From the NCBI GenBank assembly GCA_029863005.1, contig JAOTWF010000009.1, positions 1 through 60,102 on the forward strand: a stretch of 60,102 nucleotides of DNA, read 5' to 3'. The translations under genes and the position numbers were made by a program. The notes beneath the pieces are model-generated. The model saw only the letters and a list, made by a program, of their open reading frames with translations. It made no database searches and had not been told where the DNA came from. Of the stretch, positions 1-60,102 are shown one piece after another; position 1 is the first letter of the stretch; the number at the start of each line of letters is the position of its first letter. This stretch comes from Gammaproteobacteria bacterium (GTDB lineage: Bacteria; Pseudomonadota; Gammaproteobacteria; Acidiferrobacterales; Sulfurifustaceae).

Positions 1-1
1 G

Positions 2-151
2 CTGGCGGGTATTTTCCTGTTTTCCGGGAGTCTTTATCTCGTGAGCGTAGTTGGTATACGCTGGATGGGAATGGTGACGCCGTTCGGTGGTCTGGCGTTT
101 ATCGCGGCGTGGATTCTCTTTCTAATGGCCATCATCAAAGCGCCCGGATAA
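2..151 (+). CDS. DUF423 (YgdD-like) membrane protein, C-terminal part
   Basis: The reading frame is open from the window edge to a TAA at 149-151 and encodes the last 49 residues. They form two hydrophobic segments separated by a short loop with the pattern LFSGSLYL...TPFGGLAFIAAW, typical of the C-terminal half of small DUF423/YgdD inner-membrane proteins. No biochemical function is established for this family. The start lies outside the window. It ends 5 bases before the next gene, so the two may be co-transcribed. Confidence 0.75.
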   Translation: MAGIFLFSGSLYLVSVVGIRWMGMVTPFGGLAFIAAWILFLMAIIKAPG

Positions 152-156
152 TTGAT

Positions 157-534
157 ATGACTTCTTGGTTTATTCTGGCAATGGTTATGGCACTGGCATC
201 CCTGCCAGTGAGGGCGGCAGTCGCGCCTGAAGGTCAGGCGCCAGGGCCTTCGATGCCCATCCCCGTAGAGAAATCGGGAAACTCGGACCACTCACCTCCC
301 ATCGTGGGTTCTCGCGGCCGGATGCTGTATGAAAACCACTGCACCCATTGCCACGTCAGCGTCGTGCACGTGCGCGAGAATCGTCGCGTCGTTTCGCTGA
401 GGGTGCTGGAAGGTTGGGTTCGGCGCTGGTCGAGAGAGGAGAAGCTACCTTGGGGCGAGGAAGAGATTGCCGAAGTCGTGGACTACCTCAACCAAAGTTT
501 CTACAAATTCCTGCCGTCCGGCGGAAGAAAATAG
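157..534 (+). CDS. small periplasmic c-type cytochrome (monoheme)
   Basis: The 125-residue product has an N-terminal signal peptide (residues 1 to about 22) and one heme c attachment motif, CTHCH, at residues 62-66. The ATG at 157 was chosen because it gives a clean signal peptide; an in-frame upstream start at 109 would lie inside the preceding gene. There is no methionine after the heme motif, so the usual His/Met ligation of class I cytochromes cannot be formed and the sixth ligand is unclear. Similar small cytochromes with a conserved Trp-rich C-terminal half are known in proteobacteria without a defined role. It sits 32 bases before the V/A-ATPase genes and is probably transcribed with them; whether it works with them is unknown. 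Confidence 0.8.
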   Translation: MTSWFILAMVMALASLPVRAAVAPEGQAPGPSMPIPVEKSGNSDHSPPIVGSRGRMLYENHCTHCHVSVVHVRENRRVVSLRVLEGWVRRWSREEKLPWGEEEIAEVVDYLNQSFYKFLPSGGRK

Positions 535-566
535 TACAGCTCACGCTCCAAGTCACATCTCACGTC

Positions 567-917
567 ATGGCACGGATCAGTCGACAAGAGCACAGAGAGG
601 ACAGTGCCGATGAGGCTATTAACCGGGTGTTGGCTGCCGAACAGGAAGCGCTGAAAGGAGTCGCGCACGCCGAGCAACAAGCCGTCGAGCTGATTGCCAA
701 GGCACGGTTGCACGCGCGGCATATCGAAGAGCGCGCCGATGCGCGTTCCAGCAAATTGCGTGTGCGGTGCCGTACCTGGGTGGCGCGGGAGGTCGCTGCA
801 CGGCGTTCCAAGGCGGAGCAGGTGCTTGCCTGCCCGGTTGAAGCCGATGATCGCCAGCAGAAGCTACGCGTGGCCATTGCGCGGCTGGCAGTTGAACTGA
901 CCGGAGGCGACGAATGA
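567..917 (+). CDS. V/A-type ATPase subunit G/H-like peripheral stalk protein
   Basis: This 116-residue protein is charged, rich in Ala, Glu and Arg, and predicted almost entirely helical, with a coiled-coil region over roughly residues 10-75. This is how stalk subunit G (archaeal H) looks, and its place as first gene of the ATPase cluster supports that role: it would pair with subunit E in the peripheral stalk. The call rests mainly on position and composition because this family is poorly conserved. The ATG at 567 was preferred to an upstream in-frame start overlapping the cytochrome gene. Its stop overlaps the next start (ATGA). Confidence 0.6.
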   Translation: MARISRQEHREDSADEAINRVLAAEQEALKGVAHAEQQAVELIAKARLHARHIEERADARSSKLRVRCRTWVAREVAARRSKAEQVLACPVEADDRQQKLRVAIARLAVELTGGDE

Positions 918-1687
918 TCGGTGCCGCCAATCTCGCTTACGCCCAAGCGCGTACCCAGGCACGCCACGGTACACTGGCGAATGAATCCACTTGGCGCATG
1001 CTGTCGGCCACGGCCGCGTTCCGCGGATTTCTCGAGCAGGCGCGCCGCACGGCGTTGCGCCCCTGGCTGCTCAACATCAGCTCCATCTCAACCAAGCACG
1101 ATATCGAGCGGTTGCTGCGAGACAACTTGCGCGGGCGTATCGCCGAGGTCGCTAGATGGGTCCCACCAGCGCTGCGCCCCGCGGTGCACTGGACGGTGGC
1201 GCTGATCGAACTGCCGGCGCTCGATTATCTGCTACACGGCGGTGCGGCCCTGAGCTGGATGCGGGACGAACCGCGGCTGCAATCGATCGCTGCGGTTGAG
1301 CCGGGACAGCGCGCCGCTGTGCTGGCCCAGGGCGAACTTGCCGCAATAGCGCGTGGAGATCAGGGTAATACCCTGATTGAGCGCTGGCTGGTCGAATGGC
1401 GTCTGCGCTTACCGGCGCTGGCGCGCGGCGAGATGGTGCATCTCGAGCGACTGGCGAGGCTTGTCCTTACCGCGCTCGATGAGGCCGCGGCTCGCGCGCT
1501 CGAGCTCACGGTGCATGATTCTTCAGTGATCCGGCGCCGGCTGGAGAACGCGCTCACTTTCGAATTCCGTCGCCGTTTTCTCGAACCGGCGGCAATCTTT
1601 GCACATCTGTTGCTGGTGATACTGGAGTTCGCCGAGGTGCGCGGCGCACTCGTGAGCCGCGCGATTTTTGAGCCGGGGGTGCGCTGA
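914..1687 (+). CDS. ntpC: V/A-type ATPase subunit C (AC39-like)
   Basis: The 257-residue, helix-rich, Arg/Leu-rich protein lies between the G-like and I genes. It has the repeated helical pattern of subunit C/AC39, including an N-terminal segment reading YAQARTQARHG and a C-terminal EVRGALVSRAIFEPG region. In the family, subunit C is a soluble socket between the central rotor stalk and the membrane c-ring. The sequence is divergent, so assignment relies on gene order and length as well as pattern. It overlaps its neighbours by 4 bases upstream and 1 base downstream (TGATG), suggesting coupled translation. Confidence 0.65.
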   Translation: MIGAANLAYAQARTQARHGTLANESTWRMLSATAAFRGFLEQARRTALRPWLLNISSISTKHDIERLLRDNLRGRIAEVARWVPPALRPAVHWTVALIELPALDYLLHGGAALSWMRDEPRLQSIAAVEPGQRAAVLAQGELAAIARGDQGNTLIERWLVEWRLRLPALARGEMVHLERLARLVLTALDEAAARALELTVHDSSVIRRRLENALTFEFRRRFLEPAAIFAHLLLVILEFAEVRGALVSRAIFEPGVR

Positions 1688-3501
1688 TGCTGCGGTCCCT
1701 GCCCGCGCGCTGGTTCGAGGTGCTGGTGGCGCACGACGATGCGGCACGGGCGCTCGAGGCGCTGGCGACAACCGGCGCAGTCGAACTGGAACTCCACCCC
1801 GGTCCGCGCTCGAGCGCGCCACTTGCCGAACTCAAACCCCTGTTCGATCAATTCGCCGAACTCGCCACGCAGCACCAGCGTTACTGGCCGCGTCCGGCAG
1901 GGCGCGTTGAAGCCGTCGACGGCGTACCGCGTCAGGTGCTCGAGCGCGCACTCGCCGCCATCGTCGCTTGGCGCGAGGTCGCCGATCCTGTGATCCATGC
2001 ATTGCAGGCGCGAGAACAGACGTTGCAGGAACTTGAGATCTGGCACGAACTGTTCAGCCGTTTCAGTGACAGCGATCTGCAATTCTCTCTATTGCGACGA
2101 CCTGACAATGTGCTTGCTCGAAGGTTGTACGTGTTTCCACCGGGTGTGAACTTCCCAGTGCCGCCGGAAGTGATGGCACGACACTTTCTGCTCAGAGACC
2201 AAGCTTGTGTACTGGTGCTTGGGCCGAGCGAAACAGTAGAAGCGCTCGACCGTCAGGCGGTAGCGCTCAAGGGCCGGCGCAGCGGGCTCGGGATTCCGGG
2301 CTGGCTCTTGCCGCGCGCGGCCGACAATTTGCCCCAGGTTACGCGGCGCATAAAGGAAGCGCAGCAGAGTGTTGAGCACTTGCGCGCGACGCTCGATCAG
2401 TTCAATCAGCGCTATGCGCTCGCGGGCCATCTTGCGGAGATCGAGCGTTTGCGCTGGTTTGTCGCCGAGGAGCATATGCTGCCGACCACGGATTATTTCG
2501 CATGGCTGACCGGCTGGACCAGTGATATGCGTGGACGACGTCTCGCCGCGGCGCTACAGCGCGCGAGGCTACGCGCATTGGTGCGCTTCCCGCCGCCACC
2601 AGCCGATACCCAGGCGCCGCTGGTGCTGGCGAATCCGTGGTGGGCGCGTCCGTTTGAACTGTTTTCGCGCGCCATCGGCGTGCCTTCACGTGACGAAATC
2701 GATCCGAGCCCGTTGCTTGCGTTGATTGTTCCGCTGCTCTTCGGCTACATGTTTGGAGACGTCGGCCAGGGATTGGTACTGCTCGCCGTCGGGCTTGCGC
2801 TGCGCAAGCGTTACACGATAGCGCGCCTGCTGATCGCCGGCGGCGCCGCGGCGTCGGTGTTCGGATTCCTTTTCGGCAGCGTGTTCGCGCTCGAACATCT
2901 TGTTCCCGCGCTGTGGTTGTATCCGCTGGCGCAGCCACTCACGGTACTGCTCGTGCCGCTGTTGTTTGGCGCGGTGCTGCTGGCGCTTGGCCTGATGTTG
3001 GCAGGTGTTGAGGCATACTGGCGCCGGGAGCTTTCACACTGGCTGCTACGCGATGCCGGCATGCTGGTTGCGTATCTCGGGGCGCTGGCGGGAGTCGCGC
3101 ATCCAGTGCTGTTCTGGGTTAGCGCCGGCGGCATCGTGTGGTACATCGCTGGTCACTCGCTGCACGAACGCCAGGTTAGTGCCGTGTTGGCCGGAATGGG
3201 CGGTGTGCTCGAGCACAGTTTCCAGCTGGTCGTGAACACATTGTCGTTTGCGCGCGTCGGGGCCTTTGCCCTGGCACACGCGGGGCTGTCTGCGGCGGTG
3301 CTGACGCTGGTCGATGCGGCGAGACACGCGGCCACCGCCGCGCTGATCCTGTTGATCGGCAACCTCGTCATTATCGTGCTTGAGGGTCTGGTCGTCTCGG
3401 TCCAGACCACACGTCTCGTGCTGTTCGAGTTCTTCATTCGTTTCCTGCGCGCCGAAGGGCGGTCCTTCCATCCGCTGGCGGCGCCCCATCCCAACCACTG
3501 A
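1687..3501 (+). CDS. ntpI: V/A-type ATPase membrane subunit I
   Basis: The 604-residue protein has a soluble N-terminal half with helical coiled-coil stretches (about residues 85-130 and 215-260) and a C-terminal half from about residue 340 with multiple membrane segments, opening with PLLFGYMFGDVGQG, a hallmark of subunit I/a. A conserved arginine lies in the late segment SFARVGAFALAHAG and is the likely ion-channel arginine. The subunit forms the static half-channels beside the c-ring and holds the peripheral stalks. It starts on the stop codon of subunit C and is followed 10 bases later by the K gene. Confidence 0.93.
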   Translation: MLRSLPARWFEVLVAHDDAARALEALATTGAVELELHPGPRSSAPLAELKPLFDQFAELATQHQRYWPRPAGRVEAVDGVPRQVLERALAAIVAWREVADPVIHALQAREQTLQELEIWHELFSRFSDSDLQFSLLRRPDNVLARRLYVFPPGVNFPVPPEVMARHFLLRDQACVLVLGPSETVEALDRQAVALKGRRSGLGIPGWLLPRAADNLPQVTRRIKEAQQSVEHLRATLDQFNQRYALAGHLAEIERLRWFVAEEHMLPTTDYFAWLTGWTSDMRGRRLAAALQRARLRALVRFPPPPADTQAPLVLANPWWARPFELFSRAIGVPSRDEIDPSPLLALIVPLLFGYMFGDVGQGLVLLAVGLALRKRYTIARLLIAGGAAASVFGFLFGSVFALEHLVPALWLYPLAQPLTVLLVPLLFGAVLLALGLMLAGVEAYWRRELSHWLLRDAGMLVAYLGALAGVAHPVLFWVSAGGIVWYIAGHSLHERQVSAVLAGMGGVLEHSFQLVVNTLSFARVGAFALAHAGLSAAVLTLVDAARHAATAALILLIGNLVIIVLEGLVVSVQTTRLVLFEFFIRFLRAEGRSFHPLAAPHPNH

Positions 3502-3511
3502 GGGAAGAAAC

Positions 3512-3862
3512 ATGAAAACACGCTTCTTGTGGGCCCTTATACTGACGCTGTTCGTCGGCATGATGACCGTCGTCTCGAGCTTCATATGGTGGTGGCCGCA
3601 GGCATTGGCCGCGTCGCCCGTTGGCGCCGGTATCGGTGCCGAGGCGATGAGCTGGGGCTTCGCCGCTGCCGCCGCCGCCACCGGACTTGCCGCGCTCGGC
3701 GCGGGGGTGGCCGTTGCCAATGTCGGCGCGGCGGCCATCGGCGCCATTACCGAAAAGCCGGAGTTGTTCGGGCGGGTGCTGATCCTTGTCGGTCTGGCCG
3801 AAGGTATCGCCATTTACGGCCTGATCGTCTCCATTCTTATTCTTAACCGGCTCGGCGGATGA
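3512..3862 (+). CDS. ntpK: V/A-type ATPase rotor ring subunit K (c subunit)
   Basis: The 116-residue proteolipid has an N-terminal hydrophobic segment (about 5-33, possibly a cleaved signal sequence ending ALAA) followed by one helical hairpin. The second hairpin helix carries the ion-binding glutamate E97 in LVGLAEGIAIYG. The Gly/Ala-rich first helix and the short polar loop with ITEKPE are typical. It forms the rotating ring that moves protons or sodium ions; the sequence alone does not settle which. The ATG at 3512 follows a good ribosome binding site (GAGGGAAG); an upstream in-frame start would lie inside subunit I. Its stop overlaps the F gene start. Confidence 0.93.
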   Translation: MKTRFLWALILTLFVGMMTVVSSFIWWWPQALAASPVGAGIGAEAMSWGFAAAAAATGLAALGAGVAVANVGAAAIGAITEKPELFGRVLILVGLAEGIAIYGLIVSILILNRLGG

Positions 3863-4155
3863 TCGATATCGTCTTTATCGGAGATGAAGTCAGTGCCGCG
3901 GGCTTTCGCCTCGCCGGCGCGAGGGTCAATGTGCCGGTATCGGGCAGGGAGACCGAGGTGTTCGAGGCCGCGCGGCGTGAGGCGCGCCTGTTGCTGCTGA
4001 CGGCCGAGATCGCCGCGTGTCTGCCGCCGACTCTGTTATCGCGGGCGATGATCGCCGCACGCCCGCTGTTGCTGGTGATGCCGGACATCCGCATGCGCCA
4101 GCAGCCACTTGATCTCTCTCGCCTGGTGCGCGCTCAACTCGGCATCGAGACATAA
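3859..4155 (+). CDS. V/A-type ATPase subunit F
   Basis: The 98-residue protein begins MIDIVFIGDEVSAAGFRLAG, the typical N-terminus of the Rossmann-like subunit F, with a later segment (LLLLTAEIAACL) matching the second strand-helix unit. Subunit F binds the D subunit in the central rotor stalk and influences ATPase regulation. It overlaps the K gene by 4 bases (ATGA) and lies 3 bases before subunit E. Confidence 0.88.
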   Translation: MIDIVFIGDEVSAAGFRLAGARVNVPVSGRETEVFEAARREARLLLLTAEIAACLPPTLLSRAMIAARPLLLVMPDIRMRQQPLDLSRLVRAQLGIET

Positions 4156-4158
4156 AGC

Positions 4159-4758
4159 ATGAATGACAGTGCCCTGAAAGATATGCTCAAGCTCATCGCC
4201 GACCATGAACGCGAGTCGCGCGATTCGATTGGCGCACGCGCGGAGGCCGAGGCCCGCGGAATTATTGCCGAGGCCTACCGGCACGGCCGCGAGCGCATGC
4301 ACCAGACCATTGTCGACCTGCGCAGCGGAATGCGTCGAGAAATCGCGCGTGCCGACGCGGCGCTGGAAACCGCACGGCGGCAGCATCGCGCACGTTGTGA
4401 GTTCGCCATGCTCGAGTCTGCGGCCGAACCGCTGCGTGTGGCGCTGATTGAGCGCTGGCGCGATACCGCGTCCCGCGCGTCTTGGGTCGCGCGGCTCGTG
4501 TCTCAGGCGCACCGCGTGTTGCCGGCCAATCAATGGAATATTTTCCACGCGCCTGGCTGGACCGAGCCGGAACGGCGCGAGCTCGCCCACACTCTTGCGC
4601 ATGAACTTGATGTTGCGCTGCAATTTCACGAACGAGCCGATGTCGCCGCTGGTCTGCGGATTTGCGCGCGTGGCGCCTGTCTCGACGGCACGCTCGAGGG
4701 ATTGCTCGCCGACCACGATGGGATCCATGGGCGGCTGTTGGCGGAGGTCGGCGAGTGA
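4159..4758 (+). CDS. ntpE: V/A-type ATPase peripheral stalk subunit E
   Basis: This 199-residue protein has a long N-terminal helical coiled-coil rich in Ala, Glu and Arg (about residues 10-95) and a compact C-terminal domain, the layout of subunit E. Subunit E forms the peripheral stalk heterodimer with the G-like subunit, linking the catalytic head to subunit I. Its sequence is divergent and the call is helped by its position between F and A. The stop codon overlaps the GTG start of subunit A. Confidence 0.8.
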   Translation: MNDSALKDMLKLIADHERESRDSIGARAEAEARGIIAEAYRHGRERMHQTIVDLRSGMRREIARADAALETARRQHRARCEFAMLESAAEPLRVALIERWRDTASRASWVARLVSQAHRVLPANQWNIFHAPGWTEPERRELAHTLAHELDVALQFHERADVAAGLRICARGACLDGTLEGLLADHDGIHGRLLAEVGE

Positions 4759-6524
4759 GCACTATCGCGCGAATCCGGTGGATTTCGGGTCCGGTGCTGC
4801 GGGCCGTGACCGAGGGTGTATTTCAGATGCGTGAGGCGGTGGAGGTCGGTGAGACCCGCCTGCTCGGCGAGGTGATTCGTATCGAGGGCGAGGAGATTGT
4901 TGTCCAGGTATACGAGGACACGACCGGTCTCAAGCCTGGCGTCGAGGTCCACGGCAGCGGTCGGCCGCTGTCGGTGCCGCTCGGCCCCGGCCTGCTCGGT
5001 AATATCTTCGACGGTTTGCTGCGCCCGTTGGCCGGCACCGGCAGTCCTTATGTGTTGCCGGGCCTGCGCGCCGCGCCGCCTCTGTCCTTTGTATTTACTC
5101 CGACGGTCAAGCCGGGCAAGCGGCTGGAATCCGGCGCGGTGTTCGGCACCGCCGGCGCAGCGGCAAACGAAGCACGCTCGCAAAAGCTGTTGATCCCACC
5201 AAACCAGGGCGGCGAAGTCATACAGGTAGCTGCTGCCGGCAGCGTCGATGAGGATGCGCCGCTTCTCACGTTGCGCGGCGCAGAGGGAAAGGAATATACA
5301 GTGGCAATGCGCCACGACTGGCCGGTGCGCGCGCCGCGGCCCGTCATCGAACATCTCGCGAACGACAAGCCGCTGCTGACCGGTCAGCGCATCGTCGATT
5401 CCATTTTCCCGGTCGCGCTCGGCGGGCGCGCCGCCATCCCGGGCGGCTTCGGAACCGGCAAGACCATCCTGCTTGAAACGCTGGCCAAGTGGTGTACTGC
5501 CGATGTCATCGTTTATGTCGGCTGCGGCGAGCGTGGTAACGAGATCTCGGGCGTGCTCGAGGAGTTTCCCGAACTTGAGGACGCGCGCAGCGGACGCAAG
5601 CTGATGGAGCGCACAGTGATCATTGCCAATACCTCCAATATGCCGGTGTCGGCGCGCGAGGCGAGCATCTATACCGGTGTCACGGTGGCCGAATACTTCC
5701 GCGACCAAGGATTGCATGTTGCGCTCATGGCCGATTCCACCAGCCGCTGGGCCGAGGCGTTGCGCGAGGTGTCCGGGCGCCTCGGCGAATTGCCGGGCGA
5801 GGGCGCCTATCCGGCCTATCTCTCAAGCCGCTTGGCCGAGTTCTACGAACGCGCCGGACGCGTGACGACGCTCAGTCGTGCCGAGGGCTCGGTGACCATC
5901 ATGGGCTCGATCAGTCCACCGTCGGGCGATTTTTCCGAGCCCGTCACCTCGCACACCAAACGCTATATTCGCAGCTTCTGGGCGCTTGACGTGAAGCGCG
6001 CCCAAGCGCGCTTTTATCCCGCCATCCATCCGTTGCAGTCGTACTCCGAAGATGTCGGTCCGCTTGGCGCCTGGTGGCAGGCAACGGGAAACGCGCGCTG
6101 GCCCGAGCTGCGCCGGCGTTTCTTGACATTGCTTGAAGACCAGGCGCGTCTCGATCGCATGGCGCGCATTATCGGCAAGGACGCCATGCCTCCACGTCAG
6201 CAGGTGGTGCTTGCCTGTGCCGAACTGGTCAACGAGGCATTCTTGCGCCAGTCGGCGTATTCGCCGAGCGACCGTTATTGTTCGCCCGAACGACAAACGG
6301 CGATGATGAAATTGTTGGCTCGTTTTATTGAGCAGGCCGAGGCCGCCGTGGCCGAGGGAATGGATCCAGGCGCGCTCGCGCGTCTGCCGGTCTATCGCAA
6401 GCTCGTGCGTATGGGCGAAGACCTGCCGGAAGAGGCGCTCGAAAAGTACGAGCAGCTTGCGACCGAACTGGAACAGGCATTTACCCGGGTAAGTAAGGCC
6501 GATGCGCACGCAGCTGATCGCTGA
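4755..6524 (+). CDS. ntpA: V/A-type ATPase catalytic subunit A
   Basis: The 589-residue protein contains the Walker A motif GGFGTGKT at residues 230-237, the following GCGERGNE segment with the catalytic glutamate, and the insertion region (about 115-190) that marks V/A-type A subunits versus F-type beta. The start is a GTG at 4755 overlapping the subunit E stop (GTGA), giving the expected N-terminus reading [15 protein letters not shown]; longer in-frame starts would lie within subunit E. Three copies alternate with B to form the head that makes or hydrolyses ATP. Confidence 0.97.
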
Positions 6525-7938
6525 GTCGGCGGCCACCCGTCTGGAAGGCCCACTGCTCTTTCTCAAGCGCACGGTCGAGGCTGCGCTCAATGAGGCGGTC
6601 GAAGTCATCGGCGTAGACGGTCGCGCACGCCTCGGACGCGTGGCCACGCTTGATGAACAGCACATGGTAATCGAGGTGCTGGAGAGTACGAGTGGGCTCG
6701 CCCTGGCGCAGACGCGGGTGCGCTTCTTCGGTGAGCCGCTGCACTTCGCGGTCGGTCCCGGCGTTCTCGGGCGCGTGTTCAACGGCGTCGGGCAAGCGAT
6801 CGACGGTGGCCCGCCAATCGCCGCTGTCCGGCGTCTGCGCATCGAGGGGCTGCCGATGAATCCGGTCGAGCGTAACACACCCCGCGATTTCATCGAGACC
6901 GGTATCTCCACGATCGATCTCATGAACTCGCTCGTGCGAGGACAGAAGCTGCCGCTGTTCTCCGGTGGCGGTCTGCCGCACGATCGCATGGCGGCGCAAA
7001 TCGCGATCAACGCCCACCTGCGACGTGCAGAGACGCATGAGTCTCGTGAACGACAGAATGCCGAGATCACTCCTGGTGAGCATGCGGAGCAATTTGCCAT
7101 CGTTTTTGCCGGTATCGGTCTGCCATATGAAAGCGCGGATTACTTCCGGCGCACGCTCGAGGAATCTGGTGCGCTTACCCGCACGGCGCTATTTCTCAAC
7201 CTGGCGTCGGATTCAAGCACCCAGCGCCTGCTCACGCCGCGCTTTGCCCTCACCGCCGCCGAATACCTCGCTTTCATGGAGGGCAAGCACGTACTTGCGA
7301 TCCTGACCAACATGACCAATTATTGCGAGTCGCTGCGCGAGGTTTCCTCGAGCCACGGCGAGATCCCCTCGCGCAAGGGTTACCCGGGCTATCTTTATTC
7401 TGATCTTGCCACGCTGTACGAGCGTGCCGGGTGTTTGCGCGGTCATGCGGGTACGCTGACGCAGCTGCCGATCCTCACAATGCCGGCGGACGACATTGGT
7501 CACCCGATTCCGGATCTCTCGGGCTACATTACCGAAGGGCAGATCGTCATCGACCGCGAGCTTGATCGCCGCGGCATCTACCCGCCGGTCAAGGTGCTTC
7601 CCTCGCTCTCGCGGTTGATGAAGGACGGCACTGGCGAGAAATACACCCATCCTGATCATCCTGCGCTCGCCTCGCAACTCTTCGCCGCTTATGCGCGCGC
7701 CGCGCAGGTACGCATCCTCGCCGGCGTGGTGGGTGAGGAGGGCCTGGCCGAGGCAGACAGGCAATACCTCGAGTTCGGGCGTGAGTTTGAAGAGCAGCTG
7801 GTAAATCAGGCCGAGGCGCGCAGCCTCGAGGACAGCATGGCGATCGGCTGGCGCATTCTGCGTGCGTTCCCGCCGAGCGAGCTGACACGGCTGTCCGACG
7901 CGCAGATTCGCGCGCATATCACTGAGAAAAACGTATGA
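6502..7938 (+). CDS. ntpB: V/A-type ATPase regulatory subunit B
   Basis: The 478-residue protein aligns in pattern with V/A-type B subunits: the degenerate nucleotide loop FSGGGLPHDRMAAQIA replaces a Walker A motif, and the segment TNYCESLREVSSSHGEIPSRKGYPGYLYSDLATLYERAG lies in the core (quoted here only by its ends: TNYCESLREV to ATLYERAG). It forms the non-catalytic nucleotide sites of the head. The ATG at 6502 overlaps subunit A by 23 bases, longer than the other overlaps in this operon; a slightly later start is possible but no better candidate is seen. It ends with an ATGA overlap with subunit D. Confidence 0.96.
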   Translation: MRTQLIAESAATRLEGPLLFLKRTVEAALNEAVEVIGVDGRARLGRVATLDEQHMVIEVLESTSGLALAQTRVRFFGEPLHFAVGPGVLGRVFNGVGQAIDGGPPIAAVRRLRIEGLPMNPVERNTPRDFIETGISTIDLMNSLVRGQKLPLFSGGGLPHDRMAAQIAINAHLRRAETHESRERQNAEITPGEHAEQFAIVFAGIGLPYESADYFRRTLEESGALTRTALFLNLASDSSTQRLLTPRFALTAAEYLAFMEGKHVLAILTNMTNYCESLREVSSSHGEIPSRKGYPGYLYSDLATLYERAGCLRGHAGTLTQLPILTMPADDIGHPIPDLSGYITEGQIVIDRELDRRGIYPPVKVLPSLSRLMKDGTGEKYTHPDHPALASQLFAAYARAAQVRILAGVVGEEGLAEADRQYLEFGREFEEQLVNQAEARSLEDSMAIGWRILRAFPPSELTRLSDAQIRAHITEKNV

Positions 7939-8528
7939 GCGAGATTACTCCGACACGGGCTGCCGTACTGGAACTCGCCGAGGAACGTCGTGCCATGCAC
8001 GAAGGCTACGAGTTCCTTGACGAAAAGCGGCTGCTGCTGGCGGCGCAGATGTTACGCGAATTGCGCGCTTACGAGGCGGCATGGATCGTATTTCGCGAGG
8101 CCTTGCAAAACGCGGCGGTCGCGCTGCGAGCGGCGGTCACGCACCACGGTTTACATGGCGTTCAGGTCTATCCCGCGGCGGCGCTGGAGAACGCGGCGCT
8201 CACCATGCGCGAACAAAGCCTGCTGGGTGTGCACCTGCTCACGGCCTCTTTTGATGCATCCCTCGGGAAGACGGAGGTGGCGCTCAATCCATCTCCCGAG
8301 GCAGAACACTGTCGTCGGTTGTTTCTCGATACGCTGCAGCAGTCGGCCGCGCTCGCCGCGCACGCCTCCAATCTTGAGCGCCTGCGACATGAGTACCGGC
8401 GCACCGAACGACGCGCGCGCGCTCTCGAGGATGTGCTTATGCCCGAAATCGACGATACCATCAGGGAGCTTGAATCGCGGCTTGAGGAGATCGAGCAGGA
8501 AGAAGCGATCCGCGTACACCAGTTGTAG
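7935..8528 (+). CDS. ntpD: V/A-type ATPase central stalk subunit D
   Basis: The 197-residue protein has the two long helices at its ends expected of subunit D, the rotor shaft inside the A3B3 head. The N-terminal part reads LLLAAQMLRELRAYEAAW after a basic start, and the C-terminal helix contains EYRRTERRARALEDVLMPEI, the usual signature near the end of subunit D. It is the last recognisable gene of the ATPase cluster and overlaps subunit B by 4 bases. Confidence 0.92.
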   Translation: MSEITPTRAAVLELAEERRAMHEGYEFLDEKRLLLAAQMLRELRAYEAAWIVFREALQNAAVALRAAVTHHGLHGVQVYPAAALENAALTMREQSLLGVHLLTASFDASLGKTEVALNPSPEAEHCRRLFLDTLQQSAALAAHASNLERLRHEYRRTERRARALEDVLMPEIDDTIRELESRLEEIEQEEAIRVHQL

Positions 8529-8606
8529 GGCGATTAGAAGCAATACTGGCCATGCGTGTTCGTCGGATGAGCAGGCTCACCTGCCTGATCGAATCCAAGA
8601 TGGTGA

Positions 8607-8846
8607 AGGGCGTCTGCCCGAGGAACAGCACAAGACCCGGAAACACGTCAATGCCCTCAAGTACAGGGTAATTCCGCGTTCCTCGCTGCCATCCGTGAGA
8701 TATCGTCTGCGCTCGAGGAAAAGGAGCGCAACACGCTCTTTCAGGCCAAGGTATTGCAAGAGCAGGGCTGGATGCCTGAGACGGGCGCGGCCGGAAACAC
8801 TTTTGATACTTGTCATTTGTTTTTCATCACAGAAATGTGTAAATAA
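8607..8846 (+). pseudogene. possible decayed ORF between ntpD and the cytochrome c lipoprotein gene
   Basis: The 357-base stretch 8529-8885 has no convincing complete gene. One frame is open from just after a TGA at 8604 to a TAA at 8844-8846 and reads like real protein in its second half (8679-8792: FLAAIREISSALEEKERN and then AKVLQEQGW), but it has no ATG or GTG upstream of that part. Another frame is open over the first half. Together this suggests a gene remnant, perhaps frameshifted. The family is not recognised and chance coding-like sequence is possible at this GC content. Confidence 0.3.
8817..8845 (+). promoter_or_regulatory. candidate sigma70 promoter for the cytochrome c lipoprotein gene
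   Basis: TTGTTT (8817-8822) and TAAATA (8840-8845) are 17 bases apart in a locally AT-rich stretch, about 40 bases upstream of the start codon at 8886. The match to consensus is moderate, and the drop in GC relative to the flanks supports a regulatory region. Confidence 0.35.
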
Positions 8847-8854
8847 GAATAGAA

Positions 8855-8866
8855 AATTGATCAATT
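8855..8866. promoter_or_regulatory. 12-base perfect palindrome, candidate operator
   Basis: AATTGATCAATT at 8855-8866 is a perfect palindrome between the candidate promoter and the ribosome binding site (AGGAG, about 8874) of the cytochrome c lipoprotein gene. It could be an operator for a dimeric regulator. It does not match the FNR consensus because the half-sites have no 4-base spacer. Confidence 0.25.
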
Positions 8867-8885
8867 ATCGAACAGGAGATGAATA

Positions 8886-9257
8886 ATGTTGCACAAGACA
8901 GTGATACTAACTGTTCTGACGGCGTTTCTGGCTTTGAGCGCCGGCTGCACCCGAGAAGTCAGTTTCAAAAAGGACGTCTTCCCGATCCTGAGCGAGAATT
9001 GCCTGGCCTGTCATAAAGCCGGCGGCGAGGGCCTTGCCAAAACCGGGCTCAATATGGAGAACTACGAAGGCCTGATGAAGGGCACCAAGTTTGGCCCGAT
9101 TGTCGTTGCCGGTTCCGCCGTCAGCAGCACGCTGGTTTTGCTGGTGGAGCGCCAGGCGCATCCCAGTATTAACATGCCCAAGGGCCAGCCTCCCATAGCG
9201 GCTGGTAAGATCAAGCTTATCCGGCAGTGGATAGATCAGGGCGCCAAGAACAACTGA
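8886..9257 (+). CDS. cytochrome c lipoprotein (planctomycete-type cytochrome C domain)
   Basis: The 123-residue product has a lipoprotein signal peptide ending LSAGC (lipid cysteine C21) and one heme c motif CLACH at residues 39-43. The surrounding pattern, KKDVFPILSENCLACH early and HPSINMPKGQPP late, is that of small PF07635-type cytochromes; the methionine in INMPKG is the probable second heme ligand. It is likely anchored to a membrane facing the periplasm and carries electrons, partner unknown. The ATG at 8886 follows AGGAG. It lies 17 bases before tag. Confidence 0.82.
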   Translation: MLHKTVILTVLTAFLALSAGCTREVSFKKDVFPILSENCLACHKAGGEGLAKTGLNMENYEGLMKGTKFGPIVVAGSAVSSTLVLLVERQAHPSINMPKGQPPIAAGKIKLIRQWIDQGAKNN

Positions 9258-9274
9258 ACTGAACGGGAGAATGT

Positions 9275-9856
9275 GTGAAACGCCGCTGCGACTGGGCTGC
9301 CGACGGCGGAACGCTCTACAGGAAATATCACGACGGTGAATGGGGCGTGCCGGTTCACCATGACCGCAAGCTCTTTGAATTCCTGATTCTGGAAGGCGCA
9401 CAGGCGGGATTGAGCTGGTCAACAATCCTCAACAAGCGCGTGCATTACCGCAAGGTCTATGACAATTTCGATGCGCACAAGATAGCGCGTTACAATGCCA
9501 CTAAGATTCGGCGGCTCTTGAACGATCCGGGAATCGTGCGCAATCGCCTTAAAATCCGCGCTTCCATCCTGAACGCCCAGGCGTTTCTGCGGGTCCAGCA
9601 GGAATTTGGCAGCTTCGATCGCTATCTCTGGCAATTCGTTGGCGGACGACCTAAGCAAAATCGACGTCGGCGGCTCAAGGATATTCCTGCGCAGACAAAA
9701 GAATCGAATATCATGAGCAAGGAGTTGAAAAAGCGGGGATTCAAGTTCGTGGGTTCCACGATTTGCTACGCCTTCATGCAGGCCGTGGGCATGGTTAACG
9801 ATCATACCGTGGATTGCTTCCGATACCGAAAGCTGGCGGGACGCCGACGTGGCTGA
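9275..9856 (+). CDS. tag: DNA-3-methyladenine glycosylase I
   Basis: The 193-residue protein matches Tag throughout. It has the catalytic-site segment LEGAQAGLSW with E40 and W48, and the zinc-binding residues C5, H19, H177 and C181 in RCDW, YHDGEW and NDHTVDCF. Tag excises 3-methyladenine from alkylated DNA as the first step of base excision repair. The start is a GTG at 9275, which places RCDW at the expected position; the nearby ATG at 9271 is out of frame. The last 8 bases overlap the next gene. Confidence 0.95.
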   Translation: MKRRCDWAADGGTLYRKYHDGEWGVPVHHDRKLFEFLILEGAQAGLSWSTILNKRVHYRKVYDNFDAHKIARYNATKIRRLLNDPGIVRNRLKIRASILNAQAFLRVQQEFGSFDRYLWQFVGGRPKQNRRRRLKDIPAQTKESNIMSKELKKRGFKFVGSTICYAFMQAVGMVNDHTVDCFRYRKLAGRRRG

Positions 9857-10340
9857 ACGCAAGCGCGCTTTAACCTGTCATTGGGTGTTGACGACATTGT
9901 TTGTTGTCGCCCTCGTAAGCGGCGCTTGTTCGTCCGACCGCGACAATCCCGAGAAGCAGGTGCGTTCGCTGCTGGCGCAGGGAGAAACGGCTGCCGAACA
10001 AAAACAAGCCGGGACCTTGCGACAGATGATTTCGGAGAAGTACTCCGACAGCCAGGGTCAGGATAAAAAGGCCATCGAGTCCACACTGCGTTATTATTTG
10101 CTTCGCCATCAAACCATTCACCTGTTCACACGCATCCGCGAAATTGCTTTTCCCGCCCCCGATCTTGCCCATGTGGACATGATGGTGGCGATGGCCGGTC
10201 AGCCAATTGCCAATGTCGGCGAGCTCGAACGTTTGCAAGCTGACCTGCATCGATTCGAGATCAACTTGGTACGCGAGCAGGGTGAATGGAAGGTGCTGCG
10301 AGCCGAGTGGAGACGCGCTGAAATCGGAGATTTTCTGTAA
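9849..10340 (+). CDS. putative lipoprotein of unknown function
   Basis: This 163-residue protein starts at a GTG overlapping the end of tag. It has a hydrophobic N-terminal segment followed by SGACSS, a possible but non-canonical lipobox (C27), and then a soluble alpha/beta region with AEQKQAGTLRQMISEKYSDSQG-like helices and a final WKVLRAEWR strand. That arrangement resembles small SnoaL/NTF2-like periplasmic proteins, but I do not recognise a specific family. It probably is exported and may be co-transcribed with tag. Confidence 0.65.
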   Translation: MAERKRALTCHWVLTTLFVVALVSGACSSDRDNPEKQVRSLLAQGETAAEQKQAGTLRQMISEKYSDSQGQDKKAIESTLRYYLLRHQTIHLFTRIREIAFPAPDLAHVDMMVAMAGQPIANVGELERLQADLHRFEINLVREQGEWKVLRAEWRRAEIGDFL

Positions 10341-10463
10341 AAGGAATTAGCCCCAACCCGCTGCGGGAGCGTCACTACGGAAGTACAGAGCATGCATGAT
10401 GTCAGCGGATGCCGTTTTGCCAAAATCGGACATTTTCGGCGTGGCGATTTGATGGGACAGAAC

Positions 10464-11288
10464 TCAGTTATCCTGAATCTTGTCCTTCTTGATCATGGCG
10501 TAGGCCGAGTGATTGTGGATAGACTCGAAGTTTTCTGACTCCACCACATAACCGTCGATGCGTTCATCGGCATTCAGTTCTGCCGCGACGTCGCGCACCA
10601 TGTCTTCCACGAATTTGGGATTCTCGTAGGCTTTTTCGGTGACGAATTTCTCGTCAGGGCGCTTCAGCAGGCCGTAGAGCTGGCAGCTCGCCTGAGTTTC
10701 CACCAGATCGATCAGGTCCTCGATCCAAACGAAGGTATTCGTGCGCACTGTCAGTGTCACGTGTGAGCGTTGATTATGGGCGCCGTATTGCGAGATTTCC
10801 TTGGAACAGGGGCACAGGCTCGTCACGGGCACCACCACCTTGATGGTCATTACGTCTTTATTACCCGAGATTTTGCCGATGAAGCTGACCTGGTAGTCCA
10901 TCAGGCTCTTGACCCCGGAGATTGGCGCGGCCTTGTTGATGAAATAAGGGAAGCTCATCTCGATGTGGCCGGTGTCGGCTTCCAGGCGCTGGCGCATGTC
11001 CGCCAGCATTTCCTTGAAGGATTCAACCGAGATTTCCATGTCGTGGCTGTTCAGGATCTCCACGAACCGCGACATGTGGGTCCCCTTGAAGCGGTGCGGC
11101 AGTTCCACGTACATGTTAAAGCTCGCGATCGTATGCTGCACGCCCTGAGAGCGATCTTTCACCAGCACCGGGTGCCGGATGTCCTTGATGCCGACCTTGT
11201 CGATCGGCAAATGACGCAGATCCGGCGTGCTCTGCACGTCGGCAATTTCTTCCTCGGGCTCGGGCCGGCTTTTCAGTCTTGTCACCAT
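10464..11288 (-). CDS. folE2: GTP cyclohydrolase I, FolE2 type
   Basis: The 274-residue protein has the FolE2 (COG1469) pattern: [11 protein letters not shown] at about residues 65-75, and the metal-site region [12 protein letters not shown] with C159 and C161 followed by GAHNQRSHV. It converts GTP to 7,8-dihydroneopterin triphosphate, the first step of folate synthesis. Unlike FolE it is not strictly zinc dependent. It is the last gene of the minus-strand group xseB-ispA-dxs-folE2, 63 bases after dxs, so it does not appear to have its own zinc-responsive promoter. The stretch 10341-10463 between it and the converging lipoprotein gene holds nothing recognisable. Confidence 0.95.
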
Positions 11289-11351
11289 GTCATTCTCTCT
11301 CTACCGCTCAAAGGGCGCCAATAATGGAATAGTTGAGTGATGCAGTCAAGT

Positions 11352-13244
11352 TTAGGCGGTCTCGCGCACAACCGAGGCGTCAGCCTTCACATGCCGCAGA
11401 ATCGTGCGCCGGATTCCGGCCACGTCCAGCCCGCAACTTGCCAATTGGGAGCGGTGATCGCCGTGCTCGATAAAATGATCGGGCAAGCCAAGATTGACCA
11501 CGCGAGTCATTATCCCTGCCGTCATGAGATATTCGTTCACCGCGCTGCCGGCACCCCCGGCGATGACGTTCTCTTCCAGCGTGATGAGCCATTCATGCGT
11601 GCGCGCCATTTGCTCGACTACTTCCTCGTCCAAAGGTTTTACGAATCGCATGTTGACAACGGTGGCGTCGAAGGCCTCGCCGGTCTCGAGGGCGGGCGCA
11701 AGCATGCTCCCAAACGCCAAGAGCGCTATGCGTTTTCCAGTGCGGCGGATCTCCGCCTTGCCGACCGGGAACGATTCCAACTCCGGGTCGATCGCGATGC
11801 CGGGGCCGGTACCGCGCGGATACCGCACGGACGCGGGTCCGTTCAACATGAAGCCGGTGGTGAGCAGGCGGCGACATTCGTTCTCGTCCGCGGGCGCCAT
11901 GACCGTCATGTTCGGGAGGCAGCGCAGGTAGGAGTAATCGAAACTGCCGGCATGGGTCGCGCCGTCGGCGCCCACCAGTCCCGCGCGGTCAATGGCGAAC
12001 AGCACCGGCAGATTCTGCAGGCAAATATCGTGAATCAGCTGGTCGTAACCGCGCTGGAGGAAGGTGGAGTAAATCGCGACCACCGGTTTCATGCCGTCAC
12101 AGGCGAGCCCGGCGGCGAAAGTCAGGGCGTGTTGTTCAGCAATGCCAACGTCGAAATAGCGATTCGGGTAACGCTGCGAAAACGCCACCAGACCCGAACC
12201 CTCGCGCATGGCCGGTGTGACACCGACAAGACGCACATCGCGCGCGGCCATGTCGCACAACCAATCACCAAACACCTTCGTATACGTGGTCCCCGCTGGC
12301 TTTTTTTCCATTTTGCCGGTGGCGGGGTCGAAGGGTGTCACGCCATGGTACACACAGGGGTCGCCTTCGGCGGGTTCGTAACCCTTGCCCTTGCGCGTGA
12401 CCACATGCAGGAAACGCGGACCTTTAAGATCGCGCAGATTTCTGAGCATGCGAATCAGCGCGTGCAGATTGTGCCCGTCCACGGGTCCGAAATAATTAAA
12501 TCCCAGTTCCTCAAACAGCGTGCCCGGCATCACCATGCCTTTCATGTGTTCTTCCACGCGCTTAGCCAGTTCCCACACCGGTGGAATGGTGGAAAGCACA
12601 GTCTTTGATCCTTCGCGGATATGGGTATAGACCTTGCCCGAGAGAATGCGCGCAAGATAATTCGACATCGCGCCGACATTCGGCGAGATGGACATGTCGT
12701 TGTCATTCAGGATGACCAGCAAGTCGGCGTCCATGTTGCCGGCGTTGTTGAGCGCTTCGAAAGCCTGCCCCCCCGACAGCGCGCCATCGCCGATCACGGC
12801 CACCACCTGGCGTTCGACGCCGGTGCGCGCCGCCGCCACCGCCATGCCGAGCGCGGCGCTGATCGAGGTGCTCGAATGCCCGACGCCGAAGGCGTCGAAT
12901 TCGCTTTCCTCTCGCCGGGGGAAACCGGAAATCCCCCCGGTCTGCCGCAGGGAGGCCATCCGTTCACGGCGCCCGGTCAATATCTTGTGCGGATAAGTCT
13001 GGTGACCCACGTCCCACACCAGCCGATCGTCCGGCGTGTTGAAGGCATAATGCAGGGCGATGGTAAGTTCTACTGTCCCCAGACCCGCCGCGAGGTGGCC
13101 GCCGGTACGCGAGACGGAGTCGATCAGAAATGTGCGCATCTCCTGTGCCAGCGGGAGGAGATCCTCTTCCTTCAGGCGTCGCAGGTCGGCGGGACTGTTG
13201 ATCGTCTCGAGGAGGGGTTTAGCGCGGGAGGATTTTTTGGTCAT
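11352..13244 (-). CDS. dxs: 1-deoxy-D-xylulose-5-phosphate synthase
   Basis: The 630-residue transketolase-like enzyme has the thiamine diphosphate motif GDGALSGG at residues 152-159 ending in N180, the conserved H50 and H81, GHSSTS at 122-127, and the catalytic glutamate in [14 protein letters not shown]. It condenses pyruvate and glyceraldehyde 3-phosphate, the entry and control step of the non-mevalonate isoprenoid pathway. Its ATG overlaps the ispA stop (ATGA), so the two are translationally coupled, an arrangement common in Gammaproteobacteria. Confidence 0.97.
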
Positions 13245-14140
13245 TGGCGGCGTTCGATGATGAATCCGGCCAGCTCGGCCAACAAAACGCCATTATCCCC
13301 CAAAGGCGCGAGGCTTTCGAGGGCCTGGGCATGCAATTCCTGAGCGCGGGCCTTGGCCCCCGGGAGTCCGAGCAACTGGGGATAGGTAAACTTACCCTTG
13401 GCATGGTCCATGCCGGGATTCTTGCCCAGAGTCTCTGCTTTGCCCTCCACGTCCAAAATATCGTCGGTGATCTGAAACGCCAGGCCGATGGCATGACTGA
13501 AGCTTTCCAGCGCCTCCAGCGCGCCGGTCTCCGGATTCTCGCGCGCCTGCGCACCGAGCAGGACGGAGGCTCGAATGAGTGCCCCGGTTTTGCGCAGATG
13601 CATGTCCTCGAGCTGCGTCAGGGTGAGCATCTTGCCGCCGGCGGCGAGATCGATCGCCTGTCCCCCGGCCATGCCGTGTGAGCCGGCCGCTTGCGCCAAC
13701 AGTGTGATCATGCGCAGCCGTTGGGTATTGCTCACGCCCACTGCTGGATCGTTCGCCAGGATTTCAAAGGCGAGAGACTGGAGCGCGTCGCCGGCCAGCA
13801 GGGCCGTGGCTTCGTTATAGGCTTTGTGGCAGGTCGGTTTGCCACGGCGCAGATCATCATCGTCCATGCAGGGAAGATCGTCGTGCACCAGCGAATAGGC
13901 ATGAATCATTTCGACCGCGCAGGCTGGAACGTCGAGTGCTTCATCCGGCGCGTTTACCGCCTGGCCGGCCGCGTAGACCAGGCTGGCGCGCACGCGCTTT
14001 CCGCCGCCCAGTGTGGCATAGCGCATTGCCTCGTGCAGATGGGATGACGGCTTGGTGACGGGCGGCAGGCGCACCTCGAGCGCGCGTTCCACGCGCTTCT
14101 GAAACTGCCGGAGCCGTTCGGGGTAAGCGGACAAGGCCAC
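13241..14140 (-). CDS. ispA: (2E,6E)-farnesyl diphosphate synthase
   Basis: The 299-residue protein has the first aspartate-rich motif [10 protein letters not shown] (residues 87-96) and the second one DDILD, both binding magnesium-diphosphate, plus LGGGKRVR near the N-terminus. It makes farnesyl diphosphate from IPP and DMAPP. I start at a GTG at 14140, one base after the xseB stop, giving the usual short N-terminus; an open frame continues upstream inside xseB but would add 23 unsupported residues. It is sandwiched between xseB and dxs in one operon. Confidence 0.95.
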
Positions 14141-14141
14141 G

Positions 14142-14402
14142 TTACCTATCTTCGTTTTCGAGAGGCTCGGTGGTGAATTCACCATTTTTCTGAATGAGTT
14201 TTTCGACACGTTGTTCCGCCTCGCGCAGGCCCTGCTGGCAGGCGCGTGTCAGCTCGATGCCGCGTTGAAAGGATTTCAGGGATTCCTCCAGCGATTGCTC
14301 GCCGGCTTCCATTTTTTTCACAATTTTCTCCAGCTCCGCGAGGGCGACTTCAAAGTTGGGAGCGGGAGTGGATTTCTTGGCCACGGGGTCTCCAAAAGAC
14401 AT
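14142..14402 (-). CDS. xseB: exodeoxyribonuclease VII small subunit
   Basis: The 86-residue protein has the XseB pattern FEVALAELEKIVKKMEAGEQ followed by a second helix with SLKSFQRGIELTRACQQGL, forming the helical hairpin that binds XseA. Exonuclease VII degrades single-stranded DNA. It is the first gene of xseB-ispA-dxs-folE2. A GTG 7 codons further in could be the start instead. The 201 bases to the divergent cytochrome b fusion gene must hold promoters for both directions, but no strong candidate stands out. Confidence 0.93.
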   Translation of the reverse strand: MSFGDPVAKKSTPAPNFEVALAELEKIVKKMEAGEQSLEESLKSFQRGIELTRACQQGLREAEQRVEKLIQKNGEFTTEPLENEDR

Positions 14403-14603
14403 ATGCCGACAAGGGTTAAGCTATCGCACAGCAGCCAATGGCGTCAATTCGATTAATCTTATTGGCACACAGGTTAACAGCGCGAAAAGGCGGGACGTCA
14501 CGGGTCTGTATTGGCACGCCGTGTTGATGTTAATCAAGGCCATGACAGTCCCTGCCTGATACGAATAAACTTCACGCGTAGCGCTTCCAGGATAATCATC
14601 GGT

Positions 14604-16520
14604 ATGAAACTTGTACGACGGGTCGGGCAATGGTTTTTCCTGCGCCTGGAAAACCTGTTCAATATTCTTTTCGGCGACCGGCTCAATCCCCTGTATCACT
14701 TGGGCGCCATCGCCTTTCTGATGACCTGGATTGCCGTGGTCAGCGGCGTATACCTGTACATTTTTTTTGATACCGGTGTGAAAGAGGCCTATGCCTCTGT
14801 CGAGCGCATCACGCACGAGCACTGGTACATCGGCCAGATCATGCGCGGCCTGCACCGTTACGCCTCGGACGGCATGGTGCTGGCGATGGGGCTGCACATG
14901 CTGCGCCACTTCGTGTTCGATCATTATCGCGGCTTTCGCTGGTTCTCCTGGATCACCGGCATCTTCGTGATGTGGCTCGTCTATGCCTCGGGCATCAATG
15001 GATTCATGTTGCCGTGGGACCGGCTGGCGCAATTCGTCACCATCGCGACGGCGGAATGGCTCGACTGGTTGCCGATTATCTCCGAACCGATGGCGCGTAA
15101 TTTCCTGATGGAAGGCAGCGTGAACGACCGGCTGTTCTCGCTGCTGGCCTTCATGCACATCGGCATTTCGCTGATCCTCTTGCTGGTACTGTGGGTCCAT
15201 ACGCAGCGCGTGACCAAGGCGCAAACCAATCCGCCCCGATACCTCGCGCTGCCATTGCTGCTGGCACTGATCGTTCTCTCCCTTGTCTGGCCGGTGATGA
15301 GCCAGGGACCGGCAAATCTGGATACGCTGGTTACTACCCTCCAGCTCGACTGGTTTTACCTGCCGATCTTTCCGTTGATCTATGTCTGGTCGCCGAAGGA
15401 GGTGTGGTGGCTGGTCCTGGGCGGCACCGGCCTGCTGGCGCTCTTGCCCTGGTTGCCGCCGCCGCGACGTGCCGCCTCCAAGGGATTCCAACTCACCCTG
15501 CGTCCCGGTGATGAAACGGTGTCGGCAAGACCGGGAGAGACGATTCTGGAAGCCGGACTGCGCGGCGGGATCGCGCTGCCGTACGAGTGCCGCAGCGGCG
15601 GCTGTGGCGAGTGCAAGTGCACCGTGTTGCAGGGCAGCGTGGATCATGGTGCGTATCAGTCGGGAGTGTTGACGGAGGCGGAGCGCCACGCGGGCAAAGT
15701 GTTGATGTGCTGCGCCACGCCCTTGTCTGATCTCGATCTCGAATGCGAAAACATCGGTGTCGTGCGTGACATTCCGATCCGCACCTTCATGGCGCGCGTG
15801 CAGAAGCTGGAACGCCTGACGGAAGACGTCATGCGCGTGATGCTTAAATCACTCGATCCGGAACCGGTGCGGTTCCATGCCGGGCAATACATCAATATCG
15901 TGCTGGAGGAGCGCGAGCGGCGCGCGTTTTCCTTCGCCACCGCGCCGCATGAGGCGGAGTTGATCGAGCTGCACATCAAACTGATACCCGGCGGCGCGTT
16001 CACGACTTATGTCTTCAATGCCATGAAGGAGGGCGACATCCTGCGCTGCGAGGGACCGCTGGGTTCATTCTATCTGCGCGAGGACAGCGAGCGGCCGATC
16101 ATTTTCGTCGCCGGTTCCACCGGCTTCGCCCCGGTCAAGAGCATGCTGGAGCACGCATTTCACACCGGCCACTGGCGGAAGATGCATCTCTACTGGGGCG
16201 TTAAATCGGTCAGCGATTTTTACATGAAGGACCTGCCTGAACGCTGGGCGCGTGAACACGATAATTTCAAATTCGTTCCGGTGCTGTCCGAACCCTCACC
16301 GGGGGACAATTGGACCGGGCGCACGGGGACGGTGCACGAAGCCATTTTGCAGGATTTCCCGAACATGCAGGGCTGTGAGGTCTATGCCTGCGGGTCGGTG
16401 AGCATGGTCGAGACGGCGCACTCCGCGTTCCTGCAGAAGGGCATGGCGGAAGACCGCTGCTTCTCCGATGCCTTCAATTTTGCGCCGCATATCAAGGGGC
16501 AGGGTGGGGAGGTAATATAG
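14604..16520 (+). CDS. membrane cytochrome b fused to a plant-type 2Fe-2S ferredoxin and an FNR-type FAD/NAD(P) reductase
   Basis: The 638-residue protein has three parts. Residues 1 to about 285 are a cytochrome b/b6-like membrane domain with heme-ligand pairs H84/H98 and H185/H199, each spaced 14 as in bc1 cytochrome b, followed by two more membrane segments containing QLDWFYLPIFPLIY, which resembles the cytochrome b PEWY region. Residues 295-385 are a ferredoxin domain with C329, C334, C337 and C369 or C370. Residues 390-638 are a flavin reductase with RAFSFATAP (FAD) and VAGSTGFAPVKSML (NAD(P)). A route from NAD(P)H through FAD, 2Fe-2S and two b hemes to the membrane quinone, or the reverse, is inference. 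The ATG at 14604 removes 31 unsupported residues. The gene is single, not within a bc operon. Confidence 0.88.
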   Translation: MKLVRRVGQWFFLRLENLFNILFGDRLNPLYHLGAIAFLMTWIAVVSGVYLYIFFDTGVKEAYASVERITHEHWYIGQIMRGLHRYASDGMVLAMGLHMLRHFVFDHYRGFRWFSWITGIFVMWLVYASGINGFMLPWDRLAQFVTIATAEWLDWLPIISEPMARNFLMEGSVNDRLFSLLAFMHIGISLILLLVLWVHTQRVTKAQTNPPRYLALPLLLALIVLSLVWPVMSQGPANLDTLVTTLQLDWFYLPIFPLIYVWSPKEVWWLVLGGTGLLALLPWLPPPRRAASKGFQLTLRPGDETVSARPGETILEAGLRGGIALPYECRSGGCGECKCTVLQGSVDHGAYQSGVLTEAERHAGKVLMCCATPLSDLDLECENIGVVRDIPIRTFMARVQKLERLTEDVMRVMLKSLDPEPVRFHAGQYINIVLEERERRAFSFATAPHEAELIELHIKLIPGGAFTTYVFNAMKEGDILRCEGPLGSFYLREDSERPIIFVAGSTGFAPVKSMLEHAFHTGHWRKMHLYWGVKSVSDFYMKDLPERWAREHDNFKFVPVLSEPSPGDNWTGRTGTVHEAILQDFPNMQGCEVYACGSVSMVETAHSAFLQKGMAEDRCFSDAFNFAPHIKGQGGEVI

Positions 16521-16536
16521 ACAAAATCAAACTAGA

Positions 16537-16621
16537 GTCATCATTCTGGCCATGGGCCGCTGGCCCGCGAGCCTTAATTCAGGAATTTGTGAAACGGGAT
16601 GCAGGCTTTCGCCGGCATGAC
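16537..16621. repeat. MITE/REP-like palindromic element
   Basis: The element is bounded by GTCAT (16537-16541) and ATGAC (16617-16621). It contains a perfect hairpin GGGCC-GCT-GGCCC (16554-16566) and a CTTTCGCCGGCATGAC end, similar to the small GTCATTC...GAATGAC palindromic repeats common between genes of many proteobacteria. It fills most of the 132 bases between the converging fusion gene and the ybaN-like gene and may serve as their transcription end. Only one copy is seen in the window. Confidence 0.45.
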
Positions 16622-16652
16622 AACACTTCGAGGAATCAAATCTTCCAGGACG

Positions 16653-17066
16653 TTAATCCCGCGACGGGATGCGGTAGAGATAGATCGCCAGCGCCACGCC
16701 GAACAGCACGAGGACAACTTGCAGCTCCGCATGCGGCACGAAGTATACCACTGACACGGCAAGCGTGGTGGCCATGGTAATGATGGCAACCCACTTTGTG
16801 CGGCGCGGTATGCTGCGGTGCTGCTGCCACTCGCGGACCGTGGCGCCAAACACCCGGTGATTGAGCAGCCACCGGTAGAAGCGTTCCGAGGAACGCGCGA
16901 AGCAGGCGGCCGCCAGCAGCATGAACGGTGTGGTTGGCAGCACCGGCAGGAAAATTCCTGCCACCCCGAGCGCGACGAATCCAAGACCCAGCAAAAAGAA
17001 TACCAGGCGCACCTCGCGCCGGTGGTGTTGGCGTGCCGGTGTTTGCTGTGAGTGACTCATGCACAT
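16653..17066 (-). CDS. YbaN-like DUF454 inner-membrane protein
   Basis: The protein of about 137 residues matches the DUF454/YbaN family: a first helix pair with GVAGIFLPVLPTTPFMLLAA, the signature CFARSSERFYRWLLNH, and two later membrane segments ending near YRIPSRD. The function is unknown; E. coli YbaN is an inner-membrane protein. The start is uncertain: ATGs at 17066 and 17060 are both plausible and neither has a good ribosome binding site, while a start at 17141 would lie in front of the terminator of tmRNA and looks unlikely. Confidence 0.88.
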   Translation of the reverse strand: MCMSHSQQTPARQHHRREVRLVFFLLGLGFVALGVAGIFLPVLPTTPFMLLAAACFARSSERFYRWLLNHRVFGATVREWQQHRSIPRRTKWVAIITMATTLAVSVVYFVPHAELQVVLVLFGVALAIYLYRIPSRD

Positions 17067-17141
17067 GCTCGAAGATGCTTGTGACAGGTGCCGGGATGGC
17101 CTCTCGAAGACAATAACAGGTCGGAGATTTGGTACAAACAA

Positions 17142-17171
17142 AAACCCCTGACCGGAAGTGGTCAGGGGTTT
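17142..17171 (-). terminator. rho-independent terminator of tmRNA
   Basis: Read on the minus strand, a perfect 12-base stem (17160-17171 pairing with 17142-17153) with a 6-base loop is followed by a T-rich tract (TTGTTTG at 17135-17141). It lies 5 bases after the tmRNA CCA end. Confidence 0.85.
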
Positions 17172-17176
17172 ATGGT

Positions 17177-17531
17177 TGGTGGAGGTGGCGAGAATCGAAC
17201 TCGCGTCCGCAAGCCCTACATCTATGGTTCTACATGCGTAGTCTGTCTTTGATTTGACTCAGCGTGTTCCGGCAGACAGGACCACTGCTGAGCTGAGCCT
17301 GCTTGAATTTAACGCTTGCTCAACAGGCACGAGCCGGCGCGATCCCGTGTAATCGACCTTTCCATCCCAGCCCACGGGCGAAACTCGGGCGGAAAGGTTA
17401 GCGGGGATTAAGCCGCTAAGGCGTAGTTGTCGTTGTTGGCAACTATGTGTTTGCCGCTGGATTTACGAGGAGATCGGCACCTCGGCATGCCCCAGAGGTT
17501 TCGTGACCCACGTCGAAACCAGGTCACCCCC
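17177..17531 (-). ncRNA. ssrA: transfer-messenger RNA (tmRNA)
   Basis: The 355-base RNA has a tRNA-like end: 5' GGGGGTG (17531 downwards) pairs with CACCTCC just before the encoded ACCA at 17177-17180, with one G-U pair, and a T-arm GAGTTCGATTCTC is present. The reading frame at 17411-17440 (minus strand) encodes the tag ANNDNYALAA followed by TAA at 17408-17410; E. coli has ANDENYALAA. It rescues ribosomes stalled on broken mRNAs and marks the products for proteolysis. It is downstream of smpB on the same strand. Confidence 0.97.
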
Positions 17532-17543
17532 GGATACAAATAA

Positions 17544-17573
17544 AGTATAACGCAGAATATGGGGTGGTTTCAG
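17544..17573 (-). promoter_or_regulatory. candidate ssrA promoter
   Basis: On the minus strand CTGAAA (17573-17568) and TATACT (17549-17544) are 18 bases apart, and the mature 5' end of tmRNA lies 12 bases after the -10. A slightly longer precursor is normal for tmRNA. The -35 overlaps the end of smpB. Confidence 0.45.
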
Positions 17574-18043
17574 CGGGATTTCAATGCCCGCTGCATTTCA
17601 CGGTCGGATTCGCGTTTCTTGATGTCGGCGCGCTTGTCGTGGGCCTGTTTCCCTCGGGCGAGGCCGACTTCGAGCTTCGCGTGGCCGCGTTTCCAGTAAA
17701 GCCGCAGCGGGATGAGCGTGTAGCCCTTGCGCTCGGTGGCGCCGATCAGCTTGTTCAGTTCTCCGCGGTGCAGCAGAAGTTTGCGCGCGCGCACCGGATT
17801 CGCCTTGATGTGAGTGGAGGTGGACGTGAGCGGCGAGAAATGCGCACCGACGAGATAGGCCTCGCTGTTATCGATGATCACGTAGCCTTCCTTCAGCTGG
17901 GCGCGCCCGGCGCGCAGGCTTTTGACTTCCCAACCCTGCAACACGAGGCCAGCCTCGTATTTGTCCTCGATGAAATAATCGTGCCAGGCCTTGCGGTTCT
18001 GGGCGATGGCCGGACCGCGCGAATCTTTCTTTTTCTTGTTCAT
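17570..18043 (-). CDS. smpB: SsrA-binding protein
   Basis: The 157-residue protein has the SmpB barrel pattern ([20 protein letters not shown], then [19 protein letters not shown]) and the basic C-terminal tail [19 protein letters not shown] that folds in the ribosome mRNA channel. It binds the tRNA-like domain of tmRNA and delivers it to stalled ribosomes; its RNA partner is encoded immediately downstream. The 217 bases upstream (18044-18260) separate it from the divergent symporter gene and hold no other recognisable gene. Confidence 0.97.
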
Positions 18044-18260
18044 GGCCCCGACTTGATAGCAGGATGTCCGTTATTTGCACGAGTTGTTCTCAGACCCATA
18101 CCCTGATTCGATTCCGGCCTTGGCCTATTCTCTATATACAAGGAATGAACACCATGGCGATGTGCGTGATGCGGTTTGTGGGTAGACGCCCCACACCGAG
18201 TATGCCACATTCTTGCCCGTCCGAGCGGAACGGGGGTTTTGCCAGGGTGACCGAAGCACG

Positions 18261-19679
18261 ATGATCACAACTCACAAACATCCCGCGCGCCACAATCCTC
18301 TGCGGTCCGGAAGAAACACCGTCCATGAGCGGTGGTCTTCAACCGGAATCGTCGTGTTGGCCGCGGGCGGGGCGGCCATCGGTTTCAATAATTTCTGGTC
18401 GTTTCCCCAGCTGGCGGTTCAATACGGAGGCGGGGCATTTCTGATTGTCTATTTTCTGAGTTTGCTGTTGATCGGTCTTCCGCTGTTGATGGCGGAATTC
18501 GCTCTCGGCCGCAGCGGGCGCGCCTCCCCCATTGGCACTTTTCGGTACCTGACGCGACGTGCGCATGCCAACCCGTTATGGAAGCTCGTGGGATGGATGG
18601 GCGTCCTCAGCGTCTTTCTCATTCTTTCTTATTTGAGCGTCATCGCGGGGTGGGTGATTGCCTATCTCGTGCGGTCCGCCTTTGGTGTCTTTGCGGGCCT
18701 GACCGCGGACGGGATGAATGCGCAGTTCGCGCACATGGTCAGGGATCCCGAGCGCCAACTTTTCTGGCACACGCTGTTCATGATTGTGACCATGCTCATG
18801 GTGGCTCGCGGCGTGCGTCATGGCCTGGAAGCGGTCGTGCGCTATGCCGTGCCGCTGCTTTTGGGACTGCTGCTGGGGTTGACGATTTATGTCGCTACCA
18901 CGGATGCTTTCAGGCACGCGACCACCGTGTTTTTCACACCGGATTTCGGGAAGCTTACTGGCATGGGCGTGCTGGCGGCCATGAGCCACGCCTTTTTCAG
19001 CCTGGGGTTGGGAGCCGGTGCCATGTTAATGTATGGCGCCTACCTCAGCGTCGAGGTACGGATACTGCGGCTCTCATTCAATGTCGTGGGCATTGACACC
19101 CTCACAAGCCTGGCGGTCACACTTGTCATTCTTTCGTTGCTCTCTGCAGGAAACGTGGAATTGTCCTCGGGTCCGAGCCTGGTGTTCCAGTCATTACCGC
19201 TGGCCTTTGACCACATTCCTTACGGACGCCTATTGATCGTCGTGTTCTTCGTGCTGCTGGTGATGGCCGCCCTGACCTCGGCGATCGCCTTGGCCGAGCC
19301 GGTCATGGTCTGGCTCAGCGAACAATTTGGCATGAGCCTGCGGCGGTCGGCACTCCTGTGCGGCCTCGGCGCCTGGTCACTGGGAGTGGCCACTATTTTG
19401 TCCTTTCATGACTGGGCGTTTTCTTTCAAGGTTTTTGGTGTCGTCAAGAAACTCGGTTTTTTTGACATCATGCAATTACTGACGGCGCATGTGCTGTTGC
19501 CGGTCTCGGGAATTCTGATGGCCTTCTTTGCCGGATGGGCGCTCAAGCCCGACATGCTGCGCGAGGTATTGCATCTTCGACCGGCTTGGTTATATTTCGT
19601 TTGGCTATGGTTAATACGCGTGGTGATCCCCGGATTGTTGTTGCTGGTCCTGATCAAGCTGCCTGAATTGTTCGCATGA
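18261..19679 (+). CDS. sodium-dependent symporter of the NSS/SNF family
   Basis: The 472-residue protein has about 12 membrane segments. Its first segment reads STGIVVLAAGGAAIGFNNFW followed by FPQLAVQYGGGAFL, the NSS signature that forms the unwound substrate and sodium site (compare LeuT). Bacterial NSS proteins import amino acids or related compounds with sodium; the substrate cannot be told. The ATG at 18261 puts the first membrane helix at residue 30; an earlier in-frame start at 18213 would add 16 residues of unlikely sequence. It overlaps ratA by 4 bases. Confidence 0.9.
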   Translation: MITTHKHPARHNPLRSGRNTVHERWSSTGIVVLAAGGAAIGFNNFWSFPQLAVQYGGGAFLIVYFLSLLLIGLPLLMAEFALGRSGRASPIGTFRYLTRRAHANPLWKLVGWMGVLSVFLILSYLSVIAGWVIAYLVRSAFGVFAGLTADGMNAQFAHMVRDPERQLFWHTLFMIVTMLMVARGVRHGLEAVVRYAVPLLLGLLLGLTIYVATTDAFRHATTVFFTPDFGKLTGMGVLAAMSHAFFSLGLGAGAMLMYGAYLSVEVRILRLSFNVVGIDTLTSLAVTLVILSLLSAGNVELSSGPSLVFQSLPLAFDHIPYGRLLIVVFFVLLVMAALTSAIALAEPVMVWLSEQFGMSLRRSALLCGLGAWSLGVATILSFHDWAFSFKVFGVVKKLGFFDIMQLLTAHVLLPVSGILMAFFAGWALKPDMLREVLHLRPAWLYFVWLWLIRVVIPGLLLLVLIKLPELFA

Positions 19680-20116
19680 CGGCGATTCACCGCTCGGCAC
19701 TGGTTCCCTACAGCGCGCGCGAAATGTTCGAGCTGGTCGCGGACATCCCCTCTTACCCGAAATTCCTGCCGTGGTGTGGCGGCGCGCGCATCCTCTCGGC
19801 GCAGGGGGACGAGGTGATCGCCGCCATAGATATCGCCTATGGCGGAGTCCAGAAAACCTTTGCCACACGAAATTTGCTTCAGGTCAACAAGATGATGGAG
19901 ATCCGCTTGATCGAAGGCCCGTTCAGCTATCTCCAGGGATTCTGGCAATTCAAGGCGCTGGGGGACCATGACAGCAAGATATCGCTGGATCTCGAATTTG
20001 AAGTGGCTAACCGGGTTGTCAGCTTGGTATTGACGCCGGTTTTTTCAAGCATTGCGAATCAGCTGGTGGACCACTTCCACCAACGTGCCATCGCGTTGTA
20101 CGGCCGCAAGGCGTGA
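19676..20116 (+). CDS. ratA: RatA-type coenzyme Q-binding START-domain protein
   Basis: The 146-residue protein has the RatA/COQ10 pattern: VPYSAREMFELVADIPSYPKF at the start with FLPWCGGARI, and the C-terminal helix PVFSSIANQLVDHFHQRAI. The family binds ubiquinone-like lipids (COQ10 in mitochondria), and E. coli RatA was described as a toxin that blocks 70S ribosome assembly. It is followed directly by ratB, the usual pair, next to the smpB/ssrA locus as in many Gammaproteobacteria. Confidence 0.93.
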   Translation: MTAIHRSALVPYSAREMFELVADIPSYPKFLPWCGGARILSAQGDEVIAAIDIAYGGVQKTFATRNLLQVNKMMEIRLIEGPFSYLQGFWQFKALGDHDSKISLDLEFEVANRVVSLVLTPVFSSIANQLVDHFHQRAIALYGRKA

Positions 20117-20418
20117 AGAAGCGGGAAACTTGGCGGGTCGAGGTGGCCTATTCCAGCCCCTCGCGTCAAGAACTGATTGAGGTGCCAACACAACCCGACG
20201 CCACGGTCGAGCAAGTCATACGCGAATCCGGCATCCTCAAAACCTTTCCGGAAATTGATTTGTCGTGCCAACAAGTGGGAATTTACGGGGAGATCGCTTC
20301 GCTGCAAGACCCGGTCCATGACGGTGACCGTGTTGAAATTTACCGCGCTTTGCTGGCTGACCCGAAAGAGATTCGCAAGCGTCGTGCGAAACCCCGTACG
20401 GGGCGGAAAAAGAAATGA
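20113..20418 (+). CDS. ratB: RatB/RnfH family ubiquitin-like protein
   Basis: The 101-residue protein contains a beta-grasp core (RVEVAYSSPSRQELIEVPT ... VGIYGE, DGDRVEIYRALLADPKEIRKRR) diagnostic of the RnfH/RatB family. Despite the name no antitoxin activity has been firmly shown. It starts at a GTG overlapping the ratA stop (GTGA). The lysine/arginine-rich tail is typical. It converges on bamE with a small CCCGA-TCT-TCGGG hairpin at 20465-20477 between them. Confidence 0.92.
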   Translation: MKKRETWRVEVAYSSPSRQELIEVPTQPDATVEQVIRESGILKTFPEIDLSCQQVGIYGEIASLQDPVHDGDRVEIYRALLADPKEIRKRRAKPRTGRKKK

Positions 20419-20477
20419 TGCCTGGGGGATGAAAGCGTGAAGAGAAGATGATTCTGGCCGGTTACCCGATCTTCGGG

Positions 20478-20819
20478 CTAGCCAGCGGGAGACTTGCTCT
20501 CTGGATCTAGCGGTTTTTCGCTGTGTACCGACAGCAGGGAATCGTCCTTGAAGATAACCGTCAATCGCCGGGTCTGGCCGGTCTTTTCATTGCTGGGTCG
20601 AATGTAGGAGTAGTAGTCCCAGCGATCGGGATGAAAAGCGTCGGTGACGAGAGGCGTTCCCAGCACGAACCGGACCTGGCTGCGTGTCATCCCGGGCTTG
20701 AGCTTGTCGATCATCTCCTGGGTGACGACGTTGCCTTGCTGAACTTCAACCCTGTATACCGAGAGGCAGCCGGACAGTGCCGTTGTCAGAAAAAGAAATG
20801 ACAGGAGCAGAATACGCAT
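20478..20819 (-). CDS. bamE: outer membrane protein assembly factor BamE
   Basis: The 113-residue lipoprotein has a signal peptide ending LSGC (C17) and the BamE/SmpA core: VEVQQGNVVTQEMIDKLKPG, MTRSQVRFVLGTPLVTDAFH and DRWDYYSYIRP. It is an accessory lipoprotein of the BAM complex that inserts outer-membrane barrels. It is divergent from fur, a conserved arrangement; their promoters share the interval from 20820. Confidence 0.96.
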   Translation of the reverse strand: MRILLLSFLFLTTALSGCLSVYRVEVQQGNVVTQEMIDKLKPGMTRSQVRFVLGTPLVTDAFHPDRWDYYSYIRPSNEKTGQTRRLTVIFKDDSLLSVHSEKPLDPESKSPAG

Positions 20820-20926
20820 TTTTTGGAAATCGTTCGCCGGCTGATTTACACTGGCGCGATCATAACCTGAAGCCTTTTCCGGGTATACACCACGCTCAGG
20901 CCTTTATGAACGGGATATTCTCACGC

Positions 20927-21373
20927 ATGCGAAACGTCGACACAGGTGGCGCTGAACTCAAGAAGGCCGGGCTCAAGGCGACGCTTCCGCGCCTTAAGAT
21001 TCTCGGCATCCTTGAGGCCGCCGGCCACCCGCACATGACCGCCGAGGAGGTTTACAAGCAACTTCTGAGCATGGGGGAAGAGGTGGGGTTAGCAACGGTT
21101 TACCGCGTGCTGACCCAGTTCGAAGCCGCCGGTCTCGTGATCCGTCACAATTTCGAAGGCGGACGATCAGTTTTTGAAATCAACCAGGGCAGTCACCACG
21201 ATCACATGGTCTGCCTCGAGTGCGGCGAGGTATTTGAGTTTTTCGATACCGCCATCGAGGAGCGCCAGCGCAAGATCGCGGAGAAAGCCGGCTTTCACAT
21301 TGATGACCACTCGCTCTATCTTTACGGCATGTGCGAAGGCATGAGAAAGCACGGCAAGTGCTCGAAGAAATAA
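20927..21373 (+). CDS. fur: ferric uptake regulator
   Basis: The 148-residue protein has the Fur N-terminus ELKKAGLKATLPRLKILGIL, the winged helix recognition region VGLATVYRVLTQFEAAGLV, and the metal-binding region GSHHDHMVCLECGEVFEFFD. It represses iron-uptake genes when loaded with ferrous iron. The start is either ATG 20927, chosen because it gives the usual family length, or ATG 20906, which is 5 bases from an AGG. No perfect Fur box was recognised in the shared bamE/fur promoter region. Confidence 0.95.
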   Translation: MRNVDTGGAELKKAGLKATLPRLKILGILEAAGHPHMTAEEVYKQLLSMGEEVGLATVYRVLTQFEAAGLVIRHNFEGGRSVFEINQGSHHDHMVCLECGEVFEFFDTAIEERQRKIAEKAGFHIDDHSLYLYGMCEGMRKHGKCSKK

Positions 21374-21382
21374 AGTCCGTAG

Positions 21383-21919
21383 CTAGGTGTCTTGTTTCAG
21401 TTCCAGCAGGACCGCGGTTTCATCGCAGTTGTTAAACTTGTAACATTTGACGCAAATCCCCCAGACCTTTTCAGGCAGAGTATCTTTCGCCACGGTCTTG
21501 AACCCCAATTTGTGGAAAAACGGTGCGACGTAAGTCAGCGCCATCAACCGCTTGAGACCGATAATCCGCGCCTCTTCGATCAGGCGTTCCACCAGCAGAC
21601 GACCCAATCCCTGTCCTTTGAAGGCTTCGTCCACGACCAAGCTTCTGACTTCGCCCAGGCTTTCGGTGAAGATTTCCAGAGCGCCGCAGGCGGCGACCTT
21701 GCCATCCGTTTCGATGACAAAGAAATCGCGCAGGTGACGATAAAGCTCGTTCATGGTGCGCGGCAGGAGATTCCCCTGTGTCGCGTAAATTTCGAGCAGA
21801 TGATGAACGTAGGGAACGTCGCCAATCGCCGCCGGTCGCACCGTCGGCATCGCGCGCACGGAAGCTCGTTTCGCGCCGGCGTGCAAGACGGTCCCGCCAT
21901 TCATGGATTGCTTGATTGA
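21383..21919 (-). CDS. GNAT acetyltransferase, short N-acetylglutamate synthase-like
   Basis: The protein (178 residues from ATG 21919) is one GNAT domain with the acetyl-CoA loop FKGQGLGRLL and the C-terminal pattern LPEKVWGICVKCYKFNNCDE, which resembles the cysteine-containing end of short ArgA-type N-acetylglutamate synthases that lack the kinase-like domain. A role in the first step of arginine synthesis is likely but not proven. ATGs at 21904 and 21850 are also possible; the open frame further upstream runs into a dispersed repeat and is not real coding. Confidence 0.75.
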   Translation of the reverse strand, partial: SIKQSMNGGTVLHAGAKRASVRAMPTVRPAAIGDVPYVHHLLEIYATQGNLLPRTMNELYRHLRDFFVIETDGKVAACGALEIFTESLGEVRSLVVDEAFKGQGLGRLLVERLIEEARIIGLKRLMALTYVAPFFHKLGFKTVAKDTLPEKVWGICVKCYKFNNCDETAVLLELKQDT

Positions 21920-21954
21920 CATTTGTTGGCTCAGTTTACTCCGGCGCCGCGCAC

Positions 21955-22012
21955 GACTCGCCACGGTCGCATCCCCATTACAAAATTATAGGGCCCCTGC
22001 TTCCTGCTCGCG
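21955..22012. repeat. dispersed repeat, copy A
   Basis: This 58-base segment shares both arms with a segment at 29856-29914: left arm GACTCGCCACGGTCGCATCC (one mismatch) and right arm GGGCCCCTGCTTCCTGCTCG (identical). The centre differs: here an AT-rich, imperfect inverted repeat. It lies between the recN stop and the GNAT gene start. Conserved arms with a variable hairpin centre suggest a small mobile or structural element. Confidence 0.7.
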
Positions 22013-22018
22013 TGCGCA

Positions 22019-23692
22019 TCAGGCTGAGGCACGGGTAAGCATGTCCTTCGCATGCGCCAGAGTCTGTTTGCTGATTTCCACCCCGCCAATCATACGCGCG
22101 ATTTCCAGGGTGCGCTCGCGCTCGGCGAGCGGCACGGCCTCAGCCAGCGTGTCCTTGCCCTCGGTCAGCTTGCGTACTTGCACGTGCTGCGTGCCCTGTG
22201 CCGCGACCTGGGCCAGGTGCGTGATGCAAAGCACTTGGCGTGACCGCCCGAGCGCGCGCAACTTGCGCCCCACGACCTCGGCCACGCTGCCCCCGATGCC
22301 AACGTCTACCTCATCGAAAATCAGCGTGGGGATGCGCCCAGAGCCGGCGGCCACGACCTGCAGCGCCAGGCTGATGCGCGACAGTTCGCCGCCCGAGGCG
22401 ACCTTGGAGAGCGCCCGCACCGGCGTCCCGGGGTTGGCGCTGACCAGGAATTCCACGCGCTCAAGACCATAAGCCGAGGTTTCACCTTCCGGCAGGGAAG
22501 TCAGGTCGACTTGGAAACTCCCCCCGGGCATGCCGAGTTCCTGCATTTCGGTGGTGACCGCCTTTACCAATTTTTTCGCGGCGTGCTGTCGCAAACGGGA
22601 TACGTCTGCGGCAATTTTGAGATAAGCCTTGTGTGCCTTTTCCAGATTCTCCTCAAGTTGGCTGAGGCTGGTGTCGAGATTCTCGATATCGTTCAATTCG
22701 GTGCGCAGGCGTTGATGACAGGCTGGAAGCTCCTCCGGAGGCAACTTGTGCTTGCGCGCAAGATCATGCACCGTCGAGAGCCGGCGCTCCACCGCTTGCA
22801 GGCGCGAGGGGTCGAGCTCCAGGTTCTCAAGATACTGGTTAAGGCGACTGCCCGCCTCGTCGATCTGGATCGATGCTTCATTCAGCAGGGAGGCGACCTC
22901 GCCAAGTTTGGCATCGAATTTTACGAGCGAATCGAGCCGGTTAATCGCGCGCGCCAATTGTTGCGATACCGTGGCCTCTTCGCCTTCTTGCAGGGTCTGG
23001 ACCAGCGTTTGCACGCCTTCGATGAGCTCGGCGCCGTTGGCCAGGCGCGCGTGCTCTTCTTCAAGCGTGGGAATTTCCTCCGCCGTCAGCCCCAGCGCCT
23101 CCAGTTCCCGCACCTGGTAGCGCAAAAGTTCCATGCGCGCCTCGCGATCGGCCGATTGCTGCTTGAGGCTAGCCAGCCGCTCACGCAAGGATTCCATCTC
23201 CCGATAGTGATGGGTGAGCGTGGCCACGGTGTCTTCCAATTCGGCGTAATCATCCAGGATCTGTCGCTGGGAATCACGCCGCAGCAGCGATTGGTGCTCG
23301 TGCTGACCGTGGATATCCACAAGATGCTCGCCCAGTTCACGCAGCATCTGAATCGGCACCGGCCTGCCGTTGATGAATCCGCGCGAGGGTTTATCAATCT
23401 CGACCAGACGCCGCAGCACGCATTCCTGGTCGCCAAACAGGTCGTTTTCTTTGAGCCACTTCGCGGCGTCGTGCGAAGGTTTCAGGGAGAAAGTGGCCGT
23501 GACTTCGGTGCGTGGGCAGCCATGGCGGATCACCTGGACTTCGGCGCGCTCGCCCAGGACCAGCGCCAGGGCATCGATGAGAATGGACTTTCCCGCACCG
23601 GTTTCGCCGGTGAGTACCGTGAAACCCGGCTCGTACGACAGACTCAATTCGCGCACGATGGCGAAATCGCGGACGTAGAGCTGTGTCAGCAT
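22019..23692 (-). CDS. recN: DNA repair protein RecN
   Basis: The 557-residue SMC-like ATPase has Walker A GETGAGKSILIDAL near its N-terminus, a long central coiled-coil (about residues 150-370), and the C-terminal signature and Walker B region with SGGELSRISLALQ and TLIFDEVDVGIGG. It acts in double-strand break repair. The start ATG 23692 overlaps the nadK stop by one base; six more upstream residues are possible but unlikely. Because it starts inside nadK, no separate LexA-type operator is seen, unlike the strongly SOS-controlled E. coli gene. Confidence 0.97.
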   Translation of the reverse strand: MLTQLYVRDFAIVRELSLSYEPGFTVLTGETGAGKSILIDALALVLGERAEVQVIRHGCPRTEVTATFSLKPSHDAAKWLKENDLFGDQECVLRRLVEIDKPSRGFINGRPVPIQMLRELGEHLVDIHGQHEHQSLLRRDSQRQILDDYAELEDTVATLTHHYREMESLRERLASLKQQSADREARMELLRYQVRELEALGLTAEEIPTLEEEHARLANGAELIEGVQTLVQTLQEGEEATVSQQLARAINRLDSLVKFDAKLGEVASLLNEASIQIDEAGSRLNQYLENLELDPSRLQAVERRLSTVHDLARKHKLPPEELPACHQRLRTELNDIENLDTSLSQLEENLEKAHKAYLKIAADVSRLRQHAAKKLVKAVTTEMQELGMPGGSFQVDLTSLPEGETSAYGLERVEFLVSANPGTPVRALSKVASGGELSRISLALQVVAAGSGRIPTLIFDEVDVGIGGSVAEVVGRKLRALGRSRQVLCITHLAQVAAQGTQHVQVRKLTEGKDTLAEAVPLAERERTLEIARMIGGVEISKQTLAHAKDMLTRASA

Positions 23693-24570
23693 CAGAGTTT
23701 GCGACCCCAATGCAGCTTAATCCGCATCACTTCAAAATGGCTACGTCCCGAGGGGTGCAGCAGCTCGACTTCATGTTCGGCGCGCCGCACGTACACGCGG
23801 TCGCCGTCCTCGAGCATATAGGTGGATTGACCGTCGAAGGTGGCATGGGCGTGTTGGTCGCCGATGCGCGAGACGAGGATCTCCACGATGCTGTCGCTCG
23901 ATACGATAATGGGCCGGTTGGAGAGCGTGTGCGGGCAGATGGGCACCACGGCGATGGCGTCGAGGGTGGGGTGCAGGATCGGCCCGCCCGACGAAAGCGC
24001 GTAGGCCGTGGATCCCGTGGGGCTCGCAACGATAATGCCATCACCGCGGATGCTGTGCACGAACTCACCGTCCAGGTAGGTTTCGAACTCGATCATGCGC
24101 GCGAGCTCACCCTTGCTGACGATCACGTCGTTGAACGCGCTCGCCGTGTGTACGATGCGTCCCTTACGCATGACCTCGGCATGCAGGAGCAGACGGCTTT
24201 CGGTCTGATAATCGCCATCGAGGATCTTGCCGATCTCCGTGGTCATGTGTTCGGCTTGAATGTCGGTGAGAAACCCCAGACGTCCGAGATTGACGCCGAT
24301 CAGGGGTACATGGTGCGGAGCCATCTCGCGCGCCACATTGAGCAGTGTTCCGTCGCCGCCCACGACGATCGCCAGATTGATTTCGCTGCCGATACTGTTG
24401 CGGGCCCGCGTGGGCGACCTGGCGCCGGAAATGTGCTCGGCCGTCTCCTGATCCAGCAGGATCTTGAGCTTTCGTCCTAGCAGGAATTCTTCGAGCCGGT
24501 GAAGGTGTTCGCTCACGGCCTGATCCTGGTATTTACCGAAGAGACCGACGGTTTTGATTTTTTTGTCCAT
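23692..24570 (-). CDS. nadK: NAD kinase
   Basis: The 292-residue protein has the NAD kinase motif GGDGTLL in VVGGDGTLLNVAREM, then GVNLGRLGFLTDI, and GDGIIVASPTGSTAYALSSGG for NAD and ATP binding. It phosphorylates NAD to NADP. It is divergent from hrcA; the 276-base gap (24571-24846) contains the CIRCE operator on the hrcA side, and nadK-recN probably form one transcript. The divergent nadK/hrcA order is common in Gammaproteobacteria. Confidence 0.97.
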   Translation of the reverse strand: MDKKIKTVGLFGKYQDQAVSEHLHRLEEFLLGRKLKILLDQETAEHISGARSPTRARNSIGSEINLAIVVGGDGTLLNVAREMAPHHVPLIGVNLGRLGFLTDIQAEHMTTEIGKILDGDYQTESRLLLHAEVMRKGRIVHTASAFNDVIVSKGELARMIEFETYLDGEFVHSIRGDGIIVASPTGSTAYALSSGGPILHPTLDAIAVVPICPHTLSNRPIIVSSDSIVEILVSRIGDQHAHATFDGQSTYMLEDGDRVYVRRAEHEVELLHPSGRSHFEVMRIKLHWGRKL

Positions 24571-24793
24571 GCATGTATCCCGGAGTGGAACATTAAGCTA
24601 GCACGCACGGCCAGCCCGGCCAAACGCGATCAGGCGATATTTCGCGCGCGGCAGAATTTGTTGCGACCTGTGAAATCGTTTTTTTGTTTTGGTGGTCACG
24701 CTCTCGTTGATGGTCCGGGGCGCTTTTCCTCGTGACATTCTGATGCCGTTACCTCCGGTGAACGTGGCGGGAGTCAGGCCATTATTCCCCGGC

Positions 24794-24820
24794 TTGGCAC
24801 TCAACGGCAGAGAGTGCTAA
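24794..24820. promoter_or_regulatory. CIRCE operator (HrcA binding site)
   Basis: TTGGCACTC, 9 bases, GAGTGCTAA matches the CIRCE inverted repeat (TTAGCACTC-N9-GAGTGCTAA) with one mismatch. It lies 26 bases before the hrcA start, so HrcA most likely represses its own gene and possibly those downstream. Confidence 0.92.
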
Positions 24821-24823
24821 AGT
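24794..24823 (+). promoter_or_regulatory. candidate sigma70 promoter of hrcA, embedded in CIRCE
   Basis: TTGGCA (24794-24799) and TAAAGT (24818-24823) are 18 bases apart and overlap the two CIRCE arms, so bound HrcA would block polymerase. Transcription would begin near 24830, just before the ribosome binding site AGAGG. Confidence 0.5.
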
Positions 24824-24846
24824 TTGCACCAGAATAGAGGTTAATC

Positions 24847-25911
24847 ATGAGTCTCGATGCACGCGCGGAAATATTGCTGAAAACCCTGATAGAGCGGTAT
24901 ATCGCTGAGGGTCAGCCCGTGGGTTCACGTACCTTGGCGCGCCAGGCGGGACTGGACCTGTCCTCGGCCACGGTGCGCAATGTCATGGCTGATCTCGAGG
25001 AACTGGGGCTGTTGCGTTCTCCACATACTTCGTCCGGGCGTATCCCGACGGAGCGTGGCTATCGGGTATTCGTCGACACCCTGATGCGGGTCAAGCCCCT
25101 TACTTTGGACGAGCTGCAAAAGCTCGAGCACGATTTACTCGCCAACCAGGACCCGCAACACCTCATCGAAAATGCCTCGCATCTACTCTCTGAGGTCTGC
25201 AAGCTGACTGGCATTGTCATGATGCCGCGGCGCGAGGACCAGCTGGCCTTCCGTCATATTGATTTTGTGAATCTGTCCGGCCACCGGGTGCTGGTCATCC
25301 TGGTGACACAGGACGCCCAGGTGCACAACCGCATCATCCAGGTGGACCGCGAGTATTCCCCCGCCGAGCTGGTGCAGTCGGCCAATTACTTCAATGAAAC
25401 TTATGCCGGCGTGTCGATGGGCGACGTGAAACGCGCGCTCCTTAAGGAAATCCAGGAAGCCAGCGACGACATGCAGCGTATCATGCAGGTGGCGGCAAAC
25501 ATGGCGCGCGAGGCCCTGAGCAGCGAAGACCCCTCCGACGAGCTGGTAGTGAGAGGGGAGTCCAATCTCATGGACTTTCCCGAATTGGGTGACGTGCGCA
25601 AATTACGCAAATTGTTCGACGCCTTTAGTGCCAAGCGCGACCTGCTGCACCTTCTCGACCAGAGCATGCGCACCGGTGGCATCAAAATATTCATCGGCTC
25701 GGAATCGGGCTACGATGTGCTGGCCGATTGCAGCCTGGTCACCGCGCCTTACAGCGCAGACGGCCGGGTGGTGGGGACGCTTGGCGTGATCGGTCCCACG
25801 CGCATGGCCTATGAGCAGGTAATCTCGATCGTCGATATCACAGCACGTCTTTTGGGCGGCGCTCTGAGCAGCAACGAGCGCGCCGGCCGACTTGATTCCC
25901 CCAACCGTTAA
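24847..25911 (+). CDS. hrcA: heat-inducible transcription repressor HrcA
   Basis: The 354-residue protein has the N-terminal winged helix (RAEILLKTLIERYIAEGQPV, GSRTLARQAGLDLSSATVRN) and the GAF-like dimerisation domain, with the C-terminal motif GVIGPTRMAYEQVISIVD. HrcA binds CIRCE and represses chaperone genes; GroEL is its usual partner in sensing unfolded protein. The gene opens the heat-shock cluster hrcA-grpE-dnaK-dnaJ. Confidence 0.97.
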   Translation: MSLDARAEILLKTLIERYIAEGQPVGSRTLARQAGLDLSSATVRNVMADLEELGLLRSPHTSSGRIPTERGYRVFVDTLMRVKPLTLDELQKLEHDLLANQDPQHLIENASHLLSEVCKLTGIVMMPRREDQLAFRHIDFVNLSGHRVLVILVTQDAQVHNRIIQVDREYSPAELVQSANYFNETYAGVSMGDVKRALLKEIQEASDDMQRIMQVAANMAREALSSEDPSDELVVRGESNLMDFPELGDVRKLRKLFDAFSAKRDLLHLLDQSMRTGGIKIFIGSESGYDVLADCSLVTAPYSADGRVVGTLGVIGPTRMAYEQVISIVDITARLLGGALSSNERAGRLDSPNR

Positions 25912-25917
25912 CCCCAT
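25891..25917 (+). promoter_or_regulatory. candidate sigma32 promoter of grpE
   Basis: CTTGAT (25891-25896), 15 bases, then CCCCAT (25912-25917) resembles the sigma32 consensus CTTGAA-N13..15-CCCCAT. It overlaps the 3' end of hrcA, 34 bases upstream of the grpE start. Confidence 0.55.
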
Positions 25918-25951
25918 ACACCATGAGCGTATTTAGCGTGGAGGTTTACTC

Positions 25952-26584
25952 ATGAGTCAGCACAAGGAGGCCCCGACGGATCCGGCGGCTGAAGACAGCG
26001 CCACGCCGGGACCGGAAGCGGATTCCTCGCCGAACCCCGAAGCACGTGCACCGCACGATCTTGAGCCGGCCACGGAAATTCAGCAATTGCAGGCGGAGTT
26101 GGAAAAAGCCCGTATGGAGGCAACAGAAAACCTGGACCGCTTTCTGCGTGCCAAGGCTGAAGCGGAAAATATGCGTAAACGTGGCGAGATGGACATGGCG
26201 GCCACGCGCAAATACGCGATCGAACGGTTTGCCTCCGAAATCGTCTCCGTGCGGGACAGCCTGGAGCTTGCCCGTATGGTGGAATTACCCCAGGACAGCC
26301 ATCCCGCGGTACAGAAAATGCGCGAGGGTCTGGATTTGACCTTAAAGCTGATGGAAAGTGTGTTCCAAAAATTCGGTTTGATCCTGGTTGACCCGCAGGG
26401 GCAGAAATTCGATCCGGAACACCATCAGGCCATCAGCATGGTCGATTCCAATGAAGTCCCGCCGAATCACGTGGTCAGCGTGGTTCAGAAGGGACTTTTG
26501 CTGAATGACCGGTTGCTGCGACCGGCCATGGTGGTGGTGGCCCGTGGCGCCAGTGAGCCCGAAAACCCGGATAAAAAGGCTTGA
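25952..26584 (+). CDS. grpE: nucleotide exchange factor GrpE
   Basis: The 210-residue protein has an acidic disordered N-terminus (about 1-45), a long helical stretch with RFLRAKAEAENMRKRGEMD, and the C-terminal beta domain with FGLILVDPQGQKFDPEHHQA and the segment VVSVVQKGLLLNDRLLRPAM. It releases ADP from DnaK. A ribosome binding site GGAGG precedes the ATG. The stop codon overlaps the -35 element of the dnaK sigma32-like promoter. Confidence 0.97.
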   Translation: MSQHKEAPTDPAAEDSATPGPEADSSPNPEARAPHDLEPATEIQQLQAELEKARMEATENLDRFLRAKAEAENMRKRGEMDMAATRKYAIERFASEIVSVRDSLELARMVELPQDSHPAVQKMREGLDLTLKLMESVFQKFGLILVDPQGQKFDPEHHQAISMVDSNEVPPNHVVSVVQKGLLLNDRLLRPAMVVVARGASEPENPDKKA

Positions 26585-26609
26585 AAAAGGCCTATTACAA
26601 CCCCATTTT
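26580..26609 (+). promoter_or_regulatory. candidate sigma32 promoter of dnaK
   Basis: CTTGAAA (26580-26586), then CCCCATTTT (26601-26609) with 15 bases between CTTGAA and CCCCAT, is a close match to the sigma32 consensus. It overlaps the grpE stop and lies about 40 bases before dnaK, so dnaK can be heat induced independently of hrcA and grpE. Confidence 0.75.
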
Positions 26610-26646
26610 GGAAGATATATAACTGAGATCTATTGAGGCGATAACA

Positions 26647-28596
26647 ATGGCAAAAATTATCGGTATTGACCTGGGCACGACCAACTCCTGCGTGGCCATC
26701 ATGGAGGGAGACAAGGTCCGTGTGATCGAAAACAGCGAAGGCGATCGCACGACACCCTCGGTCGTGGCCTACACGGAGGATAACGAAGTCCTCGTGGGGC
26801 AAGTTGCCAAGCGCCAGGCCATCACCAATCCCGCGAATACCCTCTACGCTGTCAAGCGACTGATTGGGCGCAAGTACGAAGACGAAGTGGTGCAGCGCGA
26901 CGTCAAGATGGTCCCCTACAAGATCGTGAAGGCCAAGAACGGTGACGCCTGGGTGGAAGCTAAGGGCAAGTCCATGGCCCCGCCGGAAATTTCCGCACGC
27001 GTGTTGCAGAAAATGAAAAAGACCGCCGAGGATTATCTCGGTGAGGAAGTGAAAGAGGCGGTCATCACCGTTCCGGCCTATTTCAACGATTCCCAGCGTC
27101 AGGCCACCAAGGATGCCGGAAAGATCGCCGGCCTGGAGGTCAAGCGCATCATCAACGAACCGACTGCCGCCGCCCTCGCTTTCGGCATGGACAAAAAGCC
27201 GGGCGATTCCAAGATTGCGGTCTACGACTTGGGTGGCGGGACTTTCGACATCTCCATCATTGAAATCGCCGAAGTTGACAAGGAACATCAATTCGAAGTG
27301 CTGTCCACCAACGGTGATACCTTCCTCGGGGGCGAGGACTTCGACAAGCGCATCATCGACTACCTGGCCGATGAATTCAAAAAGGACAATGGCGTTGACC
27401 TGCACAAAGACGCGCTCGCGCTGCAGCGCCTGAAAGATGCGGCCGAGAAGGCCAAAATCGAGCTGTCTTCGAGCCAGCAGACCGAGGTGAACCTGCCGTA
27501 CATTACCGCGGATGCTTCGGGACCGAAGCATCTCAACATCAAGATCACGCGCGCCAAACTCGAATCGCTGGTCGAAGACTTGATTCAAAAAACCATGGAG
27601 CCGTGCAAGACCGCGCTCAAGGACGCCGGACTCAAGGCGGCCGACATCAACGATGTCATCCTCGTCGGCGGCCAGACACGCATGCCCAAGGTGCAGCAGG
27701 TGGTGAAGGATTTCTTCGGCAAGGAACCGCGCAAGGACGTCAATCCGGATGAGGCGGTTGCCGTCGGGGCGGCCATCCAGGGCGGTGTGTTGGGCGGCCA
27801 AGTGAAGGACGTGCTCCTCCTCGACGTGACCCCGCTGTCACTGGGAATCGAGACGCTGGGCGGCGTAATGACCAAGTTAATCCAGAAAAACACGACAATT
27901 CCGACCAAGGCCTCGCAGGTATTCTCCACGGCGGATGACAACCAGACGGCGGTCACCGTGCATGTCCTGCAGGGTGAGCGCGAAATGGCGGCGGGCAACA
28001 AGTCGCTCGGCCGGTTTGACCTAGCTGACATTCCAACGGCGCCGCGCGGCGTGCCACAGATCGAAGTAGCGTTCGACATTGACGCCAATGGCATCCTCCA
28101 TGTATCGGCGAAAGACAAGGCCACGAACAAGGAAAACAAGATTGTTATCAAAGCCGGTTCGGGCCTGACCGAGGAGGAGATCCAGAAAATGGTCAAGGAT
28201 GCCGAGGCGCATGCCGAGGAAGACCATAAGGCGCGCGAACTGGCCGAGGCGCGCAACCATGCCGACAGCCTGAGCCACAGCGTGCGCAAGTCCATGAAGG
28301 AAATGGGCGACAAGCTGGCTCCCGAGGAAAAAGACAAGATCGAGTCGGCCATCAAGAATCTGGAAGAGGCCGCGCGCACCGACGACAAGGACGACATCAA
28401 GAGCAAGACCGACGCCCTGACGGAGGCCTCGCACAAGCTGGCGGAACAGATGTACGCCAAAGCTAACGCCGAAGCGGGTGCCGCCACGGCGGGTGCCGCG
28501 GATAATGCCACCAAGAAGGAAGACGAAGACCATGCAAAGGAAAACGTGGTCGATGCCGAATTCGAGGAAGTGAAAGATAATAAGGACAAGAAGTAA
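26647..28596 (+). CDS. dnaK: chaperone protein DnaK (Hsp70)
   Basis: The 649-residue protein begins with [18 protein letters not shown] and has the phosphate loops ([15 protein letters not shown]), the interdomain linker [15 protein letters not shown], the substrate domain and a lid ending [10 protein letters not shown] in the family style, a form of the EEVD end. It binds and refolds proteins with DnaJ and GrpE, encoded on either side. A sigma32-like promoter precedes it and a terminator-like hairpin follows. Confidence 0.99.
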
Positions 28597-28620
28597 CTAT
28601 CTCTTGTCCCGGCGCACAAG

Positions 28621-28668
28621 GGCACGGTGGGCGGTCTGCAGAGATTGACCACGGTGCCTTTATTGTTT
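28621..28668 (+). terminator. terminator-like hairpin between dnaK and dnaJ
   Basis: GGCACGGTGG (28621-28630) can pair with CCACGGTGCC (28649-28658) with one mismatch, and TTTATTGTTT follows. It would end part of the dnaK transcripts and let only some continue into dnaJ, giving less DnaJ than DnaK. Confidence 0.5.
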
Positions 28669-28702
28669 GAAGTCCGTACAGACAGACAGGACAGGTAGCG
28701 GC

Positions 28703-29833
28703 ATGACGAAACGGGATTACTACGAGGTACTCGGCGTCGCGCGCAACGCCTCGGAAGCGGATATCAAAAAGGCCTACCGGCGTCTGGCCATGAAGCATCA
28801 CCCGGACCGCAATCCGGATGACAAGACCACGGAAGCCAAGTTCAAGGACGCGAAAGAGGCCTACGAGGTTCTCTCTGATGCCCAAAAGCGCGCAGCCTAC
28901 GATCAGTTCGGACACGCCGGCGTCGATCCCGCGTCTGCCGCGGGCGCCGCCGGCGGTTTCTATTCCGCGGGTGGTGCGAATTTCGCGGACATTTTCGGTG
29001 ACGTGTTTGGTGACATTTTCGGGGGTGGGCGTGCGCGCGGTGCGCAGGTTTTCCGTGGCGCCAATCTCCGATATAGCCTCGAACTTTCGCTGGAAGACGC
29101 TGTGCGTGGCGCCGAGGTGCGCATCCGTGTTCCGGCCATGGAGAAATGCGATGCCTGCCAAGGCAGTGGTGCCAAAGCCGGAACCTCCTCCACCGTCTGC
29201 CGCACCTGTGGCGGCCACGGCCAGGTCCGTATGCAGCAAGGATTCTTTTCGATCCAGCAGACCTGTCCGAAATGCCATGGCGCCGGCAAAGTCATCACCG
29301 ATCCCTGCCCGACCTGTAACGGCGCTGGCCGGGTGCAACACACCAAGACGCTGTCGGTGAAGGTTCCCGCCGGCGTGGACGAGGGTGACCAGATCCGACT
29401 CGCGGGCGAAGGCGAGGCCGGCGAGAATGGTGGACCGCCAGGCGATCTTTTCGTGCAGATCCGACTCAAGCCCCATCCTCTGTTCAAGCGTGAACAGGAC
29501 GATCTCTATTGCGAGATGCCCGTGAGTTTTGTCACCGCCGTGATGGGCGGCGAACTTGAAGTGCCGACGCTGGACGGACGCGCTTCCATCAAGATTCCCG
29601 CCGGTACGCAAAGTGAAAAACTGTTTCGCCTTCGGGGCAAGGGCGTGCGCAACGTCCGTAGCGGCCACACCGGCGATCTTTATTGTCGCATCGGTGTGGA
29701 AACGCCTGTGAACCTGACGGCCAAACAAAAAGAATTGCTGCAGGAATTTGACCGGATGATGAAGGAGGGGGGGACCCGCCATCATCCCCGCGAAGCCTCC
29801 TGGATCGACAAACTGAAGGGCCTGTTTGATTGA
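28703..29833 (+). CDS. dnaJ: chaperone protein DnaJ (Hsp40)
   Basis: The 376-residue protein has a J domain with HPD ([10 protein letters not shown] near residue 35), a Gly/Phe-rich linker, and four zinc motifs: [24 protein letters not shown] and CPTCNGAG, then the C-terminal substrate domain ending [10 protein letters not shown]. It delivers unfolded proteins to DnaK and stimulates its ATPase. The ATG at 28703 begins [10 protein letters not shown]; an upstream in-frame start would add 12 unsupported residues. The last 63 bases are duplicated downstream. Confidence 0.98.
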
Positions 29834-29836
29834 TTC
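29774..29836 (+). repeat. dnaJ 3' end, first copy of a direct duplication
   Basis: This segment holds the last 19 codons of dnaJ, its stop, and 6 more bases. It is 63 bases long and matches 29920-29982 at the same spacing with scattered differences. Its protein ending is [10 protein letters not shown]. Confidence 0.85.
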
Positions 29837-29855
29837 CACCGGCGGGTCCGCGGGT

Positions 29856-29914
29856 GACTCGCGACGGTCGCATCCCCATCGCTGCCGCGATGGGGCCCCT
29901 GCTTCCTGCTCGCG
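29856..29914. repeat. dispersed repeat, copy B
   Basis: This copy has the arms of the copy at 21955-22012 around a perfect hairpin CCCCATCGC-TGCC-GCGATGGGG. It sits between the two copies of the dnaJ 3' end. Confidence 0.7.
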
Positions 29915-29919
29915 CCCGC

Positions 29920-29982
29920 ACCCGCCACAGTCCGCGCGAAGCTTCCTGGATCGATATACTGAAGGGCCTGTTCGGCTGAATC
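29920..29982 (+). pseudogene. duplicated 3' end of dnaJ (second copy)
   Basis: Read in frame it gives [15 protein letters not shown] and a TGA, mirroring the end of dnaJ ([15 protein letters not shown]) with synonymous and nonsynonymous changes. It has no start codon and is not expected to be translated. It is 146 bases downstream of the first copy, with repeat copy B between them. A duplication, or repair after insertion of the repeat, would explain it. Confidence 0.8.
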
Positions 29983-30099
29983 AGGCTTCCAGAATTTACT
30001 GCACCGCTGTCTTAACCTGCATGGGTTTTTTACCATCCGGTTTATCGAATGGCATCCCCCGGTGAAATCATCTATTCTCTTCGGCAATCAAATTCCTGA

Positions 30100-30909
<810 letters not shown>

Positions 30910-30924
30910 GCCTTGGTGACGCAG

Positions 30925-31101
30925 ATGCAAAAAACTTTTCTGTATATAAGCTGCGCCATCCTGATGGCCGGCTGCGCGTCATCCGGCAGAAAAGCCCCTA
31001 CGCTCAATCATAAGTCAGGCACGAATCAATCGCTGGTCGGGTGGATGCGGAATTCAAGAACATGCTCTTTCGCGGTGAGCGTTTCGGCCAGCCGCCGATA
31101 G
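30925..31101 (+). pseudogene. stub of a small lipoprotein gene
   Basis: The frame of 58 codons begins with a typical lipoprotein signal peptide ending LMAGC (lipid cysteine C17) followed by ASSGRKAP. The last 25 codons overlap the 3' end of the opposed mgtC-like gene antisense and do not look like a natural continuation. It may be a lipoprotein gene truncated by the rearrangement that brought in mgtC, or a real very short lipoprotein. Confidence 0.35.
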
Positions 31102-31718
31102 TGGTCTCTTTCGTTTGACCGTATTGTCATCTGATATTCAAAAACCTTTCCTTCATCTGACTTTTGATAGCTCAGATTGGCCACTGAGAATCCGTGCCCG
31201 GTTATCAAGGCGCGCAGATCGGGCTCGGGCAGCAGGTCCTGGCTTTTGAAGCGGATATTGAGGCGTGCATAATACTGCGAAGGGATAATGGCCTCGATCC
31301 AGCGGAACAGCGATAGGGTGCCGAGCGTGAGCAGGGTCGCCACGATCGCGGGAAAATAAAAGCCAATGCCAAGCAGGATGCCGATCGAGGCAGTCATCCA
31401 GATAGAAGCCGCCGTCGTCAGGCCGCGCACCGTCAGCCCTTCCTTCATGATCACGCCGGCGCCAAGGAAACCGATGCCGGTCATGATGCCCTGCGCCATG
31501 CGCGTGGGGTCGACGCGTACCGTTTCCAGCGGAGCATTCGCCAGCAATTGCCACTGGTATACCGTGAGCAGCATCAACAGGCTGGAGGCGGTGCAGACAA
31601 GCGTGTGGGTGCGGAAACCGGCGGGACGCCCGTGGTAGGCGCGCTCCAAGCCGATCAGGCCGCCGGCCAGCACCGCCGCCCCCAGATGTATCAGAATGGT
31701 GAGGTATTCACTTTCCAC
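31026..31718 (-). CDS. MgtC/SapB family membrane protein
   Basis: The 230-residue protein has four to five N-terminal membrane segments with the MgtC signature LAGGLIGLERAYHGRPAG and FRTHTLVCTASSLLMLL, GIMTGIGFLGAGVI and the GLTTAASIWMTASIGILLG segment, then a soluble C-terminal ACT-like part (about 150-230). MgtC homologues inhibit F-type ATP synthase or affect magnesium and phosphate homeostasis in pathogens; the role in free-living bacteria is uncertain. The start is a GTG at 31718. Its orientation and position disrupt the usual dapB-carA order. Confidence 0.9.
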   Translation of the reverse strand: MESEYLTILIHLGAAVLAGGLIGLERAYHGRPAGFRTHTLVCTASSLLMLLTVYQWQLLANAPLETVRVDPTRMAQGIMTGIGFLGAGVIMKEGLTVRGLTTAASIWMTASIGILLGIGFYFPAIVATLLTLGTLSLFRWIEAIIPSQYYARLNIRFKSQDLLPEPDLRALITGHGFSVANLSYQKSDEGKVFEYQMTIRSNERDHYRRLAETLTAKEHVLEFRIHPTSD

Positions 31719-31743
31719 GAGCGCAGTTTAGCCTTATTCCTAA

Positions 31744-31956
31744 TTGCTGCCACCGGAGCGCCAACAGGTGTTCCACGATGGCAATCCCCTGTCGACCAAC
31801 GTGCAGGGTTGCCTTTTCAGCCGCCCCGTCTCCACCGAAGACATCAGGCATCACTTGAATGCGATGGGAAGGCAAACGTCTCATATAAACATGGCGCCAA
31901 CCTGGGAGTCGTGTCTCCCAGGCGGTATCGTTGATTCCACGCGAGCGGTCACGTAA
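31744..31956 (+). pseudogene. remnant of an EAL-domain (cyclic-di-GMP phosphodiesterase) gene
   Basis: In this frame codons 20-37 read NVQGCLFSRPVSTEDIRHHL (31801-31860), which matches the C-terminal signature of EAL domains (usually VQGYLFSRPL.. with Asp/Glu-rich helix). The upstream part is degraded, stops follow directly before 31744, and no complete domain is present. The 354-base interval 31719-32072 therefore holds a gene fossil, a hairpin and a terminator but no complete gene. Unrelated coincidence is possible given the short match. Confidence 0.55.
31901..31922 (+). other. perfect hairpin upstream of carA
   Basis: CCTGGGAG (31901-31908) pairs exactly with CTCCCAGG (31915-31922) around a 6-base loop. 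No T-run follows. It could belong to the vanished EAL gene or to the carA leader RNA. Confidence 0.4.
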
Positions 31957-31999
31957 AATTCCGTTTCAGCCGGAAACACCCTTATTCAGGCATTCAGGG

Positions 32000-32041
32000 C
32001 GGGAGAGAAGCACCAGCGAAATGGGCGCCTCTCCCGTTTTT
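32000..32041 (+). terminator. rho-independent terminator upstream of carA
   Basis: CGGGAGAG (32000-32007) pairs with CTCTCCCG (32029-32036), followed by TTTTT. It lies 31 bases before carA on the same strand. No intact plus-strand gene precedes it, so it is either the terminator of the lost EAL gene or an attenuator of carAB. Confidence 0.65.
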
Positions 32042-32072
32042 GTGCGCCTGTGCGTCGTGAGGTTACTGGATT

Positions 32073-33242
32073 ATGCCGTCTGCACTGCTTGCGCTGGAAG
32101 ATGGCTCTCTGTTTTACGGGGAGTCCATCGGCGTTCCGGGGCAGGCCGTGGGTGAGGTGGTGTTCAACACCGCCATGACCGGTTACCAGGAAATCCTCAC
32201 CGACCCTTCGTACGCGCGCCAGATCGTCACGCTCACGTATCCCCACATTGGCAACACCGGCGCCAATCCCGAAGACATGGAGTCAGGAAACGTGTACACC
32301 GCCGGTTTGGTGGTCCGTGATCTTCCGCCAATGCACAGCAACTTCCGAGCGGCCGAATCGCTTCCGGAGTTCATGCGTCGTTACAAACTGATCGGCATTG
32401 CCGGCATCGACACTCGACGTCTTACGCGCTTGTTGCGCGAGAAAGGCGCGCAGAATGGATGCATTCTTGCTATCGAAAAGGGTGGAAAAATTAACAAGAA
32501 AGAGGCGCTGAAGGCCGCGCGCGTCTTCCCGGGCCTTAAGGGGATGGATCTCGCCAAGGTGGTATCGACCCGCAAACCCTATTCCTGGGACGAGGGCCCG
32601 TGGCAACTGGGCAAGGGCCATGCGAAGCAGGTGAATACGCGGTTTCATGTCGTCGCCTATGACTACGGCATCAAGCGCAATATTCTGCGCATGCTCGCGG
32701 CGCGCGGGTGCCGTCTCTCGGTGGTACCGGCACAACTGTCTGCCGATGAAGTCTTGAAAATGAAACCGGACGGCGTGTTTCTCTCGAACGGTCCCGGTGA
32801 TCCGGAACCCTGTGGATACGCCATCGAGGCGATCCAAAAAATTGTGGAAGCTGGTCTTCCGGTCTTCGGCATCTGCTTGGGTCACCAGCTTCTGGGGCTG
32901 GCCTCTGGAGCACGAACCGTCAAGATGAAATTCGGCCATCACGGGGCCAATCATCCGGTCATTGAGCTCGAAACCGGTCGTGTCATGATCACCAGCCAAA
33001 ACCATGGATTTGCCGTGGACGAAGCCAAGCTGCCTGCCCATCTGCAGGTGACACATCGTTCGTTGTTCGACGGCACAGTGCAAGGGCTGAAACGTACCGA
33101 CAAATCGGCCTTCTGTTTTCAAGGTCATCCCGAGGCCAGTCCCGGTCCCCATGATGTTTCACCGCTGTTCGACCGGTTTATCCAGATGATGGAAACGAAT
33201 TCGTCACAAGATATGAAGAGCGAGAAAAAGAAAAATTCTTAA
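32073..33242 (+). CDS. carA: carbamoyl phosphate synthase small subunit
   Basis: The 389-residue protein starts with the CarA domain ([18 protein letters not shown]) and ends with a class I glutamine amidotransferase domain with the nucleophile cysteine in [13 protein letters not shown] and the later His/Glu pair in [11 protein letters not shown]. It hydrolyses glutamine and passes ammonia to CarB, for arginine and pyrimidine synthesis. It is 29 bases before carB. Confidence 0.98.
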
Positions 33243-33271
33243 ACACATTATGAAACGAATTAAAATAACAA

Positions 33272-36200
33272 ATGCCAAAACGTGCTGACATAAAAAGTGT
33301 CCTCATTATCGGCGCGGGGCCGATCATCATCGGCCAGGGCTGTGAATTTGACTATTCCGGGGCGCAGGCCTGCAAGGCGCTGAAGGAAGAGGGGTATCGC
33401 GTCATCCTGGTCAATTCCAACCCGGCCACGATCATGACCGATCCGGAGATGGCCGATGCCACCTACATCGAACCCATCACCTGGCCGACGATTTCCAGGA
33501 TCATCGAAAAAGAACGCCCGAGCGCGCTCCTGCCCACCATGGGTGGTCAGACGGCGCTCAATACGGCACTCGATCTCGCTCGCGAAGGCGTGCTGGAAAA
33601 ATACGGCGTCGAGATGATTGGCGCCACGCGTGCCGCCATCGACAAGGCCGAGGACCGCGAGCTGTTCAAGAAAACAATGGAAGCCATCGGCCTGCAATGC
33701 GCGCGCGGCGCCATCGCCCACAGCATGGAAGAAGCGATGCAGGTTCAGGCCGCCATTGGCTTCCCGGTCATTATCCGCCCGTCCTTCACGCTGGGCGGGA
33801 CGGGTGGCGGGATTGCTTACAACAAGGACGAATTCACGGCCATCTGCGAACGCGGACTAGACGCCTCGCCCACGCGCGAATTACTCATCGAGGAATCCAT
33901 TATCGGTTGGAAAGAATTCGAGATGGAAGTGGTGCGCGACCGCAAGGACAACTGCATCATTATTTGTTCGATCGAGAATTTTGATCCCATGGGGGTGCAC
34001 ACCGGCGATTCCATCACGGTGGCGCCGGCGCAGACGCTCACTGACAAGGAATACCAGATCATGCGTGATGCCTCGATCGCCTGCCTGCGCGAAATCGGCG
34101 TGGACACAGGTGGGTCGAACGTGCAGTTCGCCATCAATCCCAAAGACGGACGCATGATCATCGTTGAAATGAATCCGCGCGTGTCGCGCTCCTCGGCGTT
34201 GGCCTCCAAGGCTACCGGTTTTCCAATCGCCAAGGTCGCCGCCAAGCTGGCGGTTGGCTATACGCTGGATGAACTGAAGAATGACATCACTGGCGGGAAA
34301 ACTCCGGCCTCCTTCGAGCCCACGATTGATTACGTGGTGACGAAAATACCACGCTTCACCTTCGAGAAGTTTCCCAAGGCCGATCCCACGCTCACCACCC
34401 AAATGAAATCGGTGGGAGAGGCCATGGCCATCGGACGCACTTTCCAGGAGTCATTTCAGAAGGCACTGCGTTCTCTCGAAACCGGAAGCTACGGCCTCGA
34501 ATCGCGACTTGATGTCACCGCGGACAAGGACGAGACGCGCAAACGCCTGTTGCTCGCGTTACGGGTGCCCGGATCGGAACGCGTTTGGCATCTTGCCGAT
34601 GCCATGCGTTTTGGCATGACTCAGGAAGAAATATTCGATTTATGCCACATCGATCCCTGGTTCCTGGCGCAAATTGCCGACCTGGTTGAAACAGAGAAGA
34701 CCATTGCAAAGTATGGCAGGAAGAAACCATCCGTCGATCTGCTGCGCGCCTGGAAGCGCAAGGGTTTTTCTGATCGTCGTCTGGCTCAATTGATGGGCGT
34801 GACGGAGAAAAAGGCACGTCAATGGCGCCATTCGGCCAAGGTAAGGCCGGTATACAAGCGGGTCGATTCCTGCGCTGCCGAATTTGCTTCCGCCACAGCC
34901 TACATGTATTCCACTTATGAAGAGGAATGCGAGGCCGAGCCTGAGAAAAAGAAAAAGATCATCGTGCTGGGCGGCGGTCCGAACCGCATCGGCCAGGGCA
35001 TCGAGTTCGATTATTGCTGCGTACACGCCTCGTTCGCGCTGCGGGAGGACGGTTACCAGACCATCATGATCAATTGCAATCCGGAAACCGTGTCCACCGA
35101 CTACGACACTTCCGATCGCCTGTACTTTGAGCCGCTGACGCTGGAAGACGTGCTTGAAATCATTCATTTGGAGAAACCCGAGGGCGTCATCGTGCAGTTC
35201 GGCGGCCAGACGCCGTTGAAGCTCGCCCGCGGGTTGGAGGCGGCCGGGGCGCCGATTATTGGGACCTCGCCAGACTCCATCGACGTGGCCGAAGATCGTG
35301 AGCGATTCCAGAAACTGATCAGGAAACTGAAGTTGTTGCAGCCGCCAAATGCCACCGCACGCACAGCACCCGAGGCGGTAAAGTTGGCCGACAAGATCGG
35401 CTACCCACTGGTGGTGCGCCCATCCTATGTTCTCGGCGGTCGCGCCATGGAAATCGTGCACGCGCGTGAGGATTTGGAGACCTACATGCGTCTCGCGGTT
35501 CGCGTTTCCGGGGATTCTCCGGTGCTGCTGGATCACTTTCTCAATGAAGCGACGGAAGTGGACGTCGATGCTGTATCCGACGGTAAGCAGGTCATCATCG
35601 GTGGCATCATGGAGCACATCGAGGAGGCCGGCGTGCATTCCGGCGATTCCGCCTGCTCGTTGCCGCCGTTTTCTCTGTCGAAAAAAATCCAGGATGAACT
35701 CCGTGGCCAGACAGAAAAAATGGCCAAGGCATTGAAGGTGGTCGGGCTCATGAACGTGCAATACGCCATCCAAAATGGCAAGATTTACGTGCTGGAAGTC
35801 AATCCACGTGCTTCGCGCACGGTGCCCTATGTCTCCAAGGCAACCGGTCGGCCGCTGGCCAAAATCGCGGCGCGTTGCATGGCGGGACAATCTTTGAAAA
35901 AACAGGGCGTGACGGGAGAGATCGTGCCCTCGTATTATTCTGTGAAAGAAGCGGTGTTTCCCTTTATTAAGTTCCCGGGCGTGGATACGATCCTCGGACC
36001 CGAGATGAAATCCACCGGCGAGGTCATGGGCGTCGGCCGCAGTTTCGGCGAGGCCTTCACCAAGTCCCAGATCGCGGCAGGTAGCCCGATTCCCAACAGT
36101 GGCCGCGTGTTCGTCAGCGTGCGTGATGCGGACCAGAAAGGAATTGTCGAAGTCGCGCGTTATTTCAGCGAACAGGGTTTCGAGATTATTGCCACTCGCG

Positions 36201-36496
36201 GAACGGCGGCGGTACTGGAAGCCGGCGGTGTAACGGCGCGGGGAGTAAGTAAATTGTCCGAGGGGCGTCCGAACATCATCGACATGATCATGAATGACGA
36301 GATTGATATAATCATCAACACGGTCTCAGACAAGCAGAGTCTCGCCGATTCCTATGCCATCCGGCGCGAGGCCTTGCAACACAAGGTAACCAATTACACC
36401 ACGCTGGCCGCGGCCAGGGCGGCTTGCGAAGCGCACCGCGCTGCCGATCACATGCGCGTCAGCCGGTTGCAGGACCTGCACAAGGAGTTGGCATGA
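33272..36496 (+). CDS. carB: carbamoyl phosphate synthase large subunit
   Basis: The 1074-residue protein contains two homologous ATP-grasp halves (starting with [20 protein letters not shown] and again [20 protein letters not shown] near residue 565), and a C-terminal MGS-like regulatory domain (about 935 onward). It makes carbamoyl phosphate from bicarbonate, ammonia and two ATP. The length is typical. Its stop overlaps the greA start (ATGA). Confidence 0.99.
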
Positions 36497-36969
36497 AAAA
36501 GACGCCCATGACCGTCGTGGGGGCGGAGAAGCTGAAGAACGAACTTCAACGTCTCAAGACCGTGGAACGACCACGCATCATCCAGGCGATTGCCGAAGCG
36601 CGTTCACACGGCGATCTTTCGGAAAATGCGGAATATCACGCCGCCAAGGAGCAGCAGGGATTCATGGAGGGCCGTATCGCCGAACTTGAACAGAAGCTGT
36701 CCACGGCGCAGATTATTGATCCCAAAACGGTCAATGCCAACGGTCGAGTGGTGTTCGGTGCCACGCTGAATCTCAAGGATGAGCAGGAGGGGCTCGAAGT
36801 CACATACCAGATCGTCGGTGATCACGAAGCCGATATTGCGCTGGGAATGATATCCATAAGTTCTCCCATCGCCCGTGCGCTGATCGGGAAGGAGTTGGGT
36901 GATGTCGTCGAAGTCCAAGTGCCCGGCGGTGTGCGCAGCTATGAAATCCTGGAAATCCGATATGTCTGA
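36493..36969 (+). CDS. greA: transcription elongation factor GreA
   Basis: The 158-residue protein begins [20 protein letters not shown] and has the N-terminal coiled-coil with [20 protein letters not shown] (the acidic tip pair D/E) and the C-terminal FKBP-like domain ending [16 protein letters not shown]. It restarts backtracked RNA polymerase by promoting transcript cleavage. The start overlaps the carB stop; an upstream in-frame ATG lies inside carB. The stop abuts the yhbY stop. Confidence 0.97.
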
Positions 36970-37281
36970 TCATTTATTCTTTTCTCCTTCGACAGGAAGC
37001 GCGATACGTGGCTTATCGGCGCGCCGGTAAACCACCGCGATTCGCCCGATTTCCTGGATCGCTTCCGCCCCGGTGGCGTCACAGATCTGTAACAGCCATT
37101 CGTGCCGCCGTCCGCGTTCCACGCCTGGAAGGCGGATCTTGATTAATTCGTGAAAATCGAGCGCCTGCGAGATCTCCCGTATCAACGCCGGAGTCAGGCC
37201 GGCATTCCCTAGCTGCACCACGGGTTGACGATGGTGTGCCAGCGCTTTTAGATGTTTCCTCTGTTTCGTGGTCAATGACAT
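36970..37281 (-). CDS. yhbY: YhbY-like CRM-domain RNA-binding protein
   Basis: The 103-residue protein is a single CRM domain: KQRKHLKALAHHRQPVVQLG, then a helix with IREISQALDFHELIKIRL and the GxxG-like motif region. E. coli YhbY associates with the pre-50S ribosomal subunit. It is divergent from rlmE, the conserved order in Gammaproteobacteria, and abuts greA. Confidence 0.94.
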   Translation of the reverse strand: MSLTTKQRKHLKALAHHRQPVVQLGNAGLTPALIREISQALDFHELIKIRLPGVERGRRHEWLLQICDATGAEAIQEIGRIAVVYRRADKPRIALPVEGEKNK

Positions 37282-37353
37282 ATATAATGGTGGTTACGCA
37301 CCGGTCCTCATGAATCGCCACATCTTACCGCCGCTCACCTCCCTCGTCGCCCC

Positions 37354-37977
37354 ATGACCCGTACTCGGAGCAGCCAGCGCTGGCTGGCACGGAATGCCAA
37401 GGATCAATACGTCAAGCGCGCGCGCCAGGAGGGTGCACGCTCGCGAGCGATTTATAAGCTCGAAGAAATCGACCGCCGCGATCGCTTGCTCCGTCCTGGC
37501 ATGACGGTCGTGGATTTGGGCGCCGCGCCAGGTGGCTGGTCGCAGTACGTTAATAGCCGCGTAGGCGACTCCGGCCGGGTGCTGGCTCTGGATATCCTGC
37601 CGATGCAACCAATTGTCGGTGTTGGTTTCATCGAGGGCGATTTCACGGAGCAGCCGGTGCTAGACTTGCTGATACAGCGACTGCACGGGGAAGCCGTCGA
37701 TCTTGTAATCTCGGATATGGCCCCCAATATGACTGGGGTGGCATCGGTGGATCAATCTCGTGTAATGAATTTGGCGGAACTTGCCCTGGATTTTGCCGAC
37801 AAAACGCTGAAGCCCGGAGGTTCCCTGTTAATTAAGACCTTTCAGGGCGCAGGGTTTAATGAGTTTCACGCGCAGATGCGCCGTCGTTTCGAGAAACTTG
37901 TATCGCGCAAGCCGTCGGCGTCGCGCGCCGAAAGCAAGGAAATATATCTATTGGGCAGAGGTTTTAAGCAGGCATGA
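37354..37977 (+). CDS. rlmE: 23S rRNA 2'-O-ribose U2552 methyltransferase RlmE (FtsJ)
   Basis: The 207-residue protein has the SAM motif VVDLGAAPGGWSQYV and the catalytic K-D-K-E residues within RSRAIYKLEEID, VISDMAPNMTG and LLIKTFQGAGF. It methylates U2552 in the A-loop of 23S rRNA, a late step in 50S assembly, and is heat-shock induced in E. coli with ftsH. The 150-base gap (37978-38127) before ftsH holds no convincing promoter. Confidence 0.97.
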   Translation: MTRTRSSQRWLARNAKDQYVKRARQEGARSRAIYKLEEIDRRDRLLRPGMTVVDLGAAPGGWSQYVNSRVGDSGRVLALDILPMQPIVGVGFIEGDFTEQPVLDLLIQRLHGEAVDLVISDMAPNMTGVASVDQSRVMNLAELALDFADKTLKPGGSLLIKTFQGAGFNEFHAQMRRRFEKLVSRKPSASRAESKEIYLLGRGFKQA

Positions 37978-38127
37978 TCAAAATCGTTGTGTGCCGACAG
38001 ACATCAGAGGAAAATGCGGATATTGAATGAAATGAAAGTTGTCGCGCCGTCCATGGCCGGTAAGGCAATTAATGTCTGTCACACGGTGTAATTCGTTGTT
38101 CCCTACTATTAAGTAAAGAGGCAAGAA

Positions 38128-40026
38128 TTGAACAATCTCACCAAGAATCTGCTTTTGTGGCTCGTCATCGCTATCGTGCTGATGTCGGTGTTCAACAATT
38201 TTGGCAGTCGCCAGCAGGCGGCGCGTCCAATGGAATACTCCACTTTCATCCAGAAAGTGCGGCAGAACGATGTTGACCGCGTCACAATCCAGGGCCGCGA
38301 AATCATTGGCAAGCTCAAGAACAACGAATCCTTCACTACCTATTCGCCCGGTGACCCGGGCATGATCGGCGATTTGATCGATCACGGCGTGTCGTTCGAA
38401 GCCAAACCTCAGGAAGAACAGTCGCTGTTATTGACGATTTTCATCAACTGGTTCCCGCTGCTGCTGCTGGTGGGCGTGTGGGTGTTTTTCATGCGCCAGA
38501 TGCAGGGTGGCATGGGCGGGAGAGGCGCCATGAGTTTCGGCAAAAGCAAGGCGCGCATGCTGTCCGAGGAGCAGAACAAGATCACCTTCGACGACGTGGC
38601 TGGCGTGGAAGAGGCGAAAGAAGAAGTGGGGGAACTCGTGGAATTCCTGCGGGATCCTTCCAAGTTCCAGAAACTGGGTGGCCGCATCCCCAAGGGCGTG
38701 CTCATGACGGGCTCGCCCGGGACCGGTAAAACCCTGCTGGCCAAAGCCATTGCTGGCGAGGCCAAGGTGCCGTTTTTCTCGATCTCTGGCTCCGATTTCG
38801 TCGAGATGTTTGTCGGCGTCGGCGCTTCTCGCGTGCGCGATATGTTCGAACAGGCCAAGAAGCACGCGCCCTGCATCATATTCATTGATGAAATCGACGC
38901 CGTCGGTCGTCAGCGCGGAGCGGGTCTGGGTGGCGGTCACGACGAGCGCGAGCAGACGTTAAACCAGTTGCTCGTCGAGATGGACGGTTTCGAGGGCACC
39001 GAGGGTGTGATTGTGATCGCCGCAACCAATCGCCCGGACGTGCTCGACCCCGCGTTGCTGCGTCCGGGTCGCTTCGACCGGCAGGTCTATGTACCGCTAC
39101 CAGACATCCGCGGGCGCGAGCAGATTCTCAAAGTGCACATGCGCAAGGTGCCGGTGTCGGACGATGTCGACGCCAATATCCTGGCCCGTGGCACGCCTGG
39201 TTTTTCCGGCGCCGATCTGGCCAACCTGGTGAACGAGGCGGCCCTGTTCGCCGCGCGCGCCAACAAGCGCCTGGTGGACATGATTGATTTCGAGAAGGCG
39301 AAAGACAAGGTAGTCATGGGGGCCGAGCGCCGCTCCATTGTTATGCCGGAAAAAGAGCGCATGAACACCGCGTACCACGAGTCCGGCCACACGGTGGTGG
39401 CGAAGTCGCTCCCCAATACCGACCCAGTGCACAAGGTCACCATCATCCCGCGTGGACGCGCGCTTGGTGTCACCATGCAGCTGCCGACCGAAGACCGCTA
39501 CAGTCATGACCGCGAAAGTCTGTTATCCACCATTTCAGTGCTGATGGGTGGGCGCATCGCGGAAGAGATTTTTATGAACCAGATGACCACCGGCGCAGCC
39601 AATGATTTCGAGCGCGCCACCGATCTCGCGCGCAACATGGTTATGCGTTGGGGCATGTCGGATGTACTCGGCACGCGCGTTTATGGCGACAACCAGAGCG
39701 AGGTGTTTTTGGGGCGCGATGTCATGACGCACAAGAACATGAGCAATGCCGTGGCCGAAATCGTCGACAAGGAGATCCGTCGCATCGTCGACGAACAATA
39801 TACCCGGGCGCGTAATCTCATTAAGGAAAACCGCGACAAAGTCGAGAAGATGGCGAAAGCGCTGCTCGAATGGGAGACGCTGGAATCCGACCAGATCGAT
39901 GACATCATGGCGGGGAAAGAACCACGTCCGCCGGCAGGTACGCCCAAGGGAGATGCCGGTACCCCCAAGAAACCAAGTGGCAAGTCGGTGAAGCCGCGTC
40001 TCGATTCACCCGCCGGCGAACACTGA
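38128..40026 (+). CDS. ftsH: ATP-dependent zinc metalloprotease FtsH
   Basis: The 632-residue protein has membrane helices at about 7-26 and 101-122, Walker A GSPGTGKT (195-202), the second region of homology, and the zinc site HESGH at 417-421. It degrades membrane proteins and regulators such as sigma32. The start is a TTG at 38128 after AAGAGG with a 7-base spacer; no in-frame ATG or GTG would give the usual N-terminus [20 protein letters not shown]. Confidence 0.97.
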
Positions 40027-40032
40027 GCCCGG

Positions 40033-40875
40033 ATGACTGTCCTGGATTGCGCCGGGCGGCCGCTTGATCTGCGCCGTCCCGCGGTCATGGGGATTCTGAA
40101 TGTCACCCCCGATTCCTTTTCGGACGGGGGTGTTTTTTTGTCCCCGGACAAAGGGATCGCCCGGGCTCTGCGTATGGCGGAGGAGGGTGCCGATATCATC
40201 GACATCGGCGGTGAATCCACTCGTCCCGGCGCGCAGCCGGTCTCAGATCAGGAAGAAATTGATCGTGTGCTCCCTGTAATAGAGGCTTTGCGTTCGCGGT
40301 TCTCGCTTCCCCTCTCCATTGACACTTCCAAGCCCGGAGTAATGCGGGCTGCTGTGGCGGCGGGCGCGGGATTCATTAACGACGTGCGTGCCTTGCGCGA
40401 ACCCGGCACGCTGAAAGCCGCCGCCGAATTGGATGTCCCGGTTTGCCTCATGCACATGCAGGGAGAGCCGCGCACCATGCAGGAAAATCCACACTATGAC
40501 GATGTCGTGGACGATGTCTGTACTTTCCTGAATGAAAGATTGCGGGCGGCGCAGACTCAAGGTATTCCCGCCAACCGACTCGTGATTGATCCCGGTTTCG
40601 GCTTCGGCAAAACACTGGAACATAATATAGAATTACTGCGTGGTCTCAAGAAGCTGCGAACCTTGGGTGCGCCAATGCTGGTGGGGCTTTCGCGTAAATC
40701 CATGATTGGCAAGGCGCTGGGAATACCCGTGGACCAGCGGTTGCATGCGAGTGTGGCGCTCGCCGTTATGGCTGTGCAAGAAGGCGCCCGTATCGTACGG
40801 GTGCACGATGTCGGTCCGACCGTTCAGGCGCTGCGTATGTGGGCGGCCGTTTATCCGCAAAGCGAGGATTCATAG
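40033..40875 (+). CDS. folP: dihydropteroate synthase
   Basis: The 280-residue TIM barrel has GILNVTPDSFSDGG, DIGGESTRPGA and the later phosphate-binding GLSRKSMIGKAL. It joins para-aminobenzoate to 6-hydroxymethyl-dihydropterin diphosphate in folate synthesis and is the target of sulfonamides. It follows ftsH by 6 bases and precedes glmM, the conserved E. coli order. folE2 in this window supplies an earlier step. Confidence 0.98.
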   Translation: MTVLDCAGRPLDLRRPAVMGILNVTPDSFSDGGVFLSPDKGIARALRMAEEGADIIDIGGESTRPGAQPVSDQEEIDRVLPVIEALRSRFSLPLSIDTSKPGVMRAAVAAGAGFINDVRALREPGTLKAAAELDVPVCLMHMQGEPRTMQENPHYDDVVDDVCTFLNERLRAAQTQGIPANRLVIDPGFGFGKTLEHNIELLRGLKKLRTLGAPMLVGLSRKSMIGKALGIPVDQRLHASVALAVMAVQEGARIVRVHDVGPTVQALRMWAAVYPQSEDS

Positions 40876-40878
40876 AAA

Positions 40879-42237
40879 ATGCAAATGAAACGCCGTTTTT
40901 TTGGCACCGATGGCATCCGCGGCAAGGTTGGCGAGGAGCCGATCACTCCCGAAACCGTGCTCAAGCTCGGTTGGGCCGCGGGTCGTGTGCTCGGACAAGG
41001 CTCGACGGATCATGAAGTTATCCTGATCGGCAAAGACACGCGCGTTTCCGGTTACCTGCTGGAATCCCTGCTCGAAGCCGGCCTCTCGGCCGCCGGCGTG
41101 GATATCCGCCTCCTCGGTCCGATGCCCACCCCCGCGATTGCTTACCTGACGCGCACCGCCCGTGCTCGCGCCGGTATCGTTATCTCGGCATCGCACAATC
41201 CCTTCGATGACAACGGGATCAAGTTTTTTTCGTCTGAGGGCACCAAGCTTCCGGATGACGTTGAGCTGGCAATCGAGGAGATGATGCGCCAACCGCTCAC
41301 CACCGCCGGCCCGGAGGCGCTCGGCAAAGCCTGGCGCTACGAAGACGCAGGCGGTCGCTACATTGAATTCTGCAAAAGCACCTTCCCGCACAAGCTGAAT
41401 CTTGACGGCCTGACCATCGTTGTGGATTGTGCCAACGGCGCGGCCTATAACATTGCGCCCCATGTGTTCAGCGAGCTGGGTGCCACGGTCATCCCCATCG
41501 CCAACGAACCCGACGGATTTAACATCAACCACCAATGCGGTTCTACTCACCCGCAATGGCTGTGCGAAACTGTCCTGAAAAACAAGGCAGATCTCGGAAT
41601 CGCCCTCGACGGAGATGGCGACCGCGTCATCATGGTGGATGACAATGGCCATATCGTCGATGGCGATCGGATTCTTTACATACTCGCCCGGGAGCACCAG
41701 CGCAGCGGCCGGTTGCGCGGCGGTATTGTCGGCACATTAATGACTAACTTGGGCCTGGAGCATGCCCTGGGTGCGCTGGGTATTTCTTTCCGGCGCGCGG
41801 ACGTCGGCGACCGCTATGTGATGAGCCTGCTCAATGAATTGGGCTGGGATCTGGGCGGGGAAACCTCGGGCCATATCATCTGTCTCGACCGCAGTATTAC
41901 CGGCGATGGCATTATTGCCGCACTTCAAGTACTGCTCGCCATCGTGGAATCCGGCAAGCGTCTATCGCAGCTTCATGCCGGCCTCGAGATCTATCCCCAG
42001 CGCATGATCAATGTGCGCATGAACCACCGTTTCGACATCCAAGGATCCGCGCGCGTGCAACAAGCGGTCAAGCAGGTGGAAAAAGACCTGGCCGGCCAGG
42101 GGCGCGTGGTGCTGCGTGCCTCGGGCACCGAGCCTGTGATTCGTGTCATGGTCGAGGGCCGCGACGCCGCAGAAGTAGATCGTCTTTCGCGCCATCTTGC
42201 CGAGGCTGTAAAGAGCGCCTCAGAGGAAGCCGCATGA
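40879..42237 (+). CDS. glmM: phosphoglucosamine mutase
   Basis: The 452-residue protein has the active serine S105 in [17 protein letters not shown], the metal loop [11 protein letters not shown], and the sugar-binding loop GETSGHII. It converts glucosamine-6-phosphate to glucosamine-1-phosphate for UDP-GlcNAc synthesis. Starts at 40879 or 40885 are both possible. It overlaps the next gene by 4 bases. Confidence 0.97.
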
Positions 42238-42818
42238 TGCCGGGTCGCAGGGCTGTTGAGGGTTTTTGTCTGGCTAAATGCCGGTTTGTTTTATTACTGC
42301 TGCTTTCGCTCATTGCTTTGACGACACAGGCACAGAGTGGAGTGCCTCCACTGCTAACGGCGGCCGACAAGGGCAATGTGGCCGAGGTGCAAGCTTTGCT
42401 CGCCAAAGGCTCCAAGGTAAATACCCAGGACAACCGGGGACGCACAGCGCTGATGCTGGCGGCCGGACGCGGACATCGTGCGGTTGTCGATATCCTGCTT
42501 TCCGCCGGCGCGAATGTAGCAACGCGAGACAGTGATGGCGATACCGCTTTAAAATATGCCGCTTGGAATGACGATGTGGCTATTATCCAGTCGTTGATCG
42601 ACAAGGGCGCGGATGTCAATGCCGTGAGTCATTTCAAGATATCGCCGCTGCGTGTCGCGGCGACCAGTGGCCATACGCAAGTGGTCAAGGTCCTGCTGAA
42701 ACACGGTGCTGATCCCAACATCCGCGGAAAAGATGGCCTTACGGCGATTTCTTTTGCCAAGGCACGGGTACATGTCGAAATCGTGAATCTGTTGCGGGAG
42801 GCGGGTGCCGACGAATAG
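42234..42818 (+). CDS. exported ankyrin-repeat protein
   Basis: The 194-residue protein has an N-terminal signal peptide (about 1-35, ending TTQA) and at least four ankyrin repeats: [60 protein letters not shown] and [20 protein letters not shown]. Ankyrin domains bind proteins, and the partner is unknown. The gene is inserted between glmM and tpiA, which are directly adjacent in many relatives. Its start codon overlaps the glmM stop. Confidence 0.85.
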
Positions 42819-42867
42819 CAGGCGTTCCCCTAGCACTGTGTAGCCAGTCGTTTCATTCCCAATGAAA

Positions 42868-42896
42868 TTGCATTCCGGGGCCGGCATCGGTAACAT
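42868..42896 (+). promoter_or_regulatory. candidate sigma70 promoter of tpiA-secG
   Basis: TTGCAT (42868-42873) and TAACAT (42891-42896) are separated by 17 bases, 44 bases before the tpiA ATG, in the 121-base gap after the ankyrin gene. Confidence 0.45.
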
Positions 42897-42939
42897 CGCG
42901 CCCGTTTTTCGGCTGATTCAAACGAATACGGGAGGTTAG

Positions 42940-43698
42940 ATGGGCAAGCGCCGACCGCTGGTGGCGGGCAACTGGAAAATGAACGGCTCACGGAGCGAAT
43001 CCGCGGCCCTGCTGGACGGGATCAAGAAAGGCGTGAGTAGCGCGTCCAAGGCAGAAGTGGCTGTATGTCCGCCGTATATTTTTATTTCGTTGGCTGCGAA
43101 AAAACTCTCTGGAAGTGCGGTGGCCTGGGGCGGACAGAATTTATCCGTACACAAGTCCGGGGCTTATACCGGCGAAATCTCCGGGGCAATGCTCAAGGAT
43201 TACGGTTGCACTTATGTTATCGTCGGCCATTCCGAACGGCGAACGCTCTATGGCGAAAACGACGCCCTTGTAGCGGAAAAATATGGTGCGGCCCAGGCTG
43301 CCGGATTGATACCGATTCTGTGTATCGGTGAAACTTTGCATGAGCGGGAATCGGGTCAGACCGAAACGGTGGTGGCACGTCAGCTGGACGCCGTGTTGGA
43401 CAAGCATGGGGTCGGCAGTTTCAGGAGCGCCGTGATGGCCTATGAACCCGTGTGGGCCATCGGTACCGGCAAGACGGCGACACCGGCACAGGCCCAAGAG
43501 GTGCACCGTTTCATCCGCCACCGGATGGAAGCCCAAGACAAGACTGTGGCGGAGAGCTTGCGTATTCTTTACGGCGGCAGCATGAAGGGCAGCAATGCCA
43601 GGGAACTGTTGGCTCAGGCAGATATCGACGGGGGGCTCATCGGTGGGGCGTCGCTCCAGGCAGAGGAATTCCTGACGATTTGCCGTGCCGCCGATTGA
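42940..43698 (+). CDS. tpiA: triose-phosphate isomerase
   Basis: The 252-residue protein has the catalytic lysine in AGNWKMNGS, the histidine in VIVGHSERR, and the catalytic glutamate loop MAYEPVWAIGTGKTATP. It interconverts dihydroxyacetone phosphate and glyceraldehyde 3-phosphate. It follows a ribosome binding site GGAGG and is 61 bases before secG. Confidence 0.98.
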   Translation: MGKRRPLVAGNWKMNGSRSESAALLDGIKKGVSSASKAEVAVCPPYIFISLAAKKLSGSAVAWGGQNLSVHKSGAYTGEISGAMLKDYGCTYVIVGHSERRTLYGENDALVAEKYGAAQAAGLIPILCIGETLHERESGQTETVVARQLDAVLDKHGVGSFRSAVMAYEPVWAIGTGKTATPAQAQEVHRFIRHRMEAQDKTVAESLRILYGGSMKGSNARELLAQADIDGGLIGGASLQAEEFLTICRAAD

Positions 43699-43759
43699 AA
43701 GTCGCTTTCGGAATACGGGTCAGCGACAATTGCACGTTCGCGCACGTTGGAGATAGTGG

Positions 43760-44107
43760 ATGAGAGACATCGTACTGGTTATCGATATAATTTCGGCTGT
43801 GGCGCTGATCGCGCTGATCCTGTTGCAACAAGGAAAGGGCGCCGATATTGGTGCGGCCTTTGGCAGCGGCGCCTCACAAACACTGTTCGGCGCCCGCGGT
43901 TCGGCCAATTTTCTGACGCGTACCACGGCGATTCTGGGAGCGGTTTTCTTTTTTTCTAATCTCGGATTGGCCTGGTTGTATGCGCAACAGACCGTACCGT
44001 CAAGCGTCACCCGAAGCGTGGTCATCGAACAGCCGGTTAAGCCTGAAACGTCAGCACCGCCACCCGATGTTCCTGTTGTCCCCAAGACTCCGGAGGTACC
44101 GAAATAA
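43760..44107 (+). CDS. secG: protein-export membrane protein SecG
   Basis: The 115-residue protein has two membrane helices (about 5-25 and 52-74) around the conserved loop LLQQGKGADIGAAFGSGAS and TLFGARGSANFLTR. It is part of the SecYEG translocon. The C-terminus is proline-rich and low complexity. The tRNA-Leu gene lies 46 bases downstream. Confidence 0.96.
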   Translation: MRDIVLVIDIISAVALIALILLQQGKGADIGAAFGSGASQTLFGARGSANFLTRTTAILGAVFFFSNLGLAWLYAQQTVPSSVTRSVVIEQPVKPETSAPPPDVPVVPKTPEVPK

Positions 44108-44153
44108 TCCGGAAGCCGGGACGCTTTTGTCTGTTGTGGGTCGGATGCGATCT

Positions 44154-44238
44154 GCCGAAGTGGTGAAATTGGTATACACGCTACCTTGAGGTGGTAGTGG
44201 CGAAAGCCGTGTGGGTTCGAGTCCCACCTTCGGCACCA
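44154..44238 (+). tRNA. tRNA-Leu (anticodon GAG)
   Basis: The 85-base gene has an acceptor stem GCCGAAG/CTTCGGC, anticodon stem CTACC/GGTAG with the loop TTGAGGT (anticodon GAG at 44188-44190), a long variable arm typical of leucine, a T-arm GTGGGTTCGAGTCCCAC, and an encoded CCA end. It reads CUC and CUU codons. The secG-tRNA-Leu-nuoA order is conserved in Gammaproteobacteria. Confidence 0.98.
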
Positions 44239-44376
44239 TTCGATGATTCATTCAGACACCGCGATACAGTCGAACAACTTCTGGGTCACGCGGCGTCAGT
44301 GTTAATAGGCATTTTTTATACCCCCAATAAAAACTTAACCCCTTGAAGCGTATCTGTTTGTAACCCTGCTGTTTGC

Positions 44377-44406
44377 TTGACATACTTTATAGCCAAAGCC
44401 TAGACT
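44377..44406 (+). promoter_or_regulatory. candidate promoter before nuoA
   Basis: A perfect TTGACA (44377-44382), 18 bases, and TAGACT (44401-44406) in an AT-rich part of the 417-base gap between tRNA-Leu and nuoA. The -10 matches only moderately, and a terminator-like hairpin follows immediately, so the assignment is weak. Confidence 0.35.
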
Positions 44407-44407
44407 C

Positions 44408-44445
44408 GCCGGCACCTACAATTATTGGTCCGGCATGATTTTTTT
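44408..44445 (+). terminator. terminator-like hairpin after tRNA-Leu
   Basis: GCCGG-C-ACC (44408-44416) pairs with GGTCCGGC (44427-44434) with one bulged base, and a run of seven T begins at 44439 after ATGA. It may end the secG-tRNA-Leu transcript or act as an attenuator in the nuo leader. Confidence 0.5.
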
Positions 44446-44474
44446 GAAGAAAAGGTGATGCAGGAGACCAAATA

Positions 44475-44627
44475 ATGTTGGTTTCGCAGTGCCGATTCAG
44501 TTATTCCATCTTCTTAAGATTGCCTGTTATAGCGGCGGCAAGGCGACTTAAGTGCAAGGCATTTCCCTGGTTATCAGGATCTGCACTTCGAAAGGACACA
44601 TGCCGCCGCAATATTTGTGCGGATTGA
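44475..44627 (+). CDS. possible 50-residue leader ORF in the nuo upstream region
   Basis: The frame of 50 codons follows a good ribosome binding site (AGGAGA, 44463-44468) and ends 28 bases before the nuoA start. The predicted product is basic with four cysteines and resembles no known protein to me. It may be an upstream ORF in the nuo leader or a chance frame. The rest of the 417-base gap (44239-44655) holds only the terminator-like hairpin and candidate promoter. Confidence 0.25.
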
Positions 44628-44655
44628 AGTCCGCCAGCCAGTCTTTGGGGTTCAT

Positions 44656-45012
44656 ATGCTGCAAGCTTATCTCCCCATTTTGATTTTCATTGGCGTCGCC
44701 CTTGTTATGGGCGGTGTTATCATTTTGGCCGGGCGCATGCTCGGGCCAAATCGTCCCGACAGTGCGAAACTTTCCCCCTACGAGTGTGGTTTCGAGGCGT
44801 TCGAGGATACTCGCATGAAATTCGATGTGCGCTACTACCTCGTCGCCATTCTGTTCATTATTTTCGATCTGGAAATCGCCTTCCTGTTTCCCTGGGCGGT
44901 GGCGCTCCAGGAGATCGGGATGTTCGGCTTCCTTTCAATGATGGTGTTCCTGGGCATTCTCGTTGTCGGCTTCATCTACGAGTGGAAGAAAGGGGCATTG
45001 GAATGGGAGTAA
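44656..45012 (+). CDS. nuoA: NADH-quinone oxidoreductase subunit A
   Basis: The 118-residue protein has three membrane helices and the NuoA signature [20 protein letters not shown] with the conserved cysteine in ECG. It is a membrane subunit of Complex I. The ATG 44656 gives the usual short N-terminus [10 protein letters not shown]; a GTG at 44617 is possible but the added residues are unlike NuoA. It is the first gene of nuoA-N. Confidence 0.97.
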
Positions 45013-45019
45013 TGAATTT

Positions 45020-45496
45020 ATGGGAATAGAAGGTGTCCTCGAAAAAGGCTGGGTCACCACGCAGGCGGACAAGCTCATCAATGCCGCGCGCACCGGTTCA
45101 CTCTGGCCCATGACTTTTGGGCTGGCCTGCTGCGCGGTCGAGATGATGCATGCGGCGGCGGCACGCTACGACATGGATCGCTTTGGCATTGTTTTCCGGC
45201 CCAGCCCGCGGCAGTCGGATGTCATGATCGTAGCCGGAACACTGGTGAACAAGATGGCGCCGGCCCTGCGCAAGGTCTATGACCAGATGGCCGAGCCGCG
45301 CTGGGTAATTTCTATGGGTTCCTGCGCGAATGGCGGTGGTTATTATCATTATTCTTATGCCATCGTGCGCGGCTGCGACCGCATCGTGCCGGTGGATGTC
45401 TATGTGCCGGGCTGTCCGCCGACGGCCGAAGCCCTGTTGTACGGCATTATTCAGCTGCAAAACAAAATTCGCCGCACCAACACCATCGCCCGCTAA
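45020..45496 (+). CDS. nuoB: NADH-quinone oxidoreductase subunit B
   Basis: The 158-residue protein coordinates the N2 4Fe-4S cluster: [11 protein letters not shown] has two adjacent ligand cysteines, with further ligands in [10 protein letters not shown] and [15 protein letters not shown]. It transfers electrons to quinone at the peripheral-membrane interface. The ATG at 45020, 8 bases after nuoA, fits; upstream in-frame residues are not NuoB-like. Confidence 0.98.
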
Positions 45497-45515
45497 CGGC
45501 CAATAGATCCGAACC

Positions 45516-46121
45516 ATGACTGATTCGATTCAGGACCTTGCCGACCATGCTCGGGAATTGTTCGGTGGGGCGATCACGGATGTGCGCGAGTCGGCCGGCC
45601 AGCTCACCTTGGAACTACGGCGCGATGACATTCTCCCGGTTTGTACCCGACTGCGGGACGATTCCGCATTCGCCTTCGCCCAACTGATGGATCTGTGTGG
45701 CGTGGATTATCTCGATTACGGGAAGGAATCACCGGCAGGGTCGCGGTCAGGCCCGCGCTTTGCCGTGGTCTATCACTTGCTGTCATTGAAACACAATCGC
45801 CGGATCCGGTTGCGTGCCTGGCTGGATGAGGAAATGCCTCTGATTGCCTCCGTGACCCATATCTGGAATTCGGCCAACTGGTACGAGCGCGAGGCGTTCG
45901 ATCTTTTCGGCATTGTGTTCGAGGGGCACCCGGACTTGCGCCGCATTCTCACCGATTACGGTTTTGTGGGGCATCCCTTCCGCAAGGACTTTCCGCTTAT
46001 CGGCCAAGTCGAGATGCGTTACGACCCCGAAAAACAACGCGTCGTATACCAGCCGGTTTCGATCGAACCGCGCGTGCTGGTGCCGCGCGTGATTCGTGAA
46101 GAAGGTTTTGCGAAGGAATAA
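45516..46121 (+). CDS. nuoC: NADH-quinone oxidoreductase subunit C
   Basis: The 201-residue protein has the 30-kDa subunit signature [25 protein letters not shown] (given here as [11 protein letters not shown] to RRILTDYGF) followed by HPFRKDFPL. It is separate from nuoD, unlike the nuoCD fusion in E. coli and some other Gammaproteobacteria. It is a structural peripheral-arm subunit. Confidence 0.97.
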
Positions 46122-46190
46122 GGATGTTAGCCTCCACTGAAATTCATCGTGAAAGTAACAGATTTAACGTTACACAAAAGGCTGAACATC

Positions 46191-47444
46191 GTGGCTGAAA
46201 TTCGGAATTACACGATGAATTTTGGGCCGCAGCATCCGGCGGCGCACGGCGTGCTGCGTCTAGTGCTGGAGCTTGACGGCGAAGTGGTGATGCGCGCCGA
46301 TCCGCATGTCGGCCTGCTGCATCGCGCTACCGAAAAGCTGGCCGAGAGCAAACCGTACAACCAGTCGATCGGCTACATGGACCGTCTTGACTATGTTTCG
46401 ATGATGTCCAACGAGCACGCCTACGTGCTCGCGATCGAGAAACTGCTGGGCATGGAGCCGCCGCTGCGTGCACAGTATATCCGGGTGATGTTTGACGAGA
46501 TCACGCGTCTGCTCAATCACGTTTTCTGGATCGGTGCGCACGCTCTCGATATCGGCGCGATGACGGTGTTTCTGTACGCATTCCGCGAGCGCGAGGATCT
46601 GTTCGATATCTACGAGGCAGCAACCGGTGCGCGCATGCACGCAACCTATTACCGCCCCGGCGGCGTGTACCGCGACCTGCCTGATTCCATGCCGCAATAC
46701 CTGCCCTCGAGGCTCCGCAGTGCCGAAGACCTCGAACGGCTCAACGCCAATCGCCAGGGTTCGCTGCTCGACTTCATCTGGGATTTCACGGAACGATTCC
46801 CGAAACACGTGGATGAGTATGAAACCCTGCTCACCAACAACCGCATCTGGAAGCAGCGTACCGTCGGCATCGGCGTGGTGTCGCCAGAGCGCGCCCTGCA
46901 GCTCGGCTTTACCGGTCCGATGCTGCGAGGCTCGGGGGTGGAGTGGGACCTGCGCAAAAAGCAGCCATACGAGGTCTATGACCGCCTTGAATTCGATATC
47001 CCGGTGGGCGTCAATGGCGACTGCTACGATCGTTATCTCGTCCGCGTAGAGGAGATGCGTCAAGCGAACAAGATCATTCGCCAGTGCGTGGAATGGCTGC
47101 GCCGGAACCCCGGGCCGGTGATGACCGACGATCACAAAGTCGCGCCGCCGAGACGCGAGGAAATGAAGGCGGACATGGAAGCACTGATCCATCACTTTAA
47201 GCTGTTCACCGAAGGTTACTGCATCCCGGCAGGCGAGGCGTACGCAGCGATCGAGCACCCGAAGGGCGAGTTTGGCGTGTACCTGATCTCGGACGGCGCC
47301 AACAAGCCGTACCGCGTGAAACTGCGTTCCGCCGGTTTCGCGCACCTCGCGGCAATGGACGAGATGGCGCGCGGCCACATGATCGCCGATGTGGTGGCGA
47401 TCATCGGCACCATGGATATCGTGTTCGGGGAGATAGATCGATGA
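46191..47444 (+). CDS. nuoD: NADH-quinone oxidoreductase subunit D
   Basis: The 417-residue protein begins [20 protein letters not shown] and has the conserved [11 protein letters not shown] and the C-terminal DIVFGEIDR. It forms the quinone-binding site with NuoB. The start is a GTG at 46191 after AAAAGG with a 9-base spacer, which gives the usual length; a GTG at 46149 would add 14 residues. It overlaps nuoE by 4 bases. Confidence 0.97.
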
Positions 47445-47950
47445 TGCCGCAATCCCGGTCAGCCGCAAAGAACGCTCTCCTGTCGGAATTGTCGCGCGCC
47501 GAAATTGATCGCTGGATCGCCAAATATCCGCCCGATCAAAAACAGGCCACCGTCATGGCGGCGCTGCGCATTGTCCAGGATCAGAACGGCGGCTGGTTGA
47601 CGGTTGAGCTGATCGAGGCCGTGGCGGAATACCTCGAGATGCCGTCGATTGCAGTCCACGAAGTCGCTACTTTTTACACGATGTACGATCTCAATCCCGT
47701 GGGGCGCCACAAGGTCTGCGTCTGCACCAATATTTCATGTCAGCTGAATGGTTCCAGCCGCATCATGAGTCACTTGCAGAAAAAACTTGGGGTGAAGGCT
47801 GGTGAAACCACGCCGGGCGGCAAGTTTACTCTGAAGGAAGTCGAATGCCTGGGCGCCTGCGGCGGTGCGCCCATGATGATGATCGGTAAAACCTATTTCG
47901 AGAATCTCACCCCCGAGAAAGTGGACGAGATTCTGGACAAGCTGGAGTAG
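47441..47950 (+). CDS. nuoE: NADH-quinone oxidoreductase subunit E
   Basis: The 169-residue thioredoxin-like protein has the four ligands of the N1a 2Fe-2S cluster in [11 protein letters not shown] and CLGACGGAP. It is part of the NADH dehydrogenase module. It is followed by nuoF after 4 bases. Confidence 0.97.
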
Positions 47951-47954
47951 CGCC

Positions 47955-49241
47955 GTGGCGAACGAACTTTGCTTCAGGAATCTTCATCTTGACCGGCCTT
48001 GGCGCCTTTCGGTGTACCAGGGGAGCGCTGGCTACGAGACGTGGAAAAATATTCTTAAGAACAAGACGCCACCGGAAAAAATCATCGACGAACTGAAAAA
48101 ATCGGCGTTGCGTGGCCGTGGCGGCGCGGGTTTCTCCACCGGCCTGAAATGGTCTTTCATGCCGAGGAATTCACCGGGCCAGAAGTACATTGTGTGTAAT
48201 TCTGACGAAGGTGAACCGGGCACATTCAAGGACCGCGATATTCTGCGATTCAATCCGCATTCCCTGATCGAGGGCATGGCCATCGCCGGTTACGCCATTG
48301 GCGCGACTGTCGGCTACAACTATATCCGCGGCGAATTCTGGGAGCCCTACGAGCGATTCGAGGCGGCGCTCGAGGAAGCCTATGCGGCGGGCCTGTTGGG
48401 CAAGAATATTCTGGGCTCTGGCGTGGATTTCGATCTCTACACGCACCTTGGTGCCGGGGCCTACATCTGCGGCGAGGAAACAGCGCTACTCGAGTCCATC
48501 GAGGGCAAGAAGGGCCAACCGCGCTTCAAACCACCGTTCCCGGCGAATTACGGTTTGTTCGGACGGCCCACCACTATTAATAATACCGAGACGCTGGCAT
48601 CGGTCCCGGACATCATCAGGAACGGCGCTGACTGGTTTCTCAAGATCGGCAAGCCGAATAACGGCGGGCCCAAGCTTTTTTCTGTATCGGGTCACGTCAA
48701 CAAGCCCGGCAACTATGAAATCCCGCTTGGCACGCCGTTTGCGAAACTGCTGGAAATGGCTGGCGGCGTTCGCCAGGGCCGCCACCTTAAGGCCGTGATT
48801 CCCGGCGGTTCTTCGGCCAATGTCCTGCCGGCCAGGGTCATGATGGAAGTCACCATGGATTATGACGCGCTCGCCAAGGCCGGTTCCATGCTCGGCTCGG
48901 GCGGCGTGATCGTGATGGACGACAGCACCTGTATGGTGCATGCACTGGCGCGTATCGCGCACTTCTATTATGAGGAATCCTGCGGTCAATGCACGCCATG
49001 CCGCGAAGGGACTGGCTGGATGTCGCGCGTGATCCATCGCATCGAGCAAGGACAAGGGAAACCCGAAGATCTCGACATGCTGACGGATATCGCCTCCAAC
49101 ATCGAGGGACGCACCATCTGCGCGCTCGGCGATGCCGCGGCCTGGCCGGTGAAAAGCTTCATCAAGCATTTCCGCAGCGAATTCGAGCATCACATCCAGC
49201 ATGGCCAGTGTTTGCCGGGAACGCAGGGGAGCCGCGCATGA
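47955..49241 (+). CDS. nuoF: NADH-quinone oxidoreductase subunit F
   Basis: The 428-residue protein has the NADH/FMN-binding motifs [17 protein letters not shown] and [19 protein letters not shown], and the 4Fe-4S cluster N3 motif [11 protein letters not shown]. It oxidises NADH. The start is a GTG at 47955. Its stop overlaps nuoG by 4 bases. Confidence 0.98.
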
Positions 49242-51655
49242 GCGTCAGCGCGGATAAAATGAAACCCCCGATCGCGCCCGACACGGTGACGATCGAAGTC
49301 GACGGCCGCAAGTTGCAGGCGCGCAAGGGTGATATGTTGATCAAAGTGACCGACGCCGCCGGGATTTACATCCCGCGCTTCTGTTACCACCACAAGCTCT
49401 CCGTGGCAGCCAACTGCCGCATGTGCCTGGTGGACGTGGAAAAGGTGCCCAAGCCCATGCCGGCCTGTGCCACGCCGGTCATGGACGGGATGGTGGTGCA
49501 TACCCGTTCCGAAAAAGCTCGCACGGCACAGAAAGGCACTATGGAATTCCTGCTGATCAACCATCCGCTCGACTGCCCAATTTGCGACCAGGGCGGCGAG
49601 TGCGAGTTGCAGGATCTGGCGCTGGGATACGGCAAGAGCGCTTCGCGCTATACCGAAGTCAAACGTATCGTGAAGGACAGAGACATCGGTCCGCTGATCG
49701 CCACCGAAATGACGCGCTGCATCCATTGCACCCGTTGCGTGCGTTTCGGCCAGGAAATTGCCGGCGTGATGGAGTTCGGCGGCTTGGGGCGCGGCGAGCA
49801 CATGGAGATTCGCACCTTCCTCAACCGCAGCGTGGACTCCGAACTGTCCGGCAATGTTATTGATCTCTGCCCGGTGGGCGCGCTGACTTCCAAGCCCTTT
49901 CGGTATACCGCGCGCACCTGGGAGCTTACGGATCATCCTTCAATCAGTCCGCACGATTGCGTAGGCGCCAACATCACCGTGCAGACACTGCACGGACGCG
50001 TGAAGCGCGTGTTACCGCGCGACAACGAGTCCGTCAACGAATGCTGGCTGGCGGACCGTGATCGCTTTAGCTACGAGGCCCTGAACAGTGATGACCGCCT
50101 GCGCGTTCCGATGATCCGGCGCGGTACCGAATGGGAAGAAACCGACTGGCCCACGGCGCTCGAATACACCGCCGCGGGACTGCGAAAGGTGCTGGAAAGC
50201 CACGGGCCCGAAAGACTGGGCGCACTGGCCGCACCCATCTCCACGTCCGAAGAATTATATTTGCTGCAGAAATTCATGCGTGCGTTGGGCAGTGGCAATG
50301 TGGACCATCGCCTGCGCCAGATGGATTTCAGCGATGATGCGATGGCGCCGCTGTTTCCGTCGCTCGGACGACCTCTTGCCGAGTTGTCAAATCTCGATTC
50401 CGCGCTGCTGATTGGAGCCAACCCGCGCAAGGATCAGCCGCTGATCAATCTCCGGCTGCGCAAGTCTGCGCTCAAGGGTGCGAAAATATTCGCCGTCAAT
50501 CCGCTCGATTACGACTTCAGCGACAAACTTGCGGGTAAACGTGTCTGCACACCGGTCCAGATGCTGCAATCGCTGGCGGGTGTCGTGAGTGCGCTCGGCG
50601 CATTGAAAAAATCTGCATTGCCCGCAGCCTTTACCGCACTCTTCGGCAGTATCAAGCCAGAAGCGTTGGAACAGGTCATGGCTCAAGCCCTGCTTCAGGG
50701 TGAGCGCGGTTCCGTTCTGCTGGGGACGTTTGCACTCAGCCATCCACAGTCAGCCAGCTTGCGCGCCCTGGCGCAGCTCATTGCCGAGCTGTCCGGGGCC
50801 CGGTTCGGCCAGCTCGCGGAGGCCAATGCCGCAGGTGCCTGGCTTGCCGGATGTGTCCCGCACCGCGGTCCGTCAGGCATGAACGCGAAGACGGGTCGCC
50901 ATGCCCTGGATATGTTGCGCAAGCCACTCAACGCCTATCTGCTGTTTGGTATGGACCTGGAGTTCGACTGTCTGGACGGTTCTGCCGCCAACGCCATGAG
51001 CACGGCGGAATTCGTCGTCATGATGACAAGCTTCAAGCCATCGCCATATCGTACGCGCGCGGTGGAATATGCGGATGTGTGGCTGCCGCTCGCGCCTTTT
51101 ACCGAGACCGACGGCACGTTCGTCAACGCCGAAGGACGTTCGCAGTCGTTCGCGGCGGCAGCAACCCCACTGGGCGATTCGCGGCCAGGTTGGAAAATTC
51201 TGCGCATGCTGGGGCACCTGATGGGGCTGACCGGATTCGAGCAGTCGCAAATCGAGGAAGTACGGCAGGAAATGAATCAGCCGACGGTCAATACCGCTTC
51301 CTCCCCGTTTTCCCTCCCGCCGGGAGATCCCACGATGACACCCGCGGCCGGTCAGCTCATGCGTCTGGCGGAAGTGCCCATGTATGCCATCGATCCCATC
51401 GTACGACGTGCGCCTTCGCTGCAACTCACTGCGGACAATCCGCCGCCATCGGCCCGACTGAATGCCGGACAGGCCGACAAACTCGGTTTTAAGGGTGGTG
51501 AAACTGTGCAGGTTGTCATGTCGCAAGGGGCGGCGCGTCTCGATCTGGTACTGGATGAACGCGTGCCGGATGGTTGTGTATTGGTTTTCGCCGGTCTTCC
51601 GGAGACGGCCATGCTCGGTGCACACGGACCGGCGACCCTGAAGGTGGTGTCATGA
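49238..51655 (+). CDS. nuoG: NADH-quinone oxidoreductase subunit G
   Basis: The 805-residue protein has a 2Fe-2S motif ([19 protein letters not shown]), a His-ligated 4Fe-4S region ([18 protein letters not shown]), and a second 4Fe-4S motif [16 protein letters not shown] with the later DLCPVGAL, followed by a molybdopterin oxidoreductase-like region. The motif for the extra N7 cluster found in E. coli is absent (a lone C in [11 protein letters not shown]). The ATG at 49238 overlaps the nuoF stop; an upstream open frame is not real coding. Confidence 0.97.
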
Positions 51656-52731
51656 TCCAATTCATGCTCGACATCTGGAATTTGTTTCCGGACTGGTCGC
51701 AGATAGCCATGATCAATATCGGCAAGATTGTCCTGATACTCGTACCGCTGCTGCTCTCCGTCGCGTATCTGACATATGCCGAACGCAAGATCATCGGCTA
51801 CATGCAGGTGCGCATCGGCCCGAACCGTGTCGGCCCCAAGGGTTGGCTTCAGCCCATTGCCGATGCGGGAAAACTGCTGTTCAAGGAAATCATCATCCCG
51901 ACCCAGGCCAGCCGTTACCTGTTCGTGTTCGCGCCGATATTGGCCTTTGCGCCGGCGTTGGCGGCCTGGGCGGTGATTCCCTTCACCGACAAAATGTGGC
52001 TGACGAACATCGATGCGGGTCTGCTGTATATTCTCGCACTTACGTCCATGACAGTTTATGGAGTTATCATCGCTGGCTGGGCATCGAATTCCAAATACGC
52101 CTTTCTCGGTAGTTTGCGTTCTGCGGCCCAGATCGTCGCGTATGAAATTGCGATGGGATTCGCGCTGGTGGGTGTGTTAATGGCGGCAGGCAGCCTGAAC
52201 CTGCGCGAGATCGTGTTGGCCCAGAGCGGTGGTCCGCATCAATGGTATCTCCTACCGCTGTTTCCGCTGTTCTTGGTTTATCTTATCTCCGGCGTGGCAG
52301 AAACCAACCGTTCCCCGTTCGATGTGGCCGAGGGTGAATCCGAGATAGTCGCGGGTTTCCACGTGGAATATTCCGGCATGACTTTCGCGATTTTCTTTCT
52401 GGCCGAGTATGCCAACATGATCCTGATTTCGGCCCTGTGCGCGATCATGTTCCTCGGCGGCTGGCTGTCGCCGTTCGAGGGCATCCTGCCCGCCAAAATC
52501 TTGGCCGTGCCCGTCATCGGCACCGTACTCGGCAACGGAGTGCATTGGTTGCTACTCAAAATGAGCTTCATCCTGTTCTGTTTCCTATGGTTCCGCGCGA
52601 CATTTCCACGGTATCGTTATGACCAGATCATGCGTCTCGGGTGGAAGGTGTTCATTCCGGTGACGCTGGTATGGATTGGCGTGATGGGTGGCGTCATGTT
52701 TCTCACGCCCTGGGGGTTTATCTTCCACTGA
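51652..52731 (+). CDS. nuoH: NADH-quinone oxidoreductase subunit H
   Basis: The 359-residue membrane protein contains the NuoH signature [20 protein letters not shown] and [16 protein letters not shown] (here [15 protein letters not shown]), and [21 protein letters not shown] near residue 220. It forms part of the quinone pathway and proton channel. Its ATG overlaps the nuoG stop. Confidence 0.98.
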
Positions 52732-52749
52732 GTGGAAGAAGGGACAACC

Positions 52750-53241
52750 ATGCTGAAGACCTTCAAACGTTATCTAGATACATTCCTGCTCTATGAGCTT
52801 CTCAAGGGACTCATGGTGACTGGGCGTCATCTGTTCATGCGCAAGTTCACGGTGCAGTACCCGGAGGAGAAGACGCCGATCAGCCCGCGTTTTCGGGGCT
52901 TGCATGCGCTGCGCCGTTATCCGAACGGCGAGGAACGCTGTATCGCCTGTAAACTGTGCGAGGCGGTTTGTCCAGCGGCGGCAATTACTATCGAATCGGA
53001 AGTGCGTGCCGACGGCACGCGCCGCACCACACGTTATGATATCGATCTCTTCAAGTGCATTTATTGCGGTTTCTGCGAGGAGTCCTGTCCCGTGGATTCC
53101 ATCGTCGAAACCCGGTTTTTCGAGTTTCATTTCGAGAATCGCGGTGAGAATGTGATTCACAAGGAACAATTGCTTGCGATCGGCGACAAGTATGAAAAGC
53201 AGCTTGCTGAAGATCGTGCCATGGATGCGAAGTACCGTTAA
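52750..53241 (+). CDS. nuoI: NADH-quinone oxidoreductase subunit I
   Basis: The 163-residue protein has two 4Fe-4S motifs, [12 protein letters not shown] and [12 protein letters not shown], holding clusters N6a and N6b that relay electrons to N2. The start ATG 52750 follows AGAAGGG with a 6-base spacer; an in-frame GTG at 52732 directly after nuoH is less likely. Confidence 0.98.
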
Positions 53242-53268
53242 GCGCCACAGAGGAAAAGTACTGGAAAT

Positions 53269-53874
53269 ATGACGTTCCTGCAGGGAGTTTTCTATTTTTT
53301 TGCCACCGTGCTGGTCTTCGCCGCGGCCATGGTCATCACCGTGCGCAATCCGGTGAAGGCGGCGCTGTTCCTGGTGCTCGCGTTTGTGAGCGCCGCCTGC
53401 TTGTGGGTGCTGCTGCAGGCGGAATTTCTCGCGATCGTGCTGGTGTTGGTGTACATCGGAGCGGTCATGGTGCTGTTCCTGTTCGTGGTCATGATGCTCG
53501 ACATCAACCTCGTGCGTCTGCGCGAGGGTTTTGGCGAATATCTGCCGATCGGCGGGCTGGTGGCAGTGCTGCTGGTGCTGGAAATGGTCATCGTTCTGAG
53601 CACCGATCAATTCGGGCTGGAGCAAATGCCCGACCCAGGGGCACTTCCTGCGGATCACAGCAATACCCGGGCACTGGGACGCCTGCTCTACACGGTATAC
53701 GCCTATCCGTTTGAGATCGCGGCCGGCATTTTGCTGGTGGCCATTGTTGCGGCAATCGCGCTGACCCTGCGCCGCCGCAAAGACAGCAAATACCAGGATC
53801 CGTCGTGGCAGATTAATATCGAACCGCGCGAGCGCGTGCGTGTCGTCAAAATGCCGTCGGAAAAGAAAAGCTGA
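53269..53874 (+). CDS. nuoJ: NADH-quinone oxidoreductase subunit J
   Basis: The 201-residue membrane protein has five hydrophobic segments with [19 protein letters not shown] and [17 protein letters not shown] typical of NuoJ, and a basic C-terminal tail. It is a proton-path membrane subunit. A ribosome binding site AGAGG lies upstream. Confidence 0.95.
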
Positions 53875-53906
53875 GTGATGACCGGACCAAAAGGGGAAGG
53901 GAAACG

Positions 53907-54212
53907 ATGATACCGTTGTCGCATTACCTGATACTCGGGGCCATCCTGTTTTCCCTTAGTGTCGTCGGCATTTTTCTCAATCGCAAGAATCTGGTCATCC
54001 TGCTGATGGCGATTGAATTGATGCTGCTCGCCGTGAACCTGAATTTCATAGCGTTTTCACATTACCTCGGCGATATCGCCGGCCAGGTTTTCGTGTTTTT
54101 CATCCTGACCGTGGCGGCGGCCGAGTCGGCCATCGGGCTGGCCATTCTGGTGGTGGTGTTCCGCAACCGCCAGACCATCAATGTCGAAGATCTGAGCAGC
54201 CTCAAGGGATAG
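53907..54212 (+). CDS. nuoK: NADH-quinone oxidoreductase subunit K
   Basis: The 101-residue protein has three membrane helices with the glutamates conserved in NuoK ([19 protein letters not shown] and [13 protein letters not shown]). It is a proton-path subunit. It precedes nuoL by 3 bases. Confidence 0.97.
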
Positions 54213-54215
54213 AAG

Positions 54216-56183
54216 ATGCAAGACACCGTTTCTTTTGAGCTGATCTACCTGGCGATTCCGCTGTCCTGCCTCGTGGGGGCGATATTGGCGGGTCTGTTTG
54301 GCTGGAAAATCGGACGTATCGGCGCGCATAGCGTAACGATCCTCGGTGTGGCGACTGCGTTCGCGCTGTCCGCTTTCGTGGTTCTGCCGGACGTGCTGGC
54401 AGGAAATACTTTTAACGGCCAAGTGTACACCTGGGGTGTTTCCGGCGGTATCCCGCTTGAAATCGGATTTTTGATCGACCCGTTGACAGCGCTCATGATG
54501 GTGGTCGTTACGTTTGTTTCGCTCATGGTGCATATCTACACCATCGGTTACATGCATGAAGACCCCGGTTATCAGCGCTTCTTCAGCTACATCGCGCTTT
54601 TCACCTTCTCGATGCTGATGTTGGTGATGTCGAACAATTTTCTCCAGCTATTCTTCGGCTGGGAGGCGGTGGGCCTGATGTCCTACCTGCTGATTGGCTT
54701 CTGGTACACGCGCGATTCGGCGACACACGCGCAGCTCAAGGCTTTCCTCGTCAATCGCGTCGGCGATCTGGGTTTCCTGCTCGGTATCGCGGCGATTTAC
54801 ATGACGTTCGGCACACTGGATTATGCCGCCGTGTTCGCCATCGCGCCACAAATGGCCGCGAAGACGATTCAGGTGCTGCCAGGCGTCGATTGGAGCATCG
54901 TGACGCTCATCTGTATCCTGCTGTTCATCGGCGCGATGGGAAAATCGGCACAAGCGCCGTTGCATGTGTGGTTGCCCGATTCCATGGAGGGTCCGACGCC
55001 GATCTCGGCCCTGATTCACGCGGCTACGATGGTAACAGCCGGTGTGTTCATGGTGGCGCGCATGTCGCCGCTTTATGAGCTGTCGGAAACGGCCTTGTCG
55101 GTGGTGCTTGTCATTGGGGCGATCACGGCGCTGTTCATGGCCTTCGTTGGAATAGTGCAGAACGACATCAAACGCGTCGTGGCCTATTCCACGCTGTCCC
55201 AGCTTGGCTACATGATGGTGGCGATGGGTGCGTCAGCCTACAGCGTCGGTATTTTCCACCTGATGACACATGCCTTCTTCAAGGCCTTGCTGTTCCTGGC
55301 CGCCGGCTCGGTGATTATTGCCCTGCATCACGAGCAAGACCTGCGCAAAATGGGAGGTCTCAAGCGCCGTATGCCGATAACTTTTATCACCACTTGGATC
55401 GGTGCGCTGGCACTTGCCGGAATTTTTCCTTTCGCCGGTTTCTTCTCCAAGGACATGATCATCGAAGCGGTTCATTATTCGCGTCTGCCGGGCAGCGGTT
55501 TCGCTTATTTCGCCGTGGTGTCGGGGGTTTTCGTCACCGCCTTTTACACCTTCCGCATGTTGTTCCTGACGTTCTACGGCAAGCCGCGCATGGACGAGCA
55601 TACGCTCAAGCATGTGGAGGAATCTCCCTGGGTGGTGACAATTCCACTTATCCTGCTCGCGATACCATCGTTGATCGCCGGATTCGTGTTCATCGATCCG
55701 CTGGTATTCGGTCATTTCTTTGCCGACTCTCTCAAAGTTCTGCCAGCGCATGACGTCGTGAAGGATGTCACGAACCAATTTAGCGGCCTTGGTCCTTTCA
55801 TCGCCCACGGCCTGCAATCGACGCCGTTCCTGCTCTCGGTGGCGGGCGTCGTCCTCGCCTGGATCATGTACGTCCGGTTGCCGCACCTGCCGGGCCGGGT
55901 GCGGGAAAAAGCCGGCGCTCTCTACACCCTGCTGTTACGCAAATACTTTGTCGATGAGTTTAACGAGTTTGTGTTCGCCGGCGGCGCGCGCATTATGGGC
56001 CGCCTGCTATGGAAAATCGGCGACGTGAAGCTTATTGATGGTCTTGCCGTAAACGGGACGGCGCGCGTGATCGGGTGGGTGTCCACAGTCATCCGCCACA
56101 TCCAGTCCGGTTACGTGTATCACTACGCATTTGCGATGATCTTCGGGTTGTTTCTGCTGATCACCTTCTTTCTGCATCGCTGA
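54216..56183 (+). CDS. nuoL: NADH-quinone oxidoreductase subunit L
   Basis: The 655-residue antiporter-like protein has many membrane helices, including FFGWEAVGLMSYLLIGFWY, the conserved histidine/lysine region LIHAATMVTAGVFMVARM, and the long C-terminal lateral helix region. It pumps protons. The ATG at 54216 is 3 bases after nuoK. Confidence 0.98.
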   Translation: MQDTVSFELIYLAIPLSCLVGAILAGLFGWKIGRIGAHSVTILGVATAFALSAFVVLPDVLAGNTFNGQVYTWGVSGGIPLEIGFLIDPLTALMMVVVTFVSLMVHIYTIGYMHEDPGYQRFFSYIALFTFSMLMLVMSNNFLQLFFGWEAVGLMSYLLIGFWYTRDSATHAQLKAFLVNRVGDLGFLLGIAAIYMTFGTLDYAAVFAIAPQMAAKTIQVLPGVDWSIVTLICILLFIGAMGKSAQAPLHVWLPDSMEGPTPISALIHAATMVTAGVFMVARMSPLYELSETALSVVLVIGAITALFMAFVGIVQNDIKRVVAYSTLSQLGYMMVAMGASAYSVGIFHLMTHAFFKALLFLAAGSVIIALHHEQDLRKMGGLKRRMPITFITTWIGALALAGIFPFAGFFSKDMIIEAVHYSRLPGSGFAYFAVVSGVFVTAFYTFRMLFLTFYGKPRMDEHTLKHVEESPWVVTIPLILLAIPSLIAGFVFIDPLVFGHFFADSLKVLPAHDVVKDVTNQFSGLGPFIAHGLQSTPFLLSVAGVVLAWIMYVRLPHLPGRVREKAGALYTLLLRKYFVDEFNEFVFAGGARIMGRLLWKIGDVKLIDGLAVNGTARVIGWVSTVIRHIQSGYVYHYAFAMIFGLFLLITFFLHR

Positions 56184-56185
56184 CC

Positions 56186-57664
56186 ATGTTGGCCGATAAT
56201 ATCCTCAGTGCGGTGACTTGGCTGCCAATCTTCGGTGGCATTGCCGTGCTCTTCACCGGCAGCGATCGCCATGCCGATTACGCGCGTCAACTGAGTCTCG
56301 CGATTGCCGTTTTGACCTTCCTGGTCACTTTGCCGCTGTATGCCAATTTCAACAGCGGTACGCATGCCATGCAGTTTGTCGAGGACCATGCCTGGATAGA
56401 GGCCTTCAACATCCGTTATCGCCTTGGCATCGATGGCATCTCGCTGTGGCTGATCCTGCTGACGAGCTTTAGCACCGTGCTGGTCGTCATCTCTGCTTGG
56501 AAGGTGATTGAGAAGAAGGTGGCGCAGTACCACGCCGCGTTCTTGATGATGGAAGGCCTCATGATCGGCGTGTTCAGCGCGCTTGACGGCATCCTGTTTT
56601 ATGTCTTCTGGGAGGCGATGCTGGTGCCGATGTTCATCATTATCGGCCTGTGGGGCGGGCCCAATCGTGTTTACGCCACGATCAAGTTTTTCCTTTATAC
56701 CTTCCTGGGCTCGGTGTTGATGTTGGTGGCTTTTATTTATCTTTATTCTCAGTCCAACAGTTTCGATATTCTCGTCTGGCACGAGGCCAAACTGGGGCTC
56801 ACCGCCCAAATACTTATTTTCTTCGCCTTCCTGGCGGCCTTTGCCGTGAAGGTGCCGATGTGGCCGGTGCACACTTGGCTGCCGGACGCGCATGTCGAGG
56901 CCCCCACAGGCGGGTCCGTCATTCTGGCCGCGATCATGCTGAAAATGGGCGCCTATGGATTTCTGCGCTTTTCTCTTCCTATTCTGCCGGATGCCTCACA
57001 CGAGCTGGCCTGGCTCATGATCGCACTCTCGCTCATCGCCATTGTGTACATCGGCTTGGTGGCGCTGGTGCAGGAGGACATGAAAAAGCTTATCGCCTAT
57101 TCCTCGGTCGCACACATGGGCTTCGTAACTCTCGGATTTTTCATTTTCAACACGCAGGGCATCGAGGGCGGCTTGGTGCAGATGATCTCGCATGGTTTCA
57201 TTTCCGGCGCACTGTTTCTTTGCGTTGGCGTGCTGTATGACCGTCTTCATTCGCGCATGATCAAGGACTACGGTGGCGTGGCCAATCGCATGCCGGTGTT
57301 CGCCGCCTTCATGATGCTGTTTGCCATGGCCAACGCTGGATTGCCCGGTACCTCCGGTTTCGTGGGCGAACTGCTGGTGATCCTGGGCGCGTTCCAGGTT
57401 AACGTCTGGTACGCCTTGGCGGCGGCCACCACGCTTGTATTCGGCGCGGCCTATACGTTGTGGATGTACAAGCGGGTAATTTTCGGAGCAGTCGCCAACG
57501 ATAAGGTCGCTGTGCTCATGGACGCCACCCCGCGCGAGGTCGTGTTTCTCTCGTTGCTGGCCTTGGCCGTGCTGGCAATGGGCTTGTGGCCGTACCCATT
57601 TCTTGATGCGATGCACGCGTCGGTTGAGCATCTGTTGCAACAAACCATGGTAACTAAATTGTGA
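56186..57664 (+). CDS. nuoM: NADH-quinone oxidoreductase subunit M
   Basis: The 492-residue antiporter-like membrane subunit has LVPMFIIIGLWGG, the MWPVHTWLPDAHVEAPTGGS motif and the conserved lysine and histidine pump residues. The start ATG 56186 begins LADNILSAVTWLPIFGGIAV; an upstream open frame overlaps nuoL and is not used. It follows nuoL by 2 bases. Confidence 0.98.
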   Translation: MLADNILSAVTWLPIFGGIAVLFTGSDRHADYARQLSLAIAVLTFLVTLPLYANFNSGTHAMQFVEDHAWIEAFNIRYRLGIDGISLWLILLTSFSTVLVVISAWKVIEKKVAQYHAAFLMMEGLMIGVFSALDGILFYVFWEAMLVPMFIIIGLWGGPNRVYATIKFFLYTFLGSVLMLVAFIYLYSQSNSFDILVWHEAKLGLTAQILIFFAFLAAFAVKVPMWPVHTWLPDAHVEAPTGGSVILAAIMLKMGAYGFLRFSLPILPDASHELAWLMIALSLIAIVYIGLVALVQEDMKKLIAYSSVAHMGFVTLGFFIFNTQGIEGGLVQMISHGFISGALFLCVGVLYDRLHSRMIKDYGGVANRMPVFAAFMMLFAMANAGLPGTSGFVGELLVILGAFQVNVWYALAAATTLVFGAAYTLWMYKRVIFGAVANDKVAVLMDATPREVVFLSLLALAVLAMGLWPYPFLDAMHASVEHLLQQTMVTKL

Positions 57665-57671
57665 TCTGCAA

Positions 57672-59117
57672 ATGAATTTCCTTATCCCAGACATAATGCC
57701 CGCCATGCCCGAGATATTCGTGTTCTCGATGGCCTGCGCAATCCTGGTGATAGACCTGTTCCTCTCGGACCGCCTGCGAGTGGTTTCTTATGGATTGGCG
57801 CAGGCGACGCTGGTGGGTGCTGCCCTGTTGACGTTGAAATTGCCGAGCACTACTCCGGTTTTCACCTTCAGCCACATGTTTGTCGCGGATCACCTGTCGG
57901 ATTTGTTGAAGCTGGGGACATACGTTATCACTTTCTTTGTCTTCGCCTATTCGCGCGATTATCTGCGCGATCGCGGTATATTCCGGGGCGAGTATTTCGT
58001 CCTGGGACTGTTTGGTGTGGTAGGCATGATGGTCATGGCCTCGGCGAGTCATTTCCTGACCTTGTACCTGGGCCTCGAGCTGTTGTCGCTCTCGCTTTAC
58101 GCAATGATCGCGTTCCAGCGCGATTCCGCTACGGCGACCGAAGCGGCGATGAAATATTTTGTGCTTGGGGCGATTGCGTCCGGCATGCTGCTCTATGGCA
58201 TGTCCATGCTCTATGGCGCCACGGGCAGCCTTGAAATTGCCGCGGTTTCCAAAGCGATCGGAGAGATGTCACCGGACAACATTATTCTGATTTTCGGGCT
58301 GGTATTCGTCATTGCTGGAATTGCCTTCAAGATCGGGGCCGTGCCGTTCCACATGTGGGTACCCGATGTGTACCACGGCGCGCCCACGGCCGTGGCACTG
58401 TACGTGGGGACGGCCCCGAAACTCGCGTCCTTCGCGCTGTTCCTGCGCCTGCTGGTCAGTGGGCTCGAACCGCTAGCCGGTTCCTGGCAGTCCATGCTCA
58501 TGATTATTGCTGTGCTGTCCATGGCAATCGGCAATATCATTGCCATCGCGCAGGACAACATCAAACGCATGCTGGCGTATTCCTCGATATCGCACATGGG
58601 TTTCTTCCTGCTTGGCATCCTCAGCGCTGAACCGAACGGCTACAGCTCCTCGCTCTTCTACATTCTCATCTACGCGGTGATGAGCGCCGGCGCTTTCGGC
58701 ATGATTATCTTGCTGTCGCATGCAGGTTTCGAGGCCGAGAATCTTTCGGACTTCAAGGGGCTCAACCAACGCAGCCCGTGGCATGCGCTTCTCATGATGC
58801 TGCTCATGCTCTCAATGGCTGGCGTGCCGCCAACCGTGGGCTTCTACGCCAAGCTGCTGGTGATCCAGTCGATCATCAAGGTGGGCATGGTCCCGCTGGC
58901 CGTGGTGGCGGTGCTGTTCGCTGTCATCGGGGCCTACTATTATCTGCGCGTGATCAAGCTCATGTATTTCGACGACGCCACGGAGCAGGCCCCGATCCGC
59001 GCCGGCCGGGACGTGCAGGTGCTGATCAGTGTCAACGTGCTGCTGCTCATCGGTATCATGCCGTGGGTGGGGGTCATCATGGAACTCTGTCGGCAGGCTA
59101 TCCTGACACTATCCTGA
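57672..59117 (+). CDS. nuoN: NADH-quinone oxidoreductase subunit N
   Basis: The 481-residue antiporter-like membrane subunit has FYLGLELLSLSLYAMIAF-like sequence (TLYLGLELLSLSLYAMIA), the FHMWVPDVYHGAPTAVALYV motif and MLAYSSISHMGF. It is the last Complex I gene. No hairpin terminator is recognised right after the stop. Confidence 0.98.
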   Translation: MNFLIPDIMPAMPEIFVFSMACAILVIDLFLSDRLRVVSYGLAQATLVGAALLTLKLPSTTPVFTFSHMFVADHLSDLLKLGTYVITFFVFAYSRDYLRDRGIFRGEYFVLGLFGVVGMMVMASASHFLTLYLGLELLSLSLYAMIAFQRDSATATEAAMKYFVLGAIASGMLLYGMSMLYGATGSLEIAAVSKAIGEMSPDNIILIFGLVFVIAGIAFKIGAVPFHMWVPDVYHGAPTAVALYVGTAPKLASFALFLRLLVSGLEPLAGSWQSMLMIIAVLSMAIGNIIAIAQDNIKRMLAYSSISHMGFFLLGILSAEPNGYSSSLFYILIYAVMSAGAFGMIILLSHAGFEAENLSDFKGLNQRSPWHALLMMLLMLSMAGVPPTVGFYAKLLVIQSIIKVGMVPLAVVAVLFAVIGAYYYLRVIKLMYFDDATEQAPIRAGRDVQVLISVNVLLLIGIMPWVGVIMELCRQAILTLS

Positions 59118-59138
59118 TTCATAAATATTCCGGTTAAT

Positions 59139-59984
59139 TTGAAAATCCTTATTCACCACTATCCTTTGGTCATTCTGATCACTTGCTTGATCGGTGCTCC
59201 AGCGGCGTATGCAGCTCAGACAGCCCCTTCCTCTCCGCTCACTTTGAGTGTCGGCGTGGAAAGCTTCCTTTGGAAAGAATACAGCGGTGGCCAGCGTCTG
59301 CTACGCGAATCGGGTCCGCGGCTGACGATTGGACTTACGCTAGATCATTTATTGCATGGCAATCTGGCCAAACCCTATGCCATGGAATTTCGAGGTTACG
59401 TGGGGTTCGTTGACTATAAGGGCCAAACCCAGGCAGGCGTTCCGGTGCAGACCGATGTTGATTATTTCGGCATCAGCGCCGAGGTCATGGGGGCTCACCC
59501 CCTGCGGGCAAATCCTGGCACGAACGTGATTTTCGGCTTAGGCGTGGATACCTGGATCCGAGATATACAGGATGGTATCGCCGCCAATGGCTCCCCCGCT
59601 TTTGGATACCAGGAAGATTATTTCATTCTCTATGGAAAGCTGGGACCAGGATTCCTGTTTCAGAGTGGGGCGAGACGATCTTTTCTGCAGTTTGGAATGA
59701 AATACCCGTTCTTCACATATGAGCGGGCGCATCTTTCAACTGTCGGTTTCGACGACGATGTGAATTTGAAACCCGGAAAGAAGATTTCCGGATTTGCCAA
59801 GTGGCAAATAATCGGGGGGAAGGAAAAAGGCAAATCGCGTTTTGGCGCGAGTATTTATTACGACAGCTATCGTTTCAGTACTTCCGACGCCAAAACGGTA
59901 ACCGCGGGTGGAACCTTATTTAGCGTCCGCCAACCCGAGAGCCGTATGGACGTATTAGGGGCAAGTCTCGAATATTTTTTCTAG
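59139..59984 (+). CDS. putative outer-membrane beta-barrel protein
   Basis: The 281-residue protein has a signal peptide (about 1-25, ending AAYA) and alternating polar/hydrophobic strands, ending in LGASLEYFF with the C-terminal aromatic residue expected for BAM substrates. The family is not recognised. The start is a TTG at 59139 with no clear ribosome binding site; no ATG or GTG would keep the signal peptide. It follows nuoN by 21 bases but is probably not part of Complex I. Confidence 0.7.
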   Translation: MKILIHHYPLVILITCLIGAPAAYAAQTAPSSPLTLSVGVESFLWKEYSGGQRLLRESGPRLTIGLTLDHLLHGNLAKPYAMEFRGYVGFVDYKGQTQAGVPVQTDVDYFGISAEVMGAHPLRANPGTNVIFGLGVDTWIRDIQDGIAANGSPAFGYQEDYFILYGKLGPGFLFQSGARRSFLQFGMKYPFFTYERAHLSTVGFDDDVNLKPGKKISGFAKWQIIGGKEKGKSRFGASIYYDSYRFSTSDAKTVTAGGTLFSVRQPESRMDVLGASLEYFF

Positions 59985-60002
59985 ACTGGATTCCGCCGTA
60001 CG

Positions 60003-60101
60003 TCAGAACGCCGGATACACCTTCATCTCGCTCAGAAACTTTTCCTCCGTTTGCACAATCACTTGTGTCGGCGCTGTCGTCTCTAGCGGGACAGGCTCAA
60101 T
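60003..60101 (-). CDS. 3' end of an unidentified minus-strand gene
   Basis: An open frame enters from the right edge and ends at a TGA (60003-60005). The last 33 codons read like a natural protein end (TTAPTQVIVQTEEKFLSEMK, then VYPAF). The family is not recognised from this short fragment. It converges on the barrel gene with an 18-base gap. Confidence 0.5.
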   Translation of the reverse strand: MEPVPLETTAPTQVIVQTEEKFLSEMKVYPAF

Positions 60102-60102
60102 A

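Follow-up and report, generated by a model that had tools for sequence, protein, structure and literature searches.

A conserved one-chain fusion of cytochrome b, ferredoxin and NAD(P)H reductase, and its association with a degenerate oxidase-like protein

A bacterial protein of 638 amino acids joins a respiratory-type cytochrome b, a ferredoxin and an NAD(P)H reductase in one membrane-bound chain, and this fusion is genuine and conserved. Its gene is commonly accompanied by one for a degenerate oxidase-like protein of the COX1 family, here termed HCO2. We give roughly even chances to the proposal that the fusion is the subunit through which NAD(P)H electrons enter a membrane system centred on HCO2, passing them on either to HCO2 or to quinone. 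Judged from its domains, the protein would constitute a bc-family cytochrome b wired straight to NAD(P)H within a single chain. In so compact a system, simple spectroscopy could test how electrons pass between NAD(P)H and the b hemes, a subject of debate also for b6f and FNR in cyclic electron flow.

The gene resides in contig JAOTWF010000009.1 of a gammaproteobacterial assembly, and the complete stretch of 60,102 nucleotides that was analysed is called the window below. Translation yields a single uninterrupted frame at exactly 14604-16520 of the plus strand, which carries the following features.

14604..16520, +, cytochrome b–[2Fe-2S] ferredoxin–FAD/NAD(P) reductase fusion (638 aa, ATG start; orthologues found)
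14604..15476, +, cytochrome b domain (residues 1-291), predicted helices A-F of the bc type, without helices G/H (model, VIA, hhalign)
14853..14855, +, H84, predicted heme b ligand, p side by predicted topology (invariant, aligned with a bc1 histidine)
14895..14897, +, H98, predicted heme b ligand, n side (invariant)
15156..15158, +, H185, predicted heme b ligand, p side (invariant)
15198..15200, +, H199, predicted heme b ligand, n side (invariant)
15348..15356, +, D249-W250-F251, at the position of the PEWY quinol-site motif (D and W in 77/77 aligned sequences, F in 74/77)
15501..15722, +, Fer2 [2Fe-2S] domain, residues 300-373, ligands C329, C334, C337 and C369 (Pfam 3.3e-15)
15795..16073, +, FAD_binding_6, residues 398-490 (Pfam 1.6e-13)
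16104..16421, +, NAD_binding_1, residues 501-606 (Pfam 1.3e-22)

The domain families named in a preliminary description of this DNA were all matched over their Pfam cut-offs, except Cytochrom_B_C, for which there was no match. The membrane part matches Cytochrome_B (residues 25-200, 2.2e-16) and Cytochrom_B_N_2 (2.1e-14), and the flavin and NAD(P) reductase domains that had been recognized in the last part of the chain correspond to FAD_binding_6 and NAD_binding_1. Among the NCBIfam matches listed (25 of 33), none reached its curated cut-off. Conservation was evaluated in an alignment (A3) of 77 full-length sequences, comprising the window protein and representatives from 76 of 80 homologous loci (L083, L095, L132 and L136 were left out); a further alignment (A4) holds 85 of 126 candidate stretches. 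All four heme histidines, C329, C334, C337, C369, D249 and W250 are invariant in the 77 sequences, and thus the concern that heme ligands might be missing in homologues does not hold. The ferredoxin motif C329-x4-C334-x2-C337 is as first described, and its partner cysteine, originally placed at 369 or 370, is taken to be C369 because C370 is replaced by valine in 4 of the 77 rows.

A model of the cytochrome b part folded alone (pLDDT 92, pTM 0.89) superimposes on helices A-F of a bc1 cytochrome b (9ftz_H) with a VIA Z score of 24.4 (262 residues aligned, rmsd 3.2). This part was folded separately because VIA comparisons with the whole chain covered mostly residues 388-626. The whole-chain model is less certain (pLDDT 82, pTM 0.61, with residues 385-391 and 623-638 below 50), so that how the reductase sits against the membrane domain is predicted with low confidence. 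When the fusion is aligned by hhalign with the bc1 cytochrome b encoded in the same genome (98.6%), all four histidines pair with bc1 histidines. The members of each pair, H84/H98 and H185/H199, are 14 residues apart, which bears out the bc1-like spacing noted earlier. The invariance and alignment of these histidines predict the two bis-histidine heme sites on helices B and D that are typical of bc1/b6f cytochrome b. Loop charges place the N terminus, the B-C and D-E loops and the FAD/NAD reductase inside and the D249 loop outside, in a predicted topology whose helix limits were set by hand, including helix B (84-104), which hydropathy missed.

Residues D249-W250-F251 align by hhalign with the PLWY motif of the host's own bc1 cytochrome b, so that the Qo motif position in the fusion reads xDWF and lacks both the proline and the glutamate of PEWY. 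The conserved D-W loop suggests a candidate quinone site. The bc1 cytochrome b of this genome (L064:9269-10525, minus strand) itself carries PLWY in place of PEWY at the quinol site. That protein has a Cytochrom_B_C match, whereas the membrane part of the fusion stops at helix F, ahead of the ferredoxin, and the C-terminal cytochrome b core (Cytochrom_B_C or subunit IV) is missing. Because this core and the Rieske and cytochrome c1 or f genes that accompany bc1/b6f enzymes are both absent from the fusion loci, the protein falls short of full membership in the bc1/b6f family. It shares helices A-F and the four heme histidines with that family and has an invariant D-W at the PEWY place, but differs from it in lacking helices G/H and a Rieske or c1 match at its locus and in carrying a C-terminal reductase. 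In b6 a cysteine holds heme c_n, and a heme of this type was considered and rejected: the corresponding residue 32 is histidine in the window protein and, across the 77 sequences, His in 52, Tyr in 21, Gln in 2, Asn in 1, Arg in 1 and Cys in none.

The C-terminal half combines Fer2, FAD_binding_6 and NAD_binding_1 in one chain, as do oxygenase-type reductases, and its predicted fold resembles GcoB, BenC and NqrF. GcoB (5ogx; VIA Z 30.8, 322 aligned, rmsd 11.2) and BenC (1krh; Z 28.9, 320 aligned, rmsd 10.4) share the Fer2-FAD-NAD order, and the high rmsd values arise because the domains are placed differently; the FAD/NAD part of NqrF fits closely (Z 29.7, 234 aligned, rmsd 2.1). Known reductases of these types serve oxygenases, P450s or Na+-NQR, and to our knowledge none is fused to a cytochrome b. 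NADPH oxidases and flavohaemoglobin, in which electrons pass from an FNR module to a heme and from there to O2 or NO, offer a possible working principle, but they have a different heme domain and no ferredoxin domain. A Pfam scan at E 0.001 found no ferric-reductase domain in the fusion and listed Cytochrome_B instead; the protein therefore lacks the ferric-reductase-like transmembrane domain that characterizes NADPH oxidases and ferric reductases.

The preliminary description had proposed surveying the distribution of the fusion, and full-length orthologues were found across the window's order, Burkholderiales and the 80 loci. Eight of 57 genomes of the window's order, its own included, encode the full-length protein, and a ninth (G008) has a copy cut at a contig end. 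One further case was found among 369 genomes sampled from the class (G379, where the gene is broken between two contig ends with 126 identical bases in common). A first impression from the order, that the fusion is restricted to one genus and its kin, was overturned by a tblastn scan of genome contigs, which returned 384 relatives. The best 80 of these 384 each span at least 613 of the 638 query residues, and in 3 of the 80 the frame contains a stop, an undetermined base or a break. By their titles, 64 of the 80 loci are betaproteobacterial, and the remainder include Sulfuricaulis kin and metagenome-assembled genomes (MAGs) labelled Lysobacterales or Steroidobacteraceae. Independence is incomplete among the 80 loci: judged by length, L071-L074 are contigs of G001, G007, G015 and G005, and a single MAG supplied both L108 and L147. 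Within Burkholderiales, the order of Ramlibacter lithotrophicus (G445), 21 of 300 sampled genomes encode the fusion, with the seed genome included in the count, and three more match the reductase half only. One scan for viral relatives found none, and none of 24 matching plasmid records covers 80% of the query, with ten listed rows matching the reductase half.

In a tree of cytochrome b domains (63 rows) the fusions can form one group, with support 0. A tree of the reductase half (71 rows, short search) places all fusions but one in a clade with an SH-aLRT value of 99, and the two apparently free-standing reductases inside it are a broken fusion (L132) and a contig-split one (L025). The exception is the fusion of G018, from the window's family, whose weakly placed position outside the clade makes a second fusion event possible.

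In the window, the fusion adjoins xseB-ispA-dxs on the opposite strand, as read by eye, and the same neighbour occurs in six genomes of the genus (G001, G004, G005, G006, G007, G008) and one of the family (G015). Most of the 80 loci carry genes of a cluster that includes a B-type heme-copper oxidase. For example, the order in G018 is CuA subunit, B-type oxidase, SCO1, fusion, small protein, HCO2 and a second cytochrome b fused to an FlpD domain, followed by dsrA and dsrB. The fusion gene lies outside this cluster in the window, at all six same-genus loci checked and at one locus of another genus in the family, and the window thus hides the oxidase partner. In the window's own genome the cluster is found elsewhere (L060, on contig C81), with these components.

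L060:290-1657, -, HCO2, degenerate oxidase-like protein of the COX1 family (Pfam COX1)
L060:1749-2252, -, small protein of ~167 aa, probably with one membrane anchor (two invariant cysteines in 55 rows)
L060:2667-4331, -, paralogue with cytochrome b, two [4Fe-4S] motifs and an FlpD (MvhD-like) domain (also at L002)

A bacteriohemerythrin gene (L060:2297-2692, minus strand) overlaps the cytochrome b-FlpD gene in this genome; it also occurs in G004 (L058) and G006 (L056), and had no match in the 80 loci. In G004, G006 and G018 the cluster adjoins dsrA and dsrB (L058:10223-12677, plus strand; also L056 and L054), genes that were named by eye and located by tblastn.

HCO2 is present on 63 of the 80 loci, SCO1 on 60, the small protein on 59, the B-type oxidase on 55, cytochrome b-FlpD on 53 and the CuA subunit on 24, all of which are lower bounds since many of the loci are short. 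At least one of the five cluster genes other than the cytochrome b genes is found on 71 loci, at least two on 63 and at least three on 59. Beyond the loci of the window's genus and family mentioned above, five show no cluster gene, most of them being short or ending close by. Directly upstream of the fusion lies HCO2 at 46 of the 80 loci and SCO1 at 18. With gene starts inferred by homology, the stop of HCO2 overlaps the start of the fusion in 29 of the 46 adjacent pairs; overlap between the fusion and the small-protein gene occurs in 12 of 18. The FlpD-type gene is dispensable, since 7 of 54 loci with both SCO1 and HCO2 have no match to it, 6 of these being without room for one.

COX1 is the only family that HCO2 matches in Pfam, and the protein has no PDB relative by sequence at E 1 and no NCBIfam match. 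Across 57 rows H64 is kept in 96% and H211, H342 and H344 are kept, but no conserved histidine pair occurs at the place of the CuB pair, with helices assigned by the general pattern. HCO2 may therefore have an altered or missing second metal, and is possibly a new type of heme-copper-like protein. The B-type oxidase of the cluster is a relative of ba3 (5e-49) that keeps its CuB-type histidines in 20 of 20 aligned rows and has glutamine at the position of the active-site tyrosine; it is called sNOR-like on the basis of this ba3 resemblance and the lost tyrosine, NorSY itself not being the comparator. The small protein matches neither Pfam nor NCBIfam families. In the FlpD paralogue, cytochrome b is 55% identical to that of the fusion over residues 1-293, and the four FlpD cysteines are 98-100% conserved in 46 aligned rows.

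The link between the fusion and HCO2 extends to whole genomes. In the sample of 300 Burkholderiales genomes (seed included; thresholds 1e-125 and 1e-60), HCO2 occurs in 20 of 21 genomes with the fusion versus 3 of the 279 others (Fisher 5e-27), such that 20 have both, one (G599) has the fusion only, three have HCO2 only and 276 have neither. In the window's order the corresponding fractions are 7 of 9 with the fusion and 9 of 48 without it (p 0.0011), and the two fusion genomes that lack HCO2 are 77% and 79% complete. These statistics ignore kinship among genomes and are inflated by shared inheritance of the gene cluster. In addition, HCO2 occurs in 16 genomes of the order, and 14 of these also encode the fusion or a long FlpD-type cytochrome b frame, a count for which the FlpD domain was confirmed in the sequences read rather than genome by genome. 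Because the fusion is tied to HCO2 in this manner, a subunit role is more likely than that of a free-standing enzyme.

As an entry subunit, the fusion would accept hydride from NAD(P)H at its FAD on the cytoplasmic side, and single electrons would then pass via the [2Fe-2S] cluster to the n-side heme b (H98/H199) and on to the p-side heme b (H84/H185). From there they might reach HCO2, either directly or via quinone at the D249-W250 loop. A direct path would have no need of the quinone site that the conserved D-W loop suggests, which is a point against this reading. In the cell the system would serve to bring NAD(P)H electrons to the reduction of NO or O2, bypassing complex I and bc1, with the FlpD paralogue drawing on a different cytosolic donor for the same partner. 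Where the gene has left the cluster, as in the window's genus, the protein would serve this partner in trans. The domains, ligands, predicted fold, gene linkage and co-occurrence all favour this reading, with an inferred electron path, whereas the position of the fusion outside the cluster in the window's genus and the lack of a conserved CuB-type histidine pair in HCO2 count against it.

The main alternative is a stand-alone NAD(P)H:quinone oxidoreductase with quinone, on the n or the p side, as its final acceptor and HCO2 as no more than a co-inherited neighbour. The cytochrome b fold with D-W at the quinol-site position, the NqrF-like reductase and the separate location of the gene in the window's genus would all suit such an enzyme. 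However, only one of the 21 sampled Burkholderiales carriers is without HCO2, the two genes often overlap, and the complex I genes in the window (read by eye from its open reading frames) would make a non-pumping entry point redundant. We consider this explanation unlikely. Of the compact NAD(P)H:quinone oxidoreductase first proposed, the idea of a one-chain membrane oxidoreductase linked to NAD(P)H is supported, but the protein does not look self-contained, given HCO2 in 20 of 21 carriers and cluster genes on 71 of 80 loci.

By analogy with mitochondrial ferredoxin, ferredoxin reductase and Cox15, the fusion might instead supply NAD(P)H electrons for cofactor assembly, with SCO1/CuA copper or heme A synthase (CtaA) as recipient. 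The occurrence of SCO1, ctaB and ctaA in or next to the cluster would fit this role. The closest gene overlaps are nevertheless with HCO2 and the small protein rather than SCO1, and ctaA-like matches are found on few loci (12 and 7 of 80, many loci being truncated), which leaves the assembly role quite doubtful.

A third alternative reverses the direction of flow. Quinol would be bifurcated at D249-W250, with one electron passing to HCO2 or the B-type oxidase in place of a Rieske protein and the other via hemes b and [2Fe-2S] to NAD(P)+. The heme ligands, D-W motif, n-side reductase and oxidase-like partner that this scheme calls for are all present. Electrons run downhill from NAD(P)H to heme and quinone, whereas transfer from quinol to NAD(P)+ without a high-potential branch is uphill by ~0.4 V per electron; moreover, electron movement from the p to the n side generates membrane potential rather than being powered by it. 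Plain reversal is therefore unlikely, and the reverse direction needs an energy source, be it bifurcation with a high-potential acceptor or something else. The absence of both the proline and the glutamate of PEWY also speaks against bifurcation, as does the lack of any tblastn match to the host's Rieske or c1 in the window or the 80 loci. The remark that no Rieske or c1 gene lies nearby is accordingly correct, but the same genome encodes a complete bc1 elsewhere, with the genes for Rieske protein, cytochrome b and c1 following one another on contig C78.

Surveys of 26 of the 80 loci, largely from MAGs of unstated completeness, bear on the same question. In 22 of the 26 carrier genomes a match to the Rieske N-terminal family exceeds the cut-off, and so the fusion does not replace bc1, which answers the earlier question of whether it occurs with or without that complex. 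RuBisCO is encoded in the window's own genome and in all four genus or family genomes tested, which would suit bifurcation, and the host is a probable autotroph of the Acidiferrobacterales, from a Sulfuricaulis-like genus for which we take sulfur oxidation to be a trait. RuBisCO is over cut-off in 18 of the 26 carriers (three matches are weak, perhaps RuBisCO-like or partial) and was not found in the other 8, including the isolates Ramlibacter cellulosilyticus and Paucibacter oligotrophus, which speaks against bifurcation. Supplying NAD(P)H for CO2 fixation is therefore not the general role. Of the initial idea that a lithotroph pushes electrons from quinol to NAD(P)+, the autotrophic setting is retained, whereas the direction is uphill without bifurcation and does not suit the carriers without a RuBisCO match. 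On the strength of the energetics and of both surveys, NAD(P)H entry is favoured and bifurcation is kept as a bold alternative.

Bifurcation does have a precedent in proposals for the anammox bacterium Kuenenia, whose Rieske/cytochrome b complexes with an NAD(P) oxidoreductase subunit (Kuste4569-4574 and Kustd1480-1485) have been suggested to operate in this way (PMC12954380). These complexes are the nearest proposals to the fusion. As described there, they likewise have iron-sulfur clusters that link cytochrome b to an n-side flavin/NAD(P) reductase, but consist of separate subunits with a Rieske protein, a subunit IV-like protein, multiheme cytochromes c and [4Fe-4S]/[3Fe-4S] relays (PMC12954380). 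The fusion differs in its single chain, its [2Fe-2S] relay, the lack of a Rieske match at its locus and its oxidase-like partner. Taken together, we judge quinol bifurcation by the fusion improbable. Its most far-reaching form, an O2- or NO-driven bifurcating cytochrome b that would send electrons from quinol to both HCO2 and NAD(P)+ (or a low-potential carrier in the FlpD paralogue), is a long shot; if true, it would represent a Q-cycle relative without a Rieske protein.

Finally, a frameshift or mis-assembly that merged two genes, an artefact of which the preliminary description had warned, found no support and is rejected with near certainty, since independent orthologues in many assemblies, including records without a MAG label (L131, L135 and L149), share the same architecture.

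No description of this fusion was found in the open-access literature, which may miss subscription-only work, in agreement with the initial impression that it is not a described respiratory enzyme; nor did the literature searched describe the cluster of cytochrome b fusion and HCO2 genes. Nitrosomonas norSY with senC encodes a two-subunit B-type enzyme with SenC/SCO, and the N. europaea sNOR has been argued to be an NO reductase or a high-affinity oxidase; the excerpts of that account mention neither a cytochrome b fusion nor HCO2 (PMC6967387). In the cluster described here, cytochrome b fusions go together with a degenerate protein resembling heme-copper oxidases, and about 7% of sampled Burkholderiales have it (fusion in 21 of 300, HCO2 in 23 of 300). 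Elsewhere in the window, positions 1687-8528 hold V/A-type ATPase genes (subunits I, A, B and D by Pfam) in a gammaproteobacterium.
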